In this document: positions 1 through 42,362 of the stretch, one piece after another
Numbering within the stretch: the stretch's first letter is position 1
How the letters are laid out: each line of letters begins with the position of its first letter
Origin: Parvularculaceae bacterium
GTDB lineage: Bacteria; Pseudomonadota; Alphaproteobacteria; Caulobacterales; Parvularculaceae
Length of the DNA stretch: 42,362 nt
Assembly (NCBI GenBank): GCA_021776435.1
Contig: JAJFFW010000123.1
Location: 1 to 42,362 of the forward strand
Direction: 5' to 3'
Notes under the pieces: model-generated
Told to the model about the DNA's origin: nothing
Seen by the model: the letters and a program-made list of their open reading frames with translations, nothing else
Database searches by the model: none
Position numbers and translations under genes: made by a program

Positions 1-125
1 ACCTCAAAAGGTTGGCGCCAAGAACTGTCGATGATCTTTGGAAGGCGGCGGGAAAAGTGTGTGTCCTGTTCAAACCAGACGAGTGCACAAACTTCTTCAC
101 AGAAGATGGATATGGACCAGCCTAA
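1..125 (+). CDS. IS630-family transposase, C-terminal fragment (cut by window edge)
   Basis: The frame beginning at base 3 is open to a TAA at 123-125 and gives about 40 residues. It includes a RTVDDLWKAAGK stretch followed by ECTNFF and a GYGPA end. This matches my memory of the C-terminus of IS630/Tc1-type DDE transposases, which end with an (R/T)-hydrophobic-W-x-A-hydrophobic segment, then an EC-x-N-(Y/F)-F box and a GY terminus. The catalytic domain lies outside the window, so I cannot say whether the element is intact. The stop codon is directly followed by TCGGAAACGCTCTA (127-140), which is probably part of the element's terminal inverted repeat. No other mobile gene is visible nearby. 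Confidence 0.7.
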   Translation, partial: LKRLAPRTVDDLWKAAGKVCVLFKPDECTNFFTEDGYGPA

Positions 126-141
126 ATCGGAAACGCTCTAG
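123..141. repeat. Probable terminal inverted repeat of the IS630-type element
   Basis: Read from the outside, this segment starts CTAGAGCGTTTCC and overlaps the transposase stop codon. The 14 bases at 127-140 recur exactly at 16365-16378, at the edge of a palindromic repeat. IS630 elements insert at TA or CTAG, which fits the CTAG at this end. The other end of the element is outside the window, so the inverted repeat itself cannot be confirmed here. Confidence 0.45.
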
Positions 142-156
142 CTTGTTGATTCATTG

Positions 157-214
157 ACCCCCTCACCCGGAAACGGCTTCTCCGTTTCCGACCTCTCCCC
201 AAAGGGGAGAGGTG
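157..214. repeat. Dispersed double-hairpin intergenic repeat
   Basis: Two perfect hairpins stand side by side. GGAAACGG (169-176) pairs with CCGTTTCC (182-189) around a 5-base loop. CCTCTCCCC (192-200) pairs with GGGGAGAGG (204-212) around AAA. The arrangement, with a flanking CCCCCTCACCC block, resembles a REP-like intergenic sequence common in alphaproteobacterial genomes. It lies about 45 bases beyond the stop of the minus-strand peptidase gene and could act as a transcript end, although no T-run follows the stems. Confidence 0.6.
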
Positions 215-259
215 AAGTTCCATATGCGCCACATGAGTCAACATTTACGCAAGTTGGCG

Positions 260-2212
260 TTACTCGACCGTAAACAGATCTTCAATAAACAATGCCACCG
301 CCTCGGTCATGGCGTCGCGATTGGATTTTTTGCGAAAACCATGGCCTTCGTCTTTCGCCGCCATATACCAGACCTCGCCGCCATTGGCGCGCACCTTCGC
401 GAGGATTTGCTCAGCCTCCGTATACGGCACGCGCGGATCGTTTATACCCTGAATGACAAAGAGCGGTTTGGATATTTTGTCCGCGTGATTGAGCGGCGCA
501 ATGCTCTCAAGAAAGGCGCGCATTTCTGGAATGCGTTCATCGCCATATTCCGGCCGGCGCAGATCACGGCGATACTCGGCTGTATTTTCGAGGAAAGTCA
601 CGAAGTTCGAAATACCGACAATATCAACAGCGCCGGCAAGCCGGTCATTGAAGTGAACCATCGAAGCGAGAACCATATAGCCACCATAGGATCCGCCATA
701 GACCATGATCCGGTTTTTATCGAGATCGCCCTGCGTTTCAACCCAATCGAGCAAAGCGCCGATATCTTTGACCGAGTCTTCACGCTTCATGCCGTTATCG
801 AGCTGCACATAGGTTTTCCCGAAACCGGAAGATCCACGCACATTGGGTACGATGATCGCGGCGCCTAATTCGTTGGCCCAGAACTGATAGGTTGAAGAGA
901 AGGTCGGCCTCGCTTGCCCTTCCGGTCCACCATGGATCGAAACAATCACCGGATGGGGACCTTCGCCTTCTGGTTTGTAAATGAAGCCGGGGATCTGACG
1001 GGATTCGTCATTGACGGTGTCGAAGGTTGGATAATCGAAAAATTCAGGTTGAATGAAACTGCTGGAATCCAGACCGCCGACTTCGCTTTCCGTCCAGCGC
1101 TCAAGCGCAGACCGGTTGCGACCAAGCAACCATGTATAAACATCACCGGGGGAGTCGGCTGCATTCAGTGAAAAGCCGATCTGCGATCCGTCCGGGCGAT
1201 AGTCGAGCCCGCCGATGACGCCCGGCGGCAGGTCCGGCGCCGGTAAAGCGCGGTCATCGCGTGTGCGGCGAATGTGAAGCCGTGACCGGCCCGCCTCATT
1301 GGTGACGAAAGCGTATGACTTACCATCAGGAGAGATCCTTATCGCGCCAACATCCCAGTCGATTTCGCTCGTGAGGTTTTGTTTGACACGGCTCGCGATG
1401 TCATAGCGGTAGAGGTCCAGGAATTCACCGCCTTCATCTGATGTGAAATAGATCGACTGGCCGTCATGGGAAAATTCTGCATTGCCAAAGGCAATTTTAT
1501 CATTAGACGGATTAACGCGAGTGGTTTCCCCGCTTGTTACATTAAGCAGATGAATCTCACTCTCGTTGATAGAGATGTAATGGAATAAAAGGAGCGAGAG
1601 ACCATCAGGCGACCAGCCGGATGGCGACCACCATCCATCGCCTTGAAAGGCAAGGCGGCGATTTTCCGGCGCATCAACGGCAGCAACGACAATCCCCCGT
1701 GTCGACCCCTCCAACGTCTTGTACCAGGCGAGCTGTGCGCCGTCCTGTGACCATGTGGGCGAACCCTGACGCCCTTCACCGTCAGAGATCATTTCCGACG
1801 CCCCGCGCGCGCGATCGAACAGGAAGACTTGATAGTTTTCATCACCGCCATTGTCGCGGGTGAAGGCGAAATGATTGGCGTCGGTTGGCGATGCGGCGAT
1901 CCCCCCGAGGGGTTCGTCATAAAAGGTGACTTGAGCGCGCGCGCCCATCGGTTGGGTGACAAAATGGATCTGGCTGGTTTCAGCAAAGCGTGTCGAGATA
2001 AAAATGCCGTCGCCATCCGCCGGAAATCCGGCCAAGCTTGCAGATCGGGTATTTTGATATTGGCGAAGGCGCTCGCTCAGTGCGGGTGGTGTCTCGGGCA
2101 CGTTTTCAAGAATGAGATTGCCCTTTTCAATCCGCTCCGCCGCCCAGGTGTTCGCACTTGCACTTGCAAGAAGCGTGGCTGTAATTGCAAAAATGATCTG
2201 CCGGTTTTTCAT
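260..2212 (-). CDS. Secreted S9-family prolyl oligopeptidase-like serine peptidase
   Basis: This is a 650-residue peptidase of the prolyl oligopeptidase clan, probably cleaving short peptides in the periplasm. Residues 1-24 form a Sec signal peptide: MKNR, a hydrophobic core, then an AxA-like cleavage region. Residues about 40-390 are a seven-bladed beta-propeller of the TolB/WD type, with blocks such as SPDGKSYAF. The C-terminal alpha/beta hydrolase domain carries the nucleophile in GGSYGG (Ser508), Asp592 in GINDPRVP and His624 in DEGHGF, so the catalytic triad is complete. The open frame extends 110 codons further upstream, but I place the start at the ATG at 2212. It has a GAGGGG ribosome site just before it and begins the signal peptide, whereas the upstream extension looks non-coding. 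The gene diverges from the acyl-CoA dehydrogenase gene across 168 bases. The exact substrate is unknown. Confidence 0.9.
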   Translation of the reverse strand: MKNRQIIFAITATLLASASANTWAAERIEKGNLILENVPETPPALSERLRQYQNTRSASLAGFPADGDGIFISTRFAETSQIHFVTQPMGARAQVTFYDEPLGGIAASPTDANHFAFTRDNGGDENYQVFLFDRARGASEMISDGEGRQGSPTWSQDGAQLAWYKTLEGSTRGIVVAAVDAPENRRLAFQGDGWWSPSGWSPDGLSLLLFHYISINESEIHLLNVTSGETTRVNPSNDKIAFGNAEFSHDGQSIYFTSDEGGEFLDLYRYDIASRVKQNLTSEIDWDVGAIRISPDGKSYAFVTNEAGRSRLHIRRTRDDRALPAPDLPPGVIGGLDYRPDGSQIGFSLNAADSPGDVYTWLLGRNRSALERWTESEVGGLDSSSFIQPEFFDYPTFDTVNDESRQIPGFIYKPEGEGPHPVIVSIHGGPEGQARPTFSSTYQFWANELGAAIIVPNVRGSSGFGKTYVQLDNGMKREDSVKDIGALLDWVETQGDLDKNRIMVYGGSYGGYMVLASMVHFNDRLAGAVDIVGISNFVTFLENTAEYRRDLRRPEYGDERIPEMRAFLESIAPLNHADKISKPLFVIQGINDPRVPYTEAEQILAKVRANGGEVWYMAAKDEGHGFRKKSNRDAMTEAVALFIEDLFTVE

Positions 2213-2380
2213 GTGGCCCCTCTTTAAAACGTGATTCAGCGGGGGGAGCATACCGACAATGGACCCATAGCCCAAGTCCGATTCAAGGGAATTCCAAGTG
2301 TTCCTATGCATCGGCTCCAATTTCAAAAATGAACTGTCACGCTTGGTTGACGCGCGACGCCTCGGAGAGGACAAAAACCT

Positions 2381-3556
2381 ATGACTGGAGTTCTCGGCTT
2401 TAACACGACCCGCCTCGCCTCGCCGCATCTGACGCCCGCCCATGAAGCATGGCGGCAGACTGTTCGCACCTTTGTCGACCGTGAGATCATGCCTCACGTC
2501 AATGAATGGGACGAAGCCGGAGAGTTTCCACGTTCGCTCCACAAAAAGGCGGCTGAGGTTGGCTTGATCGGCGTGGGTTATCCGGAGGATTTGGGCGGCA
2601 TATCAGAAGATATTGATGTCTTTCACTCCATGATCGCAGCGGAAGAGCTTTCGCGCACCGGCGCTGGCGGGCTTGTCGCCGGATTGATGACACACGGCAT
2701 TGGCTTGCCACCGATCATCGCTCTCGGATCTGAAGACCTCAAACGACGGATCGCCCCTTCTGTTCTAAGTGGTGAAAAACTCATTGCGCTTTGCGTCACC
2801 GAACCGTCCGGGGGGTCCGACGTCGCCAATCTGAAGACCAGGGCGGTGCGCGATGGCGATCACTACAGTGTGAACGGTGAAAAGACATTTATCACCACAG
2901 GCATGCGCGCCGATTATCTGACCGTTGCAGTTCGAACGGGCGGCGACGGCGCCGCCGGGATTTCGTTTTTGTTGGTGGAAACGGATCGTCCGGGCGTCTC
3001 CCGAACCCCTTTGAAGAAGATGGGTTGGTGGATGTCCGACACAGCGAGCATTCACTTTGACGACGTCAAAGTTCCCGTTGAAAATCTCATTGGCATAGAA
3101 AACCAGGGGTTTCTTGGCATTGTAGCGAACTTCAATATGGAACGTTTGTCGATGTCTGCTCAGGCGGTTGCATTCGCTCGCGTGTGTATCGAGGACGCCG
3201 CGATCTGGGCCCGTGAACGCCACACATTCGGTAAGCCCCTCGCGAAGCATCAGGTGATTCGTCACAAGTTTTCAGAAATGGTCCGTAGAGTGAACGCCAC
3301 CTCGGCCTATCTTGATAACTGCGCGTGGCGTGTCAAAAATGGCCAGTCCCCGATAAGTGATCTTTCCCTCTTGAAAGTTCAGGCGACCCGCACGATGGAA
3401 TTTTGCGCCCGCGAAGCCATGCAAATTTTAGGCGGCGCAGGGTTTATGCGCGGACATCGCGTAGAACGCATTTACCGCGAAGTGCGTGTGATGGCGATTG
3501 GCGGCGGATCGGAAGAAATTATGAACGATCTCGCCGCTCGACAGATGGGCCTTTAA
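2381..3556 (+). CDS. Acyl-CoA dehydrogenase
   Basis: This 391-residue flavoenzyme has the full acyl-CoA dehydrogenase length. It oxidises an acyl-CoA to the 2-enoyl-CoA and passes electrons to ETF. Visible signatures are CVTEPSGGSD (substrate/FAD region, about 138-147), NGEKTFITTG (about 165-174), the helix RERHTFGKPLAKHQ (about 278-291) and the C-terminal QILGGAGFMRGH. At the position where medium- and short-chain enzymes carry the catalytic Glu in YEGTSE, this protein has Gly374 (IGGGSE). Instead Glu254 sits in NMERLSMSA. That arrangement is known from isovaleryl-CoA and long-chain dehydrogenases, so the base has probably moved rather than been lost. A GGAGAGG ribosome site lies 10 bases before the ATG. 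Substrate chain length cannot be read from sequence. Confidence 0.92.
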   Translation: MTGVLGFNTTRLASPHLTPAHEAWRQTVRTFVDREIMPHVNEWDEAGEFPRSLHKKAAEVGLIGVGYPEDLGGISEDIDVFHSMIAAEELSRTGAGGLVAGLMTHGIGLPPIIALGSEDLKRRIAPSVLSGEKLIALCVTEPSGGSDVANLKTRAVRDGDHYSVNGEKTFITTGMRADYLTVAVRTGGDGAAGISFLLVETDRPGVSRTPLKKMGWWMSDTASIHFDDVKVPVENLIGIENQGFLGIVANFNMERLSMSAQAVAFARVCIEDAAIWARERHTFGKPLAKHQVIRHKFSEMVRRVNATSAYLDNCAWRVKNGQSPISDLSLLKVQATRTMEFCAREAMQILGGAGFMRGHRVERIYREVRVMAIGGGSEEIMNDLAARQMGL

Positions 3557-3616
3557 CATTCGGTCCTCTAAGGGAAAGCTAAATCCCTTCGGCCTATTCC
3601 CCTTCTCGCGGGAACA

Positions 3617-4540
3617 TTAATCGACCGGGTCGAGCCAACCCCATTCATCTTCCGTCTCACCGGTGAAGAGCCCGAAGAAGGCGTCTTGTATTTGCCGGGT
3701 GATGGGACGTTCACCAGAACCGACAGCAAGACGATCGACGGACCGCACCGGCGTCACTTCGGCGGCCGTACCGGTAAGGAACATCTCATCAGCTGCGTAG
3801 AGCATTTCGCGTGGGATCGCCTGTTCAACCACTTCGTAGCCGAGTTTGCGGGCGAGCGTCATCACTGTATCGCGGGTAATGCCGGTCAGAATCGATGCGC
3901 CTGCCGGTGGCGTGATTAACCGGCCTTTGATGGCGATGAACAGGTTTTCTCCGGCGCCTTCGCTGACCAAACCGTCGTGGGAAAGGCCAATACCTTCGGC
4001 GAATCCCCGATCCTTCGCTTCCATCGACACAAGACGGCTCGACAGGTAATTGCCTGCCGCTTTAACACCAGCGGGAATTGTTCCGGGCGCCGAGCGCCTC
4101 CAGCTTGAAACGGCGACGTCGATGCCGTTTTTCAACCCTTCTTCTCCCAGATACGCGCCCCATGGAAACGCCGCAATGACCAAATCGGTATCGCACGCCT
4201 GTGAAGCCGGCCCCATCTCACCGTAACCAAGAAAGGCAATCGGCCTGATATAAGCGGAATCAAGTCCGTTTTCGCGAACAACATCTCTGCAAACCTGCAT
4301 CAGCTCATCAACAGAATATCCGATGTTGATCTTGTATACGCGTGAGGAGAACATCAGGCGCTCGATATGCTCGCGATTGCGAAAAACCACGACACCTTTG
4401 TGCTTGGTGTTATAGGCGCGCATGCCTTCAAAAACGCCTGATCCGTAGTGGAGCCCATGGGTGAGAACATGGGTTGTCGCCTCAGCCCATGGAACCATCT
4501 TCCCATTGCGCCAGATAAATTGAGCTTCTTGTATCGGCAT
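3617..4540 (-). CDS. ilvE: Branched-chain amino acid aminotransferase
   Basis: This is a 307-residue fold-type IV PLP aminotransferase that interconverts leucine, isoleucine and valine with their 2-oxo acids, in the cytoplasm. The N-terminus has the HGLHYGSGVFEGMRAY block characteristic of IlvE. The PLP-binding lysine is Lys160 in GVKAAGNYLSS. The downstream EGAGENLF and LTGITRDTV motifs bind the cofactor phosphate. The start is the ATG at 4540, and length and N-terminus match the family. It converges on the acyl-CoA dehydrogenase gene, with 60 bases between stops that include a weak AAGGGA/TCCCTT inverted repeat. A possible 47-codon ORF ends 15 bases upstream on the same strand. Both this gene and the neighbouring dehydrogenase could serve branched-chain amino acid metabolism, but they are not in one operon. 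Confidence 0.95.
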   Translation of the reverse strand: MPIQEAQFIWRNGKMVPWAEATTHVLTHGLHYGSGVFEGMRAYNTKHKGVVVFRNREHIERLMFSSRVYKINIGYSVDELMQVCRDVVRENGLDSAYIRPIAFLGYGEMGPASQACDTDLVIAAFPWGAYLGEEGLKNGIDVAVSSWRRSAPGTIPAGVKAAGNYLSSRLVSMEAKDRGFAEGIGLSHDGLVSEGAGENLFIAIKGRLITPPAGASILTGITRDTVMTLARKLGYEVVEQAIPREMLYAADEMFLTGTAAEVTPVRSVDRLAVGSGERPITRQIQDAFFGLFTGETEDEWGWLDPVD

Positions 4541-4555
4541 TTTTTACTGTTCCAG

Positions 4556-4699
4556 TCATGTGCGCACCCGAACGACATCTAGAGTGGCGCGTTCAGGCAT
4601 TGGTTTCAGTCCCGGTCGCCCTTCATTTTCGGGATCCTCGCGGATCAACCGGTCGACCGCATCGAGATAGGCATAGCCGCTGGCGAGAACAATATCCAT
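4556..4699 (-). CDS. Possible small ORF upstream of ilvE, 47 residues, unknown
   Basis: A short frame starting MDIVLASGYAYLDAVDRL and ending DVVRVRT stops 15 bases before the ilvE start. Third codon positions are mostly G or C, and the composition is acidic-basic and soluble, like a real protein. The ATG at 4699 has only a weak GAG before it. The frame stays open to a GTG at 4750, which would add 17 less convincing residues. I do not recognise a family. It could be a small translated leader, a short independent protein, or the surviving end of a decayed gene. Nothing convincing lies between 4751 and 4917 on either strand. Confidence 0.35.
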   Translation of the reverse strand: MDIVLASGYAYLDAVDRLIREDPENEGRPGLKPMPERATLDVVRVRT

Positions 4700-4914
4700 C
4701 TCGTCGCCAGAACCGTGAATGGAATGCCTCTTATATTGTGGCCGCACCACTTGCCCAGCCCTTTGACTGCCGTCGCTGCGAAACTGTTCACCCTTTCATC
4801 AAGGGGCAAAAAACTCCTGAACGCGCAATGCTGGAAACAACCCTGTTTGGCAGTGGGTCGAATCTTCTTGGGCAATTCAAAACTATTTTATGCGATGGGC
4901 CGCTGCTGGCAGAC

Positions 4915-4951
4915 GCAAAAACCCCGCTCGGGGGCAACGAACGGGGTCTTT
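4915..4951 (-). terminator. Rho-independent terminator after the 49-residue ORF
   Basis: ACCCCGCTCG (4921-4930) faces CGAACGGGGT (4938-4947) around a 7-base loop. Read on the minus strand the one imperfect pair is a G-U wobble and the stem is followed by TTTTTGC. Read on the plus strand the same position is a C-A mismatch, followed by CTTTTG. The structure therefore suits minus-strand transcription best, ending 22 bases past the small membrane ORF at 4973-5122, but may work in both directions. Confidence 0.7.
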
Positions 4952-4972
4952 TGACAACAATGTGCGTACGAC

Positions 4973-5122
4973 TCAGGGAGCCCAACTGAGAAAGGACCCG
5001 TTCCGAAGAAGCCCGTTGTTCAGAAGAAAGAGACCAAAAAGTACTGCCGACGCTCCAAATGCAAAGATATGCGACATGTCCACAAGCGTCTGGAGGGCAA
5101 GCACCCGCGTGTTCCGTCTCAT
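4973..5122 (-). CDS. Small predicted membrane protein, 49 residues
   Basis: Not a known family to me. The frame runs from an ATG at 5122 to a TGA at 4973-4975. It has a basic N-terminus (MRRNTR), then a hydrophobic stretch of about 20 residues around FAFGASAVLFGLFLLNNG (about 20-37), and a short polar end with SWAP. That is the layout of a one-segment inner-membrane protein with the N-terminus inside. A good terminator follows 22 bases after the stop, which supports a transcribed unit. The ribosome site is weak (TAAGA), and an overlapping ATG lies 11 bases upstream in another frame. It diverges from proB across 123 bases. Confidence 0.45.
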   Translation of the reverse strand: MRRNTRVLALQTLVDMSHIFAFGASAVLFGLFLLNNGLLRNGSFLSWAP

Positions 5123-5245
5123 TGTATCTGCATCTTAAAAGTCATTCGGCATTCAGACTTTCTTCTCACAGCCGACCTAAGTATCAACATGCTAGGCTAT
5201 GGATTAGGTTGACACAAGCAGAAACAAGCGCCTTTCAATTATTTC

Positions 5246-6418
5246 ATGAACGAAAATGCTGCAAAATCACACCCTACAGCGTCGGAGCGACTCTCCGTTG
5301 CTCGACGGGTCGTCTTAAAAATTGGATCCACTTTGCTGATCGGGCCTGATGGGACAGTCAACCGCAAGTGGCTCAGCGGCTTTGCCACCGATACTGCGCA
5401 ATTGAAGGCGGCAGGATCCGAAGTCATCATCGTGACGTCGGGCGCCGTCGCGCTTGGTCGTCGCCGGCTCGGTTTGAGCGGTCGTTTACGGCTTGAAGAA
5501 AAGCAAGCCGCCGCTGCTGCTGGGCAGGCCCATTTGGTCGAAGCCTGGCAAGACGCATTCTCCCCTCACGGTGTCTGTGTCGCGCAGCTTCTCTTAACGC
5601 TGGAGGATACAGAACACCGCAAGCGCTATCTGAACGCGCGCGCAACACTCGAGACTTTGATCGATCTCGGCGCCACCCCATTGATCAATGAAAATGATAC
5701 TGTCGCCACGGCAGAAATCCGTTACGGCGATAATGACCGCCTCGCCGCCCATTCCGCACAGATGGCGGGTGCGGATTTGCTAATATTATTTTCTGATGTT
5801 GACGGTTTGTACACGGCCGATCCGCGCCTCGTAAAAAACGCCGAACACATTCCCCATGTCAATGACATCACCCCTGCCATCGAAGCCATGGCGAGCGACC
5901 CCAACCACGAAACGGATGCGGGTACAGGCGGGATGACGGCAAAGTTAGCGGCGGCAAGAATAGCCACCACCGCCGGCGCCTGCGTCATCGTTGCTCGTGG
6001 AAGCGGTGATCGCCCGATTAACGCGCTCAAAGCCGGCGCGCGCGCCACGGTCTTTAACCCGCAATCAACGCCGGAGCGTGCGCGGCGTCAATGGATCGGC
6101 GGGCGTTTGAAACCAGCGGGATCCATCCATATCGACGACGGTGCAGCCCTGGCGCTGTCGCGCGGCGCCAGCCTCCTGCCCGCTGGCGTGATACGGATCG
6201 ATGGTGATTTTGCCAAAGGAGATGCAGTCTCCGTTATCGGACCAGAAAATGATTTATTAGGGCAAGGACTTTGCGCTTATGGCGCCATAGACGCCCGTCT
6301 CATCGCCGGCCGGAAATCTGAAGACATTGAAGCGATCCTCGGTTATCGCCGACGTTCAGCAATGATTCACCGGGATGACTTGGCGCTCATTGTAAGGCTG
6401 AAAGGCAAAGCCCCATGA
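5246..6418 (+). CDS. proB: Glutamate 5-kinase
   Basis: This 390-residue enzyme catalyses the first step of proline synthesis, phosphorylating glutamate to gamma-glutamyl phosphate. The amino acid kinase domain covers about residues 15-270, with [23 protein letters not shown], the substrate loop LINENDTVA and the [14 protein letters not shown] block. The RNA-binding-like PUA domain follows at about 290-375, as in the long form of the enzyme. The stop overlaps the start of proA in ATGA, so the two are translationally coupled. No clear Shine-Dalgarno sequence precedes the ATG. The start is chosen because the kinase core begins about 20 residues later. In this family activity is usually feedback-inhibited by proline. 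Confidence 0.96.
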
Positions 6419-7704
6419 CCTCTAAAGAGAGTATCATTCACGATACCGACCTTTCTCGACAAATGGTGAAGATGGGCCAGGCGGCGCGACAAGCGGCGCG
6501 TCATCTTGCTCAGGCGAACCCGGCCGCAAAAGCGGATGCGATCAACGCCGCAGCCGACGCAATCGCCTCTCGTAAGACTGAAATCCTCGCCGCCAATAAG
6601 CGCGACCTCGAAGGGGCGAGCGAAAAAGGCCTTTCCACAGCCATGATTGACCGTCTGGCGCTCGATGATATGCGCGTTGAGGGTGTTATCAATACAGTGC
6701 GTGATGTGGCGCGATTGCCTGACATGATCGGCGATGTCATTTCGCAATGGGTCCGCCCCAACGGTTTAACAATTGAACGCGTGCGAATCCCGATCGGGGT
6801 CATCGCTGTTATTTACGAGAGCCGCCCCAACGTCACGGCGGATGCCGGGGTGCTTTGCTTAAAGTCAGGGAACGCTGCAATTTTGCGCGGCGGGTCTGAA
6901 AGCTTTCACACTTCGCAGGCGATTCATGCCTGTCTCGTCGAAGGATTGAGTAAAGCCGGTCTGCCTGAAGCGGCCATCCAATTCGTGCCAACGATCAATC
7001 GAGACGCCGTCGGTCATCTGCTTTCAGGTCTCAATGGGAATGTTGATCTTATTGTGCCCCGCGGCGGAAAATCTCTGGTGGCGCGCGTCAACATAGAAGC
7101 CCGTGCGCCCGTGCTCAGTCATCTCGACGGAATTTGCCATGTTTATATTGATCGTGAGGCTGATCGAGACAAAGCGATTGCAATCGCCGTCAATTCTAAA
7201 ATGCGGCGCACTGGAATTTGTGGGGCGGCGGAAACTCTGCTCATCGACCGCGCTGCAATAGACACTCACCTTAAGCCCGTTCTTGATGCATTGTCAGCGG
7301 CGGGCTGCGCCTTGCGAGGCGACGCATCTGTCCGAGCATATTATCCAACTGCGAGCCCTGCCGCCGAAAGCGATTGGTCAACGGAATATCTCGACAGCGT
7401 GATATCGGTCAAGGTCGTTGACGGCGTAGAGGGGGCGATCCGACACATTGATCAATATTCTTCAGGCCATACAGAGTCGATCATTACGGAAAATGCCCGA
7501 ACGTCTGAAAAATTCCTTGCCGAAGTTGATAGCGCCATCGTTATGCAAAATGCATCGACTCAATTTGCCGATGGTGGAGAGTTCGGATTGGGCGCCGAAA
7601 TTGGCATTGCCACGGGCCGCCTTCATGCGCGCGGGCCGGTAGGCGTTGAAGGTCTGACGACTTACAAATACGTCGTGCGCGGTGACGGGCAGACACGCCC
7701 GTGA
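6415..7704 (+). CDS. proA: Gamma-glutamyl phosphate reductase
   Basis: This 429-residue enzyme performs the second step of proline synthesis, NADPH-dependent reduction of gamma-glutamyl phosphate to glutamate semialdehyde, which cyclises spontaneously. It has the aldehyde dehydrogenase fold. The nucleophilic cysteine is Cys269 in [30 protein letters not shown] and [12 protein letters not shown] are conserved cofactor-binding blocks, and [13 protein letters not shown] is the usual C-terminal signature. It overlaps proB by four bases. The final proline enzyme, proC, is not in this window. Confidence 0.96.
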
Positions 7705-7768
7705 GGCCTCACTGTTGCCCCTTTCTTCACGTCCGCTTATGGAAGTGACTTAAAAGAGGGGCGAGTGA

Positions 7769-8578
7769 ATGTCCGCAGAATCTTCCAAGACCTCATCCAA
7801 GATTGATGCGTTGCTTGAAATCATGGAAAAACTCAGATCGCCTGATAATGGTTGCCCATGGGATGTTGAACAAACCTTCCGCACCGTTGCGCCCTATACG
7901 ATCGAAGAAGCGTATGAAGTCGCCGACGCGATCGAACGCAGTGATTTAACGGCGCTCAAAGATGAATTGGGTGATCTGCTCTTTCAGGTCGTCTTCCATG
8001 CACAGATGGCGAAAGAGGAAGGCGCATTCGACTTTGCTGATGTGGCCGTTGCCATCTCCGACAAAATGATACGCCGCCACCCGCATGTGTTTGGCGGCGC
8101 GAAGTATCGGTCTGCGGAAGAGCAAATTCACGCCTGGGAATCACAAAAAGCGGAAGAACGCGCAAGTAAAGGCGTACAAAGCCTTCTCGATGATGTTTCT
8201 ATCGGCCTTCCCGGGTTGACCCGGGCGGTCAAACTTCAAAAGCGCGCTGCGCGCGTCGGTTTCGATTGGACGGAACCGGAAGCTGTTCTCGACAAAGTCG
8301 TCGAAGAGACCAGAGAACTCACCGAGGCGATGTCGACAGCGAACGTGGAGGATATTGAAGACGAATTCGGCGACCTGTTATTTGTGATGGCCAACCTTTC
8401 CCGACACCTCAAAATTGATCCGGAAGCAGCGATCCGTCGCGCCAATGAGAAATTCTCCCGCCGTTTCCGCCACATCGAGGACTGCCTGAACCGAGAGGGC
8501 CGTCGTCCCGAAGACGCATCGCTCGACGAGATGGAAGCTTTCTGGCGGGATGCAAAAATGCAGGAAAGAAAGACTTAG
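7769..8578 (+). CDS. mazG: Nucleoside triphosphate pyrophosphohydrolase MazG
   Basis: This 269-residue protein is an all-alpha NTP pyrophosphohydrolase that hydrolyses NTPs and dNTPs to monophosphate and pyrophosphate, cleaning the pool of aberrant nucleotides. It has the two tandem MazG domains of the classical enzyme. The first (about residues 18-130) has CPWDVEQTF, the metal-binding EEAYEVADAI and DELGDLLFQVVFHAQ. The second (about 165-250) has EETRELTEA and EDEFGDLLFVMANL. A GAGGGG ribosome site stands 9 bases before the ATG. It follows proA by 64 bases on the same strand and may share its transcript. It converges on the membrane protein gene at 8599 with 20 bases between them. Confidence 0.95.
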   Translation: MSAESSKTSSKIDALLEIMEKLRSPDNGCPWDVEQTFRTVAPYTIEEAYEVADAIERSDLTALKDELGDLLFQVVFHAQMAKEEGAFDFADVAVAISDKMIRRHPHVFGGAKYRSAEEQIHAWESQKAEERASKGVQSLLDDVSIGLPGLTRAVKLQKRAARVGFDWTEPEAVLDKVVEETRELTEAMSTANVEDIEDEFGDLLFVMANLSRHLKIDPEAAIRRANEKFSRRFRHIEDCLNREGRRPEDASLDEMEAFWRDAKMQERKT

Positions 8579-8598
8579 GCGTCATCGCGCCCAGCACT

Positions 8599-9303
8599 CT
8601 AGCCGCCAAAACCACCACGCGGCTTTAGCATTCTGCGAAAAACTGCGTAGATCGGCAGGAACAGGAATGCGATCAACGTCTTGACCGCGAAGTCGCCGAT
8701 CATCCAGTTGATCCACGGCGTATTCGCCCCCCCGTAGACGCTGGGAAAATAGACGAAAACCTCTACCCCATACCCGGCCAGAGACGCATAGAGCGGCGCG
8801 CGCCACCACCGCCCGCCTCCACGAATGACATCGTAGATATTGGCCGCAACATATTGCCCGATCATTGCGCTCGCCACAAAGCCCATTACAAAACGCACAT
8901 TTGGCAGATCAGATGAGTCCAGAGCGGGCGCCAGATAGGATATTTCCGCGAATGTCGCGATCGCCGCCACGGTCCACGATGCCGTAATAACCCGGGACGC
9001 TTCCTCACCACCGAACCGGCGCGCTAACAAAACAGCAAAAAGCGGCGCCGCCGACATCACCATTCTGCCAATCGTCAACCATTGGCTTGGATGCAACGCA
9101 GGATCGAGCGCCGTAAGAGTGTCAAATGCACGATATGGCAGATCTAGTGTGAGAAAAGAGAGTAATAATATTGGCGTAAATAACGCCGACAACCAAAGGA
9201 GACGAACCAGCGAAGCGGCGAAATCCGCAAATTCGCGTTTCAACCGCTGGAGGGGCGGTTCCTTATTCGGCCTGCGCTGTTCCATCGCGACCGAGCTTTT
9301 CAT
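8599..9303 (-). CDS. VUT/YhhQ-family membrane transporter (queuosine precursor transporter-like)
   Basis: A 234-residue polytopic inner-membrane protein with about six hydrophobic segments. The second half matches my picture of the VUT family: GQYVAANIYDVIR, WWRAP, a central GYGVEVFVYF helix and the GDFAVKTLIAFLFLPIYA end. Members such as E. coli YhhQ take up 7-deazaguanine precursors of queuosine, but substrates differ across the family, so this is a family call only. I use the ATG at 9303 (MKSSVAMEQ). The ATG at 9285 is an equally possible start. Neither has a strong ribosome site, and the longer frame upstream runs into rpmB and looks non-coding. It lies 35 bases downstream of rpmB on the same strand and may be read through from it. 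Confidence 0.7.
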   Translation of the reverse strand: MKSSVAMEQRRPNKEPPLQRLKREFADFAASLVRLLWLSALFTPILLLSFLTLDLPYRAFDTLTALDPALHPSQWLTIGRMVMSAAPLFAVLLARRFGGEEASRVITASWTVAAIATFAEISYLAPALDSSDLPNVRFVMGFVASAMIGQYVAANIYDVIRGGGRWWRAPLYASLAGYGVEVFVYFPSVYGGANTPWINWMIGDFAVKTLIAFLFLPIYAVFRRMLKPRGGFGG

Positions 9304-9338
9304 GATACACGCCGTTTTCGCCAGGGACGTTCGCGCCC

Positions 9339-9617
9339 TTATGAAGCTTTGGCGAGTTCGCGTTTCACTTTCAAGGCGCTTGAGGAAAGTTGTTGTTCCG
9401 TCGCTTTCACTAAGAAGGGATCCAGCCCCCCCACATGATCGATCGTGCGAAGCGCAGATGCAGTGATGCGAAACTTGAACGGACGGCCCAGCTTGTCGCT
9501 GTGCAGCGTCACATTGCAAAGATTCGGCAAGAATCGCCGCTTCGTACGGTTTTTAGCGTGAGAGACGTTGTTTCCGGTCATAGGACCGACGCCCGTAAGT
9601 TCGCACCGGCGCGCCAT
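9339..9617 (-). CDS. rpmB: 50S ribosomal protein L28
   Basis: This 92-residue L28 has the classical N-terminus [20 protein letters not shown], then the basic [12 protein letters not shown] stretch and [19 protein letters not shown]. Length and motifs are standard for the alphaproteobacterial form, which is longer at the C-terminus than the E. coli protein. I take the ATG at 9617 with AAGGTG just upstream. A GTG three codons earlier is a track artefact. A strong sigma-70-type promoter is visible about 60 bases upstream. Confidence 0.97.
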
Positions 9618-9675
9618 GATCGTCACCTTATTTTTGGGGCGTTTTCACACCCGTGAAATCCCTGAAGAGGGCGTG

Positions 9676-9704
9676 GCTATAGGCGAGCCGAGCGACAGCG
9701 TCAA
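9676..9704 (-). promoter_or_regulatory. Sigma-70-type promoter of rpmB
   Basis: On the minus strand TTGACG (9704-9699) and TATAGC (9681-9676) are separated by exactly 17 bases. The start of rpmB lies about 58 bases downstream, giving a short leader. The match to the housekeeping consensus and the position before a ribosomal protein gene make this the best promoter in the window. Confidence 0.65.
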
Positions 9705-9977
9705 GCAGTCTGGTCCATTGAAAAATCATTTTGCCGAAAAGGAGAATCGCCGGACAATGTAAATCAGAAAGAACAAATGAGAAACAGGTGCGAGTCAGTG
9801 ATTCGTGCGGGTTTTGTTCTATTTTTGTTTCTCTTCTATGTTTGAGAAAAGAGCTCACGCTTACTCGTGGGGTGAGCGCACAACGCATATTGTGCAAGCG
9901 CGCCGAAACAGCTTTCTTCACAAAAAAACCGGATCACCAGACCTATCAGCGTTCCGAATCGCCCGAGTTTCAATGTT
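9705..9977. other. Intergenic region between rpmB and the helicase gene
   Basis: No convincing gene is seen in this stretch; the frames across it have poor codon use. It holds an inverted repeat, GCACAA (9878-9883) and TTGTGC (9890-9895), flanked by GCGC-like bases, about 85 bases before the helicase start. It also has a GCTCAC/GTGAGC pair at about 9852-9876. Either could be a hairpin in the helicase leader or an operator. I could not identify a clean promoter for the helicase. Confidence 0.4.
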
Positions 9978-12900
9978 GTGACACTTGCTTCCAAGAAAAC
10001 CGCATCCAGAGGCTTCGTGAATCCGGGGCCGATAACAGCCGTGCTTGGCCCAACCAATACCGGCAAGACCCATTATGCCTTGGAGCGGATGCTTGCGCAT
10101 CGTTCCGGGATGATCGGGTTACCGCTCAGGCTGCTCGCACGTGAGGTGTATGATCGCATTATCGCTCAGCGAGGATCCCAGGAAGTCGCTCTGGTCACGG
10201 GAGAAGAAAAAATCATCCCGCCCTCGCCCCGGTATTGGGTCTGTACGGTGGAAGCGATGCCTCTCGAACGCGAGGTTGATTTTCTCGCCATTGACGAGGT
10301 TCAACTGGCCGCAGATCTCGAACGCGGCAGAATCTTCACCTCACGGCTACTCCATGCGCGCGGTAAGTCGGAAACCCTTTTGCTGGGATCGGATACGATC
10401 TGGCCAGTTTTGCGCAAGCTGTACCCTGATGCGACTTTGATTTCGCGGCCACGGTTTTCCGCGCTCAATTATTCTGGTCCGAAAAAAGTAACACGCCTGC
10501 CGCGTCGCAGCGCGATCGTCGCATTTTCCTCAGATGCGGTCTATGCGATTGCTGAGTTGATCCGCCGTCAGCGCGGCGGCGCGGCTGTTGTGCTTGGCGC
10601 CCTTTCACCACGAACACGCAACGCCCAGGCTGCGCTCTATCAAAACGGGGAAGTCGATTATTTAGTCGCAACCGATGCGATCGGCATGGGCTTAAATATG
10701 GATATCGACCATGTGGCGTTTGCTGCGACCCGTAAATTCGACGGGCGCGGGATGCGAAACTTGCTTCCAGCGGAGTTGGCGCAAATTGCCGGACGCGCCG
10801 GACGCCATGTCCGCGACGGAACGTTTGGGACCACCGCAGACTGTCCCGACCTTGATAAGAACATCGTCGATGCGATTGAGAACCACCACTTCGAACCGGT
10901 TTCAAACCTGCAATGGCGTTCAGAAGCGCTCGATTTTTCCACCCTTCCGGCGCTCTTAAATTCCTTCGAGCGTTCGCCGCCACATTCGCTGCTGCGGCGC
11001 TCCAGGCCTGATGACGATGAAATCGCGCTGACCCGCCTCACCCAATGGCGCGATATCCGCGACATGGCGAAAGGCGGCGCTGCCCTGAACACGCTTTGGG
11101 ACGTTTGTCAGACACCGGACTTTCGAAAAACAGCGCCCGATCAACATGCCCGTCTTTTGGCGGAATTATATCGCCAATTGATGGGAAATGGGCGTATCAG
11201 CGACGCGTGGCTGGCCGATCATATCGAACCCCTTGATCGAACCGATGGAAATATCGACACGCTTTCTTCACGCATCGCCCATATTCGCACCTGGACGTAT
11301 CTCTCTCACCGAAGCGCATGGCTTGCAAATGCGGGATATTGGCAGGATAAAACGCGAGTTATAGAAGATTCGCTTTCTGATGTGCTGCATGAAAAACTCA
11401 CGCAACGTTTTGTCGACCGGCGTACATCAGTCCTGATAAGACGATTAAAAGACGACGCGCCTCTTCTGGCGGGCGTCAACGAAGACGGAGAAGTGATTGT
11501 GGAAGGCCAGTTCGTTGGCCGCCTGTTGGGTTTCGAGTTTATCCTCGACCCGCGGGCGTCAGGCGCCGAAGCTAAATCGGTGCGCGCTGCCGCGGATCGC
11601 GCTCTGCGCCCGATCATGGCCACGCGTGCGGCGGCGCTCGCCAATGCGGAAAGCGCCGATCTCGATTTACGAGAGGATGGCTCGATCTGGTGGCGGACGG
11701 CTCAAGTCGCTAGGTTGGAGAAGGGGCCGGCGCCATTGCGTCCCAATTTGCGCATCAAAGGTCTGGACGCCATTTCACCAAACTTGCGCGGACGTGTTGA
11801 AGACCGCCTTACAGATTTTTTCGCCGCTAAAGTGGAAGCCTTGCTTGCCCCACTCATTGGATTGCAACGCGCTGCAAATGCGGGCGGAGATAATGGCTTA
11901 CAAGGACTGACGCGAGGGGTTGCATTCCGCCTGGTCGAAAATTTCGGCGCCACCTCACGTGAGCAATTTGGCGATGACCTGCGTCAGATAAATCAGGAAG
12001 AGCGCAGCAAGCTACGCCAGCTCGGTGTGCGCTTTGGTGAATACACTGTTTTCATGCCGGCGCTTTTAAAACCAATGCCTGCTGCAGTTTTGACAATGCT
12101 TTGGGCATTATGGACGGATCGTCGGCCTCATGAAATCACCCCCCCCAAAGCGGGATTGGTGTCAACACAGATATCTGAAACTCTTCCGCATGCATATTAC
12201 TATGCTTCGGGGTACCGTCCGTCGGGCGTGCGCGCAGTGCGTATCGATATGCTTGAACGCCTGGCGGGAGAAATTCGGAATGCTCGCAAAGGTCGCGAAT
12301 TGCGTCACGGCTTTGAAGCGACGGCGCATATGATGTCCTTTGTTGGTTGTTCCGGTGAGGATTTCGAATCGATCCTTCACTCGCTCGGTTTTCGAAAACA
12401 TGTAGAAAAACGTGCAGCGCCAACAAAAACACCGACCAATCAGATGGAAACGCAAGCGCCTCCCGTTTCTCCAGAGAACAATAACGCCCTTGAAAATTCC
12501 GAGACTGAAATGTCGCGCGAGCCAACCGGCGCCACAAGTTCACAGAGCGTTTCACCGTCACCTGTCAACGATAATGTCGAACTGCTGAACGCTCCAAGCG
12601 CAGTGCCGGACATATATACACAAACGCCCACCGCGCCATCGGTCGAACCGACCGAAGCACCAGCGGACTCACATGCGGACTCACTGGCGGACTCACTGGC
12701 GGACTCACTAGCGCCGAACCCTGCAACGGCATCGGCAGAATCCGTTCAAGAACAGCTTAAGAGCTCTTCGGATGAAGATACTGCCAAACCTGAGCCCGTC
12801 GTCTCATTAACGATGCCGGACAATGCGGCTGAAGCTGCCTCGGCTGAAACTGAAGCTGCCCCGGTTGAAGAAGGCCCCGACAGCGCTGGTGAAGAAATCG

Positions 12901-13214
12901 AAGTGACGGTGTGGCGCCCTGTTCCGCGTCGTCATCCAAATAAAAAAGCCAAAAAACCTCAAAAGTCTGGTGATAAAACGGAGCGCAAACCATCCGGCGC
13001 GCGTGCTGGCGGCAAACCGCGACAAAATGCTAAACCCGACAGGCAGAATTTTAAATCCAGGCCAAATGGTCCCCAAGACCAAACGCGCCACCGTAAAATA
13101 GCGGATCCAAACTCTCCATTTGCCGTCCTGGCAGGGTTGAAGGATGAACTTTCGAAATCCCACTCGGAAGGAAATCAAAAACCACCAGGGGAATCCACAG
13201 AGAAGGTGAAGTGA
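9978..13214 (+). CDS. Suv3-like DEAD/DEAH-box RNA helicase with long disordered C-terminal tail
   Basis: This 1078-residue superfamily 2 helicase resembles mitochondrial Suv3 and its alphaproteobacterial relatives, which unwind RNA in degradation or processing. Walker A is GPTNTGKT (24-31) and the Walker B/DEAD-box equivalent is DEVQ (106-109). Motif VI is QIAGRAGRHVRDG (about 267-279). Suv3-type C-terminal core blocks, including the GVRFGEYTVF stretch, follow to about residue 810. The last roughly 260 residues are low complexity: an acidic Ser/Ala/Pro/Glu region with an ADSL repeat, then a basic Lys/Arg/Pro tail. The frame opens after a stop at 9873 and offers no ATG before the P-loop, so the GTG at 9978 is the likely start, with only a weak GAG upstream. 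The stop overlaps the next gene by four bases, so both are probably translated together. Confidence 0.88.
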   Translation: MTLASKKTASRGFVNPGPITAVLGPTNTGKTHYALERMLAHRSGMIGLPLRLLAREVYDRIIAQRGSQEVALVTGEEKIIPPSPRYWVCTVEAMPLEREVDFLAIDEVQLAADLERGRIFTSRLLHARGKSETLLLGSDTIWPVLRKLYPDATLISRPRFSALNYSGPKKVTRLPRRSAIVAFSSDAVYAIAELIRRQRGGAAVVLGALSPRTRNAQAALYQNGEVDYLVATDAIGMGLNMDIDHVAFAATRKFDGRGMRNLLPAELAQIAGRAGRHVRDGTFGTTADCPDLDKNIVDAIENHHFEPVSNLQWRSEALDFSTLPALLNSFERSPPHSLLRRSRPDDDEIALTRLTQWRDIRDMAKGGAALNTLWDVCQTPDFRKTAPDQHARLLAELYRQLMGNGRISDAWLADHIEPLDRTDGNIDTLSSRIAHIRTWTYLSHRSAWLANAGYWQDKTRVIEDSLSDVLHEKLTQRFVDRRTSVLIRRLKDDAPLLAGVNEDGEVIVEGQFVGRLLGFEFILDPRASGAEAKSVRAAADRALRPIMATRAAALANAESADLDLREDGSIWWRTAQVARLEKGPAPLRPNLRIKGLDAISPNLRGRVEDRLTDFFAAKVEALLAPLIGLQRAANAGGDNGLQGLTRGVAFRLVENFGATSREQFGDDLRQINQEERSKLRQLGVRFGEYTVFMPALLKPMPAAVLTMLWALWTDRRPHEITPPKAGLVSTQISETLPHAYYYASGYRPSGVRAVRIDMLERLAGEIRNARKGRELRHGFEATAHMMSFVGCSGEDFESILHSLGFRKHVEKRAAPTKTPTNQMETQAPPVSPENNNALENSETEMSREPTGATSSQSVSPSPVNDNVELLNAPSAVPDIYTQTPTAPSVEPTEAPADSHADSLADSLADSLAPNPATASAESVQEQLKSSSDEDTAKPEPVVSLTMPDNAAEAASAETEAAPVEEGPDSAGEEIEVTVWRPVPRRHPNKKAKKPQKSGDKTERKPSGARAGGKPRQNAKPDRQNFKSRPNGPQDQTRHRKIADPNSPFAVLAGLKDELSKSHSEGNQKPPGESTEKVK
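12663..12710 (+). repeat. Four tandem copies of a 12-base unit inside the helicase tail
   Basis: Four in-frame copies of GCGGACTCACTG (first copy ends CAT, last ends CTA) encode Ala-Asp-Ser-His and then Ala-Asp-Ser-Leu three times. The two central copies are identical, so the tract is recent and likely to vary in copy number without breaking the frame. It sits in the disordered acidic part of the tail. Confidence 0.9.
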
Positions 13215-13630
13215 ACGCAAACAGCGTAAACATTGCGGACCCCAATATCGCCCCCAGCCAGCGAATCGATAAATGGCTCTGGTGTATTCGGTTTTTTAAA
13301 ACCAGGTCACTGGCGTCAAAATTTGTTTCAGGGAGCGCTATCCGAATAACCCGCGATGAGATTACGCAGAGGATCGAGAAACCAAGCGCACTGGTGAGAC
13401 CGGGTGATCGTTTGGCGTTTTCTCTGGGGGAGCGGGTACGGATTATCGAGATTTGCGCCCTCGCTGTACGCCGGGGACCAGCAAAAGAAGCCGTCACCCT
13501 TTACAATGATCTATCGCCGCCCGCACCCCAGAAAGAAGAAATCATAAGGCAATCGTCTTTCACCCGTGATAAAGGCGCCGGGCGTCCAACCAAAAAGGAT
13601 CGACGGTCCCTGGATGCGCTGAAAACGTGA
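13211..13630 (+). CDS. S4-domain RNA-binding protein, Hsp15-like
   Basis: This 139-residue protein has an S4 RNA-binding domain at about residues 15-80: QRIDKWLWCIRFFKTRSLA, followed by SGSAIRI and VRPGDRLAF. The RIDKWLW opening is typical of the Hsp15/HslR family, which binds stalled 50S subunits carrying nascent chains. The C-terminus is basic (GAGRPTKKDRR), as in that family. It starts with GTG overlapping the helicase stop (GTGA), preceded by a good AGAAGG ribosome site, so the two are coupled. A role in RNA quality control with the helicase is an inference from this arrangement. Confidence 0.85.
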   Translation: MNANSVNIADPNIAPSQRIDKWLWCIRFFKTRSLASKFVSGSAIRITRDEITQRIEKPSALVRPGDRLAFSLGERVRIIEICALAVRRGPAKEAVTLYNDLSPPAPQKEEIIRQSSFTRDKGAGRPTKKDRRSLDALKT

Positions 13631-13658
13631 TAATCTACCCTGAAGTGAGAGAGCATTT

Positions 13659-14114
13659 ATGTTGAAAAAAATACTATCCGTCTTTCAGTCGAGCTCGGCG
13701 ACCGTTGAAGCCGGACGGGACGACACTTTACCGCTTGCCCTTTCTGCATTGCTGGTCGAAGCCGCCCGGGCTGATGACCAGTATGAACAGCATGAAGCCC
13801 TTCTGATAACCGGAATACTCGCCGCACAATTTCACCTGACGCAAGAAGCAGCCCTCGCTCTTCGCGTCGATGGAGAAACCGCACAGGCGGAAGCCAACGA
13901 TATTCATCGTTTTACGAAAATCGCTAAAACCATGCCGCCGGCCGAGAAAATCGCTTTTGTAGAGCGGTTATGGGAAGTTGTTTTGTCCGATGGTGAACGC
14001 GACCCGCATGAGGATGCCTTAATCAGGCGCGTTTGCGGATTGATTTATGTTGGTGACCCTGAGAGCGGCGCGGCGCGAAGCCGCGTCCTCAAGAGAATGT
14101 CCGCAAGCGCGTAG
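13659..14114 (+). CDS. TerB-like (tellurite-resistance/DjlA N-terminal) domain protein
   Basis: This 151-residue all-helical cytoplasmic protein looks like a stand-alone TerB domain. Visible features are LALSALLVEAARADDQYEQHE, a repeat-like helix pair with the acidic ARADDQYEQHE and SDGERDPHED metal-binding-type clusters, and RRVCGLIYV near the end. Such TerB proteins are common in alphaproteobacteria, and their function there is not established. They should not be read as evidence of tellurite resistance. A GAGAGAG ribosome site precedes the ATG. It lies 28 bases after the S4 gene on the same strand. Confidence 0.8.
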   Translation: MLKKILSVFQSSSATVEAGRDDTLPLALSALLVEAARADDQYEQHEALLITGILAAQFHLTQEAALALRVDGETAQAEANDIHRFTKIAKTMPPAEKIAFVERLWEVVLSDGERDPHEDALIRRVCGLIYVGDPESGAARSRVLKRMSASA

Positions 14115-14194
14115 AATTCCCGATACCCGTCTTGCGTCCCGCCGCCGAGCAGTTATGAAATGCTCGAAGTGATACTTTTTGGAGTGGCCTCACA

Positions 14195-14533
14195 ATGACC
14201 TACGTGGTGACCGACGCCTGCATTATGTGCAAATACACTGATTGTGTCGAAGTTTGTCCCGTCGACTGCTTCTATGAAGGTGAAAACATGCTCGTTATTC
14301 ACCCCGACGAATGCATCGATTGCGGTGTGTGTGAACCGGAATGCCCCGTTGAGGCCATCGTCCCGGACACCGATGATACCGATGGCAAGTGGGTTGAACT
14401 CAATTCCAAATATGCCGCGGAATGGCCGAATATTACTCTCAAGATCGATCAGATGCCCGAAGCGGACAAATTCACTGAGGAAAAAGGCAAGCTGGCTAAA
14501 TTCTTCAGTACAAAGCCGGGCCAAGGGTCCTAG
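14195..14533 (+). CDS. fdxA: Seven-iron ferredoxin FdxA ([3Fe-4S][4Fe-4S])
   Basis: This 112-residue ferredoxin closely follows the Azotobacter FdI pattern. Cys9, Cys17 and Cys50 would bind the [3Fe-4S] cluster and Cys21, Cys40, Cys43 and Cys46 the [4Fe-4S] cluster. Cys12 and Cys25 correspond to the free cysteines. The [10 protein letters not shown] start and CPVDCFYEG block are typical of the family. It carries single electrons in the cytoplasm; the partner is unknown. GGAG stands 10 bases before the ATG. It follows the TerB gene by 80 bases. Confidence 0.96.
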
Positions 14534-14553
14534 CGGGCCGGGTGAAAAAGTGG

Positions 14554-14598
14554 CCCTTCGACAAGCTCAGCATGAGGTCCGGTTTTTCGCGAAACCGG
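14554..14598. repeat. Dispersed intergenic repeat with hairpin after fdxA
   Basis: A CCCTTCGACAAGCTCAGC block starting at 14554 is followed by a perfect 7-base stem, CCGGTTT (14579-14585) with AAACCGG (14592-14598). The CTTCGACAAGCTCAG core is a widespread intergenic repeat in alphaproteobacterial genomes, recognised from general knowledge. It begins 21 bases after the fdxA stop and could protect or end that transcript. There is no T-run. Confidence 0.55.
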
Positions 14599-14739
14599 CG
14601 CGACCATAAAGAAAACGATCGCATCGAGCGATCCCGATTTATCGCCCGATGCTATAGTGATTTTGATTTTTTCAACGCATGTGGCGCTCGCTGCATTGCG
14701 GAAAGGTCATGGAATGGGTTGAAATTTTATGCTATACTC

Positions 14740-14965
14740 AATCCGAACATTAGACGGCCGTATAAGCATAATGCTTTAATTAAAGCGGCACCTTAGGGAA
14801 ATACGCGAACTCGTTGAAAATAAGTGTTTTTCTCTTAACATCCTCTCATCATACACGAGAGATTTCAACGGTTCCTGCTCTCTTGCGCGCGATGCCGAAC
14901 AGCGGTTGCTGAAAAGCCTGTGCGAAAATTTTCATCACCTAAGAATTCGGTGATGGGTTTTTTGT
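14740..14965 (+). ncRNA. Candidate structured leader or small RNA upstream of carD
   Basis: The 469-base gap between fdxA and carD has no credible ORF but several RNA-like structures. GCTTTAATTAAAGC at 14773-14786 is a perfect palindrome. CGTTGAAA (14812-14819) pairs with TTTCAACG (14863-14870) and encloses a second stem, CTCTC (14843-14847) with GAGAG (14857-14861). A terminator hairpin follows at 14933-14963. Possible start signals lie near TATACT at about 14730. The structure would fit either a free-standing small RNA or an attenuated carD leader. It matches no RNA family that I know. Confidence 0.35.
14933..14964 (+). terminator. Rho-independent terminator 39 bases before carD
   Basis: CATCACC (14933-14939) pairs perfectly with GGTGATG (14949-14955) around a 9-base loop, followed by GG and six T. 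Its position after the fdxA-carD gap and just before the carD start means it either ends a small RNA or a long fdxA transcript, or works as an attenuator for carD. Confidence 0.65.
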
Positions 14966-15002
14966 TGGAAAAGAGTCTAGCGAAGTCAAAGTGAGAGCTA
15001 AA

Positions 15003-16208
15003 ATGGCGATAAAAACTGCCGGAAAGACTAAATCCAAACCTGCAGCAAAGTCCAAGAAGGCGACACCAGTGGTCAAGCGGACCACCAAGGCGTCGGCGAA
15101 AACTGCTACAAAAAAAGTCACCACAAAAAAATCACCCTCTGGAGCCCAGAAAACCAACGCAGTCAAAAAAGCCACGACCAAGAAGGCGACTACACACAAA
15201 GCGCCTCCGAAGAAACCCTCTATAAAAAAACCAGTCGTAAAAAAACCAGTCGCAAAAAAGGCGGCGACAGTTAAGAAGGCGGCGACAGTTAAGAAGGCGG
15301 CGGCCTCAGAAACCACCAAAAAAAAAGCTACCAAAAAAAAGGCGACGACAACGACCGTCAAAAAAACAACGACAGCAAAACCCAAAAAATCAACAATCAA
15401 AAATGAGAAGAAGACGACTGTGAAGCAAGCGGCGGCCGAAAAAACGAGCGTTAAAAAAACAAAAAAACCTGCACCCAAAACCAAGGCAAAGAAACCGCCC
15501 ACAAAAACAGCCCTCGCCAAAATGGCGGCTATCGCGGAAAAAGAGAGAATCACGGCCGCCAGAAAACTGATCAAAAAAGGCACTGTCGGTCAGGCGCCGA
15601 GAACGTCTGTACGCGCACCGCAGACTCCTTACCCAACAACTCTACCGCCGAAAACTACGACACGGTTGAGCAGTTCTGCATCCAAGTCATCGCCTGAAGC
15701 CACGGCCGCCAAACAAAATTTCAAAGTTAATGATCAAATCGTTTATCCCGCACATGGGGTCGGTAAAATTGTCGCAGTTGAGCGTCAGCTTATTGCCGGC
15801 ACAGCCATAGAATTGTTCGTCATTGTATTCGAGCAGGAAAAAATGCGACTTCGTGTGCCCACCGAAAAAGCCAAAATTGTCGGCATGCGCGCCCTTTCCG
15901 ATCCAAAACTGATCAAAGACGCCATCATCACCTTGAAAGGCCGCGCCCGCATCAAACGGACCATGTGGAGCCGCCGTGCACAAGAATATGATGCAAAAAT
16001 TAACTCCGGTGACATCATCTGCGTGGCGGAAGTAGTTCGTGATCTTTACCGTTCAACAGAACAACCGGAACAGAGCTATTCTGAACGTCAGCTCTTCGAG
16101 GCGGCGATTGATCGGATGGCGCGTGAGGTGGCTGCGGTGAAGAAACTTGATCTTGCAGATGCGATCGCCGAGCTCGACGCAACCCTCCAGCTGAAACAGC
16201 CGGTTTAA
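15003..16208 (+). CDS. CarD/CdnL-family transcription regulator with histone H1-like N-terminal tail
   Basis: This 401-residue protein joins two parts. Residues 1 to about 190 are almost only Lys, Ala, Thr, Pro and Val in motifs such as KKAATVKKAATVKK, closely resembling eukaryotic H1 and bacterial H1-like tails that bind DNA non-specifically. After a Ser/Thr/Pro linker, the CarD domain begins at about 239 (FKVNDQIVYPAHGVGKIVAVE) and continues through the RVPTEKAK block, KGRARIKRTMWSRRAQEYDAKI and RQLFEAAIDRMA to the end. CarD/CdnL proteins bind the RNA polymerase beta subunit and stabilise open complexes, especially at rRNA promoters. The ordinary protein has about 160-170 residues, so this tail more than doubles it. 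I prefer the ATG at 15003 (MAIKTAGK) with GTGAG upstream. A GTG at 14991 would add four residues. A terminator hairpin lies 39 bases upstream. Confidence 0.9.
   Translation: MAIKTAGKTKSKPAAKSKKATPVVKRTTKASAKTATKKVTTKKSPSGAQKTNAVKKATTKKATTHKAPPKKPSIKKPVVKKPVAKKAATVKKAATVKKAAASETTKKKATKKKATTTTVKKTTTAKPKKSTIKNEKKTTVKQAAAEKTSVKKTKKPAPKTKAKKPPTKTALAKMAAIAEKERITAARKLIKKGTVGQAPRTSVRAPQTPYPTTLPPKTTTRLSSSASKSSPEATAAKQNFKVNDQIVYPAHGVGKIVAVERQLIAGTAIELFVIVFEQEKMRLRVPTEKAKIVGMRALSDPKLIKDAIITLKGRARIKRTMWSRRAQEYDAKINSGDIICVAEVVRDLYRSTEQPEQSYSERQLFEAAIDRMAREVAAVKKLDLADAIAELDATLQLKQPV
15261..15296 (+). repeat. Two identical 18-base tandem units in the carD tail
   Basis: GCGGCGACAGTTAAGAAG occurs twice head to tail and a third copy begins (GCGGCG). 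Each encodes Ala-Ala-Thr-Val-Lys-Lys. Just upstream, at about 15225-15252, a 15-base unit with AAACCAGTCG is also repeated. Exact DNA-level identity points to recent slippage growth of the basic tail. Confidence 0.9.
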
Positions 16209-16237
16209 GCGGATCGACAGCATCGGCGATCTTCTTC

Positions 16238-16257
16238 GATCAAAATGATCTTTTTTT
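16238..16257 (+). terminator. Probable terminator of carD
   Basis: GATCA (16238-16242) pairs with TGATC (16246-16250) around AAA and is followed by seven T. The stem is short and AT-rich, but the position 30 bases after the carD stop and the T-run suit a rho-independent terminator. Confidence 0.5.
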
Positions 16258-16273
16258 ACGGGCGTCGCTAAAT

Positions 16274-16380
16274 CTAGCGCCATTCCGGTTTCAACTGAAT
16301 CAGGAATAGCGTTAGAGTCTTTTTTGCGCGTTTCCTTAATCGGAAAACCGCGAACCACTTTTCCTCGGAAACGCTCTAAT
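16274..16380. repeat. MITE-like palindromic repeat nested in a second hairpin
   Basis: The inner unit starts TTAGAG at 16312 and ends CTCTAA at 16379. GCGTTTCC (16328-16335) pairs with GGAAACGC (16367-16374), so both ends read TTAGAG...GCGTTTCC, with about 10 extra bases (TCTTTTTTGC) in the left copy. A TA-like flank is present. To the left, CTAGCGCCATTCC (16274-16286) pairs with GGAATAGCGTTAG (16303-16315), with two wobbles. The right end shares 14 bases with the IS630-type end at 127-140. The rest of the 16209-16552 gap has no gene I can support, only a weak CCCG/CGGG stem before a T-run at about 16520-16545. Confidence 0.6.
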
Positions 16381-16552
16381 AAGGCGACGCTCGTGGTTCT
16401 GGTCATTGATGGCGTCCAATACCATCGACCCGCTGACTTCCATTCACAATGTCAAAGAGCGCAGCAATGTCCTCTCGAGTCCTGATGCGAGGCGCTGATG
16501 ACAGGGATTATAAATGCGTCCCGACAGGCGGGGATAACTTTTTTTGAAAATC

Positions 16553-17311
16553 TTACGCATCGACTTCGAGACGTTCTACTTGCTGGGGATGCGTAAGATC
16601 AATCGACGGCCCGTTAATGGAATGAACATAGCCACGAACGCGAATAGGCGCCCCTTCGAGGGCTGACAAAACAAAGTTATTTTTTCCCCAGCGCCGGTTT
16701 AATCGTGTGGTGGCGCTGGCGGTAAAATCTGCGCGATAATCGTCCCCGAAATTGAGGTAAAACCGTCCCCGCACTGCGATGGCGCGACGCACCACCCCCT
16801 CAACCAGATGAAATGCGCCAATCGCATCATCGGCCCTCAACGCATCACGCACTCTATAGGCGCGCAATGCCCATAACCCCCGGCGATCACGACGCGCCGA
16901 TTGTTCGGATTTTAACAGACGCTCCAGGAACGGTGTGTTTTGGGTTTCAGGAGCAACGCGAGCGCCGCCCGCGCCAATTAACCGTTCTTGAAGCGTAATA
17001 CTTTCTGCACCGATCACATTCGCATTGATGACCAGCCGCCCCCATCGATCGGGAGGGCCGGTTTCATTGATTGTGATGCGTGTGGTCGTCAGGAGTTCAG
17101 TCAATATGCGCTGCGCCTCATAAGCATAAAGATCCGGACCAGAGGCGAGACCGATCACTGCCGGCGCCATAATATCGGAGAGCCGGTATTCGATGTCATC
17201 TTGAACAAAGCTATCACCGGACAACACGGTCAGCCCGTTTTTAGCGCGTGTTCTCGCGGCCGGCGAAGCAACCGCCGCAAGGGCGCCACCGAGGAAAATG
17301 CGTCGTTTCAT
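16553..17311 (-). CDS. Staphylococcal nuclease-fold protein, exported, probably catalytically impaired
   Basis: This 252-residue protein has an N-terminal export signal with a Tat-like RRIFLGG start (residues 1-23). An SNase-like OB-fold follows at about 25-150, then a less conserved region. The SNase landmarks align without gaps. The equivalent of Arg35 is kept in RLSDIMAP, but Asp40 is Met and Glu43 is Ala (RLSDIMAPAV instead of RL-x-x-x-D-x-P-E). The Arg87 equivalent survives in DRWGRL. Glu43 is the general base in staphylococcal nuclease, so I expect little or no nuclease activity. It is the last gene of the minus-strand A2M-pbpC operon and overlaps the pbpC stop by four bases (ATGA). A periplasmic binding or structural role is possible but not shown. 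Confidence 0.75.
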   Translation of the reverse strand: MKRRIFLGGALAAVASPAARTRAKNGLTVLSGDSFVQDDIEYRLSDIMAPAVIGLASGPDLYAYEAQRILTELLTTTRITINETGPPDRWGRLVINANVIGAESITLQERLIGAGGARVAPETQNTPFLERLLKSEQSARRDRRGLWALRAYRVRDALRADDAIGAFHLVEGVVRRAIAVRGRFYLNFGDDYRADFTASATTRLNRRWGKNNFVLSALEGAPIRVRGYVHSINGPSIDLTHPQQVERLEVDA

Positions 17312-19389
17312 CCCGATGAAATCACACGTACTTTTGCTTGTGCGGATCGGCCCTCTTCATCGACAACCGCGACAGAATAAAAACCGGGCGCATCAGGTCG
17401 CCAGAGGGTTCGCCCGCTGGTGGTCTCAACGTCGAGCGGGTCGCCGTCCACGAACCATCGATAGGCGCCCGCGCCTCCCCTCGCCGCAAGAACAAAACCA
17501 CGCGTCTCGTCTTGGGTCATTCGATCAAAAATCTCCACTCCATGCCGTGGAAAGATGATCTCGGGCGCAGGCAACGGGTCTTGCCTGTTAAACCGCGCCA
17601 GAGCGAAGGGAGCTTCTTCTTTCTTCGGATTGAATTGGGAGTCACCAACGCCCTCAGCGTCATTGCGGTTGAGCATGTCAAAGAGGTCGAACAAAAGCGG
17701 CGCCGCGGCTGCTCGCCCCGTCACGCCAGGACGGGGCGCGCCGTCGGCGCGGCCAACCCACGCAACAACCGTGTAACGGCCCGCATGCCCTGCAGACCAA
17801 GCATCCCGATAACCGTATGAGGTCCCCGTTTTAAAGGCGATACGCGGCGCCGCTTGCGCCAATGCGCCTGGCGCGCGCCCGGCAAGCGAAGGGCCCCCGG
17901 CAAGGATCGCCCTCACACGGTGCGCCGTATCCTCCGACATCAGACGATACCCGCTACCTTCGCTCTCCGAATTGTCCTGGTTGGTCATCCAGTGTAACGG
18001 TCGCACTTCACCGTCATCGGCCAACGCCGCGTATAATGAGGCGATCTCGTAGGCGGTCACACCCGCGCCGCCGAGCGCGATCGCCAGACTTAGTTCAGGA
18101 TTGGCGCTTGTTGGCGTTTTCAACTTCACGCCCGCAGCGGAAAGAATGGCTGCAAAGCGCCGTGCGCCCACTTTATCGAGGGTGCGAACGGCCGGCACAT
18201 TCAATGAATGTTGCAAAGCGTCGCGAACCCGCACTTCGCCGCGAAACAGTCGGTCGAAATTCTCGGGCGTATAGCTGCCGAATGAGCGCGGCATGTCATC
18301 GATCACGGTGTCCGCGCCAGCAATGCCGTCTTCAAAGGCGAGCGCATAGATAAATGGCTTTAAGGTCGACCCCGGTGAGCGAACAGCGCGTGTTAAATCG
18401 ATCCAACCGCCGGGCGCATCAAGTCCCGAGGAGCCAACGGCAACTCTTATTTCGCGCCTTTCATTATCGATGATGAGGGCTGCAGCGGTGGCGCCGTCAT
18501 CAGTGCGCGTCGCATGTGTTCTGACAATAGTCTCCGCCTGTCTTTGTAATTTTATATCCAGGCTGGATGAGATAACGCCTTCCCCCTGGGTTCCATATTC
18601 TGCGGCCAGGCGACGCGACGTATGATAGGCGGAGCGGGCAAAAGGTTTGCGTGATGAAGGAATACGCGCATCCCCGGCCTCAACCGCGAGGCGATGATCC
18701 AGCATCCCCGTTTCCGAAAGCCTGTTCAAGATCGCCTGCCGGGCGGCCTTCGCCGTCACAGCGTGACGATCGGGCCGCCGTGCTTCCGGCGCTTGCGGCA
18801 ATGCGATCAACAGGGCCTGTTCAGCGTCGGTTAAATACAATGGCTCTTTTCCAAAATAGGAAAGGCTGGCGGCGCGAACACCTTCAAGGTTCCCGCCATA
18901 AGGCGCCAGGGTCAGATAAAGCTCCAGAATTTCCTGTTTTGTCAGGCGGCGCTCGATCTGAAGGGCACGGAGCATTTCGATAAATTTTGCACCGAAGGTG
19001 CGCGGCCTTGGCTCTAATAGTCGCGCCGTCTGCATGGTCAGGGTGGAGGCGCCAGACATAACCCGCCCCGCACGCACTGAGCTGAGTGTCGCGCGTAAGA
19101 CCGCAGCCGCGTCGATCCCTGGATGGCGCCAGAATCGTTTGTCTTCGACTGCAATGAGGCGCTCAACAAATGTCTGATCGATAGACTCAAGATCAGCCGC
19201 GAACCGCCACCGGTCTTGTTGGTTTTGAAATGCGTGCACCCATCGGCCCTCCCGGTCGACGACAAGGGGGCTGATATTTTGAACCCGCTCCAGAGGAGGC
19301 GGAAACAGGAAATCAAGGGCGACAACGGACACCGCGATAAAGGCGCCAAGCCCGAGAGCTTGCATCGCATATTGTCTCCAACCGCCCAT
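17308..19389 (-). CDS. pbpC: Penicillin-binding protein 1C
   Basis: This 693-residue bifunctional peptidoglycan synthase has one N-terminal membrane anchor (about residues 8-30). The glycosyltransferase domain contains the catalytic Glu82 in VEDKRFWRHPG, then GASTLTMQTARLLEPR and LELYLTLAPYGGNLEGV. The transpeptidase domain has Ser341 in SPGSTLKPF, SLN at 395-397 and KTGTS at 520-524. A C-terminal BiPBP_C/immunoglobulin-like domain (about 610-690, with PRHGVEIF and FYSVAVVDEEG) is the PBP1C signature. It overlaps the A2M stop by one base (TAATG on the minus strand) and overlaps the downstream nuclease-fold gene by four, so the three genes form one translationally coupled operon. The A2M partner fits the known YfhM-PbpC arrangement. 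Confidence 0.95.
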   Translation of the reverse strand: MGGWRQYAMQALGLGAFIAVSVVALDFLFPPPLERVQNISPLVVDREGRWVHAFQNQQDRWRFAADLESIDQTFVERLIAVEDKRFWRHPGIDAAAVLRATLSSVRAGRVMSGASTLTMQTARLLEPRPRTFGAKFIEMLRALQIERRLTKQEILELYLTLAPYGGNLEGVRAASLSYFGKEPLYLTDAEQALLIALPQAPEARRPDRHAVTAKAARQAILNRLSETGMLDHRLAVEAGDARIPSSRKPFARSAYHTSRRLAAEYGTQGEGVISSSLDIKLQRQAETIVRTHATRTDDGATAAALIIDNERREIRVAVGSSGLDAPGGWIDLTRAVRSPGSTLKPFIYALAFEDGIAGADTVIDDMPRSFGSYTPENFDRLFRGEVRVRDALQHSLNVPAVRTLDKVGARRFAAILSAAGVKLKTPTSANPELSLAIALGGAGVTAYEIASLYAALADDGEVRPLHWMTNQDNSESEGSGYRLMSEDTAHRVRAILAGGPSLAGRAPGALAQAAPRIAFKTGTSYGYRDAWSAGHAGRYTVVAWVGRADGAPRPGVTGRAAAAPLLFDLFDMLNRNDAEGVGDSQFNPKKEEAPFALARFNRQDPLPAPEIIFPRHGVEIFDRMTQDETRGFVLAARGGAGAYRWFVDGDPLDVETTSGRTLWRPDAPGFYSVAVVDEEGRSAQAKVRVISSG

Positions 19390-22300
19390 TACCGCGCCGC
19401 GCCGATGGACAGTTCACGCGCAGCCGTGCGTGCAACAACGCCCGGCCTGTACATGTCTTCGATCACAGCCCCGGGCAGCACATAGCCCCCCGGTGTCACG
19501 GCTCGAACGATGTAGGCGAGTGTGAAACGGTCCTTACGCAAGTCGACCGCGGCGATGAACCGATCATCACGCGCTTCTGCAACGCGCGGATAGGTGATCG
19601 CGCCGATCCATTTGTAAGGACCGGTTCGTCCCTCGCCGCCGCCATCATCAGGCCGCAGGATGGTTTCGATCTCAAAACCCGCAGGTAAAAGATCTGCGAT
19701 AATGGCCGGATGTAACCGGTCATCAGTGGCCTGACCTGTCAGGACAACAACGAGACGGTCGTTCTGGCGCACTGTTTTTAAATCCACCGGTCGACCATCA
19801 CGGGTGACGATCCTCTTCGACAGCGAGAAGCCTTGTGCAGTGGGCGCTGGCGGCTGGAGCGGCGCACCGGAGACCGTCACCGTGCGAAAGAGTTGTCCAT
19901 CGCCGTCATTGCGATAGGCGACCCCTGCCAATACGTCTTCTGCGCTTGGTTCAAATGACGGCGCCGGAGACAGGTTCGCCAACGCCTCCCCGTCTATCGA
20001 GATCGACACCGGCCCGGCGGCTCTCAATAGAGCTTGCGAGGCCAGCAACACAAAAGCCTTCTCTTGCGTGTGCAGTCGGGCAGGCTCTTTCATCATCGAT
20101 GAGAACGATTCCGAGAGGGACTCGACAAGATCATCGGCCCCGGTTTCCGCCGCCAGACTGAGAAGACCGGATACATCGCGCAATGGCGTTTGGTAATAAT
20201 CCGTCTGATTATCCCAACCGATCGCCTCCACGGCTTTTTTGAACGCACTGGTGGCGCGGGCGCGGTCGCCCATCATCGACAGAGCGGCGGCGATATGCGC
20301 CCGAGCCAGCGGGCTCGGCGTGTCATCCAGGAGCGCGTCATGAAAATAACGCAGGTCTGACAGATCCGCCCGCCCGGCGCGAGCCAGCACATAGAGCGCA
20401 TACGCAGCCGAACGCTTGCGAAGGTAAGCCGTCTTGTCGCTCGAATTGTTTCCTTCGTAAGCGCGTGTCTGGTAGCTCACCGAAATCCAACGATCAACGC
20501 GGGCGATCTGGGAGAGAGCTTCGTAGGACTGATCGAGCGCCGCTTGAGGGACTCCGTAGCCTGCAAGTTTTGCGCGATAGAGGAAATCAGTCACGTAGGG
20601 ACCGAGCCATGCTGACGCATACCCATCGCCTTCCCGCCAAAGTCCGAAAGCCCCGTCCGGTCCCTGGCGGTTGAGGAGCGTGTTGATGGCGGTTTGAACC
20701 CGTGGGCGCACCGCGCGTTCCGGTCCTCGACCCGCTTCCCCTCCAAGAATATCAATAAACAACAGCGGCATCGCCGAACTCGTCAACTGTTCCGAACAGC
20801 CATACGGATAGCGATACAGAGCATCGAGCAGCGGTCCGGGCTCCACGCCTCTGAGCCGCGAATAGGACACGCTGACCTCGGCAGAGCCTGTGATAAAGCG
20901 ATCAGTCAGCGCTTTGGTCAAAGCGAAGCTCTCGCCTGGCGCCTGAGCGACGGTGCGGACTTCCGTGACCGGAAAGAACGGCGTTCGCACTTGAATGGGA
21001 TACTCTCGTGACACCGCAAATCCACCTGCCCCGGCCACGTTTAACGTCACTTTGCCGATCCCGGTTTCGTTGGCGGAGAACGAAAAACTTTGCGTCTGTT
21101 TTTCGCCTTTTCGAAGCGTAAAGGTTTGTGTTTGAGAAAGCGCGATTGGTCCTTCGCCGTTCAGGGTCACGACATAGTCGCCATCGTCCCCGTCCACATT
21201 ATCGATCAAAAGCGTCGCTTGCGCTGTATCACCGGGCGCGAGATAGCGTGGCAATGCCAACTCTGCAGGGACGCGATCTCGCACCGTGAGAGGATCCGCT
21301 TTGGCGCCGAGCTTTTCATCGCTCCACGCAACCGCCATCAAGCGAAGCTCACCGTTAAAGTCAGGGATTTCGATCGGCACGACGGCGCGCCCGCCGCTGC
21401 CGACAGTCACCACGCCAGAAAACAGGGCGACCGATTTCGTGGGAACGACCGTCAGCCCCTCGCCGCCCAGTTGATCACCGCCAAATCGTTTTGGGGCGCC
21501 AAGATTTGCGTGCAGGATCCGTCCGTAGTCATCCCGTATTTCAACGCCGAGTTTCTTCTTACCGTAAAAATAATCAACCGGGTCGGGGGATTCGAACTTT
21601 GTCAGGCGCAAAATGCCCTCATCGACGGCGGCAAGTGTCAACATCACTCTTTCTCCGGCGCCCGCGCCCTTAATCGTCACCGGTAAGTCAAGCTTTTGGC
21701 GTGGACGCATAACCTCAGGCGCGTCGAAGGAGACTTCAAATGTACTGTCAGACATGTCGAACGGCACATAGGTGACAGCCATGGCGCGTCTGGGAACGGG
21801 CTGGTCGACAACTTCTCGCGGCGTCACGACTGTCGCGAGGACATAAAACCCCGCCCCCCAGGACGGGTCCGTGTCGATGATAATTTCGCGGCTTTTCTTC
21901 TCGACCTTCAGCCGTTGAACAAGGTGAACCTTATCCGTGGCGACGACCACGATGGCCTCGCCAGCATAAGGTGCATCCAGAACCAGCCGCGCGCGCGCGC
22001 CAGGGACCACTTTTGTTTCGGACCGAGTCAAGGCCGCTTGATCGGGCGTATCAGCGCCAGCCGCATAAGATCGCCACCCCACATAAAAGCGGATATCGGT
22101 CCGTGCCTCTGCGCCGGATTCCCAAACCGTCAAGCGGTAGGTTCCATAGTCAAGACGCTGGGAGATTTGCGTCTTTCCATCCGCTTTAGTTTGTGCACGC
22201 CCTTCGGCAATTAAAACGTCTTTATAGGATCGCCGCCAGCGCCATTCCCCATCATCCCGATACCAGTCAAACCAGTAATCTTCTTCAACCAACCGCCATT

Positions 22301-24335
22301 CGAGTTCGCCTTTCACCGCCTGGCCTTGCCAATCGATAAGAAGCGCATCGATCTCGGCAGGTTCGTTCCGGCCGAAGCCACTCCCCTCGCCGGCGCGTTT
22401 CAAGCCGACATAATGGTCGTCAGGCCGAACGGGAATGCGCGCACTTTCTCGAACCACGCGCCCGCCGGGCTCTACGACGCCGACAACCACATCAGCACGC
22501 ATAGGCGCGCCGATACCGACCGGCGCCTCATCAGCGGGTAGAATGAACTGTGCATTGCCCTCCCCATCCGTGACCGTATTTGGCAGATGGATAAAGCGCT
22601 CGTCAAAACGACTATTGACCGGTCCAAAACGATATCCCGGAGAATCCGGGAACGGATTGGGGTCAAGCCGTAACCGCACTTCCCCCTCAACAGCCAGTCC
22701 GGCCGCCGGCGCCCCATAGAGATACCGGCTGGCGACCGTTATCGGTCTGGTGTCGCCCGGCCGGATCGGAGTTTGCTCATCAAGGTCCAGTTTGACTTCG
22801 AGGCGCTGCGGCACAAAATCTTCGACGGAAAAGGAGTCTCCGCCAACCCGTCCTGCGCCGTCAGCCTCTACATCAATCCGCCAGACGCCCCTCGGCGCGG
22901 ATCGAGGGGTTTCATAATCAAATGTAAACCCGCCAATATTTGTCTTCTCGATACGGATATTTTTTGCTTCAACGCCGTTGGGTTTGCTGATGCTGACCGA
23001 CAGCTTCCGGTCTTCGACAGCCTTGCCGGCGGCGTCACGTAATAACCCTGAAATGTGAACCGTTTCGCCCGGTCGATAGATGCCCCGGTCAAGATAAACA
23101 TAGGCGTCAAGTTTCGACGGCGCCGCTCTGCCCGCGATGGCGTGATCGGACAAATCGAGGGGGGTGCGATCGAGATCAAGCGCCGCAAAATCATCTTGAG
23201 GACCGTACGCCATAATCATGCGCGGCGTCAGAGGATAATCTCCGTTAAGCGCCGGACCTTCGAAACGCGCGCGCCCGTCGGCATTGGTTACGGCCTTTGC
23301 TAGTTCATCATTATTGGTGGCAATCATGATCAACTCAACGCCAACGAGAGGACGCGCGGTTGATATGGAACGTGCAAAAACGTCTATGCCTTCAGCGCTT
23401 GAATAGGTGGTCAGCGCCATGTCCGTGAACATGATCCAACGCCAGGTGTTCGCCTGACGGCGGTTATCGGCTCCAGGAGAGGAATCGCGTGCACGGACAA
23501 AATAAGCGCCCGGCTTTAATTCTTTTAACGCGGCGCCAAGCGCGAATACGGTTGTCGTGGTTTCATTACGTTCACCAGAGGTTTCGATTTCGCCTTGCCA
23601 CACAAGAGCGCCAACATCGTCACCACTTTCCTCACCGTATACATAATCATAATCGTCTTCACCGCTTGAGCGCCCTTTGACCATCTCTTTGCGCGCAAGG
23701 GAGCGATCAGAAACGCGACGGACAGTGATTTCGACTTTTTCGACATTGACCGTTTCAATGCCAAGACCGTCAGCTTCAAGCCGGGGCAAGATTACGCCGT
23801 CCCCCGCAAAACCCACATAAGCAGGCTTATCGCCAAAGGCGACAACGATTTCCTCGGCGCGGGCAAGACGTTCGTCCTTGGCGCTTGGCAGTCCAGCCCG
23901 CAAGGTCACCCGGTAATCCTTGTCAAAAGACAGTCCTGAAAGGCAGAGCGACGTCCCGTCCGCATCGATCGCGGGTTTTTCTTCTGGGGTCAGGCGGACA
24001 AAATCTGCATAATTGACCTTTCCCGACCGATCGAGCGGGCGCGTAAACTGAAAGCAGGCGCGCGGTGTCTCGCCATCAGTTTCCAGGACCAGGCGCTGAT
24101 AGGCAAATTCATCAGGGATTTCTGACGCCGGCCGGCGCGCATCGTCGGCGCGGGGTTCCTGAAACGCCCGGCGCTGAAGGCCCGTATCATCCTCTCGCGT
24201 CTCTGAAGCACTCAAAGGTTGCCCGGTAAAAAGGGCGCTCTCTCCGCCGGGAGCGATCACACGCCCCAGCAAAACGCCCAACCCGAAGGCGCCCAGAATA
24301 ATTGCCGCTAATATCGCTGCTTTGCTGCGTGTCAT
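19389..24335 (-). CDS. Bacterial alpha-2-macroglobulin family protein (YfhM-like)
   Basis: This 1648-residue protein is a bacterial alpha-2-macroglobulin, a periplasmic protease trap that works with PBP1C. The N-terminus is a single hydrophobic anchor (residues about 8-29). I see no lipobox cysteine, so it may be held by this segment instead of by a lipid as in E. coli YfhM. Macroglobulin-like domains (MG) fill the first 1100 residues. The reactive thioester motif is intact: Cys1180-Ser-Glu-Gln1183 in YPYGCSEQLTSS, within the alpha/alpha toroid that follows. The GGRVVRESARIPVR region and several SAEGIDVF-type MG repeats also fit. A GGGAGG ribosome site lies 10 bases before the ATG, which is the first gene of the operon. 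Its length is typical of the family. Confidence 0.93.
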   Translation of the reverse strand: MTRSKAAILAAIILGAFGLGVLLGRVIAPGGESALFTGQPLSASETREDDTGLQRRAFQEPRADDARRPASEIPDEFAYQRLVLETDGETPRACFQFTRPLDRSGKVNYADFVRLTPEEKPAIDADGTSLCLSGLSFDKDYRVTLRAGLPSAKDERLARAEEIVVAFGDKPAYVGFAGDGVILPRLEADGLGIETVNVEKVEITVRRVSDRSLARKEMVKGRSSGEDDYDYVYGEESGDDVGALVWQGEIETSGERNETTTTVFALGAALKELKPGAYFVRARDSSPGADNRRQANTWRWIMFTDMALTTYSSAEGIDVFARSISTARPLVGVELIMIATNNDELAKAVTNADGRARFEGPALNGDYPLTPRMIMAYGPQDDFAALDLDRTPLDLSDHAIAGRAAPSKLDAYVYLDRGIYRPGETVHISGLLRDAAGKAVEDRKLSVSISKPNGVEAKNIRIEKTNIGGFTFDYETPRSAPRGVWRIDVEADGAGRVGGDSFSVEDFVPQRLEVKLDLDEQTPIRPGDTRPITVASRYLYGAPAAGLAVEGEVRLRLDPNPFPDSPGYRFGPVNSRFDERFIHLPNTVTDGEGNAQFILPADEAPVGIGAPMRADVVVGVVEPGGRVVRESARIPVRPDDHYVGLKRAGEGSGFGRNEPAEIDALLIDWQGQAVKGELEWRLVEEDYWFDWYRDDGEWRWRRSYKDVLIAEGRAQTKADGKTQISQRLDYGTYRLTVWESGAEARTDIRFYVGWRSYAAGADTPDQAALTRSETKVVPGARARLVLDAPYAGEAIVVVATDKVHLVQRLKVEKKSREIIIDTDPSWGAGFYVLATVVTPREVVDQPVPRRAMAVTYVPFDMSDSTFEVSFDAPEVMRPRQKLDLPVTIKGAGAGERVMLTLAAVDEGILRLTKFESPDPVDYFYGKKKLGVEIRDDYGRILHANLGAPKRFGGDQLGGEGLTVVPTKSVALFSGVVTVGSGGRAVVPIEIPDFNGELRLMAVAWSDEKLGAKADPLTVRDRVPAELALPRYLAPGDTAQATLLIDNVDGDDGDYVVTLNGEGPIALSQTQTFTLRKGEKQTQSFSFSANETGIGKVTLNVAGAGGFAVSREYPIQVRTPFFPVTEVRTVAQAPGESFALTKALTDRFITGSAEVSVSYSRLRGVEPGPLLDALYRYPYGCSEQLTSSAMPLLFIDILGGEAGRGPERAVRPRVQTAINTLLNRQGPDGAFGLWREGDGYASAWLGPYVTDFLYRAKLAGYGVPQAALDQSYEALSQIARVDRWISVSYQTRAYEGNNSSDKTAYLRKRSAAYALYVLARAGRADLSDLRYFHDALLDDTPSPLARAHIAAALSMMGDRARATSAFKKAVEAIGWDNQTDYYQTPLRDVSGLLSLAAETGADDLVESLSESFSSMMKEPARLHTQEKAFVLLASQALLRAAGPVSISIDGEALANLSPAPSFEPSAEDVLAGVAYRNDGDGQLFRTVTVSGAPLQPPAPTAQGFSLSKRIVTRDGRPVDLKTVRQNDRLVVVLTGQATDDRLHPAIIADLLPAGFEIETILRPDDGGGEGRTGPYKWIGAITYPRVAEARDDRFIAAVDLRKDRFTLAYIVRAVTPGGYVLPGAVIEDMYRPGVVARTAARELSIGAAR

Positions 24336-24584
24336 GCGCGCTGCCTCCCTCTCTTGAACCTACGCCCCAAGCGCTCATTGAGACTATGAATTATGGCCGT
24401 TAATCAACAGAAGGAAAACGATTCTGTGATAGTTTCTCGATTTATTCGGGTGCTTCCCAGTTGAAATCAAGCGGACAGGAAGCGAATGCCGCCATCATTG
24501 CCCAGGGCGCGGTTTTTGTTGCACACCCACCCGCAAAACTGGTTTCAACATTCACGGATGCACTCTATCGTAAGATGCGCCAGA

Positions 24585-24661
24585 GTCCCCGTAGCTCAGC
24601 AGGATAGAGCACCAGATTCCTAATCTGGGGGTCACAGGTTCGAATCCTGTCGGGGACGCCA
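24585..24661 (+). tRNA. tRNA-Arg, anticodon CCU
   Basis: A complete cloverleaf is seen. The acceptor stem is GTCCCCG (24585-24591) with CGGGGAC (24651-24657). The D-arm contains AGCTCAGCAGGATAGAGC. The anticodon stem CCAGA/TCTGG carries the loop TTCCTAA with CCT at 24619-24621. The T-arm includes GGTTCGAATCC. G is the discriminator base and CCA is encoded at 24659-24661. It reads AGG codons. The 249 bases before it back to the A2M gene show nothing else I can support. Confidence 0.97.
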
Positions 24662-24756
24662 TAATCAATCGACACGCATCGTGATCAAACAGGCCTGAGT
24701 CTTGCGTTGACAGATTCAACCCCAACCGGGACACGCAAAACAGGCCGGATTCAGCT

Positions 24757-26061
24757 ATGCGCGATATGGTTCTCCTCAGTTTTGTGGTGATCTGCCTGAT
24801 CATCACCCTTCGCTATCCCTTTGTTGGAATTTTGACGTGGGCGTGGTTTACCTTAATGACCCCCCATCAAGCTGCCTTTGGCCTCACCGGCATACCGGTT
24901 AACGCCATCATCGCGGGGGTGACTTTAATTGCTGTTTTCGCTTCGAAGGAACTCTGGCGTTTCCGGCTCGATTCCATCTCTGGCTTGATCTTGGCCTTAG
25001 CGGGATGGTTGACGATTTCCCAAACATTCTCCCTCGATGCGGAGTATTCCGCCCCCTATTACGACCGCTTCATGAAAGCATTGGTCTTCATTTTCATGGT
25101 CTCTCAAATGGCTTCTGACAAACTCCGCTTTCACGCCCTGATTTGGGTTTTGGTGATTGCAATTGGATTTTTCGCGGCCAAGGGTGCGGTTTTCACGGTT
25201 GCAACACTGGGCCAGCATCACGTAATGGGCATGCCGCATACTGTTCTAGAAGATAACAACCATTTTGGAATCGCTACTGCGACGATACTGCCCATGATAC
25301 TTTATCTGCACTCTCAAGCAGCACGGCCCTGGGTTCGTCGCGGCTTACTGGTGCTCTTTGGGATGTCCATCGTCGCGATCATCGGCACACAATCGCGTGG
25401 CGCATTTATAGCCCTCGTCGTTTTTGCCGGTTTCTTCTGGTTGCGGTCCCAACGGAAAATGACAATCCTGGCCGGCCTGTTTTTGATTATGGCGCCGACC
25501 ATCGCGTTCATGCCTGCGAAATGGACCGATCGAATGAGCACCATTTCTGAAGCAAGCAAAGACTCCTCTTTCATGGGCAGGGTCGACGCCTGGATCATCA
25601 ATGCAAAACTGGCGGCGGAGAATCCGGTCACCGGGGTAGGCTTGCGGAATTCTTATCAGAAAAAAATTGCGATGACTGTTGATCTCACGCGCGCTGAACG
25701 CGCCAGAGCCGCACACAGTATTTATTTTGAAGTTCTTGGCGGCGCTGGATATATCGGTTTGGGTATCTATCTCATGTTATTTGCAAATGCTTTCTTCAGT
25801 GCAAGAACAATATATCAAAGACGATCCGACCCGGCGGTGGCGCCCTGGCAATCCGGTTTTGCCTATCATGCACAAATTTCATTGATTGTTTTCGCAGTCG
25901 GCGGCGCTTCCATATCAATAGAAATGTGGGAAGGCTATCTTGTAGTCATAGCCCTTATCGCCGCCCTCACCCGCCAGATGCCCAAGAATGAAAGAACGTC
26001 AGATCATGCGTTTCGCGATATGCGCACGGCATCCTTACGCCGAAAGCGCGCGGCCAGCTAA
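24757..26061 (+). CDS. O-antigen ligase-like membrane protein, exosortase-associated type
   Basis: This 434-residue polytopic membrane protein has about 10-12 hydrophobic segments. The N-terminus (MRDMVLLSFVVICLI, then RYPFVGILTWAWFTLMTPHQ) closely resembles the family annotated as putative O-glycosylation ligase of the exosortase A system, a branch of the Wzy/WaaL ligases. The large periplasmic loop contains TQSRGAFIAL and GVGLRNSY, with a conserved ARAAHSIYFEVLGGAGYIGL, typical of the Wzy_C region. These enzymes join glycan chains to lipid or protein acceptors. No exosortase, PEP-CTERM or polysaccharide cluster is in the window, so the acceptor is unknown. It converges on the CDF gene with 8 bases between stops. 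Confidence 0.82.
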   Translation: MRDMVLLSFVVICLIITLRYPFVGILTWAWFTLMTPHQAAFGLTGIPVNAIIAGVTLIAVFASKELWRFRLDSISGLILALAGWLTISQTFSLDAEYSAPYYDRFMKALVFIFMVSQMASDKLRFHALIWVLVIAIGFFAAKGAVFTVATLGQHHVMGMPHTVLEDNNHFGIATATILPMILYLHSQAARPWVRRGLLVLFGMSIVAIIGTQSRGAFIALVVFAGFFWLRSQRKMTILAGLFLIMAPTIAFMPAKWTDRMSTISEASKDSSFMGRVDAWIINAKLAAENPVTGVGLRNSYQKKIAMTVDLTRAERARAAHSIYFEVLGGAGYIGLGIYLMLFANAFFSARTIYQRRSDPAVAPWQSGFAYHAQISLIVFAVGGASISIEMWEGYLVVIALIAALTRQMPKNERTSDHAFRDMRTASLRRKRAAS

Positions 26062-26069
26062 GCACGGTG

Positions 26070-27071
26070 CTATTTGGTGGGCGAGGCGAAAACCGCGCCC
26101 CTGGCGGGTTCTGGATCTTGATTGCTATTTGCGGATTGAACACCCGACAAATCATTAGCGCCGATTACGGCCTCAACAGATTTATCAATGCATTCCGAAC
26201 ACCGGCCGCCAATTTCGACCTGAATTGTCGATTGCCGGATACCGAAACGATCCTCCAGATAGGCTTTCGTCTTTTCCAATGCGTTGGAGGCGGCGTCCGC
26301 CCGATCCACACACATATGCATTGTCAAACGGGGATGCTCAGGCGTGAGTTGCCAGATACGCACATGATGAACATCTCTTATTGAGGGCGCCGTTTCCTTA
26401 AGGCCGGAAACAAGCGTTTCCACATCAACATTGTCCGGCGCGCCTTCAAGCAGAATGTGACCTGTCTCGCGAATTAAACGATAGGCCGATCGTCCAATCA
26501 GGATCGCAACAAGAAAGGAAAGAATGGGGTCAATGCGCGACCAGGCGGTGAATGCAATCACACCAGCGGCGATAACCGCCGCAACCGATCCAAGCATGTC
26601 GCTGACAACATGCAGCAACGCGCCGCGAATATTCAGATCATTGCTTTGCGCGCCGTTGAGTATGACAAATGCGACAATATTTGCAGCAAGCCCTAAAATG
26701 GCTACGCCCAGCATGATCTGCCAGTTTACATCGACCGGAACAAACAAACGATGGATCGCTTCGAGACCAATCCACAAGAGAAGACCCACTAATGCAATGC
26801 CGTTCAAAAATGCCGCCAGCACTTGCGCGCGTCGATAGCCGAAATGAAGACGGCCATCGGCAGGTCTTTTCGAGAGCCAATGCGCGCTAGCAGCAAGCGC
26901 GAGAGCAAACGCATCGGTAAGCATATGGGTTGCATCAGCGAGCAAGGCGAGCGAGCCCGCTAAAAACCCTCCAGCCGTCTCAATCACCATAAAAACAGCG
27001 ATCACCACCAGTGCGGCGATCAGTCTTTTGCCATTATCATGGTGGCTATGGTTATGCCCGCAATGGTCCAT
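26070..27071 (-). CDS. Cation diffusion facilitator (zinc/cobalt-type) exporter
   Basis: This 333-residue inner-membrane antiporter is of the CDF family (CzcD/ZitB-like). A histidine-rich start (HCGHNHSHHDNG) leads into six transmembrane segments. The second contains HMLTD (in DATHMLTDAF) and the fifth HVVSD, the two HxxxD pairs that form the zinc site in this subfamily. A cytoplasmic ferredoxin-like domain follows at about 210-300, with HHVRIWQLTPEHPRLTMHMCVD. It should export divalent metal from the cytoplasm. The gene is transcribed divergently from a ZIP importer, and a 9-base inverted repeat lies about 20 bases upstream of its start, where a metal-responsive repressor could bind. Confidence 0.93.
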   Translation of the reverse strand: MDHCGHNHSHHDNGKRLIAALVVIAVFMVIETAGGFLAGSLALLADATHMLTDAFALALAASAHWLSKRPADGRLHFGYRRAQVLAAFLNGIALVGLLLWIGLEAIHRLFVPVDVNWQIMLGVAILGLAANIVAFVILNGAQSNDLNIRGALLHVVSDMLGSVAAVIAAGVIAFTAWSRIDPILSFLVAILIGRSAYRLIRETGHILLEGAPDNVDVETLVSGLKETAPSIRDVHHVRIWQLTPEHPRLTMHMCVDRADAASNALEKTKAYLEDRFGIRQSTIQVEIGGRCSECIDKSVEAVIGANDLSGVQSANSNQDPEPARGAVFASPTK

Positions 27072-27089
27072 GCGCCGCCTATCCGGTTT

Positions 27090-27111
27090 GCCTTAATGAA
27101 CCCATTAAGGC
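27090..27111. promoter_or_regulatory. Palindrome upstream of the CDF gene, candidate operator
   Basis: GCCTTAATG (27090-27098) and CATTAAGGC (27103-27111) form a perfect 9-base inverted repeat with a 4-base spacer. It lies 19 bases before the CDF start on the minus strand and about 250 bases before the ZIP start. It could be a repressor or activator site between the two divergent metal genes, or a hairpin in the CDF leader. It does not match a Fur or Zur box that I know. Confidence 0.45.
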
Positions 27112-27359
27112 TGGCACTGTTTTTCCCGTGACGGATACAATACGCTGCACTGCACCGCCAGGGCAAGCACCGCCTGAATTTGATGCGTATCATTTCGGGG
27201 TTAGAATTTTCTGTCGGAAAAACTTTTGTTTCACTTCAAAAAACACCCACAACAAGTGACATAATCACATTTAAGCTGTTATGATTTGCCCACAGACCTG
27301 GCACAACGCATCATAGAGGCGAGCGCAGGCATATCTGGTGCGAAGGGGCAAGAGTCGAC

Positions 27360-28100
27360 GTGTTAGGGGATCCGCACATCGCGAATGCATTCATGGTAAG
27401 CATGATCGCGGCAGTGATCAGCACCGTGGGTCTTTTATCCATGGCCGCGCTTGGCGATTGGGGACGACGAAACAGTCCGTATTTTTCGTCCTTCGCGATT
27501 GGCGTGCTTCTGGTTGCCGTCATTTTTCATATCGTACCTCAGGCGCTCGACCTGTCGGCGGGTTCATGGCGATGGATGGCGGCTGGTTTTATCGTGATGG
27601 GTTTGATCGGGTGTATTCTCTGGGTTTTGCCCAGACAAGAGGCGAGTAGAGCCAGCTTAGCATTCGGCTATGCATCGGTCATCGCATTGGGGGTGCATTC
27701 GTTTTTTGACGGCGCCGTTTATGTGGCTTCATTTCACGATGACAATTTCACTGGTTGGCTCACCACGCTCGGGCTGTTTTTCCATGAGTTTCCAGAAGGT
27801 GTTATCGCATTTTTTCTTCTGCGTGAGGCCGGGCAAAACGCCCTTGGGGCCACTTGGTGGGCGTTTGTGACGGCCTCGCTGACGACCATCGCCGGGACCC
27901 TCGCCTCTGCGTATTTCATCGGTTTTGCGACCCAGACACCGCTTTCGGCGATGCTGGGCGTCACCGCAGGCGGTCTTTTTTATATTATACTTTTCCACCT
28001 GACGCCTCACGCCGCCGCAACCCCAAAGGGTCGCGCCTATTTGACCGCAAGCATCGGTGTGGTCATCGCGCTTCTCGCCATTATTCTACGTCATGCGTAG
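27360..28100 (+). CDS. ZIP-family metal transporter
   Basis: This 246-residue membrane protein has about eight hydrophobic segments. The ZIP signatures are ALGVHSFFDGAVY in the fourth helix (about 101-113) and FHEFPEGVIAFFLL in the fifth (about 132-145). Their His, Asp and Glu side chains form the metal-transport site. LFHLTPHAA is the late helix. ZIP proteins usually import zinc, iron or manganese. I take the GTG at 27360 as start, with AAGGGG about 13 bases upstream; an ATG 11 codons later would be the alternative. The pairing with a divergent CDF exporter points to metal homeostasis. Confidence 0.87.
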   Translation: MLGDPHIANAFMVSMIAAVISTVGLLSMAALGDWGRRNSPYFSSFAIGVLLVAVIFHIVPQALDLSAGSWRWMAAGFIVMGLIGCILWVLPRQEASRASLAFGYASVIALGVHSFFDGAVYVASFHDDNFTGWLTTLGLFFHEFPEGVIAFFLLREAGQNALGATWWAFVTASLTTIAGTLASAYFIGFATQTPLSAMLGVTAGGLFYIILFHLTPHAAATPKGRAYLTASIGVVIALLAIILRHA

Positions 28101-28165
28101 ACGAATAGGTTGACGGTCTTTGCGCCGGTAAACGTAATGCAACCCAGTCTCCGTCATCTCGATTA

Positions 28166-28267
28166 GAGCATGATGCGAAAAAGCGGGAACCGGTTTTTCG
28201 CAAAATCATACGATAAAACAAAAATCTATAGCAAAATGCCGATTCAACCTTATTGCATTTTGCTATA
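28166..28267. repeat. Two hairpins between convergent genes, including an alphaproteobacterial GCATGATGCGAAAAA repeat
   Basis: TGCGAAAAA (28174-28182) pairs with TTTTTCGCA (28194-28202), inside a longer GAGCATGATGCG-type repeat known from many alphaproteobacterial intergenic regions. Next, TATAGCAAAATGC (28227-28239) pairs perfectly with GCATTTTGCTATA (28255-28267). The second stem ends 8 bases from the stop of the enoyl-CoA hydratase gene. It probably serves both converging transcripts as a terminator. Confidence 0.6.
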
Positions 28268-28274
28268 AGCCATT

Positions 28275-29045
28275 TTACTTGCCTTTGAAATTGGGGCTCC
28301 GCTTTTGCATCATCGCGGCGACCCCTTCCATACAGTCTTCGGTGGCGATAGCGGAGCGTTGGAGCATCGCCTCATAGGCCATCGCATTGCGAAGGCCGTC
28401 TTCGGACGCGGCGCGAAATGCGCTTTTTGTAAGCGCCAGAGCAACCGGCGCTCGTTGAGTGAGACTTTGCGCCCATGCGACGGCATTCTCGACTGTCTCA
28501 GAGGATGGCGTCACGCGGTTGACCAAACCCAATTCCAGACAACGGTTCGACTCAATTTTCTCCGCCTCAATGGCGAGTTGATAAGCCCGAGCATAGCCAA
28601 GTTCGCGCGTCATCAACCAGGATAGACCACCATCTGGCACAAGACCGATATTGGCGAAAGCGCACATCATATAAGCATCATCAGCCATCACGCGAAGATC
28701 ACAAGATAGCGCAAGCGTCATTCCGATACCCGCCGCCGGTCCATTGATCGCCGCAATAACCGGCTTGGAGCAAGTCTGTAAGACACTCAAAAATGCGCCA
28801 TACTCTGTATTAAGAATGTCTTGGACATTGTATTTACCGGACACGTCCTTGATATCCGCGCCAGCGCTAAATGCACGTCCAGCGCCGGTGATGACCACGG
28901 CGCGAATGGCGTCATCGCTTGAGGCGGTTCGAGTTGCATCGAGAATGTCGCGACGCATTTCTGTCGAGATCGCGTTTAGCGCCTCAGGGCGATTGAGTGT
29001 GATCTTGGCGACGTGCTCAAACGGTGTTTCGTATTCGACGGTCAT
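28275..29045 (-). CDS. Enoyl-CoA hydratase/isomerase-family protein, PaaG-like
   Basis: This 256-residue crotonase-fold enzyme shows the oxyanion-hole motifs AGRAFSAGADIKD and NGPAAGIGMTLALSCD. Of the two catalytic glutamates of true enoyl-CoA hydratases, the first is Thr110 here and the second is not kept. Instead there is Asp138 in GLVPDGGLSWL, the pattern of isomerase-type members such as PaaG. An acyl-CoA isomerase or ring-epoxide isomerase is therefore more likely than a hydratase, though the substrate is unknown. I start at the ATG at 29045, which has an AGGAGAGG ribosome site. The longer frame to 29129 is unsupported. It lies 87 bases downstream of the inositol monophosphatase-like gene on the same strand. 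Confidence 0.88.
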   Translation of the reverse strand: MTVEYETPFEHVAKITLNRPEALNAISTEMRRDILDATRTASSDDAIRAVVITGAGRAFSAGADIKDVSGKYNVQDILNTEYGAFLSVLQTCSKPVIAAINGPAAGIGMTLALSCDLRVMADDAYMMCAFANIGLVPDGGLSWLMTRELGYARAYQLAIEAEKIESNRCLELGLVNRVTPSSETVENAVAWAQSLTQRAPVALALTKSAFRAASEDGLRNAMAYEAMLQRSAIATEDCMEGVAAMMQKRSPNFKGK

Positions 29046-29132
29046 TGACCTCTCCTGGATTCGGGTCTTTTCATCATGATCGCGCTTTTGCTCCTGCTTG
29101 CAAAGCCAACAGCGCAGGATTGCTATCAAAAG

Positions 29133-29951
29133 TCAGTCTAAAAGAGCAGCTCGGATATCCATCCATTGCAGTTTTGATGAGGAAGCGAGAAGCGGCCGCA
29201 CGACCGAAGGCTGCGGATGATATTGAGTTTGATCGTCGAGAAACGCCGACTTACCACCCGTTTCTGCAATTAAGAGTGCGCCGGCGGCATGATCCCATGC
29301 GTGGATCTTGCTGTGGATCGCGAAATCAACTTCGCCGCGCATCAACGCCAAATAGGCATAGGCCGAGCAATGGCACACCTGGGTTTTGAGATTGGTCGAC
29401 ATGTTCGTAAAAATCTTCTCGCGCCAGTCTTCGGTGAGCCATCCAATAGAGCGCAGACCCGCGGGTTTAGGGGATCGCACCCCTGTGGACGGCACTGGTT
29501 TTGAAGTGAACGGTGATCCGCACCATGTCGCGCCCTCGCCTTCAACAACGATAGCGCAGGCCTCATCCGGGATCGCATAAATCCAACCCATGCGCGATCG
29601 CCCACCTTCGACAAAAGCGACAATAGTTCCAAACTCTTCTTTACCGTGTACGAAGTTCCTTGTTCCATCGAGCGGGTCGACAATCCAGAACGCGCCTTCT
29701 GATCCAAGCTTTTCGGCCAATTCCGGGTCTTTGAATGCTCGCTCTTCGCCAATGAAAACGGCGTCAGGGCGGATTTCCATCAATGCTTTTTCAAGAGCGC
29801 GTTCGGCCGCCTCATCGGCTTCGGTCACCAAGTCGTTGGGTCCACTTTTTGTACGGACTTGATCGTCGGATAACGAACCAAAATGCGGGATGATTTCAGC
29901 AGCCGCTATTTCGGCGATAAGAGTTGCGACACGGTTCGGGTCAATGTTCAT
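29133..29951 (-). CDS. Inositol monophosphatase-family phosphatase (SuhB/HisN-type)
   Basis: This 272-residue Mg2+-dependent phosphatase has the IMPase signature WIVDPLDGTRNFVHG (about residues 89-103), with the metal-binding GEE block before it and WDHAAGALLIAETGG near the C-terminus (about 219-233). Substrates in the family range from inositol phosphate to histidinol phosphate and 3'-phosphoadenosine 5'-phosphate, so I name only the family. Its start overlaps the hflX stop by four bases (ATGA), placing it downstream in the same transcript. Confidence 0.9.
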   Translation of the reverse strand: MNIDPNRVATLIAEIAAAEIIPHFGSLSDDQVRTKSGPNDLVTEADEAAERALEKALMEIRPDAVFIGEERAFKDPELAEKLGSEGAFWIVDPLDGTRNFVHGKEEFGTIVAFVEGGRSRMGWIYAIPDEACAIVVEGEGATWCGSPFTSKPVPSTGVRSPKPAGLRSIGWLTEDWREKIFTNMSTNLKTQVCHCSAYAYLALMRGEVDFAIHSKIHAWDHAAGALLIAETGGKSAFLDDQTQYHPQPSVVRPLLASSSKLQWMDIRAALLD

Positions 29952-31357
29952 ATGCGCTGTCGCCCATCATCGTTTTTAAGATTATGACAGGGATAAGGGA
30001 AAAGTTTTTCAAATTGGCCTCTGGCTTTTTGTGACATTCGCACGAGCATCCGAAAGTCGCGGTCATTTTCTTCTTTGAGTATCTCACCATGATCATGCAA
30101 CCAGGCGCGCGCCGCGCCATCAATGGAGGGTAATTTTATTTCAAATGTACTTCGATTTGCCGTCAGACATCTGTCAATTTGAGCAACCAGTTTATCAATT
30201 CCCTCGCCTGACAATGCCGAGATTGCGATCCGGACAGGGTCTTCGATTGTCGCCGATCCGCCTTCTTGTGACAATCGAGCCAGCCCTTCGGCGGCGAAAC
30301 GCTCATCTGTATCGAGCAGATCAAGTTTATTAAGCGCCTCAATAACCGGTCTACTATCTTTGTTGGAAATGCCGAGTTCTTTGAGAACATTGATAACATC
30401 CGCACATTGTGCATTTGTATCCGCATGAGAGGCGTCGCGCACATGAATGATCAAATCCGCCTCAAGCACTTCCTCAAGCGTCGCACGAAAGGCGGCAACA
30501 AGTTGAGTTGGCAAATCCGAAATGAATCCGACCGTATCCGACGCAATGATCTTCAGCCCGGATGGCAGTACGATTTCACGCATGGTCGGATCAAGCGTCG
30601 CGAAGAGAAGATCCTCCGCTCTCACGCCCGCTTTGGTCAGACGATTGAACAGGGTCGATTTTCCTGCATTTGTATATCCAACCAACGCCACAACGGGATG
30701 GGGCGCGCGTTTGCGTTTTGCCCGTTGCGCCTTACGTGTACGGGTTACGTGTCCAAGTTTAAGCTTGAGGCGGACGATTTTTTCAGAAAGCGCGCGCCTG
30801 TCTGACTCAATTTGACGCTCGCCCGGTCCGCCGAGAAAGCCTGCGCCGCCACGCTGCCTTTCCAGGTGTGTCCATGAGCGCACCAGGCGCGAACGTTGAT
30901 AAGTCAGATGCGCAAGGTCGACCTGTAACTTGCCTTCGCTCGTTTGAGCCCGCGCACCAAAAATTTCAAGTATCAGGGCTGTGCGGTCTAAGACTTTTAC
31001 ATCCCACGCTTTTTCAAGATTGCGGTGTTGCCCCGGAGACAGAGCGCCATCAACGATAACCAGACCGGGCCGCGGGTTCGAGGCGTCGAGTCGATCCCTA
31101 ATTTCGTCCACTTTTCCAGCGCCAAGCAGCGTCGCAGGTCGTGGTTTCGTGACGCGCATAATTGCGGTGTACACAACGTCGAGGTCAATTGCGCCAGCCA
31201 ACCCAACCACTTCCGCGAGCCGTGCCGGCGGCGTTCGCAGACCTCGTGTCGGCGCATGGTCTGGATGAATTACGAATGCGACTTCCTGGAAGGTCAAAGT
31301 ATTATACGCTACGCGTCCGTTTCGTTCTCTCCGGTTTCGCCGATCTCCTGATCCCAC
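29948..31357 (-). CDS. hflX: GTPase HflX
   Basis: This P-loop GTPase, up to 469 residues, has an N-terminal HflX domain (from about 28, with [19 protein letters not shown] and [12 protein letters not shown]), a coiled linker rich in Lys/Arg and a G domain. G1 is GYTNAGKS, G3 is DTVGF, G4 is NKLD and G5 is SALSG. HflX binds 50S subunits and splits stalled ribosomes, especially after stress. The frame begins at a GTG (31357) that would overlap hfq by 49 bases. There is no ribosome site for it, and a later TTG (about 31294) just after the hfq stop is possible. The real start is uncertain. It sits downstream of hfq, the usual order. Confidence 0.93.
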
Positions 31358-31572
31358 AAAGAAATGGGTTGTGAAGGCATGATCGTCGATATGGCATGTT
31401 TATAGACCAGTTGTGCGTGGTCATCACGCTTGAGCAAAACACAGAAATTATCGAACCAAGTTACGATCCCTTGGAGTTTAACGCCGTTCACGAGAAATAT
31501 TGTGACGGAGATCTTACTCTTCCTAAGATGGTTTAAGAATACATCTTGAAGATTTTGTTTTTTCTCATTCAT
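31309..31572 (-). CDS. hfq: RNA chaperone Hfq
   Basis: This 87-residue Sm-like protein assembles as a hexamer and pairs small RNAs with mRNAs. The N-terminal [15 protein letters not shown] contains the conserved Gln of the proximal RNA-binding face. The Sm1 motif is followed by [20 protein letters not shown] and Sm2 YKHAIST. The tail after it is short and acidic, as in alphaproteobacterial Hfq. A GGGGAG ribosome site lies about 10 bases before the ATG. The stop is inside or beside the start of hflX. I found no clear promoter in the 318 bases upstream. Confidence 0.96.
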
Positions 31573-31890
31573 TTGTATAGAATCTCCCCGGTGACCTTAT
31601 GATATTGCGGTGCACAATCCCAATATTTATACAGCAATCAGCCCAAGGCAAGTCTTTCAAGTATTTATTTTTTGCAATCTATACAACTCAACGTGAATTA
31701 AGAACCGCTAGGCCATATTCCTAATATCTGCTCGCAACAGGACGATTATCAATCCCGAATTCCAATCAGAGGCGCCCACCCCCAGGGAACGGCGTCACAG
31801 GCATTCCAAGGTTTGGGTTCGTATTAACGCAGGAATAAAAATCGGATCACGCAGGGCGCCCGTTTGGTACACGATGCGAATAAGGCGCCC
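31573..31890. other. Intergenic region between trkH and hfq
   Basis: This 318-base AT-richer gap has no ORF I can support. At the trkH end GGGCGCC (31854-31860) and GGCGCCC (31884-31890) can form a 7-base stem right after the trkH stop, without a T-run. Closer to hfq, a TATAAA (minus strand, 31631-31626) and a TTGAAA further up exist, but at 23 bases spacing they are not a good pair. Hfq probably has its own promoter here. Confidence 0.4.
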
Positions 31891-33279
31891 CTATCTCCAA
31901 AAGGCGCGATTGATCAATGCAAGCCCCAAAACAGCTTCCAGTCTGCCAAGAACCATGCCGGCAGATAAAACCCAACGCAATGCACCGTCGAAAACCATGT
32001 AATCACCGTGCCCTCCCTCAGCGAGGAAAAGCAAAGGGCCAGTATTGCTTAACACTGCTGTCGCAACCAAGGCCGCTTCTTCGAACGAATGTCCGAACAT
32101 TGCAATGATCAAAAGCAGTCCTGCAAGAGTCATCGTGAAGACCAAAAAGTGCATCCACACACCGAGCTCATTGGCGATACGCGAAACACCGAATACCCCC
32201 CGTGGGGTCACAAGGCGCCGGATTTCTTCGCGTGCGCGGCGCATGATGACCAGCCAGCGCAAGATCTTGAAGCCTCCCGCCGTCGACACCGCCGCACCGC
32301 CGATGACCGCCGTGACGATCGCCACCGCCGCGACAGGCGACTCACCGATTAAAAATCCATTCGTAGACAGTAACGATGCAGCATTGAAAACCTGAGCAGG
32401 TATAAGACCGAAATTTCCGGCGCCGGACGTTAACCAAAACAAAATGCCGACGCCTAGAATGATCAAAAGAAAACTACGTGTTTCCGCATCCCGAGCCCGC
32501 CTCGTTACGCCGCGTAACAGCCTCGCGATTAAAACAAAATTGGCGCCGCTTAAAATTATAAATGGGAATAACGCCGCACCGACCCCAAATCCGTACCCCG
32601 CCAGTCCATCTTCATGTGGAATAAACCCACCCGATGCGACAATCGACATTGCCATAACAGCCGCATCAAAAAGCGGGGCGCCTGAAATCGCAACCACTGT
32701 AAAACAGAGGAATGTGAGTAGAGCGTATACGATCCCAAATGATTTAATCGCTTCGCGCAGTGGCGAGAGATAAGACTCGCTCTCCCCCAGAGAGAACGGA
32801 GGAAGAAGTGTGTCGATACCAATAAAAGCAGGCCTCACGAAAATGACGGCAGCGATGGAAACTGAAGCTAGCCCCCCCAGCCATTCCAATTCCGCACGCC
32901 AAAGAGCGCCTGATACGCTTGATCGCGCTTCCTCACCAGAAAGCCATCCGCCCGTCGTCGTCAGAGCCGAGATCGCCTCGAAATAGGCATCGCCATAAGA
33001 CATGCCTTGCAGAAAAAAAGGCGCCGCCGCAAAAACCGGCGCCCCTACCCACCATATCAATACGAGTAAAAGCGCGCCGCGAAAATCCGTTGGCGGATGC
33101 TTGCCTGAACTGGCGACAACCGCACCAAGGCCCGCAAAAAAGGTGATGCTCGCCCCGAAAAGATACGCGCCGGGTGCATTTTCCGCCGCCACCAGGGCCG
33201 TCAGATAAGGAACGAGCATAGCGAGGCCGAGCACAATCAACGATGCGCCAAAACCACGGAGAATTCCTGGATATAACAT
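31891..33279 (-). CDS. trkH: TrkH-family potassium uptake protein, membrane subunit
   Basis: This 462-residue polytopic membrane protein of the SKT channel superfamily has the repeated M1-P-M2 pore layout. The pore-loop remnants include ALTTTGGWL (about 106), ASGGFIPHEDG, LSTNGFL and the NTGPLL loop near the C-terminus. It conducts K+ with regulation by TrkA, whose gene is 24 bases upstream on the same strand. The late helix with GGAAVSTAGGFKILR is typical. It is the last gene of a likely ntrY-ntrX-trkA-trkH operon with 24 to 30 bases between each pair. Confidence 0.93.
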   Translation of the reverse strand: MLYPGILRGFGASLIVLGLAMLVPYLTALVAAENAPGAYLFGASITFFAGLGAVVASSGKHPPTDFRGALLLVLIWWVGAPVFAAAPFFLQGMSYGDAYFEAISALTTTGGWLSGEEARSSVSGALWRAELEWLGGLASVSIAAVIFVRPAFIGIDTLLPPFSLGESESYLSPLREAIKSFGIVYALLTFLCFTVVAISGAPLFDAAVMAMSIVASGGFIPHEDGLAGYGFGVGAALFPFIILSGANFVLIARLLRGVTRRARDAETRSFLLIILGVGILFWLTSGAGNFGLIPAQVFNAASLLSTNGFLIGESPVAAVAIVTAVIGGAAVSTAGGFKILRWLVIMRRAREEIRRLVTPRGVFGVSRIANELGVWMHFLVFTMTLAGLLLIIAMFGHSFEEAALVATAVLSNTGPLLFLAEGGHGDYMVFDGALRWVLSAGMVLGRLEAVLGLALINRAFWR

Positions 33280-33303
33280 GGTATGGCGGTCCTGAATCGG
33301 CGC

Positions 33304-34677
33304 CTAGAAATACTCAATGCTGACGCGAAACATTTGCTCAACGTCTTTGACATTGTCACGCAGCGTAAGCAACACCACTCGATCACCCGCATGAATAACC
33401 GTCTCGCCGGTTGGCATCACGACAGTGTCGTCACGGAAAACAGCGCCAATCATAACGCCTTCAGGCAATTGAGCCTCTCTTAAAGGTTTATTGACAAGAG
33501 GCGACGTCTCAAGCGCGATTGCGTCAATTAACTCCGCTTGACCGTCCACTAGAGAATAAACGCCTTTAATCCGCCCTCGCCGGATATGTTGTAGAATAGA
33601 CGAAATTGTAATGGCGCGCGGGTCAACAAAACGATCAATGCCGACGGCTTCCGATAATGGTCCGTAATCAACGTCATTGATGAGGGCGAGCGCTCGTCTG
33701 GCGCCCTCGCGTTTTGCAACGACTGTTGATAAAATATTGACCTTATCATCATTCGTAACGGCAACAACCGTTTCGGCGTCACTGACCCCTGCTTCGCGCA
33801 GAAGCGTCCGGTCGAGCCCGTCCCCCTGCAATACGACAGTTCGGTGTAGGGTTTCTGCAATTTTCTCAGCGCGGGCTTTATCCCGCTCGATAAGGCGGAT
33901 CTTCATGGAGCTAAGTTTTTCGAGACCGCTCGCGACATATTGCCCAATATTGCCGCCACCAATAATAATCACACGCCTCGCCTGCCGTTGCGCCTCCCCC
34001 ATGATTTCAAGGGCGCGGGGAACGTCTGAACGGTCAGCAATAAAATAGATCTGATCTCCGGGCGACAATTGATCATCAGCATGGGTGCGCCAGATCCGTT
34101 CGCCTCGCATAACTGCGACGATGGTGATTTTGAGATCCGGGAATAATTCCGCCACCTGACGCAAGGGTGTATTTATGATTGCGCAATCATCATGCAATTT
34201 GACCCCGACTGCCCAGACACGACCATCCACGAAAGATTTGACTTCAAATGCACTCGGCGTGGACAGGCGCTGCATGATCGACTCACTCACCTCCCTCTCC
34301 GGAGAAATGATGACATCGATGGGCATATGGTTGCGCGTGAACAAATCTGAATATCGCGTGTCGAGATATTCTTGGGCGCGAATCCGGGCGATTTTGGTCG
34401 GCACTTCAAACAATGTGTGGGCGATCTGACAGGCAACCATGTTGACTTCATCGGAATAGGTGACGGCGATCACCATGTCCGCTTCGCGCGCGCCCGCTTC
34501 CGCAAGCGTATCGGGGTGCGATCCGTTGCCAACGACCCCGCGTACGTCGAGCCGTTCCGCGACAATTCGAATGAGATTCTTTGATTTATCGATGACCGTG
34601 ACATCGTTGCTCTCACCGGCAAGCCGGCGCGCGATGCCATATCCGACGCGCCCTGCGCCGCAGACAATGACCCTCAT
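33304..34677 (-). CDS. trkA: Trk potassium uptake protein TrkA, regulatory subunit
   Basis: This 457-residue cytoplasmic protein has two RCK units. Each has a Rossmann NAD-binding half, with GAGRVGYGIARRL near the N-terminus and IIIGGGNIGQYVASGL at about 230. RCK_C domains follow each half. TrkA gates TrkH in response to NAD(H) or ATP. I take the ATG at 34677 (MRVIVCGAG). A GTG two codons before it is also possible. The short gap to ntrX upstream and to trkH downstream suggests co-transcription with the nitrogen regulators, as in other alphaproteobacteria. Confidence 0.95.
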   Translation of the reverse strand: MRVIVCGAGRVGYGIARRLAGESNDVTVIDKSKNLIRIVAERLDVRGVVGNGSHPDTLAEAGAREADMVIAVTYSDEVNMVACQIAHTLFEVPTKIARIRAQEYLDTRYSDLFTRNHMPIDVIISPEREVSESIMQRLSTPSAFEVKSFVDGRVWAVGVKLHDDCAIINTPLRQVAELFPDLKITIVAVMRGERIWRTHADDQLSPGDQIYFIADRSDVPRALEIMGEAQRQARRVIIIGGGNIGQYVASGLEKLSSMKIRLIERDKARAEKIAETLHRTVVLQGDGLDRTLLREAGVSDAETVVAVTNDDKVNILSTVVAKREGARRALALINDVDYGPLSEAVGIDRFVDPRAITISSILQHIRRGRIKGVYSLVDGQAELIDAIALETSPLVNKPLREAQLPEGVMIGAVFRDDTVVMPTGETVIHAGDRVVLLTLRDNVKDVEQMFRVSIEYF

Positions 34678-34707
34678 TCTCACCGATCCTTTGTTCGCGC
34701 GATCTTT

Positions 34708-36093
34708 TTATGCGCTCTCCGCTCGCGCCTGTCCGTTCACTCCTAAAGCTTTGAGTTTGCGGTGCAAGGCCGAGCGCTCCATCCCTATGAACGTTGCGGT
34801 TCTAGAGATATTGCCCCCGAATCGGTTGATTTGGGCAATCAAATATTCACGTTCGAACTTCTCCCGGGCTTCGCGCAAGGGAAGAGCGATGATCTGCTCC
34901 AATCCTTCGCCAGCCGGAATGGAGAGGCCGGAGTCCGTCACTTCGGAAGGCAGGTGCTCACAGGTAATCTCCGCTTCGCCGTCGCGCGCCATCATGATGA
35001 GCGTTCGTTCGATGACGTTGCGCAATTGGCGCACATTACCCGGCCAATGATAGGCCTGTAACGCCGCTAAAGATTCGGCGGAAAGGGGGCGTTTGGGAAG
35101 CCCGGTGGAGCGTGAGATCCGGTCAACGAAATAGGCGACCAGCGCCGGGATATCCTCACGGCGTTCAGACAAGGACGGCGCATGTATTGGAACGACATTG
35201 AGTCGGTGATAAAGGTCTTCGCGAAACCGGCCGTTTGCCGATTCTTCAAGAAGATCGCTGGAGGTGGTGGATATAATCCGCACATCGACTTCAACAGAGG
35301 AGTCGCCGCCCACCCTCTTAAACCGCTGATCGACAAGGACCCGCAATATTTTACTCTGGGTTTCCAGCGGCATATCACCAATCTTGTCGAAGACCAGCGT
35401 CCCGCCATGCGCTTGTTCCATGAGCCCGATCATCTTCGGTGAGCCACCGTCACCTTCAATGCCGAACAGTTCTTCCTCCATCTTGTTTGGCGCGATAGCG
35501 GCCGCGCTGACAACCACAAACGGCCGCGCCGCCCGCCTTGAATTGGCATGCAAAAGGCGCGCGATCACTTCTTTGCCGGATCCCGGAGGACCAGACACAA
35601 GCACCCGCGAGCGCGTATCCGCAACCCGGTCAATCACACAGCGTAAAGAGCCAATTGCTGAGGACGATCCGATCAAGCCCCAATCGGGTGTGCGAGAGCG
35701 CAGATCCGTATTTTCACGCTTCAGTCGCGTTGCTTCAAGAGCGCGATTGACAGCGAGGACGAGCCGGTCGGCGTTGAAAGGCTTTTCCACGAAATCATAA
35801 GCGCCTTTCTTGATCGCAGCGACGGCGGTTTCGACTGTACCGTGTCCCGAAATGATAACGACCGGAAGCTGGGGGTGTATCCTTTTGAGTTCCTCAAGGA
35901 TTTCGATGCCATCTAGCTCTGAGCCCTGAAGCCAGACATCCAGGATGACCAGCGCCGGCAATCGTTCACGAATCGCCGCGAAAGTCTGGCGACTGTCAGC
36001 CGCCGCGCGCGGCGCAAACCCTTCATCTTCCAAAATACCGGATACGAGTTCTCGTATATCTATTTCGTCGTCGACAACCAGAATATCTATCAT
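34708..36093 (-). CDS. ntrX: Response regulator NtrX
   Basis: This 461-residue AAA+ response regulator is partnered with NtrY. The receiver domain (1-120) has the phosphoacceptor Asp52 in VILDVWLQG. The AAA+ domain (about 140-370) has Walker A GPPGSGKE and Walker B at about 231-240, which reads VFDKIGDMP: Lys237 stands where the family has Glu (LDEI). The GAFTGA loop is absent, as in other NtrX proteins, so sigma-54 activation is doubtful. A Fis-type helix-turn-helix ends the protein (about 410-455, SRTATFIGMERSALHRKLKALG). It is 24 bases downstream of ntrY and controls respiration or nitrogen and redox responses in known relatives. Confidence 0.94.
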   Translation of the reverse strand: MIDILVVDDEIDIRELVSGILEDEGFAPRAAADSRQTFAAIRERLPALVILDVWLQGSELDGIEILEELKRIHPQLPVVIISGHGTVETAVAAIKKGAYDFVEKPFNADRLVLAVNRALEATRLKRENTDLRSRTPDWGLIGSSSAIGSLRCVIDRVADTRSRVLVSGPPGSGKEVIARLLHANSRRAARPFVVVSAAAIAPNKMEEELFGIEGDGGSPKMIGLMEQAHGGTLVFDKIGDMPLETQSKILRVLVDQRFKRVGGDSSVEVDVRIISTTSSDLLEESANGRFREDLYHRLNVVPIHAPSLSERREDIPALVAYFVDRISRSTGLPKRPLSAESLAALQAYHWPGNVRQLRNVIERTLIMMARDGEAEITCEHLPSEVTDSGLSIPAGEGLEQIIALPLREAREKFEREYLIAQINRFGGNISRTATFIGMERSALHRKLKALGVNGQARAESA

Positions 36094-36117
36094 CGCTCGT
36101 CTTCTCTTCCGTTACGC

Positions 36118-38397
36118 TTACTCGGCCGCAGCCGCACTCGAAATGATTTCAGCGGATACCGCACTCGCCGATGGCAATGTTAACGTGACCTTTGCGCCAG
36201 TCGGCCCCAGGGCATCGGTATCGTAAAATTCAAGTGTCCCACCGTGTTCTTCCACAACCTTTTTGACGATTGCGAGGCCCAGACCGGTGCCTTTGTCTCG
36301 TGTCGTCATATAAGGTTCCGCCAGTCGATGGCGTTGATGTTTAGGCAAGCCAACACCGTTATCGAGGATTTCAACACGTGAGACTGCACCCGTCGTCTTT
36401 ATCCGCACTTCGATGCGCCCGACCTGCGTATCGGGGTTTTCTGCAAGCCTTGCGCCGACAGACTCAGCCGCATTTTTCAAAAGATTGGACAACGCCTGGA
36501 CGATTAACCGCCCGTCACATTCGACGATAACAGGCGCATCGGGAGAAACGTTGGTAAATTCAATATCTGCAAACGCGACCCGCTGCGGGAATAACGCCGC
36601 TTTAATAAGCTCGCATAAATCCTCACGCGCAATGGTCGGTTTTGGCATCCTTGCGAAAGACGAAAATTCATCAACCATACGGCCAATATCGCTCACCTGA
36701 CGAATAATCGTTTCAGTGCATTTATCGAAAACTTCCGGATTCGACGTCACTTCATTGAGATATTTTCGCCGCAAGCGTTCCGCTGAAAGTTGAATAGGCG
36801 TCAGCGGGTTTTTTATCTCGTGTGCGATCCGCTGCGCGACATCACCCCACGCCGCATTCCGTTGGGCGACGATAAGTTGGGTTATATCATCAAATGTGAT
36901 GACATAGCTGCGCTCGCCATCTGTTTCTTCCTTTACGATCCGCACATTCAAGGTCCGCATTCGGCCTTTGCGTTCGATATTGATCTGATCCCCGACTTCA
37001 TGATGGAACCCGCGCGCGGTGCGCCCCAACAGGGCGATCAGTTCAGGGGCGACGTCTTTGATGTGGGCGCCCGTAAGGCTGGCGGCATCGGCGCCAAGAA
37101 GTTCGGCTGATGAGCGATTTGCAATTGTGATCCGGTTGTCGGCGGATAGGCCTATCACCCCAGCCGACACACCAGAGAGAACCGCCTCGGTAAATCGGCG
37201 GCGTTTATCAAACTGTTTGTTGGTGTCGATCAAATCGTTGCGCTGGGTCTGCAACTGCGCAGTCATATGATTCATTGACCGCGCCAGCTCACCCAACTCG
37301 CCGTCTGCCTTATAAACTTCTACGCGGGCGCCGAGGTCGCCGGACGAAACATTGTCAGCCATCTGCACGAGACGGCCGATTGGTCGAACGATCCGTGTCG
37401 CAGCCCACAGTCCAGCCCAAACAGCGCCGAACAAGATGATGATCGCGAGCACCACATAGCCAGCAAGAAAAACGCGCTCCAGTCTTGAGCGTCCTCGCAA
37501 AGCTTTATTCCAGTCCTCACTCATAGCGCGCACACCGATCAGGCGATGCGAGACCGAAGGATTGATGGGTTTATAGGCAATCAGATATCCGCCGCCGTAG
37601 GAGGAAATTTTCAACACGCCTCTATACATATCGAGTGCTTGTTCATTATTGGCGCCGAAGGAAAATCGCTCACCCGGTTCAAACTGGTCGACTTCATTGA
37701 ACACTTCAATTCCGGGGAGTCGGTAGACACCGGGTTGCGTTTCAATTTTGGCGACGATATGTTTTTCTTTGTCCAGAACATAAAGAGCGGCAAACTCCCG
37801 CGCTTGTGCTTGAACATCTTCAAGATATTGCCGGAAACTGATTGGCGTTGCTTCAAACCCGACCCCAAATTCTTCATTGCGATCAATATCATTCGCGGCG
37901 CCGACCATCTGGATGCGTAAATCCGATGCTTCTTCAGAAACAAAACTATTAGCCAGATCGCGCGCTGTCTCCTGGTAATTATCAATCCGTTCACTGAAGA
38001 CATCGTTCAGGCTGACACGCAAAATTGTAAAAGCAAACAAGAATGCGATAATGGCAGGCGCAGCTGCGACGGCGGAAAAAAGTCCAACCAGCTGCATGTG
38101 TATGCGCGACCCGGCCAGGTGGTTGCGCCGATCAGACCAGACATGCCAGAGCCGCGCGCCAACCAGCGATGCGAAGCCCGTCGCAATGACAACATTGCCG
38201 ACGATCATCGCAATCAGGAAACCGCGATCAACTTTTTCGACGACTGGTGAGAGCAAAATCCAGGTTGTGATGAATGCAACGGCGCCAGCCCCAATCAATG
38301 CAGCCGCAACGGCTGCGTTAGATTGCGCCCAACCAGGCAATTTGCGCCTGTTCTCACGTTTGACCGCGCCGCCATCTCGCGCCGAATTTTCGTTCAT
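36118..38397 (-). CDS. ntrY: Sensor histidine kinase NtrY
   Basis: This 759-residue transmembrane sensor kinase has about three N-terminal helices (about 28-125), a periplasmic or extracytoplasmic region to about 320, and a further helix at 320-345. A HAMP domain (about 345-400), PAS (about 410-510) and HisKA follow, with the phosphorylated His in RIAHEIKNPLTPIQLSAERL. The HATPase domain has LKNAAESVG, DNGVGLP and GTGLGLAI. I start at the ATG at 38397 (MNENSARD). The frame extends 34 codons further to an ATG at 38499, through a cysteine-rich stretch, with no ribosome site at either start. It is the first gene of the likely operon with ntrX. Confidence 0.94.
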   Translation of the reverse strand: MNENSARDGGAVKRENRRKLPGWAQSNAAVAAALIGAGAVAFITTWILLSPVVEKVDRGFLIAMIVGNVVIATGFASLVGARLWHVWSDRRNHLAGSRIHMQLVGLFSAVAAAPAIIAFLFAFTILRVSLNDVFSERIDNYQETARDLANSFVSEEASDLRIQMVGAANDIDRNEEFGVGFEATPISFRQYLEDVQAQAREFAALYVLDKEKHIVAKIETQPGVYRLPGIEVFNEVDQFEPGERFSFGANNEQALDMYRGVLKISSYGGGYLIAYKPINPSVSHRLIGVRAMSEDWNKALRGRSRLERVFLAGYVVLAIIILFGAVWAGLWAATRIVRPIGRLVQMADNVSSGDLGARVEVYKADGELGELARSMNHMTAQLQTQRNDLIDTNKQFDKRRRFTEAVLSGVSAGVIGLSADNRITIANRSSAELLGADAASLTGAHIKDVAPELIALLGRTARGFHHEVGDQINIERKGRMRTLNVRIVKEETDGERSYVITFDDITQLIVAQRNAAWGDVAQRIAHEIKNPLTPIQLSAERLRRKYLNEVTSNPEVFDKCTETIIRQVSDIGRMVDEFSSFARMPKPTIAREDLCELIKAALFPQRVAFADIEFTNVSPDAPVIVECDGRLIVQALSNLLKNAAESVGARLAENPDTQVGRIEVRIKTTGAVSRVEILDNGVGLPKHQRHRLAEPYMTTRDKGTGLGLAIVKKVVEEHGGTLEFYDTDALGPTGAKVTLTLPSASAVSAEIISSAAAAE

Positions 38398-38585
38398 CGT
38401 CTGCTGCACAAACTGCGTCACCCCGCCGGGACCATATCGAAACCCACACGCCTCCGCCCCCGCAGAGAGGAATCCGCAAGAACAGCACAAATGGGCCATG
38501 CAATCCGCGAACCAGCAGGGATGCTGCCCTTATTGTTGCTTAAAATCAACATCAATGTGACATGAAAGCATCAGTCTTGCCGGCG

Positions 38586-39611
38586 TCAGGCTGCGACGCG
38601 CTCGATCAAGCGATCATCCCGTGCATAGAACGCCTCAAGCGCATCCTCGACTTTCGCGGGCGTAGCGATCTGACAGATCCCCGCACGGAAGGCGCGCCGG
38701 ACGGTGGGATCAAGGTCGATCGGCGCATTGTCGACATAGGCCGCCAGATGTTTGCGCCCCATACGAACGCCGAGCAACGCACCGTAATGGGCGCCGATAT
38801 CGCGGTAATGGGACAACGCAGCCATGGCCTGGATTGCCAGAGGCGGGTTCGCCTCCTGTTGAAAACCATGATTGAGAGCCGCCCCGATCGCCCCAACAAG
38901 CCACGGTCGCCCGATCGCAGCCCGCCCGATCATGACCCCGTCGGCGGCGGATTGATGAAGCGCTTCTCTGGCGCTCTCAATAGAAGTGATATCGCCGTTA
39001 ATGATAACCGGGATGGTGACAGCGTCTTTGACCGCTCTCACCGCAGCCCAATCGGCTTCACCGGTAAAGAATTGATTGCGGGTGCGCCCATGGACGCAGA
39101 CCAGTTGAATCCCGGCCGACTCGGCGCGCCGGGCAAGCTCTGGCGCATTCAGGCAGTCGAAATCCCAACCCAGGCGCATTTTTAACGTCACTGGCAGGGT
39201 CGTCGCTGTGACGGTCGCCTCGATGAGCGTCAGGGCGTGGTCGAGATTGCGCATCAATGCCGATCCCGACGCCACCCCTGTCACCTGACGGGACGGACAG
39301 CCCATATTGATGTCAATGATGTCAGCCCCGCCGGCCTCGGCCAGCTTGGCGCCCTCCGCCATCCAGCCCGCCTCGCGCCCCGCCAGTTGTACGACGAACG
39401 GTCTGACGCCAGAATCCTCTGAAAGGTCGCCAGCCATGCGGCGCACCACATCCGGACGGGCGCGGGCAAGTTCCCGACACGCCACCATCTCCGAAACCAC
39501 CAGTCCAGCGCCGAAGTGATTGACAACGCGCCGGAATGGCAGATCGCTGACGCCTGACATGGGCGCCAGCGCTGCTGCATTTTCGAGTTCTATGTCGCCG
39601 ATCTTGATCAT
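38586..39611 (-). CDS. dusB: tRNA-dihydrouridine synthase (DusB/NifR3 type)
   Basis: This 341-residue flavin enzyme reduces uridines in the D-loop of tRNA. It has a TIM-barrel fold with [13 protein letters not shown] at the FMN site, the catalytic Cys105 in [16 protein letters not shown] and [16 protein letters not shown]. The GDITS and [14 protein letters not shown] blocks bind FMN phosphate. It is called nifR3 in many alphaproteobacteria. There it precedes ntrB-ntrC. Here ntrY follows directly after 188 bases without ntrBC. It diverges from ispDF across 116 bases. Confidence 0.95.
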
Positions 39612-39727
39612 AATGGTCCGTGAACCTAGTCAACGCGCCTTAAGCAAGCAATCGATAAAGAAAGCACTCTCGCCCCCGCACAAAAGAGCGGTTAAACCTC
39701 ATACAGAAAAGCATCAATGCAGGACCA

Positions 39728-40924
39728 ATGACTGAAAACCTGAAGACCATCACCATCATTGTCGCCGCCGGACGCGGCGCGCGCGCCGGCGCCGGCGGCC
39801 CGAAGCAATATCGCCCCCTCGCAGGCCGGACGGTGATTGCGCGGACCGCGGGGGCGTTTCTCGATCACCCAAGGATCGACGCCGTGCGCGTCATCATCCA
39901 TCGCGACGACGACGATCTTTATCACGCCGCCATGGCAGGGCTGATCGATCACCCGAAACTGATGGCGCCGGTACACGGCGGCGTCGAGCGGCAGGATTCG
40001 GTCCGTCTCGGGCTTGAAAGCCTCGTCGATGAGGCGCCCGGCGCGGTGCTGATCCACGACGCCGCCCGACCATTCATTGATGAGGGCGTTATCTCGCGTG
40101 TGATCGACGCTCTCAAATGTCATGACGGCGCGATTGCCGCCCTGCCGGTTTACGACACCATCAAAAAGGGCGACGGAGCGGATCACCCTTGCATCAACGG
40201 CACAGTGCCGCGCGACGGGCTGTGGCGGGCGCAGACCCCGCAGGGCTTTCATTTCGAGCCAATTCTCGCGGCGCACAGATCCGCGGCGGGTGAGGCGCTG
40301 ACGGACGACGCAGCGGTCGCCGAGCGCGCTGGCATCGCCGTCGCATTGGTCGCCGGCTCACCCGATAATATGAAAATAACGCAAGCTGATGATTTTGGCA
40401 TGGCCGAAACATTACTCAAACGGGATGAAACGATGTGGGAATACCGGACAGGCCATGGTTACGACGTGCACGCCTTTGAAGACGGCGCGGCTGTCATCCT
40501 TTGCGGTGTCGAAATTCCGCACGACAAAAAACTCAAGGGTCATTCCGACGCCGACGCCGGCATGCACGCGCTGACGGACGCGATTTTGGGCGCGCTCGGC
40601 GCTGGCGACATTGGCGATCATTTTCCGCCATCCGATCCGCAGTGGAAAGGCGCGCCATCACGCATATTTCTTGAAAAGGCGCGCGATCTGGTTGGCGACC
40701 GCAAAGGCCTCATCACCCATTGCGACGTCACGCTCATTTGCGAAGACCCGAAAATTGGCCCGCACCGACAGGCGATGCGCAATGCGCTTGGCGAAATACT
40801 CAGCATTTCATCCGAGCGCATCTCGGTGAAGGCAACGACCACAGAAAAATTAGGTTTTACGGGTCGCGGCGAAGGCATCGCAGCGATGGCGACCGCGACA
40901 ATCGCATTACCGGACTCCCGATAA
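39728..40924 (+). CDS. ispDF: Bifunctional IspD/IspF enzyme of the MEP isoprenoid pathway
   Basis: This 398-residue fusion carries out two non-consecutive steps of the methylerythritol phosphate pathway. Residues about 5-230 are the CTP-dependent MEP cytidylyltransferase, with AAGRGARAGAGGPKQYRPL, a VHGGVERQDSVRLGL block and HDAARPFI. Residues about 236-395 are the cyclodiphosphate synthase, beginning YRTGHGYDVHAF, where Asp and His bind the metal, and ending with KATTTEKLGFTGRGEGIAAMA. The IspD-IspF fusion is typical of alphaproteobacteria and some epsilonproteobacteria. IspE is not in the window. Confidence 0.96.
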   Translation: MTENLKTITIIVAAGRGARAGAGGPKQYRPLAGRTVIARTAGAFLDHPRIDAVRVIIHRDDDDLYHAAMAGLIDHPKLMAPVHGGVERQDSVRLGLESLVDEAPGAVLIHDAARPFIDEGVISRVIDALKCHDGAIAALPVYDTIKKGDGADHPCINGTVPRDGLWRAQTPQGFHFEPILAAHRSAAGEALTDDAAVAERAGIAVALVAGSPDNMKITQADDFGMAETLLKRDETMWEYRTGHGYDVHAFEDGAAVILCGVEIPHDKKLKGHSDADAGMHALTDAILGALGAGDIGDHFPPSDPQWKGAPSRIFLEKARDLVGDRKGLITHCDVTLICEDPKIGPHRQAMRNALGEILSISSERISVKATTTEKLGFTGRGEGIAAMATATIALPDSR

Positions 40925-40948
40925 ATTTTTTTCGAAAGGTTTTATTTC

Positions 40949-41179
40949 ATGCGCGAAATCGTGCGAACCACCGACCCTGTCCTGATTTCCTTTATTGAAT
41001 CCCTTCTGAAAGGGGCGGGTATCATTTACATGGTCGCCGATCAAAATATCAGCATTCTGGAGGGTTCGATCGGAGTCTTTCCGCGCCGCATTCTAGTGGA
41101 AAATGATCGAGAATCGGCGGCGCGGGCTTTGTTAACGGATGCCGATATTGGCGATTCCTTGTTTCCGCCCGCGCGTTAA
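40949..41179 (+). CDS. DUF2007 domain protein, small
   Basis: This 76-residue protein resembles the DUF2007 (putative signal transducing protein) family: MREIVRTTDPVLISFIESLLKGAG, then VADQNISILEGSIGVFPRRILV and a short acidic end. A fold of ACT-like shape and a ligand-binding role have been suggested for the family, but its function is not known. It lies 24 bases after ispDF and has AAAGG about 11 bases before its ATG. The next gene starts 31 bases downstream, so all three may form one operon. Confidence 0.82.
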   Translation: MREIVRTTDPVLISFIESLLKGAGIIYMVADQNISILEGSIGVFPRRILVENDRESAARALLTDADIGDSLFPPAR

Positions 41180-41210
41180 TCCTTTCACAAATCGACTTGA
41201 AGAGTTTTTG

Positions 41211-41711
41211 ATGCGTTCAACACAGTCCATCCAGTCGCTCTCTACCGCAGTCATTGAACGCGCGGTGAAAGACGGATTGAAGGTCACAACCGCTGAGTCC
41301 TGTACGGGCGGTATGATCGCCGCGGCGCTCACCGACATACCCGGTTCATCTTCAGTTTTTGAGCGTGGCTTTGTGACGTATTCGAACGAGGCGAAAGAGG
41401 AGATGCTAAACGTGCCCAGCGCCTTGATAAACACGCACGGCGCGGTGAGCCGTGAAGTGGCGCAAGCGATGGCGCAAGGCGCCCTCGCCCATTCAAATGC
41501 AGACATCGCCGTTTCTGTGACAGGGATTGCTGGCCCGACAGGCGGCAGCGCCGGCAAACCGGTCGGGCTGGTCTGGTTTGGACTGGCGCAGAAAGACCAT
41601 CCAGTATGGTCCGAACGAAGACTTTTCTCTCCCGCCTCACGCGTTTTCATTCGCCTAAAGACTGTTGAAGCGGCGCTTACATTCTTGCTTACACGCTTGC
41701 CGCGCTCATGA
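41211..41711 (+). CDS. CinA C-terminal domain protein (nicotinamide mononucleotide amidohydrolase-like)
   Basis: This 166-residue protein is the stand-alone CinA C-terminal domain (PncC type), which deamidates NMN to nicotinic acid mononucleotide in pyridine nucleotide recycling. The signature blocks are TTAESCTGGMIAAALTDIPGSS, RGFVTYSNEAKEEMLNV, HGAVSREVAQAMA and SVTGIAGPTGGSAGKPVGLVW. I start at the ATG at 41211 with GAAGAG upstream. The open frame extends 24 codons further back, but it overlaps the DUF2007 gene and lacks support. The N-terminal CinA domain is absent, as is common in proteobacteria. Confidence 0.93.
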   Translation: MRSTQSIQSLSTAVIERAVKDGLKVTTAESCTGGMIAAALTDIPGSSSVFERGFVTYSNEAKEEMLNVPSALINTHGAVSREVAQAMAQGALAHSNADIAVSVTGIAGPTGGSAGKPVGLVWFGLAQKDHPVWSERRLFSPASRVFIRLKTVEAALTFLLTRLPRS

Positions 41712-41790
41712 GCCGTTTTGCGAATCACCAATTTTTACAACGTGATCCTGCCGGTTTCATCAGCTTGATCACACGTTTTGGAAAAACCCT

Positions 41791-42362
41791 ATGACCGATG
41801 CGGCCAAACACAAAAAGTCAATGCGGGCTCTGAAAGTCGAGCAAGCGCGCAAAATTTCAGAAGCGACAGATCCAAAGCGCGGGCTGGTGCTTGTTCACAC
41901 GGGCGATGGCAAAGGAAAATCGAGCGCCGCCTTTGGCGTCATCGCGCGCGCCCTTGGATGGGGACACAAGGTCGGCGTCGTGCAGTTCATCAAAGGCGAT
42001 TGGGCCACCGGTGAACGCCAGTTCTTCGACAAATTTCCAGATGAATTAACATGGCATACCATGGGCGAAGGCTTCACCTGGGACACCCAAGATCGCGCCC
42101 GCGATATCGCCACGGCCAAGACCGCGTTTGACGTCGCAACACAAATGCTGGCGAGCGGCGATTACGACCTGATTGTCCTCGACGAGATCAATATCGCGCT
42201 GGGGTTTGACTATCTGAATATCGACGAGGTGTTGGCTGGCCTGAAGCGTCGGTCAAAACGCACCAGCGTCATCTTGACCGGACGCGGCGCCAAGCCGGAG
42301 CTTATCGATTATGCCGATCTCGTCAGTGAAATGAAGGAGATCAAACACCCGTTCAACGCTGG
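41791..42362 (+). CDS. cobO: Cob(I)yrinic acid a,c-diamide adenosyltransferase (cut by window edge)
   Basis: About 190 residues of a CobO/BtuR/CobA adenosyltransferase are visible and the frame is open at the window end. This enzyme attaches the adenosyl group to cobalamin precursors. The P-loop-like nucleotide site is GDGKGKSSAAFG (38-49), and the QFIKGDW, FTWDTQDR and VLDEINIALGF blocks are typical, followed by the LTGRGAKPEL motif near the end. GGAAAA is a weak ribosome site. A GTGATC/GATCAC inverted repeat lies in the 79 bases between the CinA stop and this start, but there is no B12 riboswitch there. Confidence 0.93.
   Translation, partial: MTDAAKHKKSMRALKVEQARKISEATDPKRGLVLVHTGDGKGKSSAAFGVIARALGWGHKVGVVQFIKGDWATGERQFFDKFPDELTWHTMGEGFTWDTQDRARDIATAKTAFDVATQMLASGDYDLIVLDEINIALGFDYLNIDEVLAGLKRRSKRTSVILTGRGAKPELIDYADLVSEMKEIKHPFNA

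Follow-up and report, generated by a model that had tools for sequence, protein, structure and literature searches.

Gene content of the locus

The window, meaning the whole stretch of DNA that was analysed, covers 42,362 nucleotides of a contig from a Parvularculaceae bacterium. The genome holding this contig is a draft of 142 contigs, and its nearest named relatives are MAGs of Marinicaulis and Parvularcula. On the minus strand, the list of open reading frames (ORFs) gives the order A2M, pbpC and an SNase-like gene (16553-17311), which is referred to here, together with its protein, as SN. The genes and the junction under consideration are the following:

14991..16208, plus strand: CarD-like regulator, convergent neighbour and marker of the ancestral position of SN (Pfam, synteny)
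16553..17311, minus strand: SN, gene of an SNase-like/OB tandem protein of 252 aa, third in the operon (ORF, PF00565, structure model)
17308..17311, minus strand: stop/start overlap ATGA of 4 bases between pbpC and SN (ORFs; also found at 28 of 37 family loci)
17308..19389, minus strand: pbpC, penicillin-binding protein 1C (PBP1C), both catalytic motif sets kept (TIGR02073, Pfam, motifs)
19389..24335, minus strand: bacterial alpha-2-macroglobulin (A2M), type I, thioester motif CSEQ (Pfam, motif)

A2M and pbpC are adjacent and co-directional and have a single base in common (TAATG at 19389). The PBP1C scores 689.4 bits against TIGR02073, for which the cut-off is 494.2. It keeps EDKRFWRHPG, which we take to be the glycosyltransferase motif, as well as STLK, SLN and KTGT, presumably the transpeptidase motifs. 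The A2M carries GCSEQ, taken here as the thioester motif, with the cysteine at residue 1180 and in agreement with the CXEQ pattern. Because of the PBP1C match, its motifs and the thioester motif, the pair is assigned to the type I kind known from E. coli and other bacteria. Such A2M-PBP1C pairs are proposed to serve in the defence and repair of the bacterial cell wall, and little is known about their partners. The described type I operon, yfhM-pbpC in E. coli and others, combines a thioester A2M with a PBP1C (PMC4498604, PMC5764988). The locus in the window differs from this type by a third coupled SNase-OB gene, which is not mentioned in the available parts of these two papers.

Ahead of its CarD domains, the CarD-like protein carries a long N-terminal tail of about 235 residues that is rich in Lys, Ala and Thr and resembles histone H1.

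Domain composition of SN

SN consists of an N-terminal leader followed by two domains:

17240..17311, minus strand: N-terminal export signal, residues 1-24, with a twin-arginine-like RRIFL motif (sequence, RRxF[LIVM] counts, TatC in the genome)
16862..17239, minus strand: SNase-fold domain, residues 25-150 (Pfam, predicted fold)
16556..16858, minus strand: C-terminal OB domain, residues 152-252, with the motif YLNFGDDYRADFT (model, fold matches, invariant residues)

The leader begins with MKRRIFLGGALAAVAS and supports the export proposed in the original prediction. TatC is encoded in the genome of the window, and the leader may take the Tat route. The RRxF[LIVM] motif was found in 26 of the 37 fetched rows from the same family, compared to 1 of 62 rows from other families of the class.

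The SNase-like fold, which had also been proposed, was borne out by profile and structure comparisons. SN matches PF00565 with an E-value of 7.6e-9 and 36.4 bits, above the curated cut-off of 21. The full model has a mean pLDDT of 86 and a pTM of 0.81, and the predicted fold aligns to staphylococcal nuclease (1snc) with a Z-score of 16.5 over 121 residues at 2.3 A. Judged by profile and predicted fold, SN thus belongs to the SNase family by descent. It is alike to staphylococcal nuclease in fold, export and the above-cut-off Pfam match, but differs from it in the loss of Asp40, Thr41 and Glu43 and in the additional C-terminal OB domain. Cutting would therefore not be expected.

No Pfam or NCBIfam match was found for residues 152-252, and a fold search pointed to an OB fold instead of a known domain of these databases. 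The model of this part has a pLDDT of 93.4 and forms an OB beta-barrel. Its best matches are the anticodon-binding domains of Asp/Asn tRNA synthetases (AspRS/AsnRS), RPA, Stn1, PolC and RecG, with Foldseek E-values of about 1e-4 and Z-scores of 7.3-8.8; as these scores are middling and tied, they give the kind of fold and no specific OB family, and no family is excluded by not being among the matches. The matches are nucleic-acid-binding folds, and a shared fold proves no ligand. For the SNase and OB domains respectively, the mean column entropy amounts to 1.92 and 1.56 in the family and to 1.84 and 1.88 in the class. In the OB domain, Asn187, Phe188, Gly189, Asp191, Asp195, Thr197, Gly227 and Gly234 are shared by all 37 family rows. 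By these alignments, the OB domain is the best-conserved part of SN, and it is likely the ligand-binding part of the protein. The original prediction, which had suggested that a nuclease fold may have been repurposed for binding, for example of a glycan or nucleic acid at the cell wall, was thus supported in the SNase fold and its degenerate site but had missed this second domain, the more likely binding part.

In another genome (L183:8473-9897), the C-terminal OB motif ends a frame of 475 residues in which no SNase part was detected. The OB domain is therefore mobile.

Conservation of the neighbourhood and change of the operon partner

In the following, family refers to the GTDB family of the window genome, which is Parvularculaceae-like, and class to other families of the same class. 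A search with the window protein at E <= 1e-3 matched 39 of the 62 genomes of the family and, in the class, 183 out of 385. A tblastn search with the same protein gave no match in L106-L108. From the family, 37 other loci were fetched, with the gene starts in the relatives set by script.

In all 37 of these loci, pbpC lies directly upstream of SN, which rules out a chance adjacency in one genome. A2M precedes pbpC in 32 of them, and the contigs of the other five end inside or just past pbpC. carD is convergent with SN in 35 of 37. The overlap of pbpC and SN is exactly four bases at 28 of the loci, so that the translational coupling read from the ATGA in the window was supported.

The 62 class loci comprise 60 of the 183 matching genomes, mostly the best-scoring ones, and L008 and L009, and counts from them lean towards closer relatives. 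Neither pbpC nor A2M was found near SN in any of the 62, with flanks of up to about 9.5 kb that are shorter at contig ends. The adjacency of pbpC and SN is thus confined to the family. In 36 of the 62 class loci, a gene for an M48 peptidase is located downstream of SN. The start of this M48 cluster has a median distance of -3, corresponding to a four-base overlap with SN. SNase-OB and M48 therefore form a conserved operon in the class. At L158:7939-9417 and the 35 other class loci with this pair, the M48 peptidase has about 490 aa, and its gene overlaps that of the SNase-OB protein or lies very close to it. In 25 of 62 family genomes, a protein related to the class M48 was found at E <= 1e-10; none was found in the window genome, which has five PF01435 matches.

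At 39 of the 62 class loci, SN faces a convergent carD, which is accompanied there by a ferredoxin gene and in most cases also by terB, S4 and helicase genes. The same helicase-S4-TerB-ferredoxin-CarD block is present in the window. Because of this shared block, SN of the window corresponds by position to the class gene, with a changed operon partner. Full-length architecture and the place beside carD are the same in both groups. The class proteins differ by Gln40 and Lys43, by the retention of Asp19, Asp21, Arg35 and Arg87, by M48 instead of pbpC as partner, and by the near absence of the RRxF leader motif. For neither the A2M-pbpC-SNase triplet nor the SNase-M48 pair was a description found among open-licence PMC papers.

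Degeneration of the active site

The catalytic positions of staphylococcal nuclease correspond to the following residues of SN:

17183..17185, minus strand: Arg43 in place of Arg35, kept here; Arg35 in 4 of 37 family rows (alignment)
17168..17170, minus strand: Met48 in place of catalytic Asp40 (alignment)
17159..17161, minus strand: Ala51 in place of catalytic Glu43 (alignment)
17036..17038, minus strand: Arg92 in place of Arg87, kept here; Arg87 in 14 of 37 family rows (alignment)

The substitutions Asp40 to Met and Glu43 to Ala agree with the original prediction, and the full site of an active Ca2+-dependent SNase (Asp21, Arg35, Asp40, Glu43, Arg87) is broken at these two positions. The alignments additionally show Ser31 for Asp19 and Ala49 for Thr41, and Asp21 is kept as Asp33. 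The retention of both arginines, which had likewise been claimed, is true for the window protein but unusual in the family, and a conserved phosphate pocket formed by Arg35 and Arg87 is ruled out by their low counts there; the two arginines do not make up the conserved core of function.

Counts in the family are based on 37 rows, the window and 36 others, with the partial L104 omitted. Position 40 is Ile, Leu or Val in 30 of these rows, and position 43 is Ser, Pro or Ala in 31. Asp21 is kept in 21 of 37, and Asp19, Asp21, Arg35 and Arg87 do not occur together in any of the 37. Among the 68 class rows from outside the family, Asp19 is found in 61, Asp21 in 58, Arg35 in 64 and Arg87 in all 68. 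Gln40 and Lys43 each occur in 43 rows, and both are combined with Ala41 in 39. Asn40 with Glu43 is found in six of the 68, and Asp40 and Glu43 together in none. Outside the class, seven of nine matches were fetched; the rows used are six SNase-OB relatives from genomes of the same phylum, and L183 was excluded due to the lack of a detected SNase part. All six have Asp19, Asp21, Arg35, Glu43 and Arg87, and five of them Asp40, with Asn in the sixth.

Compared to random sets of six columns, the six catalytic columns are conserved beyond random in the class, where a fraction of 0.013 of the sets is as low, and show no extra conservation in the family (0.77 of sets as low). The conserved GIQAPK replaces the SNase motif GIDTPE in class rows, for example L109-L161, along with kept Asp19, Asp21, Arg35 and Arg87. 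From its sequence pattern, this site is regarded as a distinct second state rather than random decay. As the site is intact outside the class, mostly Gln40/Lys43 in the class and mostly aliphatic/Ser in the family, the loss began with the catalytic acids, across the class, and reached the phosphate-binding side at a later stage, in the family. The proposed tie between active-site loss and the joining of pbpC was not borne out: the loss is older and class-wide, and the joining of pbpC is ruled out as its cause by the 68 class rows, since pbpC adjoins SN at none of the class loci.

Arg89-Trp90 (17042-17047, minus strand), at the places of SNase Lys84-Tyr85, is invariant in 37 of 37 family rows, and the place of Arg87 nearby varies. 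It is possible that these residues form a new contact site in the family. The other invariant residues of the SNase domain in the family are Pro50, Gly115, Pro121, Gly145 and Trp147.

Possible role of SN

The reading preferred here is that SN is a non-catalytic exported tandem-OB protein that has switched partners, is coupled to PBP1C and probably serves as an adaptor in the A2M-PBP1C module. It is a tentative reading, with a probability of roughly 0.45. In this reading, the ancestor was an intact secreted SNase-OB nuclease. The nuclease-fold domain has lost its metal and base sites and would now serve as a scaffold, whereas the OB domain behind it is conserved and probably binds the ligand. 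Across most of the class, SN shares an operon with the M48 metallopeptidase next to carD. In the family, the M48 gene is missing from the locus and A2M-pbpC lies directly upstream, so that translation of SN is now coupled to that of PBP1C. SN would probably act as an adaptor in the same periplasmic defence and repair module. A binding or scaffolding function is probable, and we infer a functional link to PBP1C and A2M beyond the positional one. The odds that SN works with them rather than being a mere neighbour are about equal: the tight and conserved coupling speaks for a common function, and the position taken over from the ancestor and the independent losses of SN speak against one.

The strongest competing explanation, which is quite possible, is that SN is a positional hitchhiker. 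It would have kept an old, separate envelope function and its place by carD, A2M-pbpC would have landed upstream once, and the overlap would be the result of compaction. SN is convergent with carD whether its neighbour is M48, as in the class, or pbpC, as in the family. In L186, from another family of the same order, SN lies beside carD with neither partner detected. The shared place beside carD explains the adjacency without a functional link, which also counts against the adaptor reading. Furthermore, A2M adjoins pbpC in all six fetched loci without SN (L190-L195), so the pair does not need SN. Against this explanation, the four-base overlap has been kept despite an identity of only 34-52 % to the window SN at the loci keeping it, and no OB-bearing copy away from pbpC was found among the 62 family genomes.

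Another possibility is that SN is a decaying relic without a present role. A2M-pbpC has remained in place through several losses of SN. A profile search did not find an OB-bearing SN in several family genomes that keep pbpC; it detected partial copies at contig ends beside pbpC in G029 and G035, and a C-terminal remnant is left in G023 (L196). In four of the six loci without SN (L190, L191, L192 and L195), nothing of it is present between pbpC and carD, which lie side by side; in the other two, carD is not in reach of A2M-pbpC. SN is also the fastest-evolving of the three genes, with a median identity to the window of 46 % vs 61 % and 68 % for the other two. However, dN/dS over 14 close pairs is 0.12-0.28 for the SNase domain and 0.11-0.29 for the OB domain, and the OB and fold residues named above are the same across the 37 rows. 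Both domains are thus under purifying selection according to these estimates, and outside the active site the protein shows no decay, which makes a relic improbable. In a quick tree, a single branch with a support of 88 separates the family rows from all others, in line with vertical descent.

That SN is still a nuclease, with Asp21, Arg35 and Arg87 sufficing for weak or altered phosphodiesterase activity, is very improbable: all three are kept in the window, and Tudor-SN cleaves RNA though most of its catalytic residues are changed (excerpts of PMC5900569), but Asp40, Thr41 and Glu43 are gone, the family cannot depend on a site of which Asp21, Arg35 and Arg87 vary as described, and a second SNase gene of the genome carries DGDT and GLDAPE. 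Nuclease activity of SN is presumed to be absent; the kept residues and the Tudor-SN precedent speak against this presumption. In the accessible part of PMC5900569, Tudor-SN (SND1/TSN) shares with SN the SNase-fold domains with degenerate catalytic residues, and is unlike it in being eukaryotic and intracellular, with five SN repeats and a Tudor domain, two of the SN domains being active.

Returning to the adaptor reading, both successive partners, the M48 protease and the protease trap, concern envelope proteolysis, which suggests a role of SN there. A wider version is speculative and rather unlikely. It would describe a class-wide family of exported pseudo-SNase-OB proteins as adaptors in the control of envelope proteolysis, paired with M48 in most lineages and rewired in one family to the opposite kind of partner, the protease trap A2M with the wall synthase PBP1C. 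The Gln40/Lys43 site would be a calcium-free anion pocket, with Lys43 standing in for the metal, and would have been dropped at the switch. Its scope would be the 183 of 385 sampled class genomes with a relative of SN.

A third protein locked in the A2M-PBP1C operon across a family provides a direct handle on this system. The graded loss of the site under purifying selection, from intact over Gln/Lys to aliphatic/Ser, offers a natural series from an enzyme to a binding or scaffold protein. It also flags a widespread SNase-OB group whose members would probably be labelled as nucleases by automatic annotation.

The second SNase gene of the window genome (G000:C89:11068-11376, L002) has no OB domain, and an M48 gene is located near it.
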